Shown: positions 1 to 64,000 of the stretch, piece after piece
Layout of the letters: each line of letters begins with the position of its first letter
Numbering within the stretch: the first letter of the stretch is position 1
NCBI GenBank assembly: GCA_013214705.1
Contig: JABSRZ010000007.1
Location: forward strand, 67,951-131,950
Reading direction: 5' to 3'
Length of the DNA: 64,000 nt
From: Hyphomicrobiales bacterium
Lineage (GTDB): Bacteria; Pseudomonadota; Alphaproteobacteria; Rhizobiales; OSC116
Notes under the pieces: model-generated
Seen by the model: the letters and a program-made list of their open reading frames with translations, nothing else
The model's database searches: none
What the model was told of the DNA's origin: nothing
Made by a program: the position numbers and the translations under genes

Positions 1-8
1 AGAGCCAA

Positions 9-479
9 ATGGCCGATTATAAAAACCCAGAAGACACTTTAATTCTGGAAACATCTAAGGGCAATATTGCCATTGAAATGCGTGCTGATGTGGCACCTTT
101 GCATGTTGCGCAAATTAAACGGTTGGTAAAAGAAGGCTTTTACGACGGTATTATTTTTCATCGGGTGATTGATGGATTTATGGCGCAAACCGGTTGCCCA
201 GAAGGCACGGGCACGGGCGGCGCGGATAAAAACATCAAAGCCGAATTTAGCAAAGAGGCACATGTGCGTGGCGCTTGCAGTATGGCGCGTTCCCAAATGC
301 CAGATAGTGCCTCTAGCCAATTCTTTATTTGTTTGGATGATGCAGGCTTTCTTGATGGACAATATACTTATTGGGGCAAAGTGATTGACGGTATGGACAA
401 TGTCGATGCGCTAGCAAAAGGCGAGCCACCTCGCAACCCAGATTTGATTAACAAAGCCTATATGGCCTCAGATATCTAG
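9..479 (+). CDS. ppiB: Peptidyl-prolyl cis-trans isomerase, cyclophilin type
   Basis: A cyclophilin of 156 residues that catalyses cis-trans isomerisation of prolyl bonds during folding. The fold runs the whole length; visible hallmarks are FHRVIDGFMAQTGCPEGTG (about residues 50-68), which carries the catalytic Arg and the Phe/Met pocket, and SSQFFICL further on. There is no signal peptide, so the protein should be cytoplasmic, like PpiB. The ATG lies only 8 bases into the window, so the ribosome site and upstream partner are not fully visible. A rho-independent terminator follows directly, separating it from nirK. Whether it is orthologous to PpiA or PpiB of other bacteria cannot be settled here. 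Confidence 0.93.
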   Translation: MADYKNPEDTLILETSKGNIAIEMRADVAPLHVAQIKRLVKEGFYDGIIFHRVIDGFMAQTGCPEGTGTGGADKNIKAEFSKEAHVRGACSMARSQMPDSASSQFFICLDDAGFLDGQYTYWGKVIDGMDNVDALAKGEPPRNPDLINKAYMASDI

Positions 480-503
480 TTAAGCATTTGATTTATAAAG
501 ATT

Positions 504-533
504 AAGGCTTCATTTTGTGGAGCCTTTTTTTTT
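504..533 (+). terminator. Rho-independent terminator after ppiB
   Basis: A nine-pair stem (AAGGCTTCA with TGGAGCCTT, one G-T wobble) closes a short loop and runs straight into nine T residues. It should end the ppiB transcript and insulate nirK, which has its own promoter region. Confidence 0.85.
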
Positions 534-556
534 CGACCTGTTCATAACCATATCGT

Positions 557-578
557 TTGTTTGATCTAGATCAAACAA
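557..578. promoter_or_regulatory. FNR/NnrR-type binding site upstream of nirK
   Basis: A perfect 22-bp palindrome whose core TTGATCTAGATCAA (561-574) matches the FNR consensus TTGAT-N4-ATCAA exactly. Its centre lies about 110 bp upstream of the nirK start codon. Crp/Fnr-family regulators (FnrL, NnrR, Dnr) activate nirK in other denitrifying proteobacteria under low oxygen or nitric oxide. Which regulator binds here cannot be told from the site, and no regulator of this family is encoded in the window. Confidence 0.85.
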
Positions 579-678
579 TTTCGCGACACTTTGATGCTGT
601 GCACTTTTGTCATGTTATTTTTATCGCCTGCATGTTCTAAATTCTATTTGTAATTAAAAACACACTAAGGATAAAAAA

Positions 679-1779
679 ATGCGAAGCCTTTTAAAAACCA
701 AAATATCTCAAAAAACACTAGCCGTTAGTTTGGCGATGCTGTTGGCAACAACTACTGCTTATGCTGTAGATGTTTCAAAATTGGAGGTTTTAACCCCTAC
801 GCTTTTAGCTCCACCATTGGTGATGGAACATAACCAAGTCGCCCAAGGCGAAGCTAAATTGGTAAAATTCGAATTGACCATCGAAGAAAAATTGATGGAA
901 ATTGATGAAGATGGCACAAAAGTTTGGGCGATGACATTTAATGGCACTGTGCCCGGCCCGATGATGGTGGTACATGAAGGTGACTATGTTGAAATACGCC
1001 TCATCAACCCTGCCACCAATAGCTTAGAACATAATATTGACTTGCATGCTGCAACTGGTGCACTTGGTGGTGGCGGTTTAACCCATGTTTCACCGGGTGA
1101 AGAAGTTACAATTCGCTTTAAAGCCAACAAAGCTGGCGTATATGTCTATCATTGCGCACCCGGCGGCGCGATGATTCCATGGCATGTTGTATCTGGTATG
1201 AATGGCGCGATCATGGTTCTACCACGCGAAGGCCTAACTGATAAAGCTGGCGAAGCTATCACTTATGACAAAGCTTATTATATTGGCGAGCAAGATTTCT
1301 ACATTCCACAAGATGAAGAAGGCGAATATAAAACTTATGACAGCCCGTCTGAAGGTTTTGAAGAAATGATGGAAGTCATGAACACTTTGACCCCCACGCA
1401 TGAGGTGTTTAACGGCGCAGTTGGTGCCATTACCGGCGACAATGCAATGACAGCAAGTGTTGGTGAAACCGTATTATTCTTACATAGCCAAGCCAACCGC
1501 GATACCCGCCCGCATCTAATTGGTGGCCATGGCGATTATGTTTGGGAAAAAGGTAACTTTGGTGATGACCCAATGACCAACCTTGAAACTTGGGCAATAC
1601 CTGGCGGTGCAGCCGGCGCGGCGTTATACACCTTCCAACAACCGGGCGTATATGCCTATGTGAACCATAACCTGATTGAAGCGGTGCTAAAAGGCGCAAC
1701 TGCTCATGTGGTGGTAGATGGCGAATGGAATAATGATTTATTAGAACAAATATCTGCCCCGGCAGACATTCAAAACTAA
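679..1779 (+). CDS. nirK: Copper-containing nitrite reductase (NO-forming), class I
   Basis: NirK reduces nitrite to nitric oxide in the periplasm, the gas-forming step of denitrification. The 366-residue protein begins with a signal peptide ending near TTAYA (residue 29). All copper ligands are present: type 1 at His118, Cys159, His169 and Met174 (motif [17 protein letters not shown]), type 2 at His123, His158 and His330 (YVNHNLIEA). The catalytic pair corresponds to Asp121 and His279 in [13 protein letters not shown]. The length and linker fit the short trimeric class I enzyme with no added haem or cupredoxin domain. The start has AAGGA 8-9 bases upstream. An FNR-type box precedes it and nirV follows. 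No nor or nos genes lie in this window. Confidence 0.97.
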
Positions 1780-1793
1780 TTTATTACAAAGTC

Positions 1794-1827
1794 AGGAAGT
1801 GAAGACATCTCCAAGTTTTCACTTCCT
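1794..1827 (+). other. Intercistronic hairpin between nirK and nirV
   Basis: A perfect 10-bp inverted repeat (AGGAAGTGAA with TTCACTTCCT) with a 14-base loop sits in the 72-bp gap. No T run follows, so it does not look like a full intrinsic terminator; it may stabilise the 3' end of nirK mRNA or lower nirV expression. Confidence 0.6.
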
Positions 1828-1851
1828 ATAAACTGAAAAATTGGAGCGGTC

Positions 1852-2673
1852 ATGAGCCAACGATTTATAAAATATTTAGTTATAATTTTGGTTGCATGCG
1901 GCTTTGCTCTTGCTGGCCTAATTATTTGGTCAGACAATCATCAAAATTACAAAAATACCCTCGAAAATTACAAAAACACATTGGCAGATTTGGAATTGAT
2001 AACCATCCCCAAAGGTGAGATGGATTTGGAAGTGCCTATATATAGCTTTGTGACCACAGATTATGTGAAAAAACATATCGTATTTACCGAGCCATACCAA
2101 ATTGGCGCCTATGAAATTACCATTAAACAATGGAATGTCTGCCATCAAGCCGGCGGTTGCAACAAACCCGCACGGATGCGCAATGGCGAAACCCCTCAGC
2201 ACCCAGTGACCCGTGTGAGTTGGCTAGATGCCTATAATTTTACCAATTGGCTGGCCTTTGAAACAGGTCAAAATTTTAGATTGCCAACCGAAGAAGAATG
2301 GACTTATGCGGCCTTTGTCGGCAAACATTATAAAGCTGAATATGTAGAATATGAACTTGGAGATGTGGTATCTGCACGGCCAAAAGTGACGCATGAAAAA
2401 GGCAAATTTGGCGCAAATGCCTGGGGCATGAATGACATTCAAGGCAATGTTTGGGAATGGACATTAACGTGTTGGACCAGCTCTGTTGAGGGCCAGGCCA
2501 AACTTAGTAATGCCGAAGAATTAAACGACCCCAAAGCTTGTGGAACTCGGTTTCTATGGGGCGAAGAACGTGCTCATGTGCCATTTTTTGTCAACACCAC
2601 CTATAATGGTGGGTGTGCAACCGCACGCCCGGCAAGCAATTTGGGCTTTAGAATTGTTTTGGCGGCGAATTAA
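1852..2673 (+). CDS. nirV: NirV-like protein, SUMF1/formylglycine-generating-enzyme fold
   Basis: A 273-residue protein with one N-terminal membrane segment (about residues 7-26) followed by a periplasmic SUMF1-type domain. Family motifs are PVTRVSWLDAYNFTNWL (118-134), FRLPTEEEWTYAA (142-154), WGMNDIQGNVWEWT (191-204) and the terminal NLGFRIVL. In other alphaproteobacteria nirV lies directly downstream of nirK, as here; its exact function is not established. True formylglycine-generating enzymes use a Cys-x4-Cys pair near the C terminus; here only Cys255 (NGGCATARPAS) is present, so sulfatase-type oxidation is unlikely. Residues 32-44 hold a repeated NYKNTL unit. GGAGCGGTC before the ATG serves as ribosome site. 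Confidence 0.85.
   Translation: MSQRFIKYLVIILVACGFALAGLIIWSDNHQNYKNTLENYKNTLADLELITIPKGEMDLEVPIYSFVTTDYVKKHIVFTEPYQIGAYEITIKQWNVCHQAGGCNKPARMRNGETPQHPVTRVSWLDAYNFTNWLAFETGQNFRLPTEEEWTYAAFVGKHYKAEYVEYELGDVVSARPKVTHEKGKFGANAWGMNDIQGNVWEWTLTCWTSSVEGQAKLSNAEELNDPKACGTRFLWGEERAHVPFFVNTTYNGGCATARPASNLGFRIVLAAN
1943..1979 (+). repeat. Tandem 21-bp duplication within nirV
   Basis: AAAATTACAAAAA occurs at 1943-1955 and again at 1964-1976, a period of 21 bp that is in frame and yields the repeated NYKNTL peptide just after the membrane segment. It looks like a slippage-type duplication lengthening the juxtamembrane linker. Confidence 0.8.
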
Positions 2674-2816
2674 GCAGCTAAATGATGACCGATATTCCCA
2701 TATCGTCTAATTTAGGTGGTTTTCGGGTGAATTTGTTTAAATATATCTTGAAATGCCCGGTAAAAACCCCCATTAAATAAACTAAACCTGCGGCTATTAA
2801 CTTCATGGAACTTTAG

Positions 2817-3584
2817 ATGACCGACAAACCAACAGATGAACCCCAGAGCTTTGGCAAAGAAATGTGGGACTTAATTAAAGTCGTGGTCGAAGCGCTGCTG
2901 ATAGCGGTTGTCATAAGAACATTTATTTTTGGCTTGGTTGTCATTCCATCGGCTTCAATGGTGCCAACATTGTTAGTTGGCGATTATTTATATGTGACTA
3001 AATATGCCTATGGTTATTCTAAACACTCGTTCCCCTATTCTGCCGCGCCGTTTTCCGGCCGTATTTTTGGCGTCGAGCCAAAGTTGGGCGACATAATTGT
3101 GTTCAAAGCCGCCGACAAAAAGACTGACTTTATAAAGCGTTTGATTGGTTTGCCGGGCGATAGAATTCAAATGGTTGACGGCGTTATGCACATTAACGGC
3201 AAAGCAGTGCCTAAAGTTAAAGTTGCTGATTTTGCAGAGCCCTTAAGAGGCGGCCGAACCGGTGTGGTTAGCCAATTTGTCGAAACGCTACCCAATGGGG
3301 TGAAGTATAATACACTCGATTATGGCATTACTGGCGCGGACAATACAAATATATTTGAAATTCCCAAAGGGCATTATTTTATGGTTGGCGATAGCCGCGA
3401 TAATTCAAATGATAGCCGCTTTCAAGACAAAGTTCGGATGGTGGCTTTTGAGGATATTATAGGTCGTGCAGATTTTCTGTTATTGTCTATCGCTAACGAA
3501 GGTTCTTTTTTGGAATTTTGGAACTGGCCTGACAATTTGAGAATTGACCGTATGTTCCAATCACTCGATAATATCGTAGAATAG
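2817..3584 (+). CDS. lepB: Signal peptidase I
   Basis: Membrane serine protease that removes signal peptides from exported proteins on the outer face of the inner membrane. The 255-residue chain has a single hydrophobic segment (about 20-42) followed by box B, PSASMVPTLLVGDYL, with nucleophile Ser47. Box D carries the general base Lys107 in FIKRLIGLPGD, and box E is GHYFMVGDSRDNSNDSR. One N-terminal membrane segment fits the alphaproteobacterial form. It is followed after 13 bp by rnc and then era, a conserved trio that is probably one transcript. Confidence 0.96.
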   Translation: MTDKPTDEPQSFGKEMWDLIKVVVEALLIAVVIRTFIFGLVVIPSASMVPTLLVGDYLYVTKYAYGYSKHSFPYSAAPFSGRIFGVEPKLGDIIVFKAADKKTDFIKRLIGLPGDRIQMVDGVMHINGKAVPKVKVADFAEPLRGGRTGVVSQFVETLPNGVKYNTLDYGITGADNTNIFEIPKGHYFMVGDSRDNSNDSRFQDKVRMVAFEDIIGRADFLLLSIANEGSFLEFWNWPDNLRIDRMFQSLDNIVE

Positions 3585-3597
3585 CCCGACCTGATTT

Positions 3598-4305
3598 ATG
3601 CATGATTTAAATGAATTACAAAATGTTATTAATTATCAGTTTAAAGATTTAGCTCTTTTAACTCAGTCTGTTACCCACAGTAGCAGCTATTTTGACGGGC
3701 GCTCTAACCGCACAAAAAATACCTCAAATAAAAATTATGAACGGTTAGAGTTTTTGGGCGATCGGGTTTTAGGCTTGGTGATCTCAGAGTATTTGCTCGA
3801 GGCTTTTCCAAATGAAGATGAAGGCGACCTAAATTTACGTTATGCGCAGCTGGTGCGGAAAGAAGCTTGTACGACAGTGGCTCAAAATTTAAAAATTGAA
3901 AATTATATTATTTTGGGTGGCAATGAGGTTAAATCGGGCTTGAATAAAAACGCCACCATATTGGGCGATGTATGTGAGGCCATAATTGCTGCGTTATTTT
4001 TGGATGGCGGCATGGAAGTTGCAAAACCATTTATATTGAAAAATTGGCAACAGCAATTGCAGGCCAATTTGCCGCATAAACAAGATGCAAAAACGGCTCT
4101 GCAGGAATGGGCGCAAAAGTTAAAATTACCACTGCCTGCATATCGGGTTAGCCAAACCACTGGGCCTGCCCATGCGCCCAATTTTACCATAGAAGTAAGT
4201 GTTGGCGAATATGCAAAATCTAGCTCGTCGGGTACATCGAAACGCATTGCCGAACAAAAGGCAGCCACCGAATTTTTAATACGAGAAAATATTTGGTCTA
4301 ACTAG
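3598..4305 (+). CDS. rnc: Ribonuclease III
   Basis: Double-strand-specific endoribonuclease for rRNA precursor processing and mRNA/sRNA turnover. The 235-residue protein has the catalytic domain first: signature ERLEFLGDRVLG (48-59) supplies Glu51 and Asp55, and GDVCEAIIAA supplies Asp124 and Glu127. A double-stranded-RNA-binding domain occupies roughly 164-231. A polar stretch at 33-46, rich in Asn, Arg, Lys and Thr, slightly lengthens the segment before the signature. It lies between lepB and era with gaps of 13 and 10 bp, so translation is likely from a shared mRNA. Confidence 0.96.
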   Translation: MHDLNELQNVINYQFKDLALLTQSVTHSSSYFDGRSNRTKNTSNKNYERLEFLGDRVLGLVISEYLLEAFPNEDEGDLNLRYAQLVRKEACTTVAQNLKIENYIILGGNEVKSGLNKNATILGDVCEAIIAALFLDGGMEVAKPFILKNWQQQLQANLPHKQDAKTALQEWAQKLKLPLPAYRVSQTTGPAHAPNFTIEVSVGEYAKSSSSGTSKRIAEQKAATEFLIRENIWSN

Positions 4306-4315
4306 GTTTAAGAAT

Positions 4316-5227
4316 ATGGATGAACTCCCAAACTTTGGCGAACAACGATGCGGATTTGCCGCGTTAATTGGTGCGCCTAACGCAGGCAAATCTACTTTGT
4401 CTAACCAAATTAGTGGGGGTAAAATATCTATAGTCACCCACAAAGTGCAAACCACCCGCGCGCGCATTAGAGCCATTGCGGTAAAAAATTCAACTCAAAT
4501 TATACTCATCGATACACCAGGTATTTTTGAGCCGAAGCGAAAATTAGACAAAGCCATGGTGGCCGCGGCTTGGGGCGGGGTGGACGATTGCGACATAACA
4601 CTGGTGATCATTGATGCAGCAAAAGGGTTGAATGATGAAAACCGCAACATCCTCAAAAAATTAGACAAAAATAATGCCAAAAATATTTGGCTGGTGTTGA
4701 ATAAAATTGACCTGATTAAGAATGAAAAATTACTGGCCATAAGCGCAGAGTTTAATGAGTTTTTTCCGTTTGAACATAGTTTTATGATCAGCGCAGATCG
4801 GGGGCATGGGGTCAAACAATTGGTCTCGAAATTAGAGATGGCGATGCCGCTTTCCGTTTGGCTCTACCCAGAAGACCAGATGGCCGACATCCCCACCCGC
4901 TTGTTAGCGGCCGAATTAACACGCGAAAAATTATTCTTGAAATTGCACGATGAATTGCCATATTCTCTGACCGTCGAAACCGAAAAATGGACAGAACAAA
5001 AAGATGGTTCGGTGCGGGTGGAACAAGTTATCTATGTGCAGCGCAATAGCCAAAAGAAAATCGTTTTGGGCCATAAAGGCGAGATGATCAAAAATATTGG
5101 GCAAAAATCGCGGCTTGAATTGGCCGAAATTTTAGGACAGAAAGTTCATCTGTTTTTATTTGTGAAAGTGCGCGATAATTGGATGAACGACCCAGAAAGG
5201 TTGCGCCAAATGGGTTTGGACGTTTAA
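4316..5227 (+). CDS. era: GTPase Era, 16S rRNA-binding ribosome assembly factor
   Basis: Era couples GTP hydrolysis to late maturation of the 30S subunit. The 303-residue protein carries G1 GAPNAGKS (19-26), G3 DTPG (66-69) and G4 NKID (129-132), followed by a C-terminal KH domain containing GHKGEMIKNIGQKSR, which binds the 3' end of 16S rRNA. A short N-terminal extension precedes the G domain, common in alphaproteobacteria. It is the last gene of lepB-rnc-era. Its stop codon overlaps the stop of the convergent reductase gene by 4 bases and no terminator is visible between them. Confidence 0.97.
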   Translation: MDELPNFGEQRCGFAALIGAPNAGKSTLSNQISGGKISIVTHKVQTTRARIRAIAVKNSTQIILIDTPGIFEPKRKLDKAMVAAAWGGVDDCDITLVIIDAAKGLNDENRNILKKLDKNNAKNIWLVLNKIDLIKNEKLLAISAEFNEFFPFEHSFMISADRGHGVKQLVSKLEMAMPLSVWLYPEDQMADIPTRLLAAELTREKLFLKLHDELPYSLTVETEKWTEQKDGSVRVEQVIYVQRNSQKKIVLGHKGEMIKNIGQKSRLELAEILGQKVHLFLFVKVRDNWMNDPERLRQMGLDV

Positions 5228-5778
5228 CCGACAGGTTGCTGAAATTTGCCGGTTACAGAAATAAGTTCCGTGGTCATATTATCGGTACGGTCAATAATCG
5301 TCTGTTCAGACAAGCTGATGTTGCCGTTCCTGTTTGTAAAATCGTCAGAACAACAGCCGACCTGCATATGAATGACTTGGCCCGATAAAGCGCGTAAAAT
5401 GGTTCTTAAATGCTCGCATGCCGATTGCCCTGCCCTGACACTGCCGCCAATATTAGCCAATGCGATGGGCTTATTTTTCAATATACTTGGGGGCAAATAA
5501 TCTAACGCATTTTTAAGCACGCCGGTCAAAGAGCCATGGTAAAGTGGCGTGGCGATGGCGATGCCATCGGCGGCGTGCAATTTATCCAAAAATAATTGGA
5601 ACTGTTTGCCATAACCGTTTTTGGCTAAATCGGGATTATAAAAAGGCAATGGCCACTCAATAAAATTATGATGGTAAACGCTATGCCCCGCTTGGGTAAT
5701 TTTGACCTGCATACTGTTTAGCAATGCTGCGCTATGTGAAGTTCTGGACAAGCTACCGTTTAAAAGCAAAAAATTCAT
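5224..5778 (-). CDS. NADPH-dependent FMN reductase family protein
   Basis: A 184-residue flavodoxin-fold protein of the NADPH-dependent FMN reductase/quinone reductase family. The phosphate-binding loop LNGSLSRTSHSAALL lies at the N terminus, and PLYHGSLTGVLKNALDYLP matches the conserved P-x-Y-x2-S-x-T/P-x-LKN motif beside the flavin. Relatives transfer electrons from NADPH to FMN, quinones or azo compounds; the substrate cannot be read from sequence. It is alone on the minus strand, convergent with era and divergent from slt, so context gives no functional hint. GGATTAATTAT before the ATG is the probable ribosome site. Confidence 0.85.
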   Translation of the reverse strand: MNFLLLNGSLSRTSHSAALLNSMQVKITQAGHSVYHHNFIEWPLPFYNPDLAKNGYGKQFQLFLDKLHAADGIAIATPLYHGSLTGVLKNALDYLPPSILKNKPIALANIGGSVRAGQSACEHLRTILRALSGQVIHMQVGCCSDDFTNRNGNISLSEQTIIDRTDNMTTELISVTGKFQQPVG

Positions 5779-5882
5779 ATAATTAATCCAAATTTTAGAA
5801 TATTTTGTTATTTTATTTCACAATTTACCTAAGTTGCCAATATAAATTTAACCCTATTCAATTGAACTGAGTCGAACTTTTA

Positions 5883-7880
5883 ATGATAAACAAATTTCTG
5901 AAAATTATTTGCCTAACCATTTTACTTAGCCAGAACCAGATTGCCGTCGCTAACATTAGCCAAAAAGACTTGGCGTTAAGCCAAGCTGCGGCCAGTGATA
6001 TTGTCAACAAACGTTATGAGCAGGCCAAAAATTCCATTGCCCAAATGCAAAATGATGCCGCCAAACAAGTGGCGTTACACGCGTTGTACCGAAGCAGCGG
6101 ATATGTCACACATTATAATGAAATAGAAAATTTTATTGCCAATTACCCAAATTGGAAGGGCCTCACCAGTATAAAATCTATTATGGAAAACCGGATTTTT
6201 TTTGGTAAATATGATTCAAATTTTGGCTCTGATTGGTTGAATAAATATCCTGCAAAAACCGGGTCTGGCAAATTATTTTTGGCCAACCAGTTATTTTTGA
6301 ACGGCAATTCAAAACAAGGGCTGAAAATGTTGCGGTCAGTTTGGCGTGGATATGCGCTAAATAAAAAAACTGAGCAGGCCGTACTTGCCAAAATGGGCAG
6401 CTATTTTGACGTTTGGGACCACAAAGTTCGAGCCGATTTTTTGATGAATTCTGGCATGACCAGTGCTGCGTTAAGAAATGCATCATATGCTGGTGATGCT
6501 TATGTAAGGTTTTACCAAGCCCGTGTGGCGTTAGAAGGGTTTAAGAAAAATGCGTTGGCCTTGGTTAAGCTAGTGCCTGTTTCTTTGTCTGATGATATGG
6601 GTTTAAAATATAGTTTGTTAAAATATTACCGCCGCGACCGTGATGAAATTAGTGGCTTGAAATTACTCGAGTCTATCGATGATCGGGATCAAAAAATTGC
6701 CAGTTCTTACCTTTTTTGGACAGAAAAATTCTTTATCATACATATGTTATTGGATAAGAAGCATAACAAAAACATCACTATGCGTGCCTATAAAATATTG
6801 GCCAACCACAAACAATCACCAAAGTCAGATAGATATGTAAACGCCGAATTTAAAGCCGGTTGGATTGCTTACACAAAATTTGCAGATTATAAAACCGCCA
6901 AATATCATTTTGACCGGGCGCAAAAACGGGCCTTTTCTCAAAAACATATATCGCGTATTTATTACTGGCAAGCTCAAACTGCCCGCAAGTTAAATGACAT
7001 GAATAAATACAAAAGTCAGTTAGAAAAATCCGCGAAATATCCTTATAGTTTTTATGGCCAATTGGCGGGCGAGCGGCTTGGCAGAAACCTATTGCAAATA
7101 CCAGCCAACCCGGTTGCAAACCCAAATTATCAAGCCAGTATAAATCAAAATATTCATGCTGATTTTATTAAGATTTATAACAATTTGGGTCAGGTAAGAT
7201 CGTTAGGCTATCATTATGCCAAGCTTCGATCGCCGATCAAAAATGCAGGCGATATGGCCAGCTTAGTGTCATTTGCTTTGGCTCAAAACAACATTCACTT
7301 TGCTATGGATACGGCACGAAAGGGGATGACAAAAGGCTGGAATATGCAAAGATATGCTTATCCTCTGGTGGATTTCCCTGCCTATACAGTTCACACCGGC
7401 AAAGTAGACAAAGCCTTGTCATTTGGTTTAATTAGGCAAGAAAGCCTGTTTAACCAATTTGCAGTTAGCTCATCTGGCGCGCGTGGTTATATGCAAATCA
7501 TGCCAAATACCGGCAAATATTTGGCCCAAAAATACAAAATTGATTACAAATTATCTTGGTTGGTCAGCAAGCCATCACTAAATTTGGGCTTAGGCAATAG
7601 CTATTTATATGACCTGATTGGCGATTTCGAAGGATCCTATGTACTGGCAGTGGCGGCTTATAATGCTGGTGGTACCTGGGTAAAAAGGTGGATAGCCGCT
7701 AATGGAGACCCACGAATTGGCCAATCTAGTTTTGTGAATTGGATAGAATCAATACCCAAAGCTGAAACCAGAAATTACGTGAAAAAAGTTATCAAAAATA
7801 TGCAAGTGTTTAAATCTAGGTTCAACAATAACAGTGCAAGAACCAATATTATCGGCGCGATGATAACAGGTGAAAAATAA
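5883..7880 (+). CDS. slt: Soluble lytic murein transglycosylase
   Basis: A periplasmic enzyme that cleaves the MurNAc-GlcNAc bond of peptidoglycan with formation of 1,6-anhydro ends. The 665-residue protein has a signal peptide ending near residue 23 (QIAVA), a long alpha-helical TPR-like superhelix typical of the Slt70 doughnut domain, and a C-terminal SLT domain. The catalytic Glu is Glu520 in FGLIRQESLFNQFAVSS, followed by GARGYMQIMPNTGKYLA and AVAAYNAGGTWVKRW. The length matches the Slt family. It stands alone; the next gene is convergent 15 bp away with no clear terminator. Confidence 0.93.
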   Translation: MINKFLKIICLTILLSQNQIAVANISQKDLALSQAAASDIVNKRYEQAKNSIAQMQNDAAKQVALHALYRSSGYVTHYNEIENFIANYPNWKGLTSIKSIMENRIFFGKYDSNFGSDWLNKYPAKTGSGKLFLANQLFLNGNSKQGLKMLRSVWRGYALNKKTEQAVLAKMGSYFDVWDHKVRADFLMNSGMTSAALRNASYAGDAYVRFYQARVALEGFKKNALALVKLVPVSLSDDMGLKYSLLKYYRRDRDEISGLKLLESIDDRDQKIASSYLFWTEKFFIIHMLLDKKHNKNITMRAYKILANHKQSPKSDRYVNAEFKAGWIAYTKFADYKTAKYHFDRAQKRAFSQKHISRIYYWQAQTARKLNDMNKYKSQLEKSAKYPYSFYGQLAGERLGRNLLQIPANPVANPNYQASINQNIHADFIKIYNNLGQVRSLGYHYAKLRSPIKNAGDMASLVSFALAQNNIHFAMDTARKGMTKGWNMQRYAYPLVDFPAYTVHTGKVDKALSFGLIRQESLFNQFAVSSSGARGYMQIMPNTGKYLAQKYKIDYKLSWLVSKPSLNLGLGNSYLYDLIGDFEGSYVLAVAAYNAGGTWVKRWIAANGDPRIGQSSFVNWIESIPKAETRNYVKKVIKNMQVFKSRFNNNSARTNIIGAMITGEK

Positions 7881-7895
7881 CTTAGCTAAATTGGC

Positions 7896-8438
7896 CTATT
7901 CGGCTTGAGCAGCAGCCAGTATTATGGCTTTGGCAACCCATTCTTCTCGTTGCGGGCGACCGCCAAGTTCCAGTTCACGGTCAAAGCGTTCGGCATCTTC
8001 ATCGCTCCACTTTGCAATATGAGCAAAAGAATTGATGCCGGCTGCATGCAATTTTTTTTCAAAAACCGGGCCAATGCCGTTTATTTTCTTTATATTATCA
8101 GTTTTTTTCTTTGGTCTTTTTTTAGCTTTTGATAGCTTTTTTGCCACTGATTTTTTAGTTGGTGATTTTTTTACAGATGGCTTTTTGGCGGGTTTCGGTT
8201 TTTCTGTCGAACTAACTTCTATGCTATCATGTGGTGGTATTATCTTTTTTACCGTAACGGATTGATCTGATTCGTCTTGTTTTTCTAGGTCAACATTTAC
8301 GAGTGAGAAATCTTCTAAATAAGGAATGCATTGTTTTAGTGATTTATCCGGATTTTTAAATTTAGAAATCACCGTGCGTGCTAACAAATAAATCGCAGCT
8401 AGCAATATTATCACAAATAGTAATTTCAATATAAACAT
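7896..8438 (-). CDS. Membrane-anchored basic protein with C-terminal helix-hairpin-helix domain
   Basis: Unrecognised as a named gene. The 180-residue protein has one N-terminal membrane helix (about 3-20), an acidic/neutral linker, a Lys/Pro/Ser-rich histone-H1-like tail (about 79-118, with KKPSVKKSPTKKSVAKK), and a C-terminal helix-hairpin-helix unit (114-178) containing INGIGPVFEKKLHAAGI. Similar C-terminal units are appended to some alphaproteobacterial L21 and NADH dehydrogenase proteins. With the tail on the cytoplasmic side it could contact DNA or RNA at the membrane, but that is inference. It is upstream of ssb's terminator and convergent with slt. Confidence 0.7.
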   Translation of the reverse strand: MFILKLLFVIILLAAIYLLARTVISKFKNPDKSLKQCIPYLEDFSLVNVDLEKQDESDQSVTVKKIIPPHDSIEVSSTEKPKPAKKPSVKKSPTKKSVAKKLSKAKKRPKKKTDNIKKINGIGPVFEKKLHAAGINSFAHIAKWSDEDAERFDRELELGGRPQREEWVAKAIILAAAQAE

Positions 8439-8514
8439 TTTATTTGGCCTTATTATGTAAGGTATAATTTTAAATTATCAGTTTTATCAAAATGTGTAAC
8501 CAATCTTTAGACAA

Positions 8515-8537
8515 AGTAAAAGCACCCAAAGGATGCT
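8515..8537 (-). terminator. Terminator downstream of ssb
   Basis: Read on the minus strand, AGCATCC pairs with GGGTGCT (one T-G wobble) around a tight loop and is followed by TTTTA. It is only 12 bp past the ssb stop codon. Confidence 0.65.
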
Positions 8538-8549
8538 TCACTATATAAC

Positions 8550-9047
8550 CTAGAATGGGATGTCATCATCTAAATCTGGTGCTGCACCTTGTGGTGCGCT
8601 ATACCCGCCGCCGCCGCTAGAGCCAGATTGCGCATAGGGGTCGGTAACTTGTTGTTGCCCACCACCGGCATAACCGCCGGATGATTGGTTGTCATTTCGG
8701 CCACCTAACATAGTCAAAGTAGAGTTAAAACCCTGCAGCACTATTTCTGTGGTGTATTTATCTTGACCTTGTTGGTCTTGCCATTTACGCGTTTGCAATT
8801 GACCCTCTATATAAACTGTAGAGCCTTTGCGCAAATATTGCTCGGCAATGCGGCATAGGCCTTCGTTAAAAATAACCACACGATGCCATTCGGTTTTTTC
8901 ACGGCGCTCGCCTGTGCTACGGTCTTTCCAACTTTCAGAAGTTGCAATGCGCAAGTTAGCAATTGGCCGGCCATCTTGAGTGTGCCTAATTTCTGGATCA
9001 GCGCCCAAATTACCAACCAAAATTACTTTATTTACACTACCCGCCAT
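8550..9047 (-). CDS. ssb: Single-stranded DNA-binding protein
   Basis: SSB coats single-stranded DNA in replication, recombination and repair. The protein is 165 residues: an N-terminal OB fold beginning [19 protein letters not shown], a Gly/Gln/Ser-rich linker and the acidic tip DDDIPF that docks partner proteins. A longer reading frame starts 16 codons upstream, but the ATG at 9047 matches the family start and has TAAGGATGG just before it. It is divergent from uvrA across a 246-bp region holding a LexA box close to uvrA, an arrangement widespread in proteobacteria. Confidence 0.96.
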
Positions 9048-9208
9048 TGCGCCATCCTTAAACTTATTGAAACTCAACATGTCAGTAGGTTTCAAATTAT
9101 TAACATGTATTATTTATTAAGGCAAAAGCAACAGAATCACAATCAGAAAGTTTGCAAATGCCGCATTAAACAATATACTCGTTTTTTTGAGAATTTAATT
9201 CTTTTTCC

Positions 9209-9239
9209 TTGAATGTTCTCTAAATGTTCTTAATATAAT
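9209..9239 (+). promoter_or_regulatory. uvrA promoter with LexA (SOS) box
   Basis: GTTC-TCTAAAT-GTTC at 9215-9229 is an exact match to the alphaproteobacterial LexA operator GTTC-N7-GTTC. It fills the spacer between a -35-like TTGAAT (9209-9214) and a perfect -10 TATAAT (9234-9239), so LexA binding should block RNA polymerase. The spacer is 19 bp, longer than the ideal 17. Confidence 0.8.
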
Positions 9240-9293
9240 CTATAGATTCGTACGCTCAAGTCAAGCGTCAAAAAATAATTGTAAAGAAGTTAA

Positions 9294-12176
9294 ATGAAAA
9301 AAAGCCCGAATGACACTGAGCAACTTGATATACGCCATTTTTTGAGTGTAAAAGGGGCGAGAGAGCATAATTTAAAAAATATAAGTATCGATTTGCCGCG
9401 TGATAAGCTGATTGTTTTCACGGGCCTTTCTGGTTCTGGCAAATCTTCGCTGGCGTTTGACACCATTTACGCCGAAGGGCAGCGCCGCTATGTAGAGAGC
9501 CTTTCGGCTTATGCCCGGCAATTTTTGCAGATGATGCAAAAACCTGATGTTGACCAAATTGATGGGCTCTCGCCGGCCATATCAATTGAACAAAAAACCA
9601 CTAGTAAAAACCCCCGCTCTACAGTGGGCACAGTTACTGAAATATATGATTATTTGAGGCTTTTATATGCTCGTATCGGCGTACCCTATTCACCAACAAC
9701 CGGCCTGCCGATTACCAGCCAGTCGGTTAGCCAAATGGTGGACAAAACGCTCGAACTACCAGATAAAACACGACTTTTTTTATTGGCGCCGATTGTGCGT
9801 GGGCGTAAAGGTGAATTTAAAGATAAATTTGCCGAATTGCAGAAAAAGGGTTTCTCGCGGCTTAAAATTGATGGCGTTTTTTATGAAATGGATGAGCTGC
9901 CCGAATTAAACAAAAAGCTCAAACACGATGTTGACGTGGTGATTGACCGCATTGTGATTAGAGACGGCATTGCAACCCGTTTGGCAGATAGCTTTGAAAC
10001 CGCGCTTAGTTTAACGGAGGGTTTGGTGGTGTTGGAATACGCTAATTTGGAAGATAACGAAAAACAGGCCAAACGCATTGTTTTCTCCTCTAAATTTGCC
10101 TGCCCAGTTTCTGGCTTTACGATTGAAGAAATTGAACCGAGGTTATTTTCATTTAACAACCCATTTGGCGCTTGTCCGTCTTGTGATGGGTTAGGCACAG
10201 AGCATATTATAGACCCCAAATTGGTTGTGCCGGATGGTGGTTTAACTTTGGCCGAAGGGGCTATAGCAGCATGGGGCAAGACAAAGTCATTTTATTATGT
10301 GCAAACTTTAGAAAATATAGCCCGCCATTACGATTTTTCGATGGATACGCCGTTCAAGGATTTAGCAATTGTAGCGCAAGATGTAATCTTATATGGCACC
10401 GGTAAAACCGTGATTAATTTTGTTTTCAAAGATGAGACGCGGCTTTATGAACGTAAGAAAAAATTCGAGGGTGTTATCCCAAATTTGGAACGCCGTTGGC
10501 GAGAAACTGATTCTAATTGGTCACGCGAAGAAATCGAGAAATATCAAACGCTTAAACCATGTCAAAAATGTAAAGGATACCGGTTGAAACCCGAGGCCTT
10601 GGCGGTAAAAATTGATCATTTGCAAATTTCGGAGATTGCCGAAAAATCGATCAAAGACGCGCTGGTCTGGTTTAATGAAATTGAACAAAAATTAACCACC
10701 ACTCAATTAGAAATTGGTGTACGGGTGCTTAAAGAAATCCGCGATCGGCTGCATTTCTTGAACAATGTGGGGTTAGATTACCTATCGCTTTCACGCGCAT
10801 CAGGCACATTGTCGGGCGGCGAATCCCAACGTATACGTTTAGCCAGCCAAATTGGCTCCGGCCTCACAGGTGTGCTCTATGTGCTCGATGAACCCTCTAT
10901 CGGCCTACACCAACGTGATAATGCCAGACTATTGCAAACCCTGGTTCATTTGCGAGATTTGGGTAACACCGTAATTGTAGTCGAACATGATGAAGACGCC
11001 ATTATGTCAGCCGATCATGTGGTGGATATCGGCCCCGGCGCAGGTATACATGGTGGCGAAATTGTCGCGCAAGGGACACCAGCGGAGATTCTTAAATCTG
11101 AAGACAGTTTAACCGCGAAATATTTGACCGGAAAATTAGTGGTGCGCACACCCACTAAACGGCGCAAAATTTATAAGAAAAAACAAATAACGGTTGTCGG
11201 GGCATCGGGCAATAATTTAAAAAATGTAACAGCTTCTATACCTTTACAAAATTTCACCTGCATTACCGGGGTTTCAGGTAGTGGTAAATCTACTTTTTTA
11301 ATTGAGACATTGTATAAAACCGTTTCTAAAACTCTTAACCGTGGTAGAAAAGTAACCGCGCCACATAAGTCTATCGAAGGCATCGATCAGATCGATAAAA
11401 TAATTGACATCAACCAGTCTCCCATTGGGCGTACACCTAGGTCTAACCCGGCAACATATACTGGCGCTTTTGGCCCCATTAGAGATTGGTTTGCAGGCCT
11501 ACCAGAGTCTAAGGCGCGCGGTTATAAACCCGGCCGATTCTCTTTTAATGTTAAAGGTGGCCGCTGCGAAAATTGCCATGGCGATGGCCTGATTAAAATA
11601 GAGATGCATTTTTTACCTGATGTATATGTGACTTGTGATGTATGTGATGGCAAGCGATATAATCGCGAAACGTTAGAGATATTATATAAAGGCAATTCGA
11701 TAGCCGATATATTGGATATGACGGTAGAAAAAGGCGCGGCTTTCTTTCAGGCAGTGCCGAATATTCGCGATAAAATGGTGACGCTAAATAGGGTTGGTTT
11801 GGGCTATATTAAAATTGGCCAACAAGCCACCACATTGTCTGGTGGCGAAGCGCAGAGGGTTAAACTTGCCAAAGAGCTTTCAAAACGAGCGACCGGTAAA
11901 ACGCTTTATATATTGGATGAACCGACTACAGGCTTACATTTTCATGACATTGCTAAACTACTTGAAGTGCTGCATGAACTCGTAGACCAAGGCAATAGCA
12001 TTGTGGTGATCGAACATAATTTGGATGTAATTAAGACGGCCGATTGGGTGATTGATTTTGGCCCAGAGGGTGGTGATGGTGGTGGTGAAATTATTGCCAC
12101 TGGGCGACCAGAAGATATAATAAACGTAAAAGAAAGCTATACTGGAAAATATTTGAGGCCTTTTTTGTCAAAATGA
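9294..12176 (+). CDS. uvrA: Excinuclease ABC subunit A
   Basis: Damage-sensing ATPase of nucleotide excision repair that loads UvrB. The 960-residue protein has two ABC modules: Walker [10 protein letters not shown] at 44-52 and GVSGSGKST in the second half, each with its own signature ([16 protein letters not shown] and [16 protein letters not shown]). Two zinc-binding insertions are visible: CPVSGF with [10 protein letters not shown] in the first half, and CENCHGDG with [10 protein letters not shown] in the second. The first lacks one cysteine of the E. coli pattern, which I recall as common in alphaproteobacteria. SOS control is indicated by the LexA box in its promoter. Confidence 0.98.
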
Positions 12177-12223
12177 TAATTTTGCTAACGCCTTATAAAT
12201 GATACCAAAACTGGTGATTGATT

Positions 12224-13525
12224 ATGGATGATTTCAACATTTCGCTTTATATAGAACAATTGGTTGAGTGGGCTTATTTGTATCTGTTAAACATCAGTTT
12301 GTTGGTTCAGTTTGCTGCCATTGTGGTAACTTTTTTGGTTGCTTATGTGCTTAATCGGTATTTTGAACCCAAAATAATGGTCAAATTGGCGGGCGTTGCT
12401 AGCAAGGGTAAAAGACGGCGTAAAACCATAGACGTAATAAATATTGTTTCGCTGCCAATTATATGGGTGGTTCTGCAATGGTTTACCAATATTATTTTCT
12501 TTCGGCTAGCCATTGAACACGATCTGCTGCGCATAACCGCTAGTTTGTTAAACGCTTGGATTGTTATCAGGGTGTTTGTGAGCCTTGTGCCGACCAATGT
12601 TTTCTGGCGGCGTATTGTGGCTTTTATCGCCTGGAGCATCGCGGCTTTGAATTCGGTCAAATTGTTGGCTCCATTGGTGATTTTTTTGCGCGATGTGGCG
12701 TTTCAAGTTGGTGATACGCGCATCACCCTATATTCAATTATATCAGGTGTGTTACTGGGCATTATTCTATTTTGGTTGGCCTTGTCGATTTCGAATTTTT
12801 TAAAACAAAAACTTGACAAAAATAAAGAACTAACCCCATCAGTTAAAACTCTTTTGTCACAGTTGATCAGGGTTTTACTTATTTTTATATCGATATTATT
12901 TACCCTGCATGTGATCGGGTTGGACCTGAGTATATTTACTTTTTTCTCAGGGGCTTTGGGCGTTGGTCTGGGTTTTGGCCTGCAAAAAATTGTATCAAAT
13001 TTTGTCAGTGGAATTATATTATTGGTCGATCAGTCGGTTAAGCCCGGTAGCGTTATTGAGGTGGGCGGTACATTTGGTAAAGTCAAAAGCCTGGGCGCAA
13101 GATATACATCAGTAGAAACCCGCGATGGCCACGAATATCTAATACCCAACGAAAAATTTATAACTCAGGAAGTTGTAAATTGGGATTTTTCGCATTCAGA
13201 AGTGAGGCGAAAAGTGAAAATTGGCGTAGCTTATAGCACCGATGTGGAGTTGGCCATGGAACTAATTGTAAGAGCGGCCGAGAGTGTTGATAGGATTTTA
13301 ACTGACCCGAAACCAGTCGCACGTTTGGTGTCATTTGGTGAAAGTTCGGTGAATATAGAGGCGCGTTTTTGGGTGGCAGACCCGGCAAATGGTGTGGCCA
13401 ATATCAATAGTGATTTCTTGCTAAAATTGTGGAAATTATTTCGCCAGCATGAAATTGAAATACCTTTCCCGCAGCAAGATATTCACATTAAAGAATTTCC
13501 AGATATCACTAAATTCATCTCTTAA
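12224..13525 (+). CDS. Small-conductance mechanosensitive channel (MscS family)
   Basis: A 433-residue inner-membrane channel of the MscS family that opens under membrane tension and protects against osmotic downshock. Several hydrophobic helices precede the pore helix GALGVGLGFGLQKIVSNFVSG, the family hallmark rich in Gly/Ala, and the cytoplasmic beta domain with IEVGGTFGKVKSLGARYT and YLIPNEKF follows. It is longer than E. coli MscS (286) because of extra N-terminal membrane helices. A TTG lies two codons upstream, but the ATG at 12224 has GGTGA at good spacing. It ends 11 bases inside a convergent small gene. Confidence 0.9.
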   Translation: MDDFNISLYIEQLVEWAYLYLLNISLLVQFAAIVVTFLVAYVLNRYFEPKIMVKLAGVASKGKRRRKTIDVINIVSLPIIWVVLQWFTNIIFFRLAIEHDLLRITASLLNAWIVIRVFVSLVPTNVFWRRIVAFIAWSIAALNSVKLLAPLVIFLRDVAFQVGDTRITLYSIISGVLLGIILFWLALSISNFLKQKLDKNKELTPSVKTLLSQLIRVLLIFISILFTLHVIGLDLSIFTFFSGALGVGLGFGLQKIVSNFVSGIILLVDQSVKPGSVIEVGGTFGKVKSLGARYTSVETRDGHEYLIPNEKFITQEVVNWDFSHSEVRRKVKIGVAYSTDVELAMELIVRAAESVDRILTDPKPVARLVSFGESSVNIEARFWVADPANGVANINSDFLLKLWKLFRQHEIEIPFPQQDIHIKEFPDITKFIS

Positions 13526-13751
13526 ATTTGCGATAAATTATTATAAAATATGTTTCTAAAACCCGCTTATAACGTCTGAATAATTTATAGTCGACGGCTA
13601 AATATATCAGGCCGAGCGGTAACATCCACAGGCCTAGAATTGGCAGAAACCCAAAAACGCCACCGACTATTAAAAGCGCGCCAAAAAATAGTCGCAATAT
13701 TCTTGATTTGGGTATAGGTAAAAAGTGGTTTTGTTTTTTGCCGAGACTCAT
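13515..13751 (-). CDS. Small membrane protein, PGPGW-like
   Basis: A 78-residue protein with hydrophobic helices containing GGVFGFLPILGLWMLPLGLI, a Gly/Pro/Leu pattern like the small PGPGW transmembrane family that is often mis-annotated as a tryptophan synthase beta-like protein. A basic C-terminal tail (YRKFKR) should lie in the cytoplasm. No function is known to me. GGAG sits 7 bases before the ATG. Its 3' end overlaps the convergent channel gene by 11 bases. Confidence 0.7.
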   Translation of the reverse strand: MSLGKKQNHFLPIPKSRILRLFFGALLIVGGVFGFLPILGLWMLPLGLIYLAVDYKLFRRYKRVLETYFIIIYRKFKR

Positions 13752-13809
13752 ATAGGCTCCATTGTTATAGATATAATATGGGGCTGAATTAATTTATTAC
13801 AACAAATAA

Positions 13810-14727
13810 CTAGAACTTCCATTTTAAATAAAACATGTCTGCCATGTTTTGCGCTCTATTTAGCTGTTGTTTGGTTAGTTTTGAATTGCCGGTTTTGGTA
13901 ATAATTTGATCTACCTGTTGTTGCAAATTGGGTGATTTGTTTTTTTTCGCAATCAGCAACCAAGCTAAACCTTCGCGCCTATCTTTGGCATTTCGACCGC
14001 GCAAATAAAAAATCTCACCCAGTTTAATTTGGGCCAGAAAATTATTTTTTCGCGCCGAATAAATATAGTATCTGATGGCTCTATTTTTTTGTGGTTTTAA
14101 GTAATCGCCGGTAAAATATAGTTGGCCTAATTTATAATTTGCGGTCGCGTGACCAACCGCGGATGCGGCTAATTTTAACAATTTTAAGGCCACTTGCAAT
14201 TGAGGTTTGAGCTTAGCTGGTTCGCTGCCAAGCGTATAAAAATCGGCCAATTCCACCATGGCATCGGCCGAAATTTGCTTGCGGGTTCTGGATTCGCTGT
14301 TTAAGCCATTTTGACTGGCAACCAAACGTAAAAATTTAATGGCTTTTACATCGTTTTTTTGGTTGTCAAATGCGCCCAAATAATAGCGTGCCAGTTGCCA
14401 ATCGGCATAAAAATTGCCGTCATTAGACGACAGCAGCCAATGTTTTGCGGCACGTTCATAATCGTTATTTTGCGCGGCCTCAACACCTAATGAATAAGCA
14501 AAACTGCCTTTTTCAAAATGTGGTGTAAGCGGCAAAATAGAACGCTTTGGGGCGGATTTTTGGGTTTGTTCATACTGATAGGATTTGGCGATGGTGCCGT
14601 AACTATCGCTCAATTCGTCTTTAGATATTGTGCGTTTTTGATCGTAAGCAAATGCGGTCACAGGCAGGAGACTCAACGCCATACCAATAACCACAATATT
14701 TACAAATTTTGCATCAAATATCCGCAT
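13810..14727 (-). CDS. Secreted Sel1/TPR-like repeat protein
   Basis: A 305-residue protein with a signal peptide ([20 protein letters not shown] to about TAFA) and then Sel1-like helical repeats, seen in units such as [38 protein letters not shown] and [18 protein letters not shown]. Sel1 repeats are protein-interaction scaffolds, frequent in alphaproteobacterial periplasmic or signalling proteins; the partner is unknown. A longer frame begins at 14751, but the ATG at 14727 gives a proper signal peptide. This ATG lies inside the end of ilvD, a 14-base overlap, so translation is probably coupled to ilvD. Confidence 0.75.
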
Positions 14728-16441
14728 AACAGTTTTCTTCGGCCGCACCACCGGGGTGGGTTAGCGCGCCTTTGCTAGCTGGCCCGACCAATTGTTCGTA
14801 TTTATATAATGCACCACTATGGCACCCATTGTTTCTCGGTTTCCAATTGGCCCTGCGGCTGGCAAATTCCTCGTCCGATAAATCTACATCCATAAAGCCC
14901 GTGTTGGCATTAATGGTGATTATGTCGCCATCTTTTAGCAAACCTATAGGCCCGCCCACGGCAGCTTCTGGGCCGACATGGCCAACGCAAAACCCGCGGG
15001 TACCGCCAGAAAAACGTCCATCCGTAATCAACGCCACCGTATCACCTGCGCCTTGGCCATATAATGCTGCTGTGGTCGAAAGCATTTCGCGCATGCCCGG
15101 CCCGCCTCTCGGCCCTTCATAGCGAATGACGATGACATCACCATCATTGTAATCTCTTTTTTCTACAGCAGCGAATGCATCTTCTTCGCAATCAAAACAT
15201 CTTGCAGGGCCGGTAAATTCTAGATTTTTCATGCCCGCTACTTTAACAATTGCGCCTTCGGGGGCTAAGTTGCCTTTTAGGCCAACCACGCCACCTGTTT
15301 CGGAAAGTGGCGTAGAAACTGGGTATACAACGCGACTGTCTGGCGCTGCCACGTCGGCATTTTCGATATTTTCGCCTATGGTTTTGCCGGTAACTGTCAT
15401 GCAATCACCATGCAAATAGCCGCCGCGCAACAATTCTTTTAGCAATACTGGCACGCCGCCAGTTTCATACAGGTCTTTGGCGACAAATTTACCACCTGGT
15501 TTAAGGTCGGCAATATAGGGAGTTTTTTTGAATATTTCGGCCACCCGCATTAGATCAAATTCGATGCCAGCTTCATGTGCCATGGCTGGTAAATGCAGCC
15601 CAGCATTGGTAGAGCCACCAGTTGCGGCCACAATAACCGCTGCATTTTCAAAGGCTTTTTCGGTGCAAATGTCACGCGGGCGAATGTTTTTCTCAATCAG
15701 GTCCATAATGGCTTTGCCACTTTGAACGGCATAACTATCGCGGCTTTCATATTCGGCGGGGCTACCTGCAGAATAGGGCAAAGCCAGGCCAATGGCCTCA
15801 GATACACAGGCCATTGTGTTGGCAGTGAATTGACCACCACACGCGCCTGCGCCGGGACATGCGACAATTTCTAAGGCGGTTAATTCTGCCTCAGTCATGT
15901 TGCCAGCACTATGTTGGCCAACGCCTTCAAAGACATCAACCACCGTAACATCTTGGCCTTTGTAACGGCCGGGCAAAATCGAACCACCATACATGAACAC
16001 GCTAGGTATGTTTAGGCGTAACATCGACATCATCATGCCGGGCAGAGATTTATCGCAACCCGCAATGCCGACCAAAGCATCATATGAATGGCCGCGTATG
16101 GTCACTTCCACACTGTCGGCGATGATTTCGCGCGAAACCAATGAGCTTTTCATGCCTTGATGCCCCATGGCGATGCCGTCAGTTACGGTGATGGTGCAAA
16201 ATTCACGCGGTGTGCCACCAGCAGCTTTAACCCCAACTTTAACAGCTTGAGCTTGGCGCATCAACGCTATGTTACAAGGTGCAGCCTCGTTCCAACATGA
16301 GCAAACGCCAACCAGTGGTTGATGGATTTCTTGTTCGGTTAAACCCATGGCATAAAGATATGACCGATGTGGCGCGCGTTCTGGCCCCTCGGTAACGTGG
16401 CGAGATGGCAGAGAAGATTTGTCGAATTTTCTAGTTGTCAT
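14714..16441 (-). CDS. ilvD: Dihydroxy-acid dehydratase
   Basis: Iron-sulfur enzyme that converts 2,3-dihydroxy-isovalerate or -methylvalerate to the 2-oxo acids, the third common step of valine and isoleucine synthesis. The 575-residue protein shows the IlvD/Edd signatures [30 protein letters not shown] and [15 protein letters not shown], which supply the cluster cysteines, and [17 protein letters not shown] near the C terminus. The length fits the family. It is followed by an overlapping Sel1-like gene of unrelated function and preceded by a 145-bp gap in which I see no attenuator. Confidence 0.97.
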
Positions 16442-16586
16442 TTATTTTTCTCATCTTTATGGTGTTGAATTCAATACGATAATTATAAGTTTTTGGTCAA
16501 ATTATCGGTCTCATATATAAATGTTCCAACCATGCCATGCTAGTTGCAAATTAGGTCAACAAAATGGCATAATTGTGAAATCTGAA

Positions 16587-19256
16587 TCATAATTTTTCTA
16601 GGCGTTTATAGGCGTCTTGCAGATCTTGTTTAAGCTCTTTTGCAGTTTGCAATCGGCGCTTTTGTTCAGTTATAACTTTTTGAGGCGCTTTGGCGACAAA
16701 ACTTTGGTTGCCAAGGCGTTTTTCTGTGCCAGAAATGTCTTTTTCGGCTTTGCCAATTTCTTTGGTCAACCGGTTTAATTCGGCTTGAATGTCTATCACA
16801 CCTGCCAGAGGTAAGGCAACCACAACGCCGTCTAAAACAATTTGTATCGCGCCTTCTGGCACATTATCAGCGATGCTGATGCCGTCCAAGCGTGCCATTT
16901 TCTGCAATAGATCTTTGTGAGTTTCGATCTTATTTTTAACATCGGGGTTAGCGCCAACAATAACCACTGGAGTTTTTGCACCCGCAGGTATATTCATTTC
17001 GGCTCTTACCGAGCGAATTTCGGTGATGAATTTAATCACCCAGTTAATTTCTTGTTTGGGTGCTGTGTCGGGGTTTATTTTGCTGGTTGGCCAAGGCGAT
17101 AAAATTAGCATAGTCTCGCGCTCTATGTCATCAAATCTGTGCCATAGCTCTTCGGTCACAAACGGCACGAAAGGGTGCATTAAATGTAACAATTGGTCTA
17201 TAACATGGGCGGTTACTGCGCGAATTTCAGTTTTTGCGGCTTCATTGTCACCAAATAATATTGGTTTTGTGAGCTCGATATACCAATCGCAAAAAATGTT
17301 CCAAGTGAATTTGTAAATGGCGCTAGAGGCTTCGTTAAACTTAAACTCATTTATGCCTTTTTCTACCGCCTGTGCCGTTTCTGCCAACTCAGTCAATAGC
17401 CATTTACTCAAGGTTAAATTTACTGTTTCGGCATCAAAACTTTTAATTGGTTTGCATTCATGCATTTCGGCAAACCGGCAGGCATTCCACAATTTTGTTA
17501 CAAAATTTCGGTTATTTTCGACCGATTTGGTGGCTAGTTTAATGTCTCTGCCCTGCCCAGCCATCGATGATAGTGTGAAGCGAACTGCATCGGCGCCGAA
17601 TTGCTCTATCAAAACCAATGGGTCAAGTACATTGCCTTTAGATTTCGACATTTTTGCGCCAAATTCATCGCGGACAATGGCATGAATATAGACCGTTTCA
17701 AACGGTTCTTCCTGCAAGAAATGGGTGCCCATCATCATCATCCGCGCGACCCAGAAAAAGATAATGTCAAAGGCGGTAACCAACACGTTGGTTTTGTAAT
17801 ATTGCTCTAATTCGGGGGTTTTTTCCGGCCAGCCAAGGGTGGCGAACGGCCATAAAGCCGAGCTAAACCAAGTGTCTAAAACATCCGAGTCGCGTTCTAT
17901 TGCAACGGTTTTGCCATAATGGGCATTGGCTTTGTCTTGTGCGGACGCCTCATCTTGCGCAACAAAAATTTCGCCATCTGGGCCATACCATACGGGGATT
18001 TGATGCCCCCACCACAATTGGCGCGATACGCACCATGGTTCAATATTTTCCATCCAATCAAAATAGGTTTTTTCCCAATTATTTGGCACAAATTTGGTTT
18101 TGCCAGCACGCACCGCGTCCATAGCTGGGCCGGCTAATTTTTTGGCGTCAACATACCATTGGTCGGTCAACCATGGCTCGATAACCACGCCCGACCTATC
18201 GCCATAAGGCACGGTGTGCGGGTTGTCATCTATTTTTACCAACAAGCCCAGTTGTTCAAATTTTTCGACCACTATTTTGCGGGCAGCGAACCGTTCTAGG
18301 CCAACAAATTCTTGCGGTACATTTTCGTTTAAATGGGCATTTTCATCTAATATATTGATCACTTCCAATTTGGCTCTTTTGCCAACTTCAAAGTCATTAA
18401 AATCATGCGCAGGGGTTATTTTAACCGCGCCACTGCCTAGTTCTGGGTCGGCATATTCATCGGCAACTATCGGTATTTCGCGGCCCACCAATGGCAATAT
18501 CACGGTTTTGCCAACAAGGTCTTTATAGCGCTCGTCATCTGGATGAACCGCAATGCCGGTATCGCCAAACATGGTTTCTGGTCGGGTGGTTGCCACGGTT
18601 ATGAACTGCCCGACTAGGCCTTTAATCGGGTATTTAAAATGCCACAGCTTGCCGTCTTTTTCAATCTGTTCAACTTCTAAATCTGAAATCGCGGTTAGTA
18701 ATTTAGGGTCCCAATTCACCAATCTTTTGGCGCGGTAAATATAGCCTTGGTCATATAGGTCTACAAATGTTTTAAGTACAGATTTTGACAGGCCTTCATC
18801 CATGGTGAAGCGGGAGCGTGTCCAATCACAACTTGCACCCAAGCGGCGTTGTTGAGTTTGGATGATGCCACCAGACTCCTCTTTCCACTGCCAAATTTTT
18901 TCGACAAATTTTTCGCGCCCAAGTTGTTTACGCCCCGGTTGTTGAGTTTCCGCCAGTTGGCGCTCTACCACCATTTGGGTGGCGATACCAGCATGGTCCA
19001 TACCCGGCTGCCAAAGCGTATTTTTGCCGCACATTCTATTATATCTAATCAGAATATCTTGAATGGTGTTGTTAAGCGCGTGCCCCATATGCAACGAGCC
19101 TGTAACATTGGGTGGTGGCAACGCGATGCAGTAACTCGGTGCCGATTTTCTTTGTTGTTCGGTTAAGCCAGCACCGGCTTTAAAAGCGCCCTCGTCTTCC
19201 CATTTTTTATAATGTCGGGTTTCAATGCCATCTGGCTGGTATGTTTTCTCTAACAT
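16587..19256 (-). CDS. valS: Valyl-tRNA synthetase
   Basis: Class I synthetase that charges tRNA-Val and edits mischarged threonine. The 889-residue protein carries the HIGH-type motif in PPPNVTGSLHMGHALNN, the KMSKS motif in GAKMSKSKGNVLDP, a central editing domain with TTRPETMFGDTGIAVHPDD, and a C-terminal coiled coil from about residue 820. In alphaproteobacteria it commonly follows popZ as here, but a terminator between the two genes means it must have its own promoter in the 77-bp gap. Confidence 0.98.
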   Translation of the reverse strand: MLEKTYQPDGIETRHYKKWEDEGAFKAGAGLTEQQRKSAPSYCIALPPPNVTGSLHMGHALNNTIQDILIRYNRMCGKNTLWQPGMDHAGIATQMVVERQLAETQQPGRKQLGREKFVEKIWQWKEESGGIIQTQQRRLGASCDWTRSRFTMDEGLSKSVLKTFVDLYDQGYIYRAKRLVNWDPKLLTAISDLEVEQIEKDGKLWHFKYPIKGLVGQFITVATTRPETMFGDTGIAVHPDDERYKDLVGKTVILPLVGREIPIVADEYADPELGSGAVKITPAHDFNDFEVGKRAKLEVINILDENAHLNENVPQEFVGLERFAARKIVVEKFEQLGLLVKIDDNPHTVPYGDRSGVVIEPWLTDQWYVDAKKLAGPAMDAVRAGKTKFVPNNWEKTYFDWMENIEPWCVSRQLWWGHQIPVWYGPDGEIFVAQDEASAQDKANAHYGKTVAIERDSDVLDTWFSSALWPFATLGWPEKTPELEQYYKTNVLVTAFDIIFFWVARMMMMGTHFLQEEPFETVYIHAIVRDEFGAKMSKSKGNVLDPLVLIEQFGADAVRFTLSSMAGQGRDIKLATKSVENNRNFVTKLWNACRFAEMHECKPIKSFDAETVNLTLSKWLLTELAETAQAVEKGINEFKFNEASSAIYKFTWNIFCDWYIELTKPILFGDNEAAKTEIRAVTAHVIDQLLHLMHPFVPFVTEELWHRFDDIERETMLILSPWPTSKINPDTAPKQEINWVIKFITEIRSVRAEMNIPAGAKTPVVIVGANPDVKNKIETHKDLLQKMARLDGISIADNVPEGAIQIVLDGVVVALPLAGVIDIQAELNRLTKEIGKAEKDISGTEKRLGNQSFVAKAPQKVITEQKRRLQTAKELKQDLQDAYKRLEKL

Positions 19257-19286
19257 GTCTATCTCTACTTGTTCTCAAAATAACTC

Positions 19287-19314
19287 AAAAAAAAAGGCGG
19301 CATATGCCACCTTT
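19287..19314 (-). terminator. Terminator between popZ and valS
   Basis: On the minus strand GGTGGC pairs with GCCGCC around a four-base loop and is followed by nine T residues. It ends popZ transcription before valS. Confidence 0.85.
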
Positions 19315-19333
19315 AAACCTAATATTGTGACGA

Positions 19334-19957
19334 TTACATTTTGCCGCCGCGTGAGACGCGCTCGATTTCTTCTCTAATAATTTTTTCGACCATGACAGGT
19401 AGGTTATCGTCTAACCAGCCTTTTAACATTGGTCGCATCAGCGCCATTACCATAGCTTCAACTGTTTGACCTGCGCCATTTTGGGTTAGCAAAGTGTTGG
19501 CCAATAGGTTGAAGTTTTGGTTCACTTGCTCGCCAACTTGGTTAGAAATCAAAGTTTCGGCGACATTCATAGCGGGGAGTTCCTGCGCATCGGCGACAGG
19601 TATGGTCTCAATTACAGGCTCAGCTTCGGCAACTGGTTCAGCCTGTGAAAATTCAAGATCATCAATATCATCTGGGGACATAAGATCAACATCGCCATCC
19701 AGATCGCCAAGAACATCTAATTCATCTATCGAATCAAACGGGTCTTCTTCGGCCAAAATCTCAGTTAGTTCTAAGACTTCATCATCATCGTCATCTTCTT
19801 CAACGATAGCTTCGGCAGATTCATCTGATGATTCGATATCTTCATCGCTATCATCTCCATCAGAAATAATGCGTCTGATTGACGATAGAATTTCTTCCAT
19901 TGTCGGCTCATCACCATCATTCGGCGCGTCGTCTGCTGCAAATTCTGTTTCACTCAT
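19334..19957 (-). CDS. popZ: PopZ-like polar organising protein (DUF2497)
   Basis: A 207-residue protein of the PopZ/DUF2497 family. In Caulobacter PopZ forms a polar matrix that anchors the centromere through ParB and recruits cell-cycle kinases. Visible here are the short N-terminal helix EPTMEEILSSIRRIISDGDD, a long acidic, Asp/Glu/Ser-rich disordered middle (about 37-110) and the conserved C-terminal oligomerisation region VMALMRPMLKGWLDDNLPVM with KIIREEIERVSRGG. The order valS-popZ-tolC-pcm is a recurrent alphaproteobacterial block. GAGG lies five bases before the ATG. Confidence 0.88.
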   Translation of the reverse strand: MSETEFAADDAPNDGDEPTMEEILSSIRRIISDGDDSDEDIESSDESAEAIVEEDDDDDEVLELTEILAEEDPFDSIDELDVLGDLDGDVDLMSPDDIDDLEFSQAEPVAEAEPVIETIPVADAQELPAMNVAETLISNQVGEQVNQNFNLLANTLLTQNGAGQTVEAMVMALMRPMLKGWLDDNLPVMVEKIIREEIERVSRGGKM

Positions 19958-20158
19958 AAGGACCTCAAAATATTACTCTACAAACTATGCAATATTCATC
20001 TTTATACTTAACAGATATTTTATTGATTCATAAGCTTTTTATACAACTATTAGCGTCTCAATATGCAGGCAAAGCCTTCGAGCCAATAAACTATTATATA
20101 TCAAGTGGTTAAACATATTCTTAAGAAGCAACAAATCCACAGATGACTATTAGCTGAA

Positions 20159-21478
20159 CTATTTAACGCCCAAATTGCTGGCGGTTAAGCCACCAATTGC
20201 CGATAATAACTGCAATTGCGATACCAACACGCCGCGCTGAGCCACAATGAATTGAACTTTAGCGGTTAGCAAATCTTGCTCCGAATTCAGCACGTCAAAA
20301 CTGGTTCTGACGCCTTCTTCAGCTTCGGCTTTTACGCCATTCAGCACCGCGGTAGACGCTCTGATTTGGGCTTGGTTTGCGCCCTCGCTGGTTTTGGCAG
20401 CTTTTAGCCCCGCCCAACGAGCTTTGACCATAGCTTTGATCTGTGCGCGGGTGATAGACAGGTTCAGCCTAGCTTGAGCCACCTGAATTTTGGCGCTGCG
20501 GCTCTGAGAATCTTTCGCGCCGCCATCAAAAATAGGGATGTTAAGCCTAGCGCCAATGGTCAACGAATTGCGCATGGTCGTGCCATCTATAGACAGATCT
20601 GATGATGCTGAACCGAAAGCAGAAGCCGTCGGCAAATAAGCAGATTCGGATATATCTACGCCCTTTTCGGCAATTATAACCGATTTTTTAAGCGCTTTAA
20701 TAGAAGGATGGTTTGATTCGGCTAATTTTAATGCGGCGGTTAGTGAGGTTGGCAGCAAATTCTGCATACGTTTTGGCTGCACAATGTCCGTTGGTTTGTG
20801 TCCAACATATTGTTCATAAACCGCGCGGCTAGAATCTAACTGGGCTTTTGCACCAGCTATCGATGACGTCGAGGCGGCTTTTCTGGCTTTGGCTAACGAC
20901 ACATCGGTCGCTGTGGCCTCGCCAACTTCAAAACGCGCTTCTGACGCACGTTGCTGCTCACTTAATACATTGAAGTTTTTAATCTGCACGTTGAGCAAGG
21001 CGCTATCACGCAACACATCCACATAAGCGGTAAATACCGAGCTTAGAAAATTTTGTTCGGCACTGGCAAAGCTATCATATTGTGCCATTTCGCCAATTCT
21101 GGCTTGAGCGATTCGGGCATCCGTTATGCCATTATCCCATAAAGAATAACCGGCAGATAATGAAGCGCCAACGCCATAAGCAGAGTCAAATGCACCCCAA
21201 CCACCACTAGATTGTGTGTAATTCTTGGAGAATCCAGCCGAGGTCGACAACTGCCCGCTTAACGTTGGCATGAGCGCAACTCCTGCCAACAAAACCTGCT
21301 CACGACTGGCGTTAATTTTCTCTCGTTCGAGCTGCATTAATGGGTTGTTATGATAGGCATAACTCATCGCTTGCTGCACTGTTTCAGCAGTTGCAACTTG
21401 CGCTGTTGTTAACATTGAAATAAGGCTTAAACCAACCAACAATTTATGACGCCGCGCGCGAAAAACTTTACCAGACAT
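20159..21478 (-). CDS. tolC: TolC-family outer-membrane efflux channel
   Basis: Outer-membrane channel that forms the exit duct of type I secretion and RND efflux systems. The 439-residue protein has a signal peptide ending near VATAE and the two pseudo-repeats of long coiled-coil helices typical of the OEP family, for example AYHNNPLMQLEREKINASRE and FEVGEATATDVSLAKARKA in the first half and SFDVLNSEQDLLTAKVQFIV in the second. Two ATGs lie six bases apart; GAGG is nine bases from the one at 21478, which I prefer. No adaptor or pump subunit is adjacent, so its partners are elsewhere. Confidence 0.92.
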   Translation of the reverse strand: MSGKVFRARRHKLLVGLSLISMLTTAQVATAETVQQAMSYAYHNNPLMQLEREKINASREQVLLAGVALMPTLSGQLSTSAGFSKNYTQSSGGWGAFDSAYGVGASLSAGYSLWDNGITDARIAQARIGEMAQYDSFASAEQNFLSSVFTAYVDVLRDSALLNVQIKNFNVLSEQQRASEARFEVGEATATDVSLAKARKAASTSSIAGAKAQLDSSRAVYEQYVGHKPTDIVQPKRMQNLLPTSLTAALKLAESNHPSIKALKKSVIIAEKGVDISESAYLPTASAFGSASSDLSIDGTTMRNSLTIGARLNIPIFDGGAKDSQSRSAKIQVAQARLNLSITRAQIKAMVKARWAGLKAAKTSEGANQAQIRASTAVLNGVKAEAEEGVRTSFDVLNSEQDLLTAKVQFIVAQRGVLVSQLQLLSAIGGLTASNLGVK

Positions 21479-21686
21479 TACCATTTACCTCTAACAGCCA
21501 CAAATATCATTTTGATATAGGATATGTACAAATTATTACAATAAGTTTGGTCAAATAAAAACAAAAAAAGTGTAACAAAGTGAGTTAATAAACATAATTA
21601 ACAGAAGTTTTGGTAAAATACAACAACATAGCTCGGCTTTTTTAAATCAAAAACATAACAATGGTTTATATGGTAAATTGCAGGTT

Positions 21687-22376
21687 TTAGAGTTGAAAAC
21701 TTTTAGGTTTATCAAACTCGGTCAATCGGCTGGGGCTGGCGTCAAACACCATGCGTTTGGCAATTTGGTTGCCGGTTTTATGGTATAAATAGGCGTGGCC
21801 TAAGGGCGCGTTTATAGACGATTTGTCTGATATTTCTACGGCAATTAAGCGCCCATTATCAGCTAGTTGATCGAATAATTCTTGGCTAACAGTTTCGACC
21901 AACCCATTGATGATGATGACATCATAAGGGGCTTCTTTCTTATAGCCATTTGCCAACGGGTCTTGAATAATAACCGCATTGTCAATTTCTTGTTGTTCGA
22001 TATATTGGCTGGCTAAATTTGCCACTTTTTCATCTGATTCTATACCCACCACCATATTGGCAATTTGGGCGATTAAAGCCGTGGAATAACCGGTAGCACA
22101 GGCAATGTCTAAAACAATATCGCTCGAAGTGATGTTAACCGCTTGTACCAATTTGGCTTGCACCATCGGGTCTAAGATAAATCTGTCTTGACCATTGCTG
22201 GTGTCGATGTCTATTTTTAAGTCTCTGTCGATATAGGCGTGAGCTTGTTGCCGCTTGGGCACAAAATTTTCGCGTTTTAACTCTCTGAATGCCGCTAATA
22301 ATTGTTTAGACGTAATGGCATTTGGCAAAAGCTGAGAATTCACCATATTTTCGCGCAGAGTGTTAAAATCAGTCAT
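21687..22376 (-). CDS. pcm: Protein-L-isoaspartate O-methyltransferase family protein
   Basis: A 229-residue SAM-dependent methyltransferase of the Pcm family, which repairs isoaspartyl residues in aged proteins. The N terminus TLRENMVNSQL matches the family opening, and the SAM-binding motif I is VLDIACATGYSTALIAQIA, where the usual G-x-G-x-G is partly replaced. Alphaproteobacterial members next to tolC are often divergent from E. coli Pcm and their repair activity is uncertain. A frame runs nine codons further upstream, but the ATG at 22376 has GGAAC in place. It is divergent from the small gene at 22589. Confidence 0.82.
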   Translation of the reverse strand: MTDFNTLRENMVNSQLLPNAITSKQLLAAFRELKRENFVPKRQQAHAYIDRDLKIDIDTSNGQDRFILDPMVQAKLVQAVNITSSDIVLDIACATGYSTALIAQIANMVVGIESDEKVANLASQYIEQQEIDNAVIIQDPLANGYKKEAPYDVIIINGLVETVSQELFDQLADNGRLIAVEISDKSSINAPLGHAYLYHKTGNQIAKRMVFDASPSRLTEFDKPKSFQL

Positions 22377-22588
22377 TTTGGTTCCGTATCGAGTTAATAA
22401 CATAAGATATATGGCATATTATTTTTTGCTTCGCTAGCATATTATCGTGTTGGCTATATTTACCTCGGTTGGCTATGCAAAACTTGCATACCTACCATCT
22501 AAAAATGGCATTTCTCATGGACCGTTTTATAGGGCATAAGCACCTTATTAAATAAATAGGGTCAAACTTAAATCAAAGGACGATTATC

Positions 22589-22726
22589 ATGGGCATTAAA
22601 TCTATCAAAAAACTATTGGGCAGACGCGCTGCTTATAAAGCGTTCGATCAAATGAGCGAAACTCGGCTGCTAGATTTGGGTTTGGATTTTAACGATGTTA
22701 AAAAACGCACCGTAAAATTTGCATAA
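22589..22726 (+). CDS. DUF1127-like small protein
   Basis: A 45-residue basic protein with AAAGGA eight bases before its ATG. The sequence starts MGIKSIKKLLGRRAAYKAF and continues to a segment resembling the DUF1127 signature: LSxxxLxDxGL appears as MSETRLLDLGLDFNDVKK. DUF1127 proteins are short, Arg/Lys-rich and in Rhodobacter one (CcaF1) binds RNA and is co-transcribed with CCUCCUCCC-motif sRNAs. Here a CCUCCCCC hairpin and a terminator follow within 100 bp, which supports the assignment. It is too short for automatic detection in many pipelines. Confidence 0.75.
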   Translation: MGIKSIKKLLGRRAAYKAFDQMSETRLLDLGLDFNDVKKRTVKFA

Positions 22727-22739
22727 CCGCAAATAACAA

Positions 22740-22823
22740 ATTATTTGAATTAGAGGCCATATATCCTCCCCCGTTTATATGTGCATCTATGAGAGCCCTC
22801 TGCAGTTTTGTGGAGGGTTTTTG
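22740..22823 (+). ncRNA. Candidate cuckoo-type (CCUCC-loop) sRNA or 3'UTR element
   Basis: Directly downstream of the DUF1127-like gene a six-pair stem (CATATA 22758-22763 with TATATG 22776-22781) presents a 12-base loop containing CCTCCCCC (22765-22772). A second hairpin, CCCTC (22796-22800) with GAGGG (22813-22817), runs into five T residues and should end transcription. An anti-Shine-Dalgarno-like C-rich loop plus terminator after a DUF1127 gene is the architecture of the alphaproteobacterial cuckoo/CcsR RNAs. The family call is by pattern only; the 5' end is not defined. Confidence 0.6.
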
Positions 22824-22932
22824 TTATTCAGCTTGCACAACATTACAAAGCGATTTAATGACTAATATAACCATAACCGTTATGTTGACGATTAGGTTAC
22901 GCAAATATTTGAATTAAAAGTTAGTAAAATTG

Positions 22933-24363
22933 ATGGCTAAAGAAATACATATTATTGGCGCTGGTTTGGCAGGTTCTGAGGCCGCGTGGCAAATTGCTAA
23001 TTTGGGTGGCAAAGTTGTGCTGCACGAAATGCGCCCCCAACGCAAAACAGATGCCCACCATACCGATAGTTTTGCCGAGCTTGTTTGTTCGAATTCATTT
23101 AGAAGTGATGACAAAGATTTCAACGCCGTTGGCCTCATTCATGAAGAAATGCGCCAGTTAAACTCTATAATTTTGCAATGTGCCGATGGCAATAAAGTGC
23201 CTGCAGGTGGGGCGTTGGCTGTCGATAGGCATGAATTTTCTGCCTCGGTTACCAAAGCGTTAGAAGCCCACCCCAATATAAGCATTGTGCGCGAAGAATT
23301 TGTCGGTGATATACCTAAAGAGTGGGATGATGTGATTATTGCCTCTGGGCCTTTAACCTCAGACGCACTGTCTAAAAGCATTGCAAAACTCACAGATGAG
23401 GACGAATTGGCGTTTTTTGATGCCATCGCGCCCATTGTATATAAAGACAGCATTAATTTTGACAAAGCTTGGTACCAAAGCCGCTATGATAAAATTGGCC
23501 CAGATGGAGATGGCAAAGATTATATAAATTGCCCCATGAGCGAAGTGCAATATCATGAATTTATTGACGCGTTGATTGCAGCTGATTCGACAGAATTTAA
23601 AGAATGGGAAGGCACACCTTATTTTGATGGCTGTTTGCCAATTGAAATTATGGCCGAACGAGGCCGCGAAACCTTGCGCTGGGGGCCGATGAAACCAGTT
23701 GGTCTAACCGACCCTAAAAACCCAACCGTCAAGCCTTATGCCATTGTGCAGTTGCGCCAAGACAATAAATTGGGCACTTTATATAACATTGTGGGATTTC
23801 AGACCAAGTTAAAATACGGATCACAAGCCGATGTTTTGAGAATGATTCCCGGCCTCGATAAAGCAGAATTTGCGCGGCTTGGCGGCATTCATAGAAATAC
23901 ATATTTAAATAGCCCTATATTGTTAGATAAAAATCTGTCGCTAAAAAAACACCCTAAAATTAGATTTGCCGGCCAAATTACCGGTGTAGAAGGTTATGTC
24001 GAAAGCGCCGCATGCGGTTTGTTAGCAGGGCGTTTTGTGTTTGCCGAAGCCAATGGTGGTGCGGCCTCGTACCCGCCAGAAACAACAGCGTTAGGCGCAT
24101 TGTTAGACCACATCACCGGCGGGCATCTGGTGCATGAAGACGAAGAATTAGACATACAAAAAGCCGATGAAGCCCCCAAGAAAAAGAAAAAACGTAGTTT
24201 CCAGCCGATGAATGTGAATTTTGGACTGTTCCCACCGGTTACCTTGCCTAAAGTCGATGAAGATGGCAACCGCATTAAAGGCAAAGCCAAATCTCGTTAT
24301 CGCAAACAAATGATGAGCAAACGAGCGCTGATAGATTTGAAAATTTGGATAAAGACTTTGTAA
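22933..24363 (+). CDS. trmFO: Methylenetetrahydrofolate-tRNA-(uracil-54-C5)-methyltransferase
   Basis: FAD- and folate-dependent enzyme that makes ribothymidine at position 54 of tRNAs. The 476-residue protein opens with the FAD-binding motif [14 protein letters not shown], followed by the GidA-like [20 protein letters not shown] and CSNSFRSDD segments, and the central [12 protein letters not shown]. Near the C terminus a Lys run (PKKKKKRSF) precedes the conserved [13 protein letters not shown] lies one codon upstream, but the ATG at 22933 is the natural start. It is transcribed alone; the sRNA terminator upstream separates it from the DUF1127 gene. Confidence 0.95.
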
Positions 24364-24430
24364 GTTTTGGCGATTCTGGTGATTTTGAGAAAATTGAGTT
24401 TTTAGTGACTAAATATGTTTTCCAATAATG

Positions 24431-24460
24431 TTGACACTATTTTATCAATTGCTTTGTTAT
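24431..24460 (+). promoter_or_regulatory. Predicted sigma-70 promoter of the Hpt gene
   Basis: A perfect -35 TTGACA (24431-24436) with an 18-bp spacer to TGTTAT (24455-24460), a four-of-six match to the -10. The start codon lies about 40 bp downstream of the expected start site. Confidence 0.4.
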
Positions 24461-24507
24461 TATGAGTGGTTAAAATAAATCTGCACAGCCACATCTAGGA
24501 TAAGACT

Positions 24508-25053
24508 ATGAGTGATTCGGCGCCTAACGATCTTGACAAAAAGTCATATGGCATGATTATCCCGCCAAATAATTTAAAGAAAAAGGTTAAAATTACCATT
24601 GTTACCGATGGCACTGAAACCGAGGCGGTGGATAATGCCGAATTGGCCATGCAAGATATGGCCGGTGAATTCAAGCAATGGTTAGAAGAAGAAGTTTCAA
24701 AATTTGACAAATGCCGCATCGATATGTGCGCTGCTCGCAATGCCGAAAATCTAGATCAGTTACATGTTGTGGCGCATGATGTTAAGGGACAAGCAGAAAC
24801 TATGGGCTTTCCGCTTATCACTCTTGCCGCGGCTTCACTTTGCAAGTTAATAGAAGTGTGGGAGCGGCCAGAAACCTTTCCGCTCGATCAACTGAACAAC
24901 CATGTCGATGCCATAAAAGTTATGTTGGCGGAGGACATAAGAGCCAACGACCACCCATTAGGTAAAAAACTAACCGACAAATTAATCAACACCGTGTTCG
25001 ATTATGCTGATGAAGTGGCTGCGAAAAAAACTTTAGATGAATCCACTGACTAA
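24508..25053 (+). CDS. Hpt (histidine phosphotransfer) domain protein
   Basis: A 181-residue protein whose second half is a four-helix Hpt bundle. The phosphoacceptor is probably His90 in LHVVAHDVKGQAETMGFP, matching the H-x2-K-G-x-A pattern, followed by a helix AAASLCKLIEVWER. Hpt proteins shuttle phosphate between receiver domains of phosphorelays. The N-terminal 50 residues are polar with no recognised domain. No kinase or receiver gene is adjacent, so its relay partners are unknown; in alphaproteobacteria such orphans can feed cell-cycle or stress relays. AGGATAAGACT precedes the ATG. Confidence 0.8.
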   Translation: MSDSAPNDLDKKSYGMIIPPNNLKKKVKITIVTDGTETEAVDNAELAMQDMAGEFKQWLEEEVSKFDKCRIDMCAARNAENLDQLHVVAHDVKGQAETMGFPLITLAAASLCKLIEVWERPETFPLDQLNNHVDAIKVMLAEDIRANDHPLGKKLTDKLINTVFDYADEVAAKKTLDESTD

Positions 25054-25071
25054 GTGAAGTGGGCGACTAAT

Positions 25072-26214
25072 TTAGGCAGCAATATTGTGGCTAATGTCAA
25101 TATAATAACAGTCTAGCACCCGTTGCAAATAGGCTTGGTTTTCGCCTTGTTGTTGATGATAATATTCAGCTACGTTTTTGATCATTTTAACTGAAAATTG
25201 TTGCTGATCTGAGTTTTGGGTTTGAGCAAATTCTTGTTTAATCACATTATAAATATCGATAGACAAAGCCAAAATCGGGTGGATATCCGCGGGTAATTTA
25301 GAGCGGCTAAACAAAGCATTGCGTGTCGATAAATTAGGGTTGTGCAACAAAGAGTGTAGCTTGGTAATGGGTATATTTGCCAAATAGGCCAATGCATGCT
25401 CGAAAAAATTCATATAACCGGTGGTGATAGAACGTAATATCAATGACGAGGTCAGGCGCTCTTCTTCACTTAAACGATGTATATAAGCGGCCATATCGGC
25501 GTCATTTAATTTGGCGGAAATATCTATGACAGTGATTTCATAAGATTTTTTTGCCACGTTACCGGCTTGTTTTTGGTTCAACCAGTTGGCGTTGATGGCG
25601 AAGATTTCCAGTTGTTTTGCTAGGTCAAACGCAATTAGTTCACGCAGGTCGGCGGGCAAATCATTGCGGTTGGTTAGCAATTCGCGAATTTTCGGTTCGG
25701 TGTTAAAATTTATATAAAGCTGGCGCAAATTATGCGCATCGAGTTTTGCCGAGCTGTTGCGAATCAAATCTTGAACAACCTCTAGCGAACCATGCTCTAT
25801 TAACGTTAGCACCACATCATTTGGCAACCTGTAACGGTTGGCAATAGCAAGCTGTTTGTCCTGATCGGCGGTTAAAATATGCTCTATCAGATCGACCGAA
25901 GAGAGTTTTTTTGAATAGCATAAAACATATTGAGCATAGCTTGCTGCGCCCTCGGCTAATTTCAGCACCAAATGCCGCGAGAAGTAGTTGTTTTGGCAGA
26001 CAGATTTGGCAATTTCCACGCGTATTTGAACCAATATATCATTGCAAAACTCATCAAACACTTGATGTACAATTTCCAACTCCGAATCATTAACATTTTC
26101 GGTCACAGCCAATTTACACATTTGTTGAACAATGGCCAACCGTGCCTCGCTAGTTTCGAGGTTTTGCTGGCCGAATATATTGGTTAGAGCCTGACTATAC
26201 ACGCATTTACTCAC
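25072..26214 (-). CDS. DUF2336 domain protein
   Basis: A 380-residue protein composed almost wholly of helical, HEAT-like repeats, for example SARLAIVQQMCKLAV-type helices, then QIRVEIAKSVCQNNYFSRHL, LSAHN-like repeats and LHNPNLSTRNALFSRSKLPA. The pattern matches DUF2336, found mainly in alphaproteobacteria and without an established function. There is no signal peptide or membrane segment, so it should be cytoplasmic. The start codon is GTG with a weak ribosome site, and no better in-frame start is visible. It is convergent with the Hpt gene, 18 bp away. Confidence 0.75.
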   Translation of the reverse strand: MSKCVYSQALTNIFGQQNLETSEARLAIVQQMCKLAVTENVNDSELEIVHQVFDEFCNDILVQIRVEIAKSVCQNNYFSRHLVLKLAEGAASYAQYVLCYSKKLSSVDLIEHILTADQDKQLAIANRYRLPNDVVLTLIEHGSLEVVQDLIRNSSAKLDAHNLRQLYINFNTEPKIRELLTNRNDLPADLRELIAFDLAKQLEIFAINANWLNQKQAGNVAKKSYEITVIDISAKLNDADMAAYIHRLSEEERLTSSLILRSITTGYMNFFEHALAYLANIPITKLHSLLHNPNLSTRNALFSRSKLPADIHPILALSIDIYNVIKQEFAQTQNSDQQQFSVKMIKNVAEYYHQQQGENQAYLQRVLDCYYIDISHNIAA

Positions 26215-26302
26215 TTGGTTTATCGAATTTCAACATCATATCTGTAGATTTTAAGTTTAGATTTAAACATTTAACAATGTGTGTAGATGTTAATTTTTTT
26301 GG

Positions 26303-27265
26303 TTAACGATTGGTTAGGCTAAAAAAGTTTGAGCCCTTGGAAAGTGAAGCCGTGCCATAGGCCGCCTGCACAGTTTCTGGCAATGGAATTGCCGCGCCAC
26401 TTGGTGTATTTTGGTTCGACATTTGCGTCAAAAATAAATTGTTGGACTGGGCAGTGCCGATGTTGGGATGGGCAATGGCATTTGTGGGCCTGCCCATAGC
26501 CGAAAAGGCGAGTGGTTTGGCGACGCCATCGGCTAGATTTTGCTGACGAAACAAGCTGCCATAAAAGCCATCATTGCCCGGCAGGAACGGCACTAATTTA
26601 GAAACTTGCTCAATATTCGCGGGGTCTAAGCCTTTTTCAGTGGCCAACTGAACATGATGTTTTGCCAAATTATCATACACTTGCGCGATAGATCGCGCTT
26701 GGCCGTTTTTGTAAAAAATAGATTTATTGGCTTTTGCATGCGCCGGGAAAACCTCGTCGGCTTTGATATCTGGCGCGCGTTTTTCAAGCGCGATAAGCTT
26801 TGCCGCCGCGCCCCGGCCCATAAAATGCGCCATGTATATTTCGGCCGCTTGTGGCTCTCTGCCTATTTTGCCTTTTAGATAATTTATATTTTGCTGGCTA
26901 AATTCTGCAGCCATCAGCGAAGCAGCTTTAGAATCTTTTCGCAATTCTAAAATTGCAATTTTTGCCTGTTGGTTAGGCACATAATACCTACCGCTTGAAT
27001 CCTGCTTAATCTGCTCGGCATAATTTTCATAGCCATGTTTGGGGCCAAAATCGTGCAAGGTTTCATACCAAGTTTGGCGCACGAATTGAAATAGGCCTGT
27101 GGCCGAAGATGTACCAGCTTTGGCATTGGTATTTAGAGCGCTCTCACGTTGGGCTGTTTGCAATAAATAGTTAAAATCCACGCCGGTTTTGTCGGCCGCG
27201 AACCTTATGGCGCGGGTGGCAGATTGTTGGCTATTTATATTTTGGCTGTCTATGTTAATTGGCAT
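26303..27265 (-). CDS. Lytic transglycosylase-like protein without signal peptide
   Basis: A 320-residue protein with a lysozyme-like SLT domain at its N terminus: the catalytic Glu is Glu41 in LLQTAQRESALNTNAKA, followed by SSATGLFQFVRQTWYETL and, near 145, EIYMAHFMGRGAAAKLI. The remainder is poor in recognised motifs and ends in a Pro/Ser/Asn-rich tail. No signal peptide is visible, so export would need another route, as in flagellum- or secretion-associated transglycosylases; none of those genes is nearby. A TTG two codons earlier is possible but the ATG at 27265 is preferred. Confidence 0.78.
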   Translation of the reverse strand: MPINIDSQNINSQQSATRAIRFAADKTGVDFNYLLQTAQRESALNTNAKAGTSSATGLFQFVRQTWYETLHDFGPKHGYENYAEQIKQDSSGRYYVPNQQAKIAILELRKDSKAASLMAAEFSQQNINYLKGKIGREPQAAEIYMAHFMGRGAAAKLIALEKRAPDIKADEVFPAHAKANKSIFYKNGQARSIAQVYDNLAKHHVQLATEKGLDPANIEQVSKLVPFLPGNDGFYGSLFRQQNLADGVAKPLAFSAMGRPTNAIAHPNIGTAQSNNLFLTQMSNQNTPSGAAIPLPETVQAAYGTASLSKGSNFFSLTNR

Positions 27266-27447
27266 GGGCAACTCGTTATGACTATTGATAATTATAGAGC
27301 AATATGTGTGCCAATAAATTATTTCTCAATTCATACCTTAATTTAGCCACCAATTTATTGCATTGAATCTGATTAGCGATTATATTCGAAAAAATTAATT
27401 GACCCTTTGGGCAATAATTAGCCGCCTCTAGTTTAAAGTTCGTATTT

Positions 27448-28332
27448 ATGAAGAAACACAACTCGTTTATTGCCCGTATATTTATACTGTTTATAGCTAT
27501 GTTTGTCGTGGTTCAAAGCAGCCAAGCGGCAATTTCCAAATATAGAATGCGGGTTAATTTATCTGCCCATATTATAGACTCCAGCATCGCGAATTTAAAA
27601 GAAACGAATTGGACTTTATACAAAACTACGGTTATTTCTGGTGGCGATGATGCCACACAAAATAATATGATTTCTACAAAAATTCAAAGCTTTACCGGCG
27701 CAATTAAAAGCCTTACATTACCGGTTGGCCAATATGTCATTAAGGCGAAATATGGTGATGCGGTAAGCGCAAAAATATTTAAAGTCGAAGAAACCGCTGC
27801 GCAGAATTTTCTAAATCTTAAAGTGGTTTTTAACTTAGGCGGGTTGCAACTTTCCTCCAGTATTGGCGCTAGTCAAAGCATAATAGAAGATGGCGTTAAT
27901 TATATCATACGCAATTTGGAAACCAGCAAAATTGTGTTTGAGACTGATGATGTGACCAGAGTGTTTTATTTAAATGAAGGCGAATATAACGTAACGGCCA
28001 AGTTTCAAGACATTGTGGTGACTGACGCCAAGTTCAAAATATTGGCAAATAATATAAACAATGTGAACATTCAACATAAAGTAGGTCAGGTAAATCTAAA
28101 TATCGACAACATCCAAGCAAATATTAGCGACATACCGCCGACATGGCGCATTATTGGCCAGAAAAATGGGTTTAACCAAGAAATAAACACCACAGAGAAT
28201 GAGTCTTTATTGTTGCTAGCAGATGACTATAAATTATTGATAGAGTGGCAGAACTACACTTATGAACAAGAGTTTAGCCTGAAACCTGCCCAAATTATTG
28301 AATTTAAAATACCTAAACAGCTGGTTGATTGA
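27448..28332 (+). CDS. Secreted protein with three beta-rich repeats, function unknown
   Basis: Not recognised. The 294-residue protein has a signal peptide (membrane segment about 9-22, cleavage near SSQAA) and three related segments: LPVGQYVIKAKYGDAVSAKI (91-110), LNEGEYNVTAKFQDIVVTDA (175-194) and LADDYKLLIEWQNYTYEQEF (257-276). Each repeats a G-x-Y-x-(6) beta-hairpin pattern like the carboxypeptidase-regulatory-type folds seen C-terminal to alphaproteobacterial von Willebrand proteins. It probably sits in the periplasm. It overlaps nothing, and a small membrane-protein gene begins four bases after its stop, so the two are co-translated. Confidence 0.65.
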   Translation: MKKHNSFIARIFILFIAMFVVVQSSQAAISKYRMRVNLSAHIIDSSIANLKETNWTLYKTTVISGGDDATQNNMISTKIQSFTGAIKSLTLPVGQYVIKAKYGDAVSAKIFKVEETAAQNFLNLKVVFNLGGLQLSSSIGASQSIIEDGVNYIIRNLETSKIVFETDDVTRVFYLNEGEYNVTAKFQDIVVTDAKFKILANNINNVNIQHKVGQVNLNIDNIQANISDIPPTWRIIGQKNGFNQEINTTENESLLLLADDYKLLIEWQNYTYEQEFSLKPAQIIEFKIPKQLVD

Positions 28333-28336
28333 ATTT

Positions 28337-28570
28337 ATGAACTCACCATTAGGCCAAAAACCAAAATTAAATAACCATCATCTTATCGCCATATTGGGCG
28401 GGGTTTTGATATTGGCATCCGTGGTGTTTATGAGTTCGACTGAAGATTTATTGCCAAAAGATGCCAACATTCAGGCTTGGTATATAGGCGCGGTTATAAC
28501 CACTTTAAGTGGTTGGGTTTTACTGTTTGTCGGCATTTTGGGCGCACGCAAAAAATTACTAGAAAAATAA
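28337..28570 (+). CDS. Small two-helix membrane protein
   Basis: A 77-residue protein with two hydrophobic segments (about 17-34 and 46-68) joined by a short polar loop containing EDLLPKDANIQ, and a basic C-terminal end (ARKKLLEK). No family is recognised. An earlier in-frame start overlaps the previous gene by 35 bases, but the ATG at 28337, four bases after the preceding stop, is the likelier start. Together with the secreted repeat protein it forms a two-gene unit ended by a strong hairpin. Confidence 0.6.
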   Translation: MNSPLGQKPKLNNHHLIAILGGVLILASVVFMSSTEDLLPKDANIQAWYIGAVITTLSGWVLLFVGILGARKKLLEK

Positions 28571-28595
28571 AGGCCACTCAAACAAGCGGCCTTTA
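28568..28595. terminator. Bidirectional terminator between convergent genes
   Basis: An eight-pair stem (TAAAGGCC with GGCCTTTA) with a 12-base loop lies between the small membrane gene and thrS. Short A/T runs flank both sides, so it can serve either strand. Confidence 0.65.
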
Positions 28596-28615
28596 AATAT
28601 TGTATATATTAGATT

Positions 28616-30535
28616 TTAAACTTCATCGGGTGCTCTGGCTTCAAGAACTATACTGGTGACAGCCTCGGCCAATGGCAATATAGTCTGGGCTTTGGAGCCA
28701 AATCGCCTAATGGCCACTGTGCCATTTTCTTTTTCGCGCCCGCCGACCACAAATATTGCTGGTATTTTTTGCAAACTATGTTCACGCACTTTATAGTTTA
28801 TCTTCTCGTTGCGCAGATCGACCTCGGCACTAATGCCCGCAGCCAACAAGGCATCGCGAACTTCTATTGCATAGTCATCCATATCCGATACAATTGGGCA
28901 CACCACCACTTGTTGCGGCGCTAACCATAGCGGGAAGGCCCCGGCATGATGTTCGATCAAAATCCCAACAAATCGCTCTAATGAACCAAACATGGCTCTG
29001 TGCAACATAACCGGGGTTTTCTTCTCGCCGTCTTTGTCTATATAAAATGCACCAAATCGCTCAGGTAGATTTAAATCGACCTGCAAAGTGCCACATTGCC
29101 AGTCGCGGCCGATGGCATCACGCAATACATATTCCAATTTAGGGCCATAAAATGCACCCTCACCTTCATTAAGCTCCCAATCTACACCGGCTTTGGTAAT
29201 GGCATTTTTAAGCGCAGCTTCAGATTTGTCCCACACCTCATCGCTGCCAATGCGTTTTTCTGGCCGGTCAGAAAATTTAACTCTAATGTCGGTAAAGCCA
29301 AAATCCTTATAGATGGATAATATAAGCTCATTGGTTTTGATAACCTCTTCAGTCACTTGTTCATTGGTGCAGAAAACATGGGCATCATCTTGTGTGAATG
29401 AACGCACCCGCATAAGGCCATGCAACGCACCAGATGGTTCATAACGGTGGACTTTGCCAAATTCACCTAAGCGTATGGGCAATTCTTTGTAAGACCGCAA
29501 ACCGTTTTTGAAAATTTGCACATGGCCGGGGCAATTCATCGGTTTTAACGCAAACACCCGTTCGTCAGGAGTGGTTGTGGTGAACATATTCTCACCATAT
29601 TTTTCCCAATGGCCAGATTGTTCCCACAAACCCTTGTCGAGCATGTCAGGTGTGTTCACTTCCAAATAACCGCCAGCAGTTTGTTTGCGGCGCATATAAC
29701 CTATGAGGCTGCTAAACAAGCTCCAGCCTTTGGGGTGCCAAAATACACTGCCGGGCGCTTCGGATTGAAAATGAAACAAGTTCATTTCAGCGCCTAATTT
29801 ACGATGGTCGCGCTTTTCAGCTTCTTCGAGCATAAATAAATATTGCTTAAGTTGTTTTTCACTCGCCCAAGCTGTGCCATAAATACGTTGCAACATGGCA
29901 TTGTCGCTATTGCCGCGCCAATAAGCACCGGCTAGCTTCATCAGTTTAAAATTATTACCAATTTTGCCGGTCGATGGTAAATGTGGGCCACGGCAAAGGT
30001 CTAGCCATTCGCCTTGTTTATAAATTTTTACATCTTCATCTTCTGGGATGGCATCAACCAGCTCTACTTTATAATCTTCACCCTTGGCGGCAAAATATTG
30101 TTTGGCTTGATCGCGGGTCCAGACTTCTTTTTCAAATTTTGCATCTCGGCCAATTATTTGCCGCATTCTGGCTTCTATTTTTTGCAAATCATCGGCATGA
30201 AACGGCTCATCACGGGCAAAATCGTAATAAAATCCATTTTCGATCACTGGCCCAATGGTCACTTGGGTATTGGGGAATAATTCTTGCACTGCTTCGGCCA
30301 TCACATGCGCTGCATCATGGCGGATAAGCTCTAACGCGGCCGTATCATCGCGCAGCACAAGGGCAATATTTGCATCGGCATTTATCGGTTCGGCCAAATC
30401 TTGCATTTCGCCATTAAGCGTTACCGCCACAGCTTTTTTGGATAAGGATTTGGATATAGAGGCCGCAATGTCAAAGCCGGTTATGCCTTGTTCATATTCA
30501 CGTATTGCGCCATCAGGGAAGGTAATATTGATCAT
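28616..30535 (-). CDS. thrS: Threonyl-tRNA synthetase
   Basis: Class II synthetase that charges tRNA-Thr and clears Ser-tRNA-Thr by its editing domain. The 639-residue protein has an N-terminal TGS domain (about 1-60), an editing domain containing [12 protein letters not shown] and [10 protein letters not shown], a catalytic core with [15 protein letters not shown] (zinc-binding Cys) and [20 protein letters not shown], and an anticodon domain from about 535 ([16 protein letters not shown]). GGAG sits seven bases before the ATG. No leader structure that would suggest autoregulation is apparent. Confidence 0.98.
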
Positions 30536-30595
30536 TTTTGTCTCCGCTCAATTCCACCAACAAAGTGGATAAGCCATTATATTATAAAGATCGGC

Positions 30596-30919
30596 CTATG
30601 AGTCACCCTCATAAAAACCATGCTTGATGTGTTTACCAGTCCAGCGGCCATATTTCCAGAATTTTATTCCATGTTCTGCTAATTTTTCGGGCACAGGGTC
30701 TAAGCCGTGGCTGCCAAACGGTTGGCAGCGCATTAACCGCGAAAATGCCAACATGCCGCCTTTATAGCCGCCAAAGCGTTTAATCGATGTATCGGCATAT
30801 TCGGAACAGGTGGGCAAATGGCGGCATGAAGCCGATGTAAATGGCGATATGCCCCATTTATAAATAAATATAGGTATGCGAACCAGCAAGCTGACAAGGA
30901 ATTTTAAAAAAATTATCAT
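30596..30919 (-). CDS. yidD: Membrane protein insertion efficiency factor YidD
   Basis: A 107-residue YidD protein, a small membrane-associated factor that assists YidC-mediated insertion. The family core is YKWGISPFTSASCRHLPTCS, with the paired cysteines, followed by EYADTSIKRFGGYKG and RLMRCQPFGSHGLDPVP. An N-terminal hydrophobic helix (about 1-18) could lie along the membrane. It is 60 bp downstream of the thrS start on the same strand, upstream in transcription order, and divergent from rluA. Confidence 0.92.
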   Translation of the reverse strand: MIIFLKFLVSLLVRIPIFIYKWGISPFTSASCRHLPTCSEYADTSIKRFGGYKGGMLAFSRLMRCQPFGSHGLDPVPEKLAEHGIKFWKYGRWTGKHIKHGFYEGDS

Positions 30920-30953
30920 AGCTTTATTATAGGTATTAAATTATAGGAATACT

Positions 30954-31613
30954 ATGTTTATATATGCCCCACCCCAAGAGCCAAATTACGAAATTGTTTA
31001 TGAAGATGAAGATATGTTGGTGCTCAACAAGCAACCCGGTTTGTTATCTGTGCCCGGCCGGTTGGCCGAGCATAAAGACAGCCTTTACAACCGTATTTTA
31101 GTTGATTACCCCACAGCACAAGTGGTGCATCGGTTAGATATGGATACGTCTGGCATCATCATCATGCCGCTCAACAAACCTGCTTTGAGCCATATATCTA
31201 AGCAGTTTCAGGCGCGGACAATTGGCAAAACCTATTTTGCAGATGTATATGGACGGCCAGAAAACCCAACCGGAAGTGTGGATTTGCCGTTGATTTTTGA
31301 CCCGCCAAACAGACCCAAGCAAAAAGTATGTTTTGAAACTGGCAAGCCTTCTCTCACGCATTATGAGGTTGTTAGTTCGACCGGTTCTTATAGCCGGGTG
31401 AAATTAAAACCGGTTACTGGGCGGTCGCACCAACTGCGGGTTCATATGCAAGCAATTGGCCATCCAATCGTCGGTGACTCACTTTATGCACAGAAAGAGC
31501 ATAACTATAAAGATGAGCGTTTACACCTACATGCCTATGATATAAGCCTGCTCCACCCTCGCACAGAAGAAGTTTTATATTTTTCATCTCCCGTAGAATT
31601 TGAAAAAAAATGA
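30954..31613 (+). CDS. rluA: RluA-type rRNA/tRNA pseudouridine synthase
   Basis: A 219-residue pseudouridine synthase of the RluA family without an S4 domain. The catalytic Asp is Asp62 in VVHRLDMDTSGIIIM, with LNKQPGLLSVPG before it and KLKPVTGRSHQLRVHMQAIG after it. E. coli RluA modifies U746 of 23S rRNA and U32 of several tRNAs; the absence of an S4 domain and the length fit that enzyme, but substrate specificity among RluA paralogues cannot be proved from sequence. AGGA lies five bases before the ATG. Confidence 0.88.
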   Translation: MFIYAPPQEPNYEIVYEDEDMLVLNKQPGLLSVPGRLAEHKDSLYNRILVDYPTAQVVHRLDMDTSGIIIMPLNKPALSHISKQFQARTIGKTYFADVYGRPENPTGSVDLPLIFDPPNRPKQKVCFETGKPSLTHYEVVSSTGSYSRVKLKPVTGRSHQLRVHMQAIGHPIVGDSLYAQKEHNYKDERLHLHAYDISLLHPRTEEVLYFSSPVEFEKK

Positions 31614-31732
31614 AAAATTAACTTTGCCAAAATCAAAATTTAGGCATAGGCTTCTACAATCGGGCAACAATAAAAGTGTCATAAACTACTTTTATACTTA
31701 CGGTTGCTCTGATATTCACAAGGGAGAGTTAA

Positions 31733-33262
31733 ATGATAAAAAATTTCAAACGGCATATATTAATGCCTCTAGCGATTGCGTCTATGGCCATATTGCCATT
31801 CGCCAGCGCGCAAGCTGCAGACCATCAGGTAACGGTTAACGTTACTTTGCTGACAGCCAGTGATATGGACACCATGACAGACAATGGCGTACGCGGGGGC
31901 GCAGCGCGCCTTGCTGCGGTTATTAAAGCCGAACGTGCTGCCAATGCAAACACAATATATGCCTATCCAGGCGATCTATTGTCACCATCCATAATGGGTG
32001 GGTTTGACAAAGGCGCACATATGGTTGAGCTGCTGAATATGGCAGCACCAGACGTGTTGACACCGGGCAATCATGAGTTTGATTTTGGCCACGAAAATTT
32101 CTTAGCGCGTATGGGCGAAGGCAAGTTTACCAAACTTGGCTCTAACATCAGATGGAAAGATGGCAGCAAAATTGACGGCTTCGAAGACAATATAATGTTC
32201 GAATTCGAAGGCATTAAAATTGGTTATATGGGCATGACCACCCAAGACACAATTGATATTTCTAGCCCCGGCGATGTTATATTCACCAATACGTTAGAAG
32301 CCGCTAAAGCCAATGCAAAAGCCTTGCGCGATGCTGGTGCTGACATGGTTGTGGCCGTGGTGCATGAATCACAAGCGATTGATTTTGATCTGATCAACCG
32401 TGCGGGTATTGATGTGGTTCAATCTGGCCATGATCATAATTTGCATATTTTCTATGATGGCCGTCGGGTGATTGTTGAATCTAAAGAAGAAGCCGAATAT
32501 GTGGTGGCTATGGACATCGAATTTACTATTGGCAAAAACCGTGATGGCTCGCGCCGCGTAAGATGGTGGCCTAATTTCCGCATTATCGACACAGCAACAG
32601 TGACACCTGATGCCAAAGTTGCAGCGGTGGTGGCTAAATATGAAGCTACTTTGTCTGAAGAATTGGACATTGTTATTGGCACAACAGAAGTAGAGCTAGA
32701 CACCCGCCGTATAAGTGTACGTACTGGCGAAAATGCGTTTGGTAACTTTATTGCCGATAGTTTGCGTAAAGCGGTAAACTCTGACATCGCATTTACCAAT
32801 GGTGGTGGCATCCGTGCCAATAAACTCTACACCCCGGGTGTAGAGCTTACCCGTCGTGATATTTTAAGCGAATTGCCATTTGGCAATACCAACGTCAAGT
32901 TAGAGCTAACCGGCGCGATTATCATCGAAGTGTTAGAACATTCAGTGCGCGCTGTGCCAGAAGCATCTGGTGGCTTTATGCACGTATCTGGCATGACATT
33001 TGATGTTGATTCAAATGCCGCAGTTGGCAGCCGTGTGAGCAATGTGATGATTGGTGGCAACGCCATTGACCTTGGCAAAATTTACACAGCTTCAACCAAC
33101 AACTTTGTTGCTGGTGGTGGTGATGGTTACAGCATGTTACGTGGTGCTAACAACCTAATCGACCCGATGAGTGCTAAATTTATGGCAAGCGATGTTATGG
33201 ATAATGTACGTGCCATTGGCGCCATTAGCCCAAGCATTGAAGGCCGTATTAACATTAAATAA
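31733..33262 (+). CDS. Periplasmic bifunctional metallophosphatase/5'-nucleotidase
   Basis: A 509-residue UshA-like enzyme, likely to dephosphorylate nucleotides outside the cytoplasm. A signal peptide ends near ASAQA (residue 28). The metallophosphatase half shows Asp81 (YPGDLLSPS), PGNHEFDFGHENF (112-124), His211 and SGHDHNLH (His233, His235); the 5'-nucleotidase half carries AFTNGGGIRANK and the ELPFGNTN substrate loop. The first metal motif is SDMD, Asp44/Asp46, where UshA has D-x-H; relatives show variation here, so activity is plausible but metal use may differ. AGGGAGAG precedes the ATG and a terminator follows. Confidence 0.85.
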   Translation: MIKNFKRHILMPLAIASMAILPFASAQAADHQVTVNVTLLTASDMDTMTDNGVRGGAARLAAVIKAERAANANTIYAYPGDLLSPSIMGGFDKGAHMVELLNMAAPDVLTPGNHEFDFGHENFLARMGEGKFTKLGSNIRWKDGSKIDGFEDNIMFEFEGIKIGYMGMTTQDTIDISSPGDVIFTNTLEAAKANAKALRDAGADMVVAVVHESQAIDFDLINRAGIDVVQSGHDHNLHIFYDGRRVIVESKEEAEYVVAMDIEFTIGKNRDGSRRVRWWPNFRIIDTATVTPDAKVAAVVAKYEATLSEELDIVIGTTEVELDTRRISVRTGENAFGNFIADSLRKAVNSDIAFTNGGGIRANKLYTPGVELTRRDILSELPFGNTNVKLELTGAIIIEVLEHSVRAVPEASGGFMHVSGMTFDVDSNAAVGSRVSNVMIGGNAIDLGKIYTASTNNFVAGGGDGYSMLRGANNLIDPMSAKFMASDVMDNVRAIGAISPSIEGRINIK

Positions 33263-33285
33263 AGTTGATATAAATACACAGAATA

Positions 33286-33319
33286 TAAAAGCACCGAGAT
33301 TAATCTCGGTGCTTTTTTT
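33286..33319 (+). terminator. Strong rho-independent terminator after the 5'-nucleotidase gene
   Basis: GCACCGAGATT and its exact complement form a 22-base perfect palindrome (33291-33312) followed by seven T residues. A runs flank it on the other side, so it may also work for the convergent chrA. Confidence 0.9.
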
Positions 33320-33347
33320 GGGCTTGCATCCAGCGTTATCACGATAA

Positions 33348-34631
33348 TTATCCGGCTTGACACTGCACGGCGACCACACCTAATAAAGCCGAGATAACCA
33401 AGGTGATGATGATATTGGTGTGAAATTTCAGCAATAATATAGCGCTGACCGCTGCCAGCATTATCACTCGATAATCGAGGGTTGAAAAATCTGGTACATA
33501 TAGCGTTAGTAGGCTATATTTTTGCACTTTTACAGTGGCAAATAATATATGTAAACCGAACCATATGGATAGATTTAATATCACACCCACCACTGCTGCG
33601 GTTATGGCACTTAACGCGGTTTTAAGGCGTGGTTGGTTGCTAATCCAATCTATATATGGCGCGCCGACAAATATCCACAAAAAGCACGGTATAAACGTAA
33701 CCCACAAGGTTAGCAGCGCGGCCGCAATGCCCAACCAAATTCCGCCGTCTTTATAGGCGGCCAAAAATCCGACAAATTCTGTCACTAAAATCAACGGTCC
33801 GGGTGTGGTTTCGGCTAGGCCGAGGCCGTCCATCATCTCGCCGGCGGTTAACCAATTAAATTTGTCGACTACGTCCTGCCCCATATAGGCCAATACTGCG
33901 TAGGCGCCGCCAAAGGTAACCACAGCCAATTTAGAGAAAAAATCACTTATCTGGGTTAATATTGCAATGTCAAAAAATATCTGAACCATCAATATGGGCA
34001 GCCACCAGATGACGAGCCAGATGATGATTTGCTTTATCGTCGCTAAGGTGGATGGCGTGGCCGGTGTGCCCGGCTGGGTTTTGATATTTGGGTTAGATTT
34101 TATAAAAAGACCCAAAACCGCTGCAGCTAACACAATAAGCGGGTAAGGTATGGCCAAAAAAAAGATGCCGACAAATGATGCCAAGGCGATAGCCCAATAT
34201 ATTTTGCCGTTAAGCGCCCGCTTTGAAACCCGCAGTAATGCCTCGATCACGATGATGAGAACGGTGGCTTTAACCCCCAAAAACAAGGCGTCAATAATGG
34301 TGATTTCACCCCAAAAGGCGTATATTATCGCCAGCGCGAGCATGATAATTGCCCCCGGCAATACAAATAATAACCCACCAATTAAGCCACCAGCCACGCC
34401 TTTCAAGCGCCATCCAGAATAGGTGGCAAGCTGCATGGCTTCGGGGCCGGGTAAAAACATACAAAAGCTCAACGCATTTAAATATTGAGTTTCGCTAAGC
34501 CATTTTTTTTCGTCAACTAACATTTTATGCATCAGCGCAATTTGAGCCGCCGGTCCGCCAAACGAAAGCAAACCGATTTTCAGAAAAACTCTAAATAATT
34601 CCGCATATTTTGGTGAGAAATTTTCGCTCAT
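33348..34631 (-). CDS. chrA: Chromate transporter ChrA, long-chain form
   Basis: A 427-residue membrane protein of the CHR superfamily with two homologous halves, each opening with a conserved block: LLSFGGPAAQIALMHKMLVD with FCMFLPGPEAMQLATYSGWR in the first, and TFGGAYAVLAYMGQDVVDKF with GLGLAETTPGPLILVTEFVG in the second. Members export chromate by an electrochemical gradient, though some have sulfate-related roles. GGAGG is eight bases before its ATG, and the start overlaps the stop of chrB as ATGA, so the two are translationally coupled. Confidence 0.92.
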   Translation of the reverse strand: MSENFSPKYAELFRVFLKIGLLSFGGPAAQIALMHKMLVDEKKWLSETQYLNALSFCMFLPGPEAMQLATYSGWRLKGVAGGLIGGLLFVLPGAIIMLALAIIYAFWGEITIIDALFLGVKATVLIIVIEALLRVSKRALNGKIYWAIALASFVGIFFLAIPYPLIVLAAAVLGLFIKSNPNIKTQPGTPATPSTLATIKQIIIWLVIWWLPILMVQIFFDIAILTQISDFFSKLAVVTFGGAYAVLAYMGQDVVDKFNWLTAGEMMDGLGLAETTPGPLILVTEFVGFLAAYKDGGIWLGIAAALLTLWVTFIPCFLWIFVGAPYIDWISNQPRLKTALSAITAAVVGVILNLSIWFGLHILFATVKVQKYSLLTLYVPDFSTLDYRVIMLAAVSAILLLKFHTNIIITLVISALLGVVAVQCQAG

Positions 34632-35422
34632 AAATCGCCTCCGCTGCTGGCAGAATTATGCTGTTCATTAACCGCATCCCTCGCCCATCTATACAGCGCG
34701 TCATATATAGCCATACCCGCTTCCAACTGTTGCAAATCATCTTTATATTGGCGCGATAGTCCAAGAGATATTGCCAATAATCCCACCACTTGTGGCGCCA
34801 ATTCGGGCTTGTTGGTGTCTGCGCCGCGTATAATGGTTGCCATGCGTCTTAGCGCTTCAGTGTCCAAGGAAAAATCTTCTAACAGGCTGTCAAATGTGCA
34901 TCCTGAACCTTTATGACTGTATCTTTCACCAGCAATATCAAAGGCGATGGCATCAAATTTTTCGGCGACATTGGCTATTTCAGATTTTTCCACAAATAAA
35001 AACTTTGCTTTCGGGTTTATGAACCGCCTTATCAACCAAGGACAAGCTATACGGTCGATTTTTGGCCGTTGTTTCGAAACCCATAAGTCAGATTTTTTCA
35101 AAGGAATTAGCGGCAATCCGGCCTGCTGCCAAGCCAATATGCCACCCTGTAAAAATTCTGCATTAACCCCACAATCTCTTAATATTGCCGCCGCGCCCTG
35201 GCTTAATTTTTTGCCCTTTTGGCACACGATTACCACTTTTTGGGTTGTTAACTCTGCGGCCAATTCGGCAATGTTTTTAAACGAATGCCTGAACGATGAG
35301 GGAATTAATCTAGGCAATAATTTAAAATCTTCATCAATACAGACATCGACGATTATGGGTTGATCGGGCAAGCCGATTAGCCGGTTTAATTGGGATATGG
35401 TGATTTCATTTGGAGACGGCAT
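34628..35422 (-). CDS. chrB: Rhodanese-ChrB fusion protein
   Basis: A 264-residue protein with two parts. The first (about 1-105) is a rhodanese domain with a candidate active Cys67 in VVIVCQKGKKLSQG and the helix-turn GGILAWQQAGLPLIP. The second (about 108-255) matches the ChrB C-terminal domain: WVSKQRPKIDRIACPWLIRR, FDIAGERYSHKGSGCTFDSL and a helical end. ChrB-type proteins regulate or assist chromate resistance; the N-terminal ChrB regulatory domain seen elsewhere is replaced here by rhodanese. The frame is open 36 codons upstream, but the ATG at 35422 has GGAAGGAAGG nearby. Confidence 0.85.
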   Translation of the reverse strand: MPSPNEITISQLNRLIGLPDQPIIVDVCIDEDFKLLPRLIPSSFRHSFKNIAELAAELTTQKVVIVCQKGKKLSQGAAAILRDCGVNAEFLQGGILAWQQAGLPLIPLKKSDLWVSKQRPKIDRIACPWLIRRFINPKAKFLFVEKSEIANVAEKFDAIAFDIAGERYSHKGSGCTFDSLLEDFSLDTEALRRMATIIRGADTNKPELAPQVVGLLAISLGLSRQYKDDLQQLEAGMAIYDALYRWARDAVNEQHNSASSGGDL

Positions 35423-35440
35423 AGCGTCCTTCCTTCCATA

Positions 35441-35476
35441 CGGATAAGTAAGTTGGCGTGCGGATAAGTAAGTTGG
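35441..35476 (-). repeat. 20-bp tandem repeat in the chrB leader
   Basis: CGGATAAGTAAGTTGG occurs at 35441-35456 and again, identical, at 35461-35476, a period of 20 bp, 19 bp upstream of the chrB start codon. It may be a duplicated operator or promoter element, or recent slippage; no known regulator site matches it. Confidence 0.8.
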
Positions 35477-35557
35477 ACGCGAGATTTTGGCCAAAGCCTC
35501 ACGGGGCATTCGCAATCCCCATGTCGGCAAATTTGCATATTAAAGCAAATATGTCAA

Positions 35558-36529
35558 TTATCGACAGGTGATTTGTTCAAATTTTTCAAATTCTATATTG
35601 CGTCCGCAAATGATGATGGCTATGTTTTTCCCTTGATAATGCTGTGGTTTTTCGGCAATGCATTTTAGCGCGCCTGCCACAGCAACCCCGGCAGCGCCTT
35701 CTATAATTTGGCGCTCACTGGTGGCTATCAATCGCATGGCATCAGCGATTTCGGCTTCACTCACCAAAATTTTCGTATCAATGACTTTTTGGCAAAGCTC
35801 CAAGGTGATGGTGTCGGGCTCTACCCCACCCGCTGTGCCGTCAGATAAAGTATATGCCTCGGCCACTTCAAACACTTTGCCAGCCTTAAGCGCTTCGTAA
35901 AAACTTCTCGCCACTTCAGGCCAACAGCCGACAATTTCAATTTTTGGGTTAATGTGTTTGGCAAAACTAGCAAGGCCACCAATAAGCCCACCACCTCCAA
36001 CGGCGGTAAAAATAACGTCTAACTCAGGCATTTGCTGCATCAGCTCTACACCCACACTAGCCTGCCCGCATATAACTTCGATGTCATTATAAGGTGAGAT
36101 GTATATTTTTCCGGTCGTTGTCGCCTGATGTTTGGCGGTGGTTTCGGCTACATATCCGTCACCTTCTACAAAAACCAATTCACCACCCAATTGTTTGATG
36201 GCATCGGTTTTGGTTTTGGATGCCGCTTTTGGCACATAGATGGTTGCGGCAACGCCGAGCAATTTACAGGCCATAACCACGCCTAGGCCATGGTTACCAG
36301 TGCTGGCAGTTATCACGCCCTGTTGGCGCTGAGTTTCAGTCAATTGTGCCAGTTTATTTGTCGCGCCGCGCAATTTGAAAGAGCCCGTAAGCTGCAGGCT
36401 TTCATATTTTAAAAATATATTGGCGCTGGTTTGCTGGCTTAACAGCAAAGATTTTTCAAGTGGCGTGGTGCGCACTGCATTTGGCGGGGTTTTGATTAAT
36501 TTGTTAGCGGCTATAATTTTATCTATCAT
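35558..36529 (-). CDS. PLP-dependent threonine/serine dehydratase
   Basis: A 323-residue fold-type II PLP enzyme, deaminating threonine or serine to 2-oxo acids. The cofactor Lys is Lys52 in QLTGSFKLRGATNKL, the Asn loop is TASTGNHGLGVV, and the phosphate cradle is AVGGGGLIGGLASF. There is no C-terminal ACT regulatory domain, so it is not the feedback-controlled biosynthetic IlvA; a catabolic dehydratase or serine-racemase-like enzyme is likely. The open frame extends 21 codons upstream, but the ATG at 36529 with GGAAC fits the family start. It overlaps the preceding IscU-like gene by 11 bases. Confidence 0.85.
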   Translation of the reverse strand: MIDKIIAANKLIKTPPNAVRTTPLEKSLLLSQQTSANIFLKYESLQLTGSFKLRGATNKLAQLTETQRQQGVITASTGNHGLGVVMACKLLGVAATIYVPKAASKTKTDAIKQLGGELVFVEGDGYVAETTAKHQATTTGKIYISPYNDIEVICGQASVGVELMQQMPELDVIFTAVGGGGLIGGLASFAKHINPKIEIVGCWPEVARSFYEALKAGKVFEVAEAYTLSDGTAGGVEPDTITLELCQKVIDTKILVSEAEIADAMRLIATSERQIIEGAAGVAVAGALKCIAEKPQHYQGKNIAIIICGRNIEFEKFEQITCR

Positions 36530-36953
36530 TATTTTGTTCCATTTGCTTGATGGCATCGACCAATGCATCCAATATAAGCATGGTAGAGGCATGCCGGTTG
36601 GGCATGTCTTTGACCGAATTTAAAATGCCAAGTTCTGCAAACCGGCCGCTGGGTGGCTCGGCGGCAAAGGCCAGCATATTTTTTGTCTCTATTTGAGTTT
36701 GGATGATTTCGTCAATGGTTGCGCCAATAATATATTCACAAACAATTGCCGAAGCGGCACTGCCCAACGCACAAGCGTCTATGGTTTGGCCAAATTTTAC
36801 CACCTTACCTTGGCTAAAATTTACAAATATCTTAATGTGGCTGCCACAAAAATTACTGCGTCTGCTGGCGAAGGCATCTGGTGCATCTAATGGGGTTTGA
36901 AACGGTATATTTGCAGCGTATTTTACAATCTTATCGCTGTATATTTTACTCAT
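36519..36953 (-). CDS. IscU/NifU-like iron-sulfur scaffold protein
   Basis: A 144-residue protein of the IscU/NifU N-terminal family. Two ligand cysteines are visible, in RRSNFCGSHIKIFV and IDACALGSAASAIVC (the second cysteine of this block may be the third ligand, but its spacing differs from IscU). A third cysteine in the usual C-terminal position, near NRHASTMLILDAL, is replaced. Such shortened members near folE and hisI are typical of alphaproteobacteria; cluster assembly is inferred, not proved. The upstream ATGs at 36956 and 36968 are alternative starts. It is divergent from folE. Confidence 0.8.
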   Translation of the reverse strand: MSKIYSDKIVKYAANIPFQTPLDAPDAFASRRSNFCGSHIKIFVNFSQGKVVKFGQTIDACALGSAASAIVCEYIIGATIDEIIQTQIETKNMLAFAAEPPSGRFAELGILNSVKDMPNRHASTMLILDALVDAIKQMEQNNDR

Positions 36954-37000
36954 CATGCCAATGGCCACGCATATTTAATATGGGATATGAAATTCAAAAC

Positions 37001-37029
37001 TTGAAAACTTGATTATTTCATCTTATACC
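37001..37029 (+). promoter_or_regulatory. Predicted sigma-70 promoter of folE-hisI
   Basis: TTGAAA (37001-37006) and TATACC (37024-37029) are separated by exactly 17 bp, in the 155-bp divergent gap. The expected transcript start is about 70 bp before the folE ATG. Confidence 0.45.
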
Positions 37030-37108
37030 CTAGTTGTTTTTAGAAATAAAACAAATTTGAGGGCTCTCCTGTCGCAATATTGTGACAAAATACGAAAGGT
37101 ATGACCCG

Positions 37109-37690
37109 ATGAATGTAGTTGAAAAACCAAGCCGTGAACAAGCTGAACAAGCCGTAAGAACATTATTAGCTTGGGCTGGTGACGACCCAGACCGCGAAGG
37201 CCTAAAAGACACGCCAAACCGTGTGGTCAATGCCTATACAGAATATTTTAGCGGTTATGACCAAGACCCTATCGAAGCGCTTGGCCGCAAGTTTGATGAT
37301 GTGGGCGGCTATGATGAAATTGTATTGCTACGAAATATAGATTTTAATTCACATTGCGAACACCATATTGCACCATTTATTGGCAAGGCTCATATTGCGT
37401 ATATTCCCAATAAAGCGGTGGTAGGCATTTCTAAAATTGCGCGGGTGGTGGATATTTTCTCACGCCGTTTGCAAACTCAAGAAACCATGACTGCACAAAT
37501 TGCCAACGCATTAGAGCAATCTATGCAACCACGCGGCATTGCTGTGTTTATTGAAGCAGAACATCAATGTATGAGCATGCGGGGGGTGATGAAATCGAAT
37601 GTCGACACCATCACCACTCAATTCCGTGGCGAGTATAATACACCTGAGATGAAAGCGTCGTTTATGTCGATGATTAGAAGCCCAAGATAG
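37109..37690 (+). CDS. folE: GTP cyclohydrolase I
   Basis: First enzyme of tetrahydrofolate synthesis, converting GTP to dihydroneopterin triphosphate. The 193-residue protein has [14 protein letters not shown], the zinc ligands in [20 protein letters not shown] and [12 protein letters not shown], and [15 protein letters not shown]. The upstream GTG at 37082 is possible, but the ATG at 37109 has AAAGG nine bases before it and gives the family length. hisI follows after two bases, so the pair is co-translated. Confidence 0.95.
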
Positions 37691-37692
37691 GT

Positions 37693-38184
37693 ATGATGAT
37701 GACCAAAAATAATGCCCCCTTTGCAGAACGTGTGACTATTGAACAAGTCGAAGAAGCTCATGACCTTGCGCCTAAATTCGATGACAAGGGTTTGATCACC
37801 TGCGTCACCACCGACAATGAAACTGGCGACGTTTTGATGCTGGGCTATATGAATAGAGACGCACTTATCAAAACCATCGAGACTGGCGAAGCCCATTATT
37901 GGAGCCGCTCGCGCCAAGTGTTGTGGCATAAAGGCGCGACATCTGGATTGGTGCAAAAAATTGTCGACTTGCGTATAGATGATGATCAGGATGCGGTTTG
38001 GTTAAAAGTAGATGTTTCTGGCTCTGGCGCGAGTTGCCATGTGGGTTATATGAGCTGTTTTTACAGGTCGGTTCCTACGGGTCAATCGCCAACAAAAAAC
38101 TTAAAGTTAATTTATAAAGAAACCGCAAAAACCTTTGATCCTAAAGATGTTTATGGCGATGCACCCAACCCAACAATCGTTTGA
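37693..38184 (+). CDS. hisI: Phosphoribosyl-AMP cyclohydrolase
   Basis: Third step of histidine biosynthesis, opening the adenine ring of phosphoribosyl-AMP. The 163-residue protein has the single cyclohydrolase domain (no HisE fusion): [38 protein letters not shown] and the metal-binding [15 protein letters not shown]. The start has three consecutive ATGs; which is used is not resolvable. It follows folE after two bases, and a strong terminator follows 22 bp downstream. Confidence 0.96.
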
Positions 38185-38205
38185 TTAATAGCCAACACTA
38201 AATTT

Positions 38206-38232
38206 AAGCCGCAATTTTGTTGCGGCTTTTTT
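38206..38232 (+). terminator. Terminator after folE-hisI
   Basis: A nine-pair stem (AAGCCGCAA with TTGCGGCTT) around a five-base loop ends in six T residues. Confidence 0.9.
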
Positions 38233-38268
38233 AATGGCTTATTCGTAAAGTTTGCGTAATATAAACTT

Positions 38269-39180
38269 ATGTTAGCAAACCAGAAACCAGAAAAACCATT
38301 TATAGCTTTTGCGCTTGGCGGCGGTGCGGCCAAAGGCTGGGCGCATATCGGCATGTTAACTTTTTTGCAAGAGGCTGGCATTCATCCCGATTTTATATGC
38401 GGCACATCTATGGGCAGCGTGGCGGGTGGCTGTTTTGCCGCAGGCCGATTAGATGAGCTAAAAGAATTCGCTTTTTCGATGACCAAACGGCGGATGTTTT
38501 CGTTTATTGATGTGCGCCTCGGTGGCGGCATTATCAAAGGCAATCACTTGGTGGCAGAGCTTACCAAATATTTAGGCGATACGCAGTTTAGCGATTTAAA
38601 AATTCCGTTCGTTTCGATCGCCACTGAATTGGCAACCGGCCATGAAATTTGGCTGCGTGATGGTGAAATTGTGCCGGCAATGCGCGCGAGTTTTGCCATA
38701 CCGGGGGTTATTTCACCGTTAAATATCGAGGGTAGATGGCTTACAGATGGCGCTTTGGTTAACCCGATACCAGTGTCGGTATGTCGGGCTTTTGGCGCGC
38801 GCATTGTCATCGCATTTGGCCTCACATCGGCGGTTTATTTGGCCCGAAACCAAACTGAAGATTATCACGACCAAAATGTCATGAAAAATAAACATGAAAT
38901 GGTTGAACTGGTTAAATCCATTCGCTCGGGCTTACACAAGGTGAAAACCCCAGAACCGAGCATAGGCAGCGTAACTTTGGCATCTTTTAACATTATGCAA
39001 GATAGAATTGCCCGCACCCGCCTAGCCGGTGACCCGCCTGATGCCATGATCACGCCCAATGTCGCGCATATCGGGTCGTTTGATTTCCACAAGGCAGAAG
39101 AGCTTTACGATTTGGGCTATGACGCCGCGCGCAAAGCTCTGCCATCGATATTAAATGCCATTAAGACAGTGGGTTTATAG
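38269..39180 (+). CDS. Patatin-like phospholipase family protein
   Basis: A 303-residue serine acyl hydrolase related to RssA/YchK. The Gly-rich oxyanion loop is ALGGGAAKGWAHIGML, the nucleophile is Ser47 in GTSMGSVAGG, and the catalytic Asp is Asp160 in LTDGALVNP. No signal peptide or membrane helix is visible, so it acts in the cytoplasm or at the inner face of the membrane on lipids that cannot be named. It follows the hisI terminator and so must have its own promoter; no clear ribosome site is seen. Convergent with tpiA. Confidence 0.88.
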   Translation: MLANQKPEKPFIAFALGGGAAKGWAHIGMLTFLQEAGIHPDFICGTSMGSVAGGCFAAGRLDELKEFAFSMTKRRMFSFIDVRLGGGIIKGNHLVAELTKYLGDTQFSDLKIPFVSIATELATGHEIWLRDGEIVPAMRASFAIPGVISPLNIEGRWLTDGALVNPIPVSVCRAFGARIVIAFGLTSAVYLARNQTEDYHDQNVMKNKHEMVELVKSIRSGLHKVKTPEPSIGSVTLASFNIMQDRIARTRLAGDPPDAMITPNVAHIGSFDFHKAEELYDLGYDAARKALPSILNAIKTVGL

Positions 39181-39201
39181 GCCTAACTTTTGCTAGTCTA
39201 A

Positions 39202-39960
39202 CTACAGATAAGCTGCCTCAACAATGGCAAAAAAGTCATCTGCCTTCAGGCTTGCGCCGCCGACCAAAGCTCCATTTACATTGTCCACATTCATAAGCTC
39301 TGCGGCGTTAGAACCTTTGACACTGCCGCCGTAAAGAATGCGCATTTTATCGCCATCATTTTCGAACATGCCTTTCAGCAAATCTCTTATATGGGCGTGC
39401 ATTTCGGCAACATCAGCCACCGAAGGCACAAGGCCAGTACCAATTGCCCACACCGGCTCATAAGCCACAACAATGTTATCTGCATGGGTGCCATCCAAAG
39501 GGATTGATCCGGCTATTTGTTCTGAAACCACACCCAAAGCTTGGCCACTTTTTCGTTCAGCTTCAGTTTCACCAACACAAATTATTGAGACCAATCCAGC
39601 GCGTTGCGCTGCCACCACTTTTTCGGCAACTTGAGCCGAGGTTTCGCCATGGTCAGCACGTCGTTCGCTATGGCCTAAAATCACCGCAGTGACACCCAAA
39701 TCGGTCAACATTTCTGTAGACACATCACCCGTATGCGCGCCGCCCAAGGCAGCGTGGCAATCTTGTGCACCAATTTCTAAATTTTCAGCCCGCAAAACAG
39801 CGGTTGCTAAAATTGTGGCTGGTGGGCATATCATCAATTCGCAAGCCATATTAGGGTGGTTGGCAATTTTATGATTCAGCGAATCAATTTCGGTAATGGC
39901 CGCGGTTAAACCATTCATTTTCCAGTTACCAGCCACAAGGGCTTTGGGTTGGTTTGTCAT
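39202..39960 (-). CDS. tpiA: Triosephosphate isomerase
   Basis: Interconverts dihydroxyacetone phosphate and glyceraldehyde 3-phosphate in glycolysis and gluconeogenesis. The 252-residue TIM barrel shows the active-site Asn12-x-Lys14 in AGNWKMNG, the His96 motif ILGHSERR, the Glu loop [12 protein letters not shown], and the phosphate loop [17 protein letters not shown] is seven bases before the ATG. Divergent from ppiD, as in many alphaproteobacteria. Confidence 0.97.
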
Positions 39961-40125
39961 AATTTGCCTTTCAATTTACCTTGGTAAATAGCTATTAGTC
40001 ACATTTTGGGGCTAACCTAGGTTATTTAATCTGCCAAAACAATTAATTATTTTCATTGGTATTAAGCATAAGGTCGATTATTGCCATTAAATGCATTTTT
40101 TTAACGCTTTTTTAGCTCCAGGGGC

Positions 40126-40154
40126 TTGTGGTTATAGGGCAGCCTACTTATGAT
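40126..40154 (+). promoter_or_regulatory. Predicted promoter of the ppiD-trp operon
   Basis: TTGTGG (40126-40131) and TATGAT (40149-40154) are 17 bp apart, 45 bp before the ppiD start codon. No trp-type leader peptide or attenuator is visible between them and ppiD, nor between ppiD and trpE. Confidence 0.45.
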
Positions 40155-40199
40155 GCCCAAATAAATTATAATTTGGTCATTGAATTAAGGAATTTTAGA

Positions 40200-42092
40200 A
40201 TGTTAACAGCCCTTCGCAACGGATCTGACAATTGGTTTGTCAAAGCTTTTCTTGGCATAGTGGTGTTGGGGTTTATCGCCACTGGCGGCTTGCTTTCATA
40301 TTCCAGCGTTCAATCTAACAATCATGTTGCAAATATTGGTGAAATCAGCGTCACTGCCGATGAATTTTACGCCGATTATTCGCGTGAAGTGAACCGATAT
40401 TCCCAGCAGTTAGGCCAGAATTTAGAAAGCCCGTTTTTAAAATTTATCGAGCAAAGTGTGGTCGATAAACTAATCAGCTCTGCCACGTTAGAAAATGCCG
40501 GCAAAATGCTAAACTTGGCGATTGACGATGCGGAAGCGGTTAAAGTAATCACCGCAGACAATAATTTTAAAGCTACCAATGGCGAATTTAACAAAGCTAT
40601 TTTTGAAGGCCTGCTCAGAAGCAATAATTTGACCGAAAAAAACTATGTTGCGCTCATAAAACAACAGCAATTATTGGTTCAGTTGACCCAAAGCATATCT
40701 AACATTGCCGCTAGCCCAACTGTTTATGCAGATATTATTAATGAGTTTAACAATGAACAACGCGCGGCTGAGTTTTTCTACCTTAAACCTAGCCATGTTA
40801 AAATAGGCGATGTGCCAACTGGCGCTGATCTAAACACCTATTACCAAACCGTTATCGCTCAATTTGATGCACCGGAATATCGCGAAGTTGAATTGCTAAC
40901 TCTCGACCCAGTGGAGCTAGCCAAATCGTTGGATGTTGATGCTGTAGAGGTTAAACAGTTATATGAGCTTTCTAAAAGTGCTTTTAACAGCCCCGAGAGT
41001 CGTGCTATTTCACAACTAATTTATAATAATATGGACGAAGCTAATGCGGCTTATGAGCAAGCCCAAAATGGCACTAGCTTTGCCGCATTAGCCGTAGCAA
41101 AAGGCGTTATAAATGAGGGCTATAAATTAGGCACATTTGCCAAATCTGGCTTGCCGAACAAAAAAATGGCCGAAATTGCGTTTTTACTTGAAACAGATGA
41201 GATTAGTGCGCCAGTAGATTTAGGCGTCAGTGTGGCCCTGTTGCAAGTGACCCAAATTAACCCCGCCATCAACAAGAGCTTTGAAGATGTAAGACAACAG
41301 CTAGAAGAGCAAGAAGCGCTTCGGTTGGCCATCGACAAAGCCTATGATTTGCGCGACGCGGTTGAAGATGAAATTGCCGGCGGCGCGACATTTGCCGAAA
41401 TTGCCAAAAAGCTGCAATTGGATGCCCGGTTTATCTCGTCTATAAACAATCTATCGCAAAATTTGGCGAAATCTAAAGTGGATTTACCCGATGTACCGGG
41501 CATTCTAGGCGCCATTCTTAGCACTGATGAATTGCTAGACAATGAGCCGTTGGACACAGCAAATGGTGGCTTGATCTGGTATAAAGTGAATAAAATTACC
41601 GCCCGCAAAAATCTACCTCTCGCAGATGTAGCGGCCGATGTCATAGAGCTTTGGCGAAATACCGAAACCTCAAAAGCTCTATTGGCCAAAGCCGAACAAT
41701 TGGTTGGACTTGGTGGCGAATTAGAAGCTTTGTCTAAAGGCATAAGCGATGAGATACAAACCGCTTTGCCGGTTACGCGTACCACACAATCTATGCAGCT
41801 TTCTGCCAATGCCATTGCCGCGTTGTTTGACACCAAAATAAATGGCTTTGTTTATGTGGCTGGGCGTTTAAATGGTGAAGCGGTATATTTAATTATGCAA
41901 CTGAAAGATATAATCGCGCCTGCAACCACAGCGATGAGCGAGGCAGACAATAATATTCTGCTCTCCATCGCGCCAGATTTGCAAACTGCGCTTATTGAAA
42001 GCTATATAGAGAATGATAAAACACTCTATGGCATCTCAGTTAACCAACCTTTGATTGACCGCTTAACCGGCAGCCAGACAACAGGCCAATAA
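40200..42092 (+). CDS. ppiD: PpiD-like periplasmic peptidyl-prolyl isomerase/chaperone
   Basis: A 630-residue inner-membrane-anchored folding factor with one N-terminal membrane helix (about 13-34), a SurA_N-like helical domain with VDKLISSATLENAGKML, and a parvulin domain (roughly 265-365) with ESRAISQLIYNNMDEANAAY and GYKLGTFAKSGLP. It assists proteins emerging from the Sec channel. The open frame starts 24 codons earlier, but the ATG at 40200 follows AAGGA by eight bases and gives the usual N terminus. It begins the run leading into trpE, 16 bp away. Confidence 0.88.
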   Translation: MLTALRNGSDNWFVKAFLGIVVLGFIATGGLLSYSSVQSNNHVANIGEISVTADEFYADYSREVNRYSQQLGQNLESPFLKFIEQSVVDKLISSATLENAGKMLNLAIDDAEAVKVITADNNFKATNGEFNKAIFEGLLRSNNLTEKNYVALIKQQQLLVQLTQSISNIAASPTVYADIINEFNNEQRAAEFFYLKPSHVKIGDVPTGADLNTYYQTVIAQFDAPEYREVELLTLDPVELAKSLDVDAVEVKQLYELSKSAFNSPESRAISQLIYNNMDEANAAYEQAQNGTSFAALAVAKGVINEGYKLGTFAKSGLPNKKMAEIAFLLETDEISAPVDLGVSVALLQVTQINPAINKSFEDVRQQLEEQEALRLAIDKAYDLRDAVEDEIAGGATFAEIAKKLQLDARFISSINNLSQNLAKSKVDLPDVPGILGAILSTDELLDNEPLDTANGGLIWYKVNKITARKNLPLADVAADVIELWRNTETSKALLAKAEQLVGLGGELEALSKGISDEIQTALPVTRTTQSMQLSANAIAALFDTKINGFVYVAGRLNGEAVYLIMQLKDIIAPATTAMSEADNNILLSIAPDLQTALIESYIENDKTLYGISVNQPLIDRLTGSQTTGQ

Positions 42093-42108
42093 TTTAAGGC
42101 TATTTTTG

Positions 42109-43620
42109 ATGAAAATAACCCCAAACTTAGATCAGTTTACCAGCCTATATAACCAAGAAAAGTCACAAATAGTTTATACCCGCCATATTGCCGATTTAGA
42201 AACTCCGATATCTGCTTTGCAAAAACTAACTGCCGGCAAAACCAATTGCATATTGTTAGAATCGGTAAATGATGGCACATCCAAGGGGCGTTATTCTATG
42301 GTTGGCATGGAGCCAGACATCATTTGGCGCGCCAATGGTGACAAATCTGAAATCAATTTAAACGCCCATAAAAACTCTAAGCAATTTGTGCCCCAAGCTG
42401 GCGACACTTTGTCTAATTTACGGGCTTTATTGGATATGTCACGCATAGACATGCCCGAAGACATCCCGCCGATGATGGGCGTATATGGTTATATGGGGTT
42501 TGACACGGTTAAATTGGTCGAAAACATAGATGCCGATTTGCCAGACCCGCTCGACCTGCCCGATATGTATATGATTAGGCCGACCATTATTGCCATTTTC
42601 GACAATGTCAAAGAAGAGATTATTCTGGTCACCTCGGTGTGGCCGGACAAAGCCACCAGTGCTAAAACTGCGCATGCAAAAGCTGTCGAACGCCTAACAA
42701 CGGCAATTGACCTGTTAAATGGCCCAAGGCCAAAATCTGACATTGGCGAGCAGCAATATACCTATGTTGAGCCGGTGTCTAATTTAACCGCAGACGAATA
42801 TAAAGATATGGTCAGAAAAGCCAAACAATATATTTTATCTGGCGATATTTTTCAGGTGGTTTTGAGCCAACGCTTTACCACAGATTTCACTCTGTCTCCG
42901 TTTGCCTTATACCGCGCATTGCGGCGCATAAACCCCTCACCTTTTTTATATTATCTAGATTTTGATGGTTTATCAGTGGTTGGCTCCAGCCCCGAAATCT
43001 TGGTTAGAGTGCGCGACAATGAGGTGTCTATTCGCCCCATTGCAGGCACACGACCGCGCGGCAAAACCTTGGCTGAAACCAAAAAATATAGTGAAGAATT
43101 GTTAGCCGACCCCAAAGAACTGGCCGAACATTTAATGCTGCTTGACCTTGGCCGCAATGACGTTGGCCATGTCGCAAAACTTGGAAGTGTGGAGATTACC
43201 GATAGTTTTTTCCTCGAATATTACAGTGAGGTGATGCATATTGTGTCTAACGTCACCGGGCAATTAGACGAAAAATATGACGCTATAGATGCCTTGTTGG
43301 CTGGGTTTCCGGCGGGTACAGTGTCGGGTGCGCCCAAAGTGCGGGCGATGGAAATTATTGAAGAGCTAGAAAATATAAAACGCGGGCCTTACGCAGGCTG
43401 TGTTGGCTATTTTGGCGCCGATGGCAATATGGATACCTGCATTGTATTGCGCACCGCGATTATTAAAGATGGCAAAATGCACGTTCAGGCCGGCGCTGGC
43501 ATCGTGGCAGACAGCGACCCAGAGAGCGAACAGCAAGAATGCGTCAACAAAGCCAAAGCGTTGTTCCGCAGCGCTGAGGAAGCTATAAAGCTGGCCAATG
43601 CATCAAAATATGGCCAGTGA
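42109..43620 (+). CDS. trpE: Anthranilate synthase component I
   Basis: Converts chorismate to anthranilate together with the glutaminase TrpG. The 503-residue protein has the N-terminal regulatory region with LLESVNDGTSKGRYSMVG (a Leu-Leu-Glu-Ser pocket for tryptophan feedback), and the chorismate core with DIFQVVLSQRF, SPFLYYLDFDG, RPIAGTRPRGKT, DLGRNDVGHVA, FPAGTVSGAPKVRAMEII and GAGIVADSDPESE. AAGG lies nine bases before the ATG at 42109; the TTG one codon earlier is not favoured. It ends one codon before the fused trpGD leader. Confidence 0.97.
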   Translation: MKITPNLDQFTSLYNQEKSQIVYTRHIADLETPISALQKLTAGKTNCILLESVNDGTSKGRYSMVGMEPDIIWRANGDKSEINLNAHKNSKQFVPQAGDTLSNLRALLDMSRIDMPEDIPPMMGVYGYMGFDTVKLVENIDADLPDPLDLPDMYMIRPTIIAIFDNVKEEIILVTSVWPDKATSAKTAHAKAVERLTTAIDLLNGPRPKSDIGEQQYTYVEPVSNLTADEYKDMVRKAKQYILSGDIFQVVLSQRFTTDFTLSPFALYRALRRINPSPFLYYLDFDGLSVVGSSPEILVRVRDNEVSIRPIAGTRPRGKTLAETKKYSEELLADPKELAEHLMLLDLGRNDVGHVAKLGSVEITDSFFLEYYSEVMHIVSNVTGQLDEKYDAIDALLAGFPAGTVSGAPKVRAMEIIEELENIKRGPYAGCVGYFGADGNMDTCIVLRTAIIKDGKMHVQAGAGIVADSDPESEQQECVNKAKALFRSAEEAIKLANASKYGQ

Positions 43621-43634
43621 ATGAGGATAAAAAT

Positions 43635-45299
43635 ATGATTATACTTATCGATAATTATGACAGTTTTACCTATAATTTATACCATTATATTGGCAAGTTC
43701 ACCCCAGATATCGAAGTTTGGCGTAACGACAAAATTTCTGTCGCCGAGATTATCGCCAAACAGCCCGAAGCCATTATATTGTCACCGGGGCCTAAAACAC
43801 CCGATGATGCTGGCATTTGTTTAGATCTTATCGCCAAAACAAATGGTGACATCCCGATATTTGGGGTATGTTTGGGGCATCAATCTATTGCGCAAATTTT
43901 TGGCGGTACAGTTGTGCGGGCAGATGAAATTCGCCATGGCAAAACCAGCACCATCAGCCATATCGATGATATATTGTTCGAAAATATCCCCAATAAGTTC
44001 GAAGCCACGCGCTATCACTCTTTAACTGTAGACCCGAAAACTTTGCCCGATTGCTTAAAAGTAACCGCCAAAACAGATGATGGGGTGATAATGGCATTGG
44101 CGCATAAAACCAAGCCAATTTACGGTGTGCAGTTTCACCCCGAATCGATCGCGTCTGAATATGGGCATGAAATTATCGGTAATTTCTTACGCAGTGCCGG
44201 GGTAAAATTGCGTAACAGCGCGCCTGTTACCGCACAAAAACCCAAAATTATGCCCACAGCCGCCAGCGCCGAACCGGCGAAAACTTTTGCTGGGTTAAAA
44301 CCATTCATTGCCCGCGCGGTTAAAGGCGAAACTTTTAGCCAAACCGAAGCCGCTGAGGTGTTTGAAATCATCATGTCTGGCGATGCATCGGATGCACAGA
44401 TCGGCTCATTGCTCACTGCCATTAGAATGCGCGGCGAAACCATAGATGAAATCACCGGAGCGGCCACCATTATGCGCCGCAAGGCCTCTAAAGTTCGTGC
44501 GCCTGCCCATGCCATAGACACCTGCGGCACAGGCGGTGACGGTTCTGGGAGCTATAATATTTCAACCGCGGCGTCATTTGTCATCGCGGGCTGCGGCGTG
44601 ACCATAGCCAAACATGGCAACCGCGCGCTGTCATCTTTATCTGGCACCGCCCAAGTGTTAGAAACTTTGGGTGTAGATGTAACCATTGATGCCGAAAAAG
44701 TCTCAAAATGCATTGATGAGGCTGGCATCGGGTTTTTATATGCTATAAAACATCATTCGGCGATGCGCTTTGTTGGCCCTGCCCGTGTGCAAATGGGCAT
44801 TCAAACCATATTTAATCTGCTCGGCCCGCTGTCTAACCCGGCTGGGGTTAAACGCCAAGTTTTGGGGGTTTTTGCCAAAGAGTGGGTAGAGCCTATCGCC
44901 AATGTGCTCAAAAAATTGGGCAGCGAACATGTATGGGTCGTGCATGGCTGCGATGGCTTAGATGAACTAACCGTAACCGGCAAAAGTTTTGTCGCCGAGC
45001 TTAAAGACGGCAAAGTGACAACATTTGAAATAGACCCGACCGATTATGGGTTTAACCTTAGCCCCGGTGCAGAACTAAAAGGTGGCGACCCAGAGTATAA
45101 TGCAGCAGCATTGCGCGAGATATTGGCCGGTAAAAAATGTGCTTATCGTGACATTACAATACTAAACGCGGCGGCCGGCTTAATTGTAGCAGGCAAAGTC
45201 AGTGGTTTACATCAAGGTATTGAATTGGCATCTAAATCTATAGATAGCGGCGCGGCGCTAAATAGCCTAAATAAGCTGGTGGAGCTTTCAAACGGATGA
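43635..45299 (+). CDS. trpGD: Fused anthranilate synthase glutaminase / anthranilate phosphoribosyltransferase
   Basis: A single 554-residue chain carrying two enzymes. Residues 1-190 are the TrpG glutaminase with catalytic Cys79 (GVCLGHQS), His168 and Glu170 (GVQFHPESI), feeding ammonia to TrpE. A 28-residue Ala/Pro/Lys linker (about 192-220) joins TrpD (221-554), whose phosphoribosyl-pyrophosphate site is [16 protein letters not shown]; it makes phosphoribosyl-anthranilate. The reading frame is continuous. A GTG overlaps the trpE end, but the ATG at 43635 has GAGGA and fits TrpG. The fusion is known from enterobacteria and is not the usual alphaproteobacterial layout. Confidence 0.96.
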
Positions 45300-46084
45300 A
45301 TATATTAGATAAAATTGCCGCCTATAAGCGTGAGGAAATTGCGCTGGCCAAACAAATAATATCGGTCGAACAATTGGCCGATGAAATTGCTCAGCAAAAA
45401 GTAAAATGTGGATTTTACCATGCCATCAGAAATAAGCTAGATTTGGGCGAATATGCACTTATTGCCGAAATTAAAAAAGCCAGCCCCTCAAAAGGCCTTA
45501 TACGAGCGGATTTTCACCCAGCCGAACTAGCAACAGCCTATAAAGCCGGCGGTGCGACCTGCCTATCTATCCTCACCGACACCCCTTCGTTTCAAGGTTC
45601 ACCCGCATATTTAAAACAAGTGCGTAAAATTGTAGATTTGCCGATTTTGCGCAAAGATTTTATGTTAGACCCTTATCAATTGTTAGAAGCCCGGGCGTGG
45701 GGCGCAGATTGCATATTGCTGATTATGGCGATGATAGATGATGATTTGGCGCGTGAATTAGAAAATATCGCTGTAGAACTGGGTTTAGATGTGCTGGCCG
45801 AAGTGCATGATAAAGCCGAACTAGACCGCGCTTTGAAGCTAAAAACGCCGCTGATCGGCATCAACAACCGTAATCTCAAAACATTTGAAACCTCGCTCAG
45901 CGTGTCCGAAAATTTGGCTCAATATATTGATGATGACCGAATCATTGTGGGCGAAAGTGGCATTTACACCGCCGATGATTTAAACCAACTTAGCCAAAAA
46001 AACATAAATTGCTTTTTAATCGGAGAAAGCTTAATGCGCCAAGAAAACGTAGAGAAAGCGACGTTTAACCTGCTAAATCGCTAA
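45296..46084 (+). CDS. trpC: Indole-3-glycerol-phosphate synthase
   Basis: Closes the indole ring to make indole-3-glycerol phosphate. The 262-residue (beta/alpha)8 protein shows [16 protein letters not shown] with the catalytic Lys, [30 protein letters not shown], and [12 protein letters not shown], with [11 protein letters not shown] in the phosphate loop. Its start overlaps the trpGD stop as ATGA, indicating coupled translation. trpF is not fused to it, and trpA/trpB are absent from this window. Confidence 0.97.
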
Positions 46085-46124
46085 TCCAAAAAGAGAACAA
46101 AAGCGGCCTAAAACCAATTTTCAC

Positions 46125-46168
46125 TTGTAAAACAAAATGAGAACATGTATAAAGTTCTTGTTTTGTAC
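46125..46168 (+). promoter_or_regulatory. lexA promoter with overlapping LexA operator
   Basis: TTGTAA (46125-46130) and TATAAA (46148-46153) stand 17 bp apart. Immediately next comes GTTC-TTGTTTT-GTAC (46154-46168), one base short of the alphaproteobacterial operator GTTC-N7-GTTC, lying across the expected start site. LexA bound here would repress its own gene. Confidence 0.7.
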
Positions 46169-46197
46169 TAATTGATTCTAATCATCAAGGTGAAGAT

Positions 46198-46902
46198 ATG
46201 TTAACCCGCAAACAGTTCGAATTGCTTATGTTTATTAATGAGCGCATTAAAGAGACAGGTGTGTCGCCGTCCTTTGATGAAATGAAAGTGGCACTTTTCT
46301 TAAAATCTAAATCTGGCATTCATCGGCTGATAACGGCCTTAGAAGAGCGCGGGTTTATACGCAGGTTGCCGCATCGAGCGCGGGCACTCGAAATTATTAA
46401 ATTGCCCGAGTCTGCATCGCCAAGCTTGGCGCGACAAAAAGGCTTCCAGCCAGTGGTTATTGAAAACTCTACCCCAGCCGCCAAAATTCCCAATGCGATT
46501 ATACAAGATGATAACCCGCTGAGTGCCACAATTCCGATTATGGGCACGATTGCCGCTGGTGTGCCGATTGAGGCCATTCAAGACCATAGTAATGATGTAA
46601 CCGTGCCGATGGAAATGTTGGGCAATGGCGAGCATTTTGCTTTAGAAGTTAGTGGCGAATCAATGATTGAAGCTGGCATATTAGATGGTGATACAGTTAT
46701 TATAAAACAACAGAATAGCGCTAATAATGGCGATATTATTGTGGCGCTTATCGACAATGAAGAAGCCACGCTAAAACGTTTACGTAAAAAAGGCGATAGC
46801 GTTGCGCTAGAAGCCGCTAACCCCGCGTTTGAAACCCGTATATTCGGCCCAGATAGAGTGGCTATACAAGGCAAACTTGTCGGGCTTATTAGGCGTTATT
46901 AA
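46198..46902 (+). CDS. lexA: SOS repressor LexA
   Basis: Transcriptional repressor of the SOS response that cleaves itself when RecA is active. The 234-residue protein has an N-terminal winged-helix DNA-binding domain ([40 protein letters not shown]) and a C-terminal S24 protease domain with cleavage site Ala120-Gly121 ([10 protein letters not shown]), nucleophile Ser155 (SGESMIEAG) and Lys193 ([10 protein letters not shown]). The unusually long linker between the domains (about 70-110) is typical of alphaproteobacteria. It has its own SOS-controlled promoter after the trp genes. Confidence 0.97.
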
Positions 46903-46917
46903 TTTTTTGCTTTGGTG

Positions 46918-47328
46918 TTATCTAGGGTCGAATGAAAATTCGATCCGATTGCCAGAAGGTTCATTAATCATAAAATGAATTTTGGGGCCTTGGCCAGATA
47001 GTTCCGGCGCAAATTCTACTTTTACCCGCGGCCAGTTTTTAAGCCTGTCATACACTATATTTAAATCTGCTTCTGTCGCCAATTTTAGTGCAACATGGTG
47101 CAAGCCGACATTTTGATGGCGGTCAAATTGTTTCGGCGTGTTCGATTTTGTTTGCCACAAAGTTAGTTTAGATATGCCATCAGTAACGTAAATTGATGGA
47201 TAATTGGAGTTGCCGCCAAATTCCTGCCAGCCCAAACAATTCACAAAAAAATCTACACTTTGCGCAAGGTCTCTTACAGAAAGGCCTAAATGATCAATGC
47301 CCAAGGTTAAGCAGTTGGCATTTGGCAT
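46918..47328 (-). CDS. VOC (glyoxalase/bleomycin-resistance fold) family protein
   Basis: A 136-residue protein of the vicinal-oxygen-chelate fold. It begins LGIDHLGLSVRDLAQSVDFF, has VGLHHVALKLATEADLNIVY in the middle and ends with MINEPSGNRIEFSF, giving metal-ligand positions His13, His74-75 and Glu131 or nearby. Substrate is unknown; relatives include fosfomycin-resistance-like and dioxygenase-like enzymes. Its start codon directly follows the hflX stop (TAA then ATG), so it is probably read from the hfq-hflX transcript. Confidence 0.8.
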   Translation of the reverse strand: MPNANCLTLGIDHLGLSVRDLAQSVDFFVNCLGWQEFGGNSNYPSIYVTDGISKLTLWQTKSNTPKQFDRHQNVGLHHVALKLATEADLNIVYDRLKNWPRVKVEFAPELSGQGPKIHFMINEPSGNRIEFSFDPR

Positions 47329-48774
47329 TTATTTTTCCCATTCTTCCCGCAAATCTAAATTTAATTCCACATGAAATTTATTCCTAAATTGCTCATGATG
47401 TTTTGCATCGACCAAAATATTTAAATCCATCATGCCATCTTCCAAGTCAGTTCTTTGCTTCACTTGGCAATGTCTATATATCCATGCAAGTTCTGCACCT
47501 CTGGCTGGCGATAGCGACATTTGATAAAAATGATGGTCTTTTTGCAAAACATTTTCGATGCGCCTAGACAATTCTTCCAAACCAATAGATTTTAGCGCCG
47601 ACACCGGAATTATGTCTTTGTCTTCAGCCGCTATGTTGGTTTTTGCCGATTTTTCATCTTCAGATAATAAGTCAATTTTATTCCACACGCGGACAATCGG
47701 AATCCGATATTCCTCACCGATGCCCAAATCTTTCAAAATCAGTTTAACATCCATTTCCTGCGCTGCCTGATCTTCAGAAGCGATGTCTTCGACATGTAAA
47801 ATAATGTCAGCGCTTAACACTTCTTCCAAAGTTGCGCGAAATGCCGACACTAATTCATGCGGTAAATTAGAAATAAACCCAACGGTGTCAGACATTATCA
47901 CTGTCATGCCGGTGGGCAATTCAACTTGGCGCATGGTTGGGTCAAGCGTCGCGAACAACATGTCTTTTACCATCACTTCGGCGCCAGACAAGGTGTTAAA
48001 TAAGCTAGATTTACCGGCATTGGTATAGCCAACTAAGGCCACGATGGGGTATGGTACTTTTTCGCGCGCGGTTCGGTGCAAACCACGTGTGCGTTTCACT
48101 TGGGCTAATTGTTTTTCCAATTTTGTTATGCGCATTTGTATGCCACGACGGTCGGACTCTAGCTGGGTTTCGCCTGGGCCACCAGTAAAACCAGTGCCAC
48201 CTCTTTGCCGCTCCAAATGGGTCCAACTGCGCACCAAACGGCCACGTTGGTAATTTAAATTCGCCAGCGAAACCTGCAATTGGCCTTCTTTAGTTTGTGC
48301 GCGGGCGCCAAAAATTTCCAAAATCAACCCGGTGCGATCCAAAACTTTGACCCCCCAAGCTTCTTCTAAATTTCTTTGTTGCACTGGGGTTAACACCGTA
48401 TTGACCACCACCAATTGTGCCTGATATTGGCTCAACATTTTACCCAATTCTTCTACTTTACCTTTGCCAAATAGGGTGGCGGGGGTGAATTTGTTAACCC
48501 GGGTAATACTGGTCGATACAATTTTTAACTCGATAGCCTCGGCCAAACCCACGGCTTCTGCCAGTTGAGCTTGCATTGAGCGCATGTCCGCATGGTCGGA
48601 TTGACCGGTTATTTTAACCGATTTAACCCGCGAAAAATCAAGTTGCATGACAAAGCAGTAATCGCCCGCTGAGGTTTCAATATCATGAACATCAACGTTT
48701 GCATCTAGTGCTGGTCTATCTAGCTTTTCAGCTAGAGACTCGGGAATATTATCAATTTGGTCTTCTGGAAACAT
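47329..48774 (-). CDS. hflX: Ribosome-splitting GTPase HflX
   Basis: A 481-residue GTPase that splits stalled 70S ribosomes and acts in heat and stress recovery. The N-terminal domain contains GKGKVEELGKMLSQYQAQLV and the linker GRLVRSWTHLERQRGGTGF, typical of HflX. The G domain has GYTNAGKSSLFNTL, DTVGFISNLPHELVSAFRAT, and NKIDLLSEDEKSAKT. It lies six bases after hfq, a conserved pairing. Confidence 0.96.
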   Translation of the reverse strand: MFPEDQIDNIPESLAEKLDRPALDANVDVHDIETSAGDYCFVMQLDFSRVKSVKITGQSDHADMRSMQAQLAEAVGLAEAIELKIVSTSITRVNKFTPATLFGKGKVEELGKMLSQYQAQLVVVNTVLTPVQQRNLEEAWGVKVLDRTGLILEIFGARAQTKEGQLQVSLANLNYQRGRLVRSWTHLERQRGGTGFTGGPGETQLESDRRGIQMRITKLEKQLAQVKRTRGLHRTAREKVPYPIVALVGYTNAGKSSLFNTLSGAEVMVKDMLFATLDPTMRQVELPTGMTVIMSDTVGFISNLPHELVSAFRATLEEVLSADIILHVEDIASEDQAAQEMDVKLILKDLGIGEEYRIPIVRVWNKIDLLSEDEKSAKTNIAAEDKDIIPVSALKSIGLEELSRRIENVLQKDHHFYQMSLSPARGAELAWIYRHCQVKQRTDLEDGMMDLNILVDAKHHEQFRNKFHVELNLDLREEWEK

Positions 48775-48780
48775 TTATTA

Positions 48781-49029
48781 TTATTTTACTTCTGGTTCTT
48801 CAAAATCATAGAGTTGAATCGGTGTGGCAGGCATTATGGTAGATATGGCGTGCTTATAAACGAGTTGCGAATGACCATCCCGGCGCAACAATACGCTAAA
48901 ATTATCAAACCAAGTTACAATGCCTTGTAGCTTAACCCCATTTACCAAAAACACGGTTACAGGGTTTTTTTCTTTGCGTACATTGTTTAAAAATACATCT
49001 TGTAAATTATTCGAGCGCTCCGATGCCAT
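48781..49029 (-). CDS. hfq: RNA chaperone Hfq
   Basis: An 82-residue Sm-like hexameric protein that promotes sRNA-mRNA pairing. The Sm1 motif is [20 protein letters not shown] and Sm2 is [12 protein letters not shown], with [11 protein letters not shown] between them. The open frame starts seven codons earlier, but the ATG at 49029 has GAGGACATT and matches homologues. A sigma-70-like promoter lies about 60-90 bp upstream on this strand, and hflX follows. It is a plausible partner for the candidate sRNA at 22.7 kb. Confidence 0.97.
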
Positions 49030-49090
49030 AATGTCCTCATTCTTATTCAAACTAGAGTTTGGTGAGCTTTATAACTGGTAGCACCAAGCA

Positions 49091-49119
49091 TATAAACAAA
49101 GTGAAAAGAAAGCAATCAA
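49091..49119 (-). promoter_or_regulatory. Predicted promoter of hfq-hflX
   Basis: Read on the minus strand, TTGATT (49114-49119) and TTTATA (49091-49096) are 17 bp apart, placing the transcript start about 55 bp before the hfq ATG. Confidence 0.45.
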
Positions 49120-49165
49120 AACACCATATTCTCGGGTCTATATTTGGTTTATGCATTGATAACCC

Positions 49166-50026
49166 CTAGATAGTGGTTTTTTGCGCATAATTATAGTATT
49201 TTTCAAATAGCAATTTGGCTATTTGGCCAACTTTTCCGCCAGCTATGAGGTGGTTGTCAATTTTAACCACTGGCATCACTATGGTTGTGGCCGATGAGAT
49301 AAACGCTTCTTTGGCCAAAATGGCTTCGCGCAAACTAAACGGCCTTTCGATAAGCCTATATTCAGACTTGTCGATCTGGTTAAAAATTGCCTCACGGGTG
49401 ATGCCCTTTAATATGCTGCCATCGGCTTTTCGGGTGATAATCTCATTATCTTGGTTGATTATCCACGCGTTGGATGAGCCGCCTTCAACCACAAGCCCAT
49501 CTTCGTCGATAAACCAAGCCTCAAACGCGCCTTGTTCTTTAGCCTCTTGTTTGGCCAAACAATTGGGCAATAGGCCAATGGTTTTAATGTCTGGCCGGCT
49601 CCATCTGTTTTCGGCCACAGAAATCACCGCCACGCCCTTTTCATATTGCGCGGTTTTGCTGGCAGGAGACACAGATTTTGCCGTCATGACTATTGACGAT
49701 TTTGTATTTTGCGGGAACACATGGTTTCTTGGTGCAACGCCGCGGGTGACTTGTAAATAAATCAAGCCATCTTTAACCCGATTTTTGGCCACCAATTGCT
49801 TCATCTTTACCACCAATGGTTGGTCCTTCATGGCTGGTATAATTTGAAGTTCCGACAGTGAATAACTTAATCGTTTCAAATGCCTATCTATATCAATAAT
49901 CTGTCCATCTTTAATTTCACAGACTTCATACACGCCGTCTGCAAATTGATAGCCACGGTCCTCAATATGCACATACGCCGCCATGTGTGGCACAAATTGG
50001 CCGTTTACGAATGCTATTCTTGACAT
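49166..50026 (-). CDS. Class IV aminotransferase, probable D-amino acid aminotransferase
   Basis: A 286-residue PLP enzyme of fold type IV. The N terminus RIAFVNGQFVPHMAAYVHIE resembles D-alanine aminotransferases, the PLP Lys is expected in RPDIKTIGLLPNCLAKQEAK, and EAWFIDEDGLVVEGGSSNAW is the conserved phosphate-binding region. It could make D-glutamate or D-alanine for peptidoglycan, or act in branched-chain amino-acid exchange. A related gene lies between trkA and hfq in many alphaproteobacteria. The ATG at 50026 has AAGGAAAAC before it and is preferred over an upstream one. Confidence 0.85.
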   Translation of the reverse strand: MSRIAFVNGQFVPHMAAYVHIEDRGYQFADGVYEVCEIKDGQIIDIDRHLKRLSYSLSELQIIPAMKDQPLVVKMKQLVAKNRVKDGLIYLQVTRGVAPRNHVFPQNTKSSIVMTAKSVSPASKTAQYEKGVAVISVAENRWSRPDIKTIGLLPNCLAKQEAKEQGAFEAWFIDEDGLVVEGGSSNAWIINQDNEIITRKADGSILKGITREAIFNQIDKSEYRLIERPFSLREAILAKEAFISSATTIVMPVVKIDNHLIAGGKVGQIAKLLFEKYYNYAQKTTI

Positions 50027-50036
50027 AAGTTTTCCT

Positions 50037-51488
50037 TTATCTGTTTTTCCAATAGGCAAAATTTAAGAGGCCCAATACCGATATAACTTCTAACCGACCC
50101 AATATCATACCAACGCTTAATATCGCCTGTAAATTGGTTTCTAACTCCGAAAATGGCACCACGGCTTGGCCTTTTGCGCGTACAAAGTCGGCAAATTGTC
50201 CGATATTTGCCACCGCGCCAATGGCGTTTACTAGGCTGGTGTTTAAATCATAATTATAGCTGGCAATCGCGGTTGCCAATATCACCACTAAAAACATATA
50301 AGCGATGAAAAAGCTCCAAATTAGGCGCATAAATTTAACATCTAAACGCATATCCAAAAATTTATTTGAGGTGACCGAATTGGGAAATATCAGTTGGTTT
50401 ATTTCGATTTTTGAATATTTTAACAAAATCACCATTCTAAATAACTTCATACCGCCAGCGGTGGTGAAGGACGCCCCGCCAATAAATGCCAATATGTAAT
50501 AAAAATTAATCGGTTGAGGGTCTGTGTTAATGATCAACCCGGTGGTGGATAATATGGATACGGCGTCAAACAATGCATAAAAATAATATGCGGCGGCATC
50601 CACAAGGCTTAATTGTTTTTCGAAATAGCTAAAAGCGGCGACTGCGAAAGCGAAGAATGTGGTTATAATGATGAATAATTTGACTTCAACATTAAAACTC
50701 AACCGGGTTTTGGCGTTGATAAATTGCCTGAAAAATATAACGATTAACGCCGCGCCGATAAACATGGTTAGCATGATGATGAAGGCGGTATAAGGCGTGT
50801 ATTGACTGGCGTAATCGCCATTATTTAGGTTGTAACCGGTGGTGGATATTGTGTGTAATATCAAATTAAAGGCATCAAATAAATTGGCACCACCAAACAT
50901 AAGCGCGACCACTAGAATAATTGTGATGATAGAATAAGCGCCGCCAACAAGTTTTATAATTGGGAAGAAATTTTCGGTCTGGTTAAATTTTGAACCCAAA
51001 AATTTAGAGCTTTTATCTTGCAATCCCCCAACGCCAAAAGGTGCCAAAATTAATATCACCATGGTGATGGATAATAGACCGCCGCTCCAAGCCAATAGGC
51101 TGCGCCACAAATATAACGCTTCAGGTATATAGCGGTTATTGTCGATAACCGTCGCGCCGGTGGTGGTCAATGCCGACACCGTTTCTATATATGCCTCGGC
51201 ATAGCTGCCCATAAAACTATAAAAAGGTATGGCCGAAAATATCGGTATTATGACCCAAAAATAGACCAGCAATAATATTGAGTCGAGGCGGCCAAGCGCT
51301 TTAAATTTGCCTTTGGTTGCCAGAATTAACGCGCTTCCACAAAATAGTGAAAGAATCACCCCGCCAGAAAAAGCGTAAGTGGTGGGTTGATCGCCCATTA
51401 ATAAGGCGAAAAGCATCAATATCAGTTCAGCCAAGCCGACCAACAATATGCCCACGCCCAAATAATATAAACTACCGTTTTTGTTCAT
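50037..51488 (-). CDS. trkH: Potassium uptake protein, TrkH family
   Basis: A 483-residue inner-membrane channel-like transporter with repeated membrane/pore segments. Selectivity-filter-type loops are seen in SALTTTGATVIDNN, HTISTTGYNLNNGD, SILSTTGLIINTDP and NAIGAVANIGQFAD. Together with TrkA it imports potassium. The translation start lies within a tandem duplication with the preceding intercistronic region. It follows trkA with a 68-bp gap and is followed after 10 bp by the aminotransferase gene. Confidence 0.93.
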   Translation of the reverse strand: MNKNGSLYYLGVGILLVGLAELILMLFALLMGDQPTTYAFSGGVILSLFCGSALILATKGKFKALGRLDSILLLVYFWVIIPIFSAIPFYSFMGSYAEAYIETVSALTTTGATVIDNNRYIPEALYLWRSLLAWSGGLLSITMVILILAPFGVGGLQDKSSKFLGSKFNQTENFFPIIKLVGGAYSIITIILVVALMFGGANLFDAFNLILHTISTTGYNLNNGDYASQYTPYTAFIIMLTMFIGAALIVIFFRQFINAKTRLSFNVEVKLFIIITTFFAFAVAAFSYFEKQLSLVDAAAYYFYALFDAVSILSTTGLIINTDPQPINFYYILAFIGGASFTTAGGMKLFRMVILLKYSKIEINQLIFPNSVTSNKFLDMRLDVKFMRLIWSFFIAYMFLVVILATAIASYNYDLNTSLVNAIGAVANIGQFADFVRAKGQAVVPFSELETNLQAILSVGMILGRLEVISVLGLLNFAYWKNR

Positions 51489-51523
51489 ACAATCTGCCTA
51501 TTTATTCATACAATTTGCCTATT
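51484..51523 (-). repeat. 21-bp-period tandem duplication at the trkH start
   Basis: TTCATACAATCTGCCTATT (51484-51502) recurs with one mismatch at 51505-51523. Each copy carries, on the minus strand, AATAGGC, a short spacer and ATGAA, so the trkH start region is duplicated. The upstream copy encodes only Met-Asn-Lys before an in-frame TAG (51498-51509). Confidence 0.85.
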
Positions 51524-51556
51524 GGATAAAATTGCATTCATCCAAATACCGTTCTG

Positions 51557-52933
51557 CTAAAAATAATCTATGCTAACTCTGAACAATTGTTCGACTTGCT
51601 TAACCGCACCGGCTTTGGCAAACATAACCACCCGGTCACCAGCTTGAATGATAGAGCCACCATTGGGCATAATGATTTTATCACCCCGCACGATGGCGCC
51701 CAAACGCACACCATCTGGCAAATGAACATCGCGCAATGGTTTTTTGACCAAGGGTGAGGTGCTTAAAGCCTCGGCTTCTATTATCTCGCCTTGGCCGTTG
51801 AGTATAGAATGCACGCCGCGTATACGCCCACGCCGTACATATTGTAATATTTTAGAAATCGTGGTCGATTTAGGGTTGATGTAAGCATCAATGCCCAATG
51901 AGGGAATGAGAGATGTGTATTTATCACTGCTTAACAAACAGGCTGTGGTTGTCGCACCTTCATTTTTTGCCATCACCGAGGCTAACATATTCACCTGGTC
52001 ATTATTGGTCAAAGATACAAATGTGCCGGCATGTGCAACCCCGGCTTCGCGCAATATTTCGGCGTCCAGAGCGCTGCCATGCAATACCAATGTATTGCTC
52101 AATTCATCGGCGATAAATTCGGCGCGTTCATGCTGGTTTTCGATAATTTTAACTTTGACGCTTCGGTTCAAACTTTCTAAACGTTTGGCAACATATAGGC
52201 CAATGTTACCACCTCCAGCAATGACCACATGGTTGGTGGTTTCGGTGTTTTTGCCAAAAATTCCTAAAAGTCGAGACACTTGGCTATAATCTGCAATTAG
52301 ATAGACATTATCGCCCTCAACCAGCATTTCGGAGCTGTTCACAACGATAAGTTCACCTTGGCGTTCAATGGCGACAATGACCGAAAATAAATCCGGGAAT
52401 AATTCGGTCAATTGTTTAATCGGGGTGTCGATGATGGGGCAATTTTCGTCGCAATTAATGCCAACAAGGGCAATTTTATCTTCGACAAACCCGACCATTT
52501 CAAACGCGCCGGGCAATGAAAGCCGGGTCACCACAGTTTCGCCAACCTCAATTTCTGGCGAAATAATAACATCAATGGGTGAGTGATCACGCGAAAATAA
52601 GTCGCCCCATTGTTTGTCTAAATAAGCCTGAGAGCGGATTCGCGCCACTTTGGTTGGCACGTTAAAGATGCTGTGCGCCACTTGGCAGGCGGCCATATTC
52701 ACTTCATCATATAAGGTCACGCCAATGATCATATCGGCAATGTCACAACCAGCCTGTTTTAAAACTTCCGGGTGTGCTCCATGACCGATGACCGTCTGCA
52801 CATCCAATTGGTCAGAAATCGCTTTGACCAATACCGGGTTTCTATCAATAACCGTAACGTCATTTTGCTCTCTTGATAGCACTTCGGCAATGCCAAACCC
52901 AACCTGCCCTGCACCACATATAACAATTTTCAT
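51557..52933 (-). CDS. trkA: Trk potassium transport regulator TrkA
   Basis: A 458-residue cytoplasmic NAD-binding subunit that gates TrkH/TrkG. It has two copies of the RCK_N domain, with NAD motifs ICGAGQVGFGIAEVL (residues 4-18) and IAGGGNIGLYVAKRL in the second half, each followed by a TrkA_C domain (for example EVGETVVTRLSLPGAFEMVG). AAGG is eight bases before the ATG. It is divergent from ntrY across 238 bp in which I saw no obvious regulator site. Confidence 0.96.
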   Translation of the reverse strand: MKIVICGAGQVGFGIAEVLSREQNDVTVIDRNPVLVKAISDQLDVQTVIGHGAHPEVLKQAGCDIADMIIGVTLYDEVNMAACQVAHSIFNVPTKVARIRSQAYLDKQWGDLFSRDHSPIDVIISPEIEVGETVVTRLSLPGAFEMVGFVEDKIALVGINCDENCPIIDTPIKQLTELFPDLFSVIVAIERQGELIVVNSSEMLVEGDNVYLIADYSQVSRLLGIFGKNTETTNHVVIAGGGNIGLYVAKRLESLNRSVKVKIIENQHERAEFIADELSNTLVLHGSALDAEILREAGVAHAGTFVSLTNNDQVNMLASVMAKNEGATTTACLLSSDKYTSLIPSLGIDAYINPKSTTISKILQYVRRGRIRGVHSILNGQGEIIEAEALSTSPLVKKPLRDVHLPDGVRLGAIVRGDKIIMPNGGSIIQAGDRVVMFAKAGAVKQVEQLFRVSIDYF

Positions 52934-53171
52934 GTTAAGCCTTATTTATAACTAAGTTGCCCCTTAATAACTGTCATATTATATAATGCGCATCAAAATG
53001 AAAAGCCATATTATCGAAACCATATATTTGCTACATAAATTAATTGTAGAGCTGGTGGTCACAATAATTAACTAATGATTTCAACAGATGTAAATTGCCC
53101 AATATAAAATGTTGCAAATATGTTACACTTAGCTAATGTGTTAAAAACCACCGATTCTACTGAGTTCTTAC

Positions 53172-55442
53172 ATGAGCCAAAACATCGATAACGTATTTGT
53201 TGAGCCAAAAGTACGGCCCTATAAAATATTAAGCCTGACATCAATCGGCTTTGTATGCGTATTCGCCATGATTGGCCTAGCCATCACGACTTATTCTATC
53301 ATCGCTGGGCTGACTGATATGGCACTTACTGAAGATGTGATCTATATTTTAATCGGGGTGAACATTTTTGCCATTGTGGTGCTGACATTGCTCATCAGTT
53401 TCCAAATTTTTAGGCTTTCAAAAGCCCGCAAATCCAACGTAGCGGGGGCAAATTTACATTCTCGTCTGGTGTTTTATTTCTCGGTAATGTCGGCAATTCC
53501 GGCTATTTTGGTGGCGGTGTTTTCATCATTAACGCTTAGCCAAGGTTTAGATAATTATTTTTCTGAACGCACCAAAAAGGTTATAGATAATTCACAAATT
53601 GTGGCCGAATTATATAATGATTCGCACGCAACCAGTGTTTGGAGCAGCGCGGAAGCTTTGGCACAGGTGATAAACCGCATCTATCCACTATATCAAGGCA
53701 CCATTGAAACCAACCCAACAACCCGCAAAAATCTTGAGATTGAACTCGAAGTTCAAGTGCTGTTCAAACAGTTAGATGGTGCGCTTATTTGGAACGCCAA
53801 TAAAGACCAAGTCCTAGCCAAATACGACAATTATCCAGACAATAAATTTCCCCGCCCGTGGGATAGTTCGATACGTGAGGCGACCGATGAGGGCATCACC
53901 AAACTCAAAACACCCAGCAAATCTCTGATTCTAATATATCTAGAGAATTTCGATTTATTTTTATATGTATACCGCAATATTGACCCGATTATCACCCAAC
54001 AAATATTGAGCGCCAACCGCTCCCGGCAGGAATATCTGAATTTAGAAAAACAAACCGATGATGTGCAAATTGTTTTTGCACTCATGTATATTGGGATAGG
54101 TTTGGCGTTGGTGTTATCGGCTATTTGGATTGGTTTTCGGGTGGCAGATCAATTGATCACGCCGATTCGAAGGCTGATAAACGCCGCCCAAATGGTATCG
54201 GCTGGGCATTATCAAGTTGCGCTGCCCATCAACAGAAATGAGGGCGATTTAGCCGATCTAAGCCTCACTTTTAATGAGATGACCCAGCGATTAACTGACC
54301 AAAGGCAAGATTTAATCACCGCCAATGAAGATGTTGACACCCGTCGTAGGTTTAATGAAGCCATGTTGTCAGGCGTATCTGCTGGCGTCATTGGCTTAGA
54401 TATAGATCATAATATCACATTGTTAAATGGCCCTGCCGAATTGCTGTTAAACAAAACCAACATAAACGCCATTGGCAAAAAATTAGACGAAATATCACCC
54501 GAACTTGGTGAGGCTTTGGCCAATTTATTTATCGGCGGTCTAAAAGTGCCAAATGGGCAGATTAGTTTAGGTTTAGAAAATGAAGAACGGATTTTAAATT
54601 ACCGCATTACCGAAGAAATTTCCGGCGATCATAATGAAGGCTTTGTGATAACGTTAGATGACATTACAGACTTAGTCACCGCGCAGCGCACATCCGCTTG
54701 GTCAGACATTGCCCGTAGGATCGCGCATGAGATTAAAAACCCACTCACGCCCATTCAATTGTCGGCCGAGCGCTTAAGGCGGCGGTATCGCAAAAAAGTG
54801 CCCGAGGATGATACGGTGTTTGACCAATGTATTGATACCATTGTCAGGCAGGTCGGTGACATTGGCAATATGGTCGATGAGTTTGCGTCATTTGCCAAAA
54901 TGCCGAGCGCCACGCTTAAACGCGGCGACATTGTAAAATCGATTAAAGAAGCTATTTTTCTGCAAAAAGTCGGCAACCCGAACATAGATATCTTTACCGA
55001 TTTGCCAGATGATGCCATCGAATTGAATATCGACAGACGGTTGGTCACTCAAGTGATAACCAACATTGTCAAGAATGCCACAGAATCAATTGAAACCGCA
55101 TTTTCTGACAAAATATTAAAGCGAGAAAGTGACGTTGGCAAAATCTACATTGCCATCGAACAAAAGCATGATTGTTACAATATAACCATTAGCGACAATG
55201 GCATTGGGCTACCAAAAACTGGCCGCCACAAATTGCTCGAACCTTATATGACCACACGTAGCAAGGGCACTGGGCTTGGGCTTGCCATCGTAAAACATAT
55301 TATGGAAGAGCATCTAGGCTCAATCTATTTGGGCGATGCAGCCCCAACAATTGGCTATGATCACGGGGCGAAAATTACGCTTAGTTTCCCCGTATTGGCA
55401 GAAGACACGAATGAAGTTACAGGAGTAGAAGATGGCGGCTGA
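53172..55442 (+). CDS. ntrY: Nitrogen-regulation sensor histidine kinase NtrY
   Basis: A 756-residue membrane sensor kinase. Several N-terminal membrane helices and a periplasmic loop precede a HAMP segment (LITPIRRLINAAQMVSAGHY), a PAS-like domain with VIGLDIDHNITLLNG, and the kinase core with His519 in IARRIAHEIKNPLTPIQLSA, NIVKNATESIE and GTGLGLAIVKHIMEEHLG. It phosphorylates NtrX; the pair is linked to nitrogen metabolism, envelope and redox control in other alphaproteobacteria. Its stop overlaps the ntrX start by 11 bases. Confidence 0.95.
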   Translation: MSQNIDNVFVEPKVRPYKILSLTSIGFVCVFAMIGLAITTYSIIAGLTDMALTEDVIYILIGVNIFAIVVLTLLISFQIFRLSKARKSNVAGANLHSRLVFYFSVMSAIPAILVAVFSSLTLSQGLDNYFSERTKKVIDNSQIVAELYNDSHATSVWSSAEALAQVINRIYPLYQGTIETNPTTRKNLEIELEVQVLFKQLDGALIWNANKDQVLAKYDNYPDNKFPRPWDSSIREATDEGITKLKTPSKSLILIYLENFDLFLYVYRNIDPIITQQILSANRSRQEYLNLEKQTDDVQIVFALMYIGIGLALVLSAIWIGFRVADQLITPIRRLINAAQMVSAGHYQVALPINRNEGDLADLSLTFNEMTQRLTDQRQDLITANEDVDTRRRFNEAMLSGVSAGVIGLDIDHNITLLNGPAELLLNKTNINAIGKKLDEISPELGEALANLFIGGLKVPNGQISLGLENEERILNYRITEEISGDHNEGFVITLDDITDLVTAQRTSAWSDIARRIAHEIKNPLTPIQLSAERLRRRYRKKVPEDDTVFDQCIDTIVRQVGDIGNMVDEFASFAKMPSATLKRGDIVKSIKEAIFLQKVGNPNIDIFTDLPDDAIELNIDRRLVTQVITNIVKNATESIETAFSDKILKRESDVGKIYIAIEQKHDCYNITISDNGIGLPKTGRHKLLEPYMTTRSKGTGLGLAIVKHIMEEHLGSIYLGDAAPTIGYDHGAKITLSFPVLAEDTNEVTGVEDGG

Positions 55443-56802
55443 TATACTTATAATTGACGATGAAGTCGATATACGTGAGCTAATTGCAGGCATTTTGGAG
55501 GATGAAGGGTATGAGACCCGAACCGCCGATAGTGCCGATGGAGCGTTGTTGGCCATTAAAGATAGGCGGCCATCGCTCATTGTTTTGGATATTTGGCTAG
55601 AGGGCAGCCGCCTAGACGGGCTTGAATTGTTAGAGCTGGTTAAGCAATCTCACCCCAATTTACCGGTGGTTATCATCAGCGGTCATGGCAATGTAGAAAC
55701 CGCAGTTTCGGCCATTCGCAAGGGTGCCTATGATTATATCGAAAAGCCATTCAAAGTAGATAGGCTGATATTATTGGTCGAACGGGCGCTAGAAAATTCT
55801 AGCCTTAAACGCGAAAATACCGAGCTAAAACAAAAATCCGGTGAAGATAAAATCATCGGCAATTCGCCACTGACCAGACAGTTGATTCACAACATTGAAA
55901 AGATTGCCCCTACAAATAGCCGTATTTACATCACTGGTTTACCGGGCACAGGCAAAGAGCTAGCAGCGCGCGCCATCCACCAAGCCTCCCACCGTGCAGA
56001 TAGGCCGTTTATAACCATAAATAGCGCGGCACTGGTTGCCGAAAAAATGGAAGAAGAGTTATTTGGCATCGAAGACGCCAATGGTGACGTGACCAAAATT
56101 GGCGCGTTTGAAGAAGGCCATGGCGGCACGTTGATGATTGATGAAGTAGGCGATATGCCGACTGATACCCAAGCCAAAATACTGCGTGTGCTGGTAAACC
56201 AACAGTTTGAGCGGGTTGGCGGGCATAAGAAAGTTAGGGTTGATGTGCGCATTATCACCACCTCTAGCCGCGATTTAACCATGGCCATTGCCAAAGGCCA
56301 GTTTAGAGAGGATTTATACCATCGCTTGGCGGTCGTGCCCCTGCACGTGCCAACGCTAGAAGAACGACGCGAGGACATCCCGAGTTTGATCGCCGAATTT
56401 GCTAACAATTATTGTCAGGTTTCGGGCCTGATAGAAAAAGATTTTGACATCAGCGCCATTGCTATGCTGCAAACCAAAACTTGGCAAGGCAATGCCCGCG
56501 AATTGCGCAACCATATTGAACGTCTGATTATTTTAAAAGGCGAGGATAGTGATAACATCATTTCGGTAGATGACATCCAAAATGTCGAAAACAGTATAGA
56601 CAGCCAGATGGCCGGATTTTCCAATACCGAGATTATGTCATTGCCGCTACGTGAGGCACGCGAATTGTTTGAAAAAGAATATTTAACCACCCAAATCAGT
56701 CGGTTTAGCGGAAATATTTCTAAAACTGCAAACTTCATCGGTATGGAAAGATCGGCTCTGCATCGTAAGCTAAAAAGCTTAGAAGTGAAAACCGAAAAAT
56801 GA
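55432..56802 (+). CDS. ntrX: Response regulator NtrX
   Basis: A 456-residue NtrC-family regulator. The receiver domain has Asp53 (LIVLDIWLEGSRLDG) and KPFKVDRLILL; the AAA domain has Walker A ITGLPGTGKELAARAIHQ and GGTLMIDEVGDMPTD; the C terminus is a Fis-type helix-turn-helix (FSGNISKTANFIGMERSALH). The sigma-54-contact loop GAFTGA is absent: ELFGIEDANGDVTKIGAFEE occupies that place, as in other alphaproteobacterial NtrX, so it probably regulates without activating sigma-54. It is co-translated with ntrY. Confidence 0.95.
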   Translation: MAADILIIDDEVDIRELIAGILEDEGYETRTADSADGALLAIKDRRPSLIVLDIWLEGSRLDGLELLELVKQSHPNLPVVIISGHGNVETAVSAIRKGAYDYIEKPFKVDRLILLVERALENSSLKRENTELKQKSGEDKIIGNSPLTRQLIHNIEKIAPTNSRIYITGLPGTGKELAARAIHQASHRADRPFITINSAALVAEKMEEELFGIEDANGDVTKIGAFEEGHGGTLMIDEVGDMPTDTQAKILRVLVNQQFERVGGHKKVRVDVRIITTSSRDLTMAIAKGQFREDLYHRLAVVPLHVPTLEERREDIPSLIAEFANNYCQVSGLIEKDFDISAIAMLQTKTWQGNARELRNHIERLIILKGEDSDNIISVDDIQNVENSIDSQMAGFSNTEIMSLPLREARELFEKEYLTTQISRFSGNISKTANFIGMERSALHRKLKSLEVKTEK

Positions 56803-56822
56803 GCGGTGCAAAAATAATGCGG

Positions 56823-56849
56823 ACAAAAAATAAAGGGGCGAAAGCCCCC
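56823..56849 (-). terminator. Terminator downstream of gatB
   Basis: On the minus strand GGGGC pairs with GCCCC around a four-base loop, followed by TTTATTTTTT. It lies 17 bp after the gatB stop and ends the gat operon. Confidence 0.85.
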
Positions 56850-56865
56850 AAATTATCTATCTAAT

Positions 56866-58317
56866 TCAATCTAAACCCAGTTTGCTTTTCACCAGATCAC
56901 TAACCGCTTGCGGGTTAGCTTTGCCACCAGTGGCTTGCATAACTTGGCCAACAAACCAGCCGGCCATTTTGGGTTTGGCGATGGCTTGCTCAACTTTATC
57001 TGGATTGGCTGCTATCACTTGGTCAACCGCTTTTTCAATCGCGCCAGTATCTGTAACTTGTTTCAGGCCTTGATCTTCGACAATTTTGGCAGCGCCCTCG
57101 CCGGTCTTCAGCATTATTTCAAACACTTGTTTGGCGATTTTGTTCGAAACCGTTTTGTCAGTCACCAAACCGACCAATTCGCCCAACGCTTCGGCGTTAA
57201 TCGGCGATGTGGCAATGGTGTAACCTTGCTTATTCAGCATACCAAACAGGTCTCCGGTAACCCAGTTAACCGCCAGTTTTGCATCTACACCTTTGGCAAC
57301 GATTTCAAAATAGTCGGCATTTTCTGGCGCGGCGACAAGAATATTGGCATCATATGAATTCAAACCATATTGGCTCATAAGGCGCTCATGTTTTTGGTCT
57401 GGCAATTCAGGTATTGTTGCCTTAATGGCATCAACAAAAGACTGTTCCAGCACCACTGGCAACAAATCCGGGTCCGGGAAATAGCGGTAATCATGGGCTT
57501 CTTCTTTAGAGCGCATCGACCTAGTTTCGCCTTTGGCGACGTCCCATAAGCGGGTTTCTTGGGTAATCACCCCGCCATCTTCAATGAGATCTACTTGGCG
57601 CCGGGCTTCATATTCGATCGCCATCCCAATGTTACGAATTGAATTCATGTTTTTGATTTCACAGCGTGTGCCCAATTCAGCACCTGGGCGGCGCACGGAT
57701 ACATTTACGTCAGCGCGCAGTGAACCCTGCTCCATATTGCCATCACAAGTGCCGAGATAACGCAAAATGGTTCTAATTTTAGTCACATATAATTTGGCTT
57801 GTTCGGCTGTGCGCATGTCAGGGTCAGATACGATCTCCATCAACGCCACGCCAGAACGGTTTAAATCCACACAAGATTGGTTGGGGTATAAATCATGGAT
57901 AGATTTGCCCGCATCTTGCTCTAAATGCAAACGCTCAATGCCAATGTCGTGGGTCGAACCATCGGCCAGCTCTATGGTCACTATGCCTTTGCCGACAATC
58001 GGGTCAGTAAATTGCGAAATTTGGTAACCTTGAGGCAAATCGGGGTAAAAATAGTTTTTACGGTCAAATATTGAGACCAAATTAATTTCGGCATTCAAGC
58101 CCAAGCCGGTCAATACCGCTTGTCTGTAACAAAATTCATTCACCACTGGCAACATGCCGGGCATGGCAGCGTCTACCAAACTCACTTGGCTATTTGGCTC
58201 AGCGCCAAAAGTGGTGGCCGCGCCAGACATTAATTTAGAATTAGATGATATCTGAGCGTGAATTTCCAAACCCATGACGATTTCCCAATCGCCCGTTGCA
58301 CCTTGAATGTAAGACAT
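56866..58317 (-). CDS. gatB: Asp-tRNA(Asn)/Glu-tRNA(Gln) amidotransferase subunit B
   Basis: The kinase/tRNA-binding subunit of the GatCAB complex, which converts misacylated Glu-tRNA-Gln and Asp-tRNA-Asn to the correct amides. The 483-residue protein shows [66 protein letters not shown] and [10 protein letters not shown], then a YqeY-like C-terminal tail. Its ATG shares one base with the stop of the chorismate mutase gene (TAATG). Confidence 0.97.
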
Positions 58318-58646
58318 TAAGCGTCCTTTTCTTTGTTTTTATCGCCACCATACATTTTGCGAAATTCGTCCTGCTCAAATTTAATATGTTGATCAATCAA
58401 TGCCCGCCAAATGTTTTCGGCAAGTTTTTGGTTCAACCCATAATTGGCAGCTTCATCACGCATTCTAAAAGCTATTTCATCTATGCGCTTCTGTACGATG
58501 ACATCTTCGATTGTTGATTTAAATTTAGGCGCTTGCGCCACATAACCGGCTCGTTCAGCCATTAACGGCAGAATGAGATCATCCATACGGTCAATTTCGG
58601 CGCGAATTTCGGCCATTGAATTGCAATTTTTAGCGGCGTTTTCCAT
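58317..58646 (-). CDS. Chorismate mutase, AroQ type
   Basis: A 109-residue helical protein matching the AroQ chorismate mutase domain: [33 protein letters not shown] and a final helix [19 protein letters not shown]. It would convert chorismate to prephenate for phenylalanine and tyrosine synthesis, with the expected Arg and Lys on helices 1 and 2. A Met eleven residues in is another possible start. It is placed between gatA and gatB and translationally coupled to gatB, an unexpected partner for a metabolic enzyme. Confidence 0.85.
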
Positions 58647-58658
58647 TAGTTTCTAAAC

Positions 58659-60149
58659 CTATTTGGCCATTAATTGTGGGCGTGCGGTAAAATTGGCTGC
58701 AGTTTCCATAACATCGGCAGTTCTAAACAGTGTTTCTTCATCAAACGGTTTGCCAATAAGCTGCAAACCCAGCGGCAAACCATCGGCAGATAACCCAGCC
58801 GGAATGGAAATTGCTGGCAAGCCGGCCATGTTCACTGACACGGTGAAAATATCGTTCAAATACATGGTCAGTGGGTCGCCAATATTTTCACCAATGCCAA
58901 AAGCGGCGGTTGGTGTGGTCGGCGTTAGCAACAAGTCTATTTTTTCATAAGCGCGGTCAAAATCTTGCTTAATCAGAGTGCGCACACGTTGGGCTTTTTT
59001 ATAATAAGCATCGTAATATCCGGCTGACAACACATAAGTGCCAATTAAAATGCGCCGTTGCACCTCTGCGCCAAAGCCTTCTGCACGGCTGTTGGCATAT
59101 TGCTCATCAATGTTATCACCAGCCACACGTAAGCCATATCTAACCCCATCATAACGCGCAAGGTTGGATGAAGCTTCGGCAGGCGCGACTATGTAATAAG
59201 TCGGCAAGGCATATTTGGTATGCGGCAGGCTAACGTCGTAAATTTCTGCGCCAGCAGCTTTTAACCATTCAATGCCTTGTTGCCAAAGCTGCTGAATTTC
59301 GGCGGGCATGCCATCGACTTTAAATTCTTTGGGAATTCCAATTTTTAAACCGCGAATGTCACCGGTTAGGGCTTTTTCATAAGCAGGCACAGCTACATTA
59401 ACGCTGGTGCTGTCTTTATTGTCATAACTGGCCATAGATTGCAGCATAATGGCCGCATCACGCACAGTGCGGGTTATTGGCCCGGCTTGGTCGAGGCTGG
59501 AGGCAAAAGCCACAGTGCCCCAGCGCGAGCAACGGCCATAAGTGGGTTTCATGCCCACTGTGCCGGTAAAGGCGGCAGGTTGGCGAATAGAGCCACCAGT
59601 GTCGGTTGCGGTGGCTGCAAGGCAAGCCCGCGCGGCCACTGCCGCGGCACTACCGCCAGATGAACCACCGGGCACAAGTTTAGTGTCATCAGTTTTATTG
59701 TCATCACCACGGCGTTGCCAAGGGTTTACCACATCGCCAAAATAGCTGGTTTCGTTAGATGAGCCCATAGCAAATTCATCACAATTTAATTTTCCCAACA
59801 ACACAGCGCCATCCGTCCACATATTGGCGGTTACTGTGCTTTCATAAGTGGGTATAAAATTGCCTAAAATTTTGCTAGATGCAGTGGTGCGCACATCTTT
59901 GGTGCAAAATAAATCTTTCACCCCAACCGGGATGCCTTCCAATATACCAGCTTGGCCTTTGGCCAATTTGGCGTCAGAGGCTGCGGCCATCTCTAAGGCT
60001 TTATCTTCGGTGGTTAATATATAGGCATTTAGCGGCTCTATTTGCTTGATCGCAGCAAAATGCGCGGTGGCAAGTTCGGTGGCTGTAATGTCTTTATTGA
60101 GTAATTTGTTGCGGGCTTCGCTCAAACTCAAATCTGTTAATTCGCTCAT
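58659..60149 (-). CDS. gatA: Asp-tRNA(Asn)/Glu-tRNA(Gln) amidotransferase subunit A
   Basis: The amidase subunit that releases ammonia from glutamine or asparagine. The 496-residue protein carries the amidase-signature Lys in [15 protein letters not shown], the Ser region [17 protein letters not shown] and the nucleophile segment [17 protein letters not shown], completing the Ser-cisSer-Lys triad. The following [13 protein letters not shown] is typical of GatA. It is preceded by gatC and followed by the chorismate mutase gene, all on one strand with gaps under 20 bp. Confidence 0.97.
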
Positions 60150-60166
60150 AAGTTTATTCCAACACT

Positions 60167-60454
60167 CTATTCGACCACACGGGGCACTAAAAAATAACCA
60201 TCATCGGTAACCGGCGCGTTTTTAACAATCTGGTCTGCATAACCGCCATCATTTATAACGTCGGCCCGCAAAGGTTGGGTCATGGCGACAGCGCTGGTTA
60301 ACGGCGCAACGCCATCGGTATTAACCTCGGCCAATTGTTCGACAAATTCTATAATTTGGTTTAATTCGCCTTCCAAATTAGCGACTTGCTGATCGGTTAC
60401 TTTTATCCGCGCTAGATTGGCGACTTTGCGCACTGTGGCTTGGTCTATGGCCAT
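60167..60454 (-). CDS. gatC: Asp-tRNA(Asn)/Glu-tRNA(Gln) amidotransferase subunit C
   Basis: The 95-residue GatC chain that wraps and stabilises GatA with GatB. The family pattern is visible: [48 protein letters not shown] and a final [16 protein letters not shown] is directly before the ATG. It opens the gatC-gatA-chorismate mutase-gatB transcript; a GatCAB implies that glutaminyl- and/or asparaginyl-tRNA are made by transamidation. Confidence 0.95.
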
Positions 60455-60610
60455 CTTTCCTCACATTTCAAATTGTCGTTTGCTGCCTATTTCGGTTAGA
60501 ATAGACTTAAGGTTTACATAATTTACACTCTACATAGCAAAGCTTTGAAAACTTAGCAAAACAATAAACCTGTTATGGGCAGTGATGTTATGCTCAGGGG
60601 GGCTGTTTTA

Positions 60611-61333
60611 TCACCCGATTTTGAGTTTTTCGCCCACTTCACAAACCACCACTTTTGTAGAACTTTCTTTCATCGCATTTACAAATTTGTCGGCGCTTTG
60701 TTCCAAAACTGGGAAAGTCTTATAGTGGCAAGGTATAACCATCTCAAAATTAAAGTATTTTTTCACTGCGAAGGCCGCATTTTGTGCGCCCATTGTGTAA
60801 ACATCGCCAATCGGCACGATGCCAATATTGGGGTGGTATAAGCGGTTGATTAATTCCATGTCACCAAATATATCGGTGTCGCCCATATGATATATGGTCG
60901 CGCCCTTGGCGTTAATGATAAACCCATTCGGGTTGCCCAAATATACAATTGTGCCATCAGCTTCGGTATATGATGAAGAATGAACGGCTTGGACAAAGGT
61001 CAGAGTGAATTCGCCTAAATCTACAGTTCCGCCACTATTGCCGGCGCAGGTTTTAATATCTTTTGTGGCTTTGCCAGATAAATATTGGCAAATTTCAGGG
61101 TTGGCAATTAAAGTCGCGCCAGTATTTTCTATAATTTTTAGCGCATCACCGACATGGTCGTTATGCCCGTGGGTTATGGCCACATGTGTACAACCCTCGG
61201 TGGCTTTGGCTAAATCGCCCGCATATTGGCTGTCTGCAAAGCATTTATTACCATTTAAGAATGGGTCAATAATCAACACAGTGTCACCAAATTCTATCCG
61301 AAATGCGCTATGGCCTAACCAAAAAAATTTCAT
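60611..61333 (-). CDS. Metal-dependent hydrolase, UPF0173 family
   Basis: A 240-residue metallo-beta-lactamase-fold protein of the UPF0173/YtkL type. The metal-binding block is VAITHGHNDHVGDALKI, with GHSAFRIEF at the start and AVHSSSYTEADG, IYHMGDTDIFGDM and VIPCHYKTFPVLEQ further on. Substrate is unknown for this family. It is separated from gatC by about 155 bp and from divergent ruvX by 128 bp. Confidence 0.9.
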   Translation of the reverse strand: MKFFWLGHSAFRIEFGDTVLIIDPFLNGNKCFADSQYAGDLAKATEGCTHVAITHGHNDHVGDALKIIENTGATLIANPEICQYLSGKATKDIKTCAGNSGGTVDLGEFTLTFVQAVHSSSYTEADGTIVYLGNPNGFIINAKGATIYHMGDTDIFGDMELINRLYHPNIGIVPIGDVYTMGAQNAAFAVKKYFNFEMVIPCHYKTFPVLEQSADKFVNAMKESSTKVVVCEVGEKLKIG

Positions 61334-61461
61334 CTTGTATCCTTGTAGAATTTGTTACATTCATATCAGTAAATTTGATTGGTATTTTTTCCAATCTTAA
61401 AGCAATAATGACACAATTGTAGGAATGGTCAATTTTCGAATTGAGATAAAAGAAAATATAC

Positions 61462-61980
61462 ATGACAAACATAATAGAAATAGAAGATTTAGCCGCCCAG
61501 TTGGATATTGGCAGGCGCTTATTGGGCATAGATTTGGGCAGCAAAACCATCGGGTTGGCGACATCAGATGTTGGCAATAGCATTGCCACCCCATTAACCA
61601 CATTAAAACGCAAAAAATTTGGCGAAAATGTAGTAGAACTTGCCGATATTATTGCCGAATATAGCGTTTACGCCATTATTATTGGGTTGCCAAAAAATAT
61701 GGACAATAGTGAAGGCCCGCGTTGCCAAGCCACAAGAGCGTTTGTGCGGAACATGGCCAATGCCCCGGCGTTGGCAAATGTAAAAGTATGTTTTTGGGAT
61801 GAAAGAGGCTCAACCCTTGCGGTTACCAATACGCTTATTGAAGCCGATGTAAGCCGTGCCAAACGCAAACAGGTGGTCGATAAATTGGCTGCAAGTTTTA
61901 TATTGCAAGGCGCTGTTGACCGCATTTATGATGTGCGGGTTAAACTTGGCAAAATTATAGAAGATGATTATGACTATTGA
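61462..61980 (+). CDS. ruvX: Holliday junction resolvase-like/rRNA processing protein RuvX (YqgF)
   Basis: A 172-residue RNase H-fold nuclease of the YqgF family. The catalytic Asp is in LLGIDLGSKTIGLATSDVGN, with IIGLPKNMDNSEGPRCQA and FWDERGSTLAVTNTLIEADV further on. YqgF is implicated in 16S rRNA 5'-end maturation and possibly in recombination. The start, an ATG at 61462, gives an N-terminal extension of about 20 residues before the catalytic strand. The lysE-type gene overlaps its end. Confidence 0.9.
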   Translation: MTNIIEIEDLAAQLDIGRRLLGIDLGSKTIGLATSDVGNSIATPLTTLKRKKFGENVVELADIIAEYSVYAIIIGLPKNMDNSEGPRCQATRAFVRNMANAPALANVKVCFWDERGSTLAVTNTLIEADVSRAKRKQVVDKLAASFILQGAVDRIYDVRVKLGKIIEDDYDY

Positions 61981-62593
61981 AGCTTTGCTACTGATGATTC
62001 CCGCCTGTTTTGCCATTAATATGATTCCTGGCCCGAACATTATATTGTCCATTCGCAATGGCATTCAAACCGGCTATGTGAGCAGCATGGTTGGTGTTTT
62101 TGGCCGGTTTACCGCATTTATATTTTATGCCATTCTGACGGTGGTGGGGCTTGGCATCATCATTGCCAACAGCCTTTGGGCGTTCACCGCGATTAAAATT
62201 GTGGGCGCTATTTACCTGATTTACATAGGGGTTATGAGCATAAAAAATGGCATGAATTTAGGTGATTTTGAGCAAGATATTGGCACCCAACGCAGTTATT
62301 ATGTTATTTTTAAAGAAGAAGCTTTAGTTGGCTTCACCAACCCTAAAATTGTGCTGATTTTCACCGCCTTACTGCCGCAATTCATTAGTTCCACGCAAGA
62401 TTTTACGTCCCAGTTTTTTTGGCTAACCGCTATGTTCTGCGCGTTAGAGCTGGTTTCGACCTCAATATATGTCGGCGGGGTGTTATTATTTGCCGAAAAA
62501 TTTAAATCCCACAAAGGCCAAACCATATTATCGCGGTTAATTGGCAGTTTTCTCATCGGGTTTGGTGTGTTAATGGCCGCCTCCAACAAATAA
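61970..62593 (+). CDS. LysE family amino-acid/metabolite exporter
   Basis: A 207-residue inner-membrane protein with about six hydrophobic helices of the LysE/RhtB family. The family opening appears as INMIPGPNIILSIRNGIQTG, followed by YLIYIGVMSIKNGMN and GFTNPKIVLIFTALLPQF. Such exporters carry out amino acids such as lysine, threonine or homoserine; the substrate cannot be assigned. The ATG at 61970 overlaps the end of ruvX by 11 bases; an alternative ATG lies two codons earlier. Confidence 0.88.
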   Translation: MTIEALLLMIPACFAINMIPGPNIILSIRNGIQTGYVSSMVGVFGRFTAFIFYAILTVVGLGIIIANSLWAFTAIKIVGAIYLIYIGVMSIKNGMNLGDFEQDIGTQRSYYVIFKEEALVGFTNPKIVLIFTALLPQFISSTQDFTSQFFWLTAMFCALELVSTSIYVGGVLLFAEKFKSHKGQTILSRLIGSFLIGFGVLMAASNK

Positions 62594-62610
62594 TAAGAAG
62601 ATATTTCCAT

Positions 62611-63537
62611 ATGCTCAACATTGTATATACATTAATGCCCATTTTCTTTTTGATAAGCCTGGGTTATTATTTCCATCGCCAACAAATGTTTGATGAAGGC
62701 TTTTGGTCAGGCATTGAGCATTTATGTTATTATGTTTTGTTTCCCTCACTTATCATTCGTACTTTGGCTATTACCGACTTTAACCAGTTTCCGGCATTGG
62801 ACATCGCTTTCACCATGGGTGCTGCGGTTACAACTATGATATTCATAGTCAGCTTGGGCTATTTTATTGCCAAACCAATGGGCATGTCTGGCTATTCATA
62901 TTCGTCGATATTCCAAGGGTCAACAAGGTGGAATACTTTTGCAGTGGTGGCCATAATATATGGTTTTTACGGCGATGTGGGCGTGTCGATCGCCTCCATC
63001 GGCATTGCGGTAATGATACCGATATTAAACGTAGCCAATGTCACTGCACTGGCATTAATGGTTGGCAAAGAGCCACCATCTTTTGGCAAAGTTGCTATGA
63101 TGTTGGTCAAAAACCCGTTTATCATCGCTTGCTTTGTCGGCTTGCTACTGAATGCAATTGGCCTTGGCCTGTGGGAACCGCTGGCCAACACCATGAATTT
63201 ATTAGGTCGTTCGGCATTGGCTTTGTCCTTGCTCGCGGTGGGTGTCGGGGTTAACCTTTCTGGCATTAAAACCGCTGGTGTTGGCGTGTTTGTGGCGACA
63301 TTTTTAAAACTAGCGGTTATGCCATTGCTTATGTATTTTTACAGCTTGGTATTTAACGTCACCGGCGTGGCCTTTACAGTGGCTATGTTATGCAGTGCCG
63401 TTTCAACGGCGTCTGCTAGCTATATTTTATCCCGCAAAATGGGCGGCGATTCGACTTTAATGGCCAATATTATCACCGTTCAAACTCTGATATCTATCAT
63501 AACCATTCCGGCCATTCTGTTCTATTTCGGCGTATAA
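62611..63537 (+). CDS. AEC (auxin efflux carrier) family transporter
   Basis: A 308-residue membrane protein with about ten hydrophobic helices of the AEC/PIN-like fold, seen from [20 protein letters not shown] to the final [19 protein letters not shown]. The central [20 protein letters not shown] and [15 protein letters not shown] are conserved among bacterial AEC proteins, which transport organic acids such as malate or malonate. The substrate is unknown. It is 17 bp after the LysE-type gene, probably in the same transcript as ruvX. Confidence 0.85.
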
Positions 63538-63573
63538 ATTGGAGCAAGAATGAATCTACACTTGTTCAAAACG

Positions 63574-63598
63574 CTAAAGCTGTTTATAGCTTAGTTTT
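63574..63598 (+). other. Weak hairpin with T run in the pyrB leader
   Basis: CTAAAGCT and AGCTTAG can pair with one bulged base, followed by four T residues, ending just before the pyrB ATG. A 14-codon reading frame with GGAGC before it (63550-63594) runs through the hairpin. It resembles an attenuator arrangement but is weak. Confidence 0.35.
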
Positions 63599-63599
63599 A

Positions 63600-64000
63600 A
63601 TGAAAAATTTTGAAGACATGATGAATCCGCATTTTACCCAAAAGCATTTATTGGGTATTGAGGGGCTGAAAGAAGCCAACATCACCGCATTGCTAAATCT
63701 GGCTGAAGAGAAGATTGAGCAATCCCGCCAAGACATTAAAAAAACCGACAGCCTCAAAGGCCGCACTCTCATTAACCTGTTTTTCGAAAGCTCGACCCGG
63801 ACTCAAGCTTCGTTCGAACTTGCTGGCAAACGCTTGGGCGCAGATGTTATGAATATGGCGGTGGCGCATTCATCGGTTAAAAAAGGCGAAACCCTCATCG
63901 ATACAGCCGCGACCTTAAACGCCATGCGGCCAGATGTTTTGGTGATCAGGCATAGTGCCGCAGGCGCAGTTGAGCTGCTGGCTCAAAAGGTCAATTGCGC
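63600..64000 (+). CDS. pyrB: Aspartate carbamoyltransferase catalytic chain (truncated by window end)
   Basis: First 133 codons of the catalytic subunit of aspartate transcarbamoylase, which joins carbamoyl phosphate and aspartate in pyrimidine synthesis. Visible are the helix [18 protein letters not shown] and the carbamoyl-phosphate loop [20 protein letters not shown], followed by [19 protein letters not shown], which carries the neighbouring Ser/Lys of the active site. The frame runs open off the end of the window. Whether pyrC follows cannot be seen. Confidence 0.95.

Follow-up and report, generated by a model that had tools for sequence, protein, structure and literature searches.

Layout of the locus upstream of trmFO

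The DNA analyzed here (the window) is a 64-kb stretch of a Rhizobiales genome. On its plus strand, an ORF of 45 codons (positions 22589 to 22726) starts with ATG behind the ribosome-binding site AAAGGAC and encodes a small basic protein with a net charge of about +6. Approximately 25 nt past its stop codon begins a hairpin (22751 to 22789, plus strand) with a bulged A+U-rich stem, an inner helix of six pairs, and a loop in which CCTCCCCC is found at 22765 to 22772, the loop positions of the anti-Shine-Dalgarno (anti-SD) C-run CCUCCCCC. An intrinsic terminator follows (22791 to 22823, plus strand), with a 14-bp stem (22791 to 22822), a 4-nt loop, and a run of T's, and represents the predicted 3′ end of an mRNA or small RNA (sRNA). 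The position of the locus is fixed by the downstream gene trmFO (22930 to 24363, plus strand; 63 to 69% identity to other Rhizobiales TrmFO), and a pcm-like methyltransferase gene, syntenic within the genus, lies upstream on the minus strand (21687 to 22403). A palindromic LsrB/VtlR-type box, GCTATGCAAAACTTGCATACCTACCAT (22472 to 22498, plus strand), precedes a putative −10 element, CATAAG (22535 to 22540, plus strand), assigned by its spacing to the box; transcription is predicted to start near 22547.

The initial annotation had described a 45-codon basic gene with a good ribosome site, a six-pair stem displaying a C-run near this gene, a second hairpin ending in a T run, and a C-run that differs from the canonical repeat (CCUCCCCC versus CCUCCUCCC). 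All of these hold, and the layout of a gene with an anti-SD hairpin is real. The hairpin/terminator region folds better than 200 of 200 dinucleotide shuffles (z, −4.6 to −4.9). Scanning for a C-run loop on a stem of at least 7 pairs, with a terminator no more than 75 nt away, returned this single place in 64 kb versus 0.07 expected per shuffled window. The bulged window hairpin, at −9.9 kcal/mol, ranks with the weakest in the species set. Rfam searches at the gathering cutoff and at permissive settings matched neither the window locus nor the congener loci to a relevant family. Genes for Hfq (48781 to 49050) and RNase III (3598 to 4305), cited in the initial annotation as encoded nearby, are recognizable in the window by reading; however, they are housekeeping genes 19 to 26 kb away that are uninformative on the locus, and because of this distance and role they were dropped as evidence.

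Conservation within the genus

Six genomes of the genus were compared, G000 (the window's own) to G005. Both hairpin and terminator are retained in the pcm-trmFO interval of G000 to G004, with the terminators of G001 to G004 at the same place as in G000. Loops are of the UAUCCUCCCCC type in G000, of CCCCCCUCC types in G001 to G003, and of the CCUCCCUCC type in G004, and the C-run has been retained across species despite diverging stems. MAFFT alignments of the five sRNAs misplaced the right arm, and an AGGYC anchor in the left arm was used instead. In this alignment, two-sided changes that retain pairing occur at six stem positions across species, a count that is supportive rather than a test, as it was taken from folds made species by species, which favor pairing.

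Only G000 and G004 carry the ORF, and the two copies are 82% identical. No counterpart was found at the locus in G001 to G003, where the box, hairpin, C-run loop, and terminator remain. Conservation of the loop motif and ORF in related genomes, on which the initial annotation had staked its reading, was thus found for the hairpin in five of the six genomes and for the ORF in one congener. In a TrmFO tree, G001 to G003 grouped together in 94% of bootstrap trees, while most within-genus forks stayed open. A covariance model, R1, built on G001 to G003 recovers those three and, weakly, G004 (E value, 0.007) but not G000. G005 has a different upstream neighborhood and was not matched by the model; since the model also misses G000, absence from G005 is uncertain. 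Two extra R1 matches that were inspected (L116 and L117) comprise only a terminator-like hairpin with no C-run. Searches of viral contigs identified no relative, and those of genome contigs identified one, a G004-type metagenome-assembled genome contig (JABSRY010000197.1) labeled "Hyphomicrobiales bacterium."

The 45-residue protein

Between G000 and G004, the ORF has 21 synonymous differences over 27.7 sites and 11 nonsynonymous differences over 107.3 sites (pS, 0.76; pN, 0.10), the pattern of a translated protein under strong purifying selection. The proposal that this protein is DUF1127-like stood in part. Pfam returned no match at E values up to 10, so that the gathering cutoff of PF06568 was not reached, and NCBIfam gave nothing above threshold. 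A profile made from the two copies, searched over 397 genomes of the order, found only two further places, both DUF1127 proteins matched in register (E values, 1.6e−5 and 0.006). The reverse search against the DUF1127 profile was weak, at 8 to 10 bits, with approximately 10 of 20,000 shuffles equally good. An AlphaFold model of the protein has two helices (pLDDT, 64) and is too weak for fold comparison. By similarity, the protein therefore appears to be a remote relative of DUF1127 only. The assignment is further supported because DUF1127 genes, many with CCUCCUCCC hairpins behind them, sit directly before trmFO across Rhizobiales, and this position is a stronger argument for kinship than the profile similarity.

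The LsrB/VtlR-type box and its probable regulator

The sequence upstream of the window ORF, TATGCAAAACTTGCATACC, is palindromic. The pattern TGCAN5TGCATAGC has one exact match in the 3.5-Mb genome of the window, at the window box (minus strand), and 37 near matches versus 2 for the reversed pattern. The box is found upstream of the locus in all five genus genomes that carry it. The published LsrB/VtlR motif is GCAT-N3-TG-N3-T (PMC7486931); GCATACCTACCAT at 22486 to 22498 has one mismatch to it (TA for TG), and the G004 box is exact. The distance from the GCAT of the box to the −10 element is 48 to 49 nt in G000 to G003 and in three AbcR-like units, and 49 nt, counted by hand, in G004. The predicted start near 22547 would put the window box near −61, in agreement with its counterpart in the Sinorhizobium meliloti abcR1 promoter (PabcR1), which has the same spacing and lies at −61 to −49 (PMC8844928).

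Of the other three DUF1127 genes in the window's genome, two have a related pattern in the right orientation and the third has it inverted. None of these three loci has a C-run hairpin downstream. Two neighboring DUF1127 genes (L001 and L002; G000:C34:316115-316822), likewise with no C-run hairpins downstream, have LsrB-type boxes, and their products share a C terminus (HGKVWGQF/HSKVWGQI).

The related pattern also identified an sRNA array (L047) beside trxB and a LysR-type regulator gene. Outside the window, three tandem AbcR-like units directly follow trxB-lsrB (G000:C34:407826-408460; L047:2030-2665). Each has its own LsrB-type box and, in keeping with AbcR-like sRNAs, a pair of UUCCCUCCC-type loops plus a terminator. 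No Rfam family recognizes the three units. The 295-amino-acid LysR protein matches PDB 9HH1, which is LsrB of Agrobacterium tumefaciens according to the depositing paper, over its full length (E value, 2e−109); its gene adjoins trxB, as lsrB consistently does in Rhizobiales (PMC11975290). Judged by this match and this adjacency, the protein is LsrB. For abcR1 and atu1667, binding and activation by LsrB/VtlR have been published (PMC7486931), and from its conserved box the window locus is likely regulated by LsrB/VtlR as well. The box suggests one regulon in the genus, with LsrB over AbcR-like arrays, DUF1127 genes, and the window locus. New here is the palindromic LsrB/VtlR-type box before the window locus and its counterparts in the other four genomes.

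DUF1127-trmFO loci across Rhizobiales

The best 30 Rhizobiales DUF1127 loci include near-copies from related species and are not 30 independent cases; trmFO lies directly downstream in 15 of them, and in approximately 17 the gene is followed by between one and five C-run hairpins (one locus, L058, being doubtful). In G015, the DUF1127 gene is followed by five CCUCCUCCC-type hairpins and then trmFO. At least three tandem units, each of a DUF1127 gene and two C-run hairpins, lie directly before trmFO in G012 (L135, contig C130), an array that appears as an amplification of the complete protein/RNA unit. A trmFO-linked DUF1127 locus from another family (L064, G029) has one hairpin with the loop CCCTCCCCC, a C-run of the window-like kind.

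The window gene occupies the same position before trmFO as these DUF1127 genes, and the window locus is most likely a divergent positional ortholog of the standard Rhizobiales DUF1127-sRNA-trmFO locus. The initial interpretation is partly supported, in that the comparative data make what began as a match by pattern a positional relative of that locus. The suggestion that the layout occurs here outside the groups in which it was first described was not upheld: the genome belongs to Rhizobiales, where CCUCCUCCC-loop sRNAs have been known since 2011 (PMC3927594).

Comparison with known systems

Cuckoo RNAs reportedly comprise 2 to 4 hairpins by definition. In all five genomes, one C-run hairpin precedes the terminator, and its loop carries CCUCCCCC in the window and the CCUCCCUCC and CCCCCCUCC types in congeners rather than CCUCCUCCC. 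Strict cuckoo membership of the window RNA was rejected on hairpin number and altered motif; of the proposed cuckoo-type locus, the layout of gene and anti-SD hairpin stands. The published S. meliloti members SmelA075 and SmelA099, described in 2011, likewise have anti-SD C-run loops, and several Rhizobiales loci of this kind have a DUF1127 gene upstream. These CCUCCUCCC-loop RNAs have three and four hairpins (PMC3927594), whereas the window locus has a single hairpin with a variant motif.

DUF1127 genes with CcsR-like sRNAs form the CIN1 arrangement (PMC10253847). The Rhodobacter sphaeroides ccaF1-CcsR1-4 locus shares with the window locus a small DUF1127-type gene, same-strand anti-SD C-run hairpins, and an intrinsic terminator, and this order of gene, hairpin, and terminator is present in G000 and G004 if the protein is counted as DUF1127-type. 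It differs in having four sRNAs rather than one hairpin, in its loop sequence (CCUCCCCC in the window), in a protein of 71 amino acids (CcaF1) rather than one of 45 amino acids below the Pfam threshold, and in an RpoHI/RpoHII promoter instead of an LsrB-type box; the ORF-less sister loci are a further difference.

Small protein genes behind a VtlR/LsrB box are also represented by atu1667 of A. tumefaciens and BAB1_0914 and BAB2_0512 of Brucella abortus, the products of which we take to be DUF1127 proteins. Compared with proteins of the Atu1667 type, the window protein has probably diverged much further. atu1667 is orthologous to both B. abortus genes, and Atu1667 is also called a putative sRNA (PMC7486931); no C-run hairpin is reported for any of the three in the available part of that source. 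AbcR1 and AbcR2 (alpha-r15) share with the window locus an LsrB-type box at the same distance to the −10 element, an anti-SD loop, and an intrinsic terminator. The window locus differs in its location (pcm-trmFO), in having only one hairpin, and in the protein gene that its predicted transcript also carries. The combination of one hairpin, a variant C-run, a subthreshold protein, an LsrB-type box, and ORF-less sisters sets the window locus apart from known arrangements.

Proposed function and alternatives

The preferred reading, with a probability of roughly 0.75, is that the locus encodes an LsrB-controlled DUF1127-like mRNA with an anti-SD sRNA as its 3′ untranslated region (UTR), a single-hairpin variant of the CIN1/cuckoo type. 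It builds on the conservation, stem covariation, box and spacing, synteny, selection on the protein, and ORF-less relatives observed above. Transcription, LsrB binding, RNA processing and binding, target repression, and protein activity are predicted from the DNA as follows. With the LysR-type activator LsrB/VtlR bound to the palindromic box at about −61, RNA polymerase would start near 22547 and produce one transcript of ∼280 nt, carrying the 45-residue DUF1127-like protein and then the anti-SD hairpin and terminator. The 3′ part (∼22740 to 22823), whether still within the mRNA or cut free by a ribonuclease, could work by base pairing as an sRNA: the exposed CCUCCCCC loop would pair with G-rich ribosome-binding sites and lower translation of target mRNAs, in the way that the anti-SD loops of AbcR1/2 and of S. 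meliloti NfeR1 repress mRNAs (PMC8844928). Like other DUF1127 proteins, the one encoded here probably has a modulating effect on RNA processing or on a partner protein. Which of these two routes DUF1127 proteins take is disputed, with short DUF1127 proteins of A. tumefaciens acting on partner proteins (PMC12501420); for the window protein, either a CcaF1-like action on RNA or an action on partners, as in A. tumefaciens, may apply.

When the window's genome was scanned for GGGGAGG-N3-10-ATG, nine sites were identified versus one in a reversed control, one of the nine being the locus itself, antisense. By eye, sites before long ORFs included those of a transporter permease, a chemotaxis receptor, glyS, a regulator, and a lipoprotein. 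The scan is a lead only, as any anti-SD loop would match strong Shine-Dalgarno sites.

It could instead be argued that the hairpins are a mere 3′ UTR, a protective stem and terminator that stabilize a small DUF1127-like mRNA, with a C-run that does not act in trans and a protein that alone matters. Both structures directly follow the ORF in G000 and G004, no separate sRNA promoter was identified, and purifying selection on the ORF is strong. However, this explanation is unlikely given that G001 to G003 keep the whole frame from box to terminator with no ORF, that the C-run persists while the stems diverge, and that the same genomes carry other box-controlled sRNA units with C-run loops. Distinctly improbable is a cis-acting attenuator, in which the 45-codon ORF would be a leader peptide and the hairpin/terminator would switch transcription of trmFO. 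All three elements share the strand of trmFO and closely precede it, and uORF-dependent attenuation of a DUF1127 gene is known in S. meliloti (PMC12218461), but ORF-dependent control would break in G001 to G003, which have the terminator and lack the ORF. Moreover, the ORF product is DUF1127-related and selected at the protein level, a nonsystematic look revealed no obvious antiterminator pairing, and other Rhizobiales have a DUF1127 gene and several C-run hairpins where trmFO was not found downstream. That a spurious ORF is followed by a coincidental C-rich hairpin is scarcely credible: although no RNA family or protein family model recognizes the locus, its conservation in five genomes with compensatory changes, a pN far below pS, the low expected number of such elements, and the conserved box spacing all stand against chance.

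In the three ORF-less sister species, the same box and terminator would frame a stand-alone sRNA. The ORF was most likely lost there rather than never gained, a view that draws mainly on its kinship with DUF1127 and on the DUF1127-trmFO synteny seen across the order. That a DUF1127-mRNA with a 3′-UTR sRNA became, within the genus, a stand-alone sRNA gene that kept the box, anti-SD hairpin, and terminator is slightly favored. Since G001 to G003 keep the hairpin without the ORF, the RNA may well function on its own. Species that carry the ORF and sisters that lack it, under the same box and sRNA, make both halves comparable in nature; if this reading is true, the sRNA works without a partner protein, and the genus would serve as a natural experiment for telling which half of the CIN1 module is important.

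Another RNA element in the window

Elsewhere in the window, Rfam identified a chrB-a RNA on the minus strand (35449 to 35525; 44.5 bits, cutoff 43.9). It lies at the start of a two-gene group whose products, by eye, resemble a protein of the rhodanese/ChrB type and a chromate transporter.
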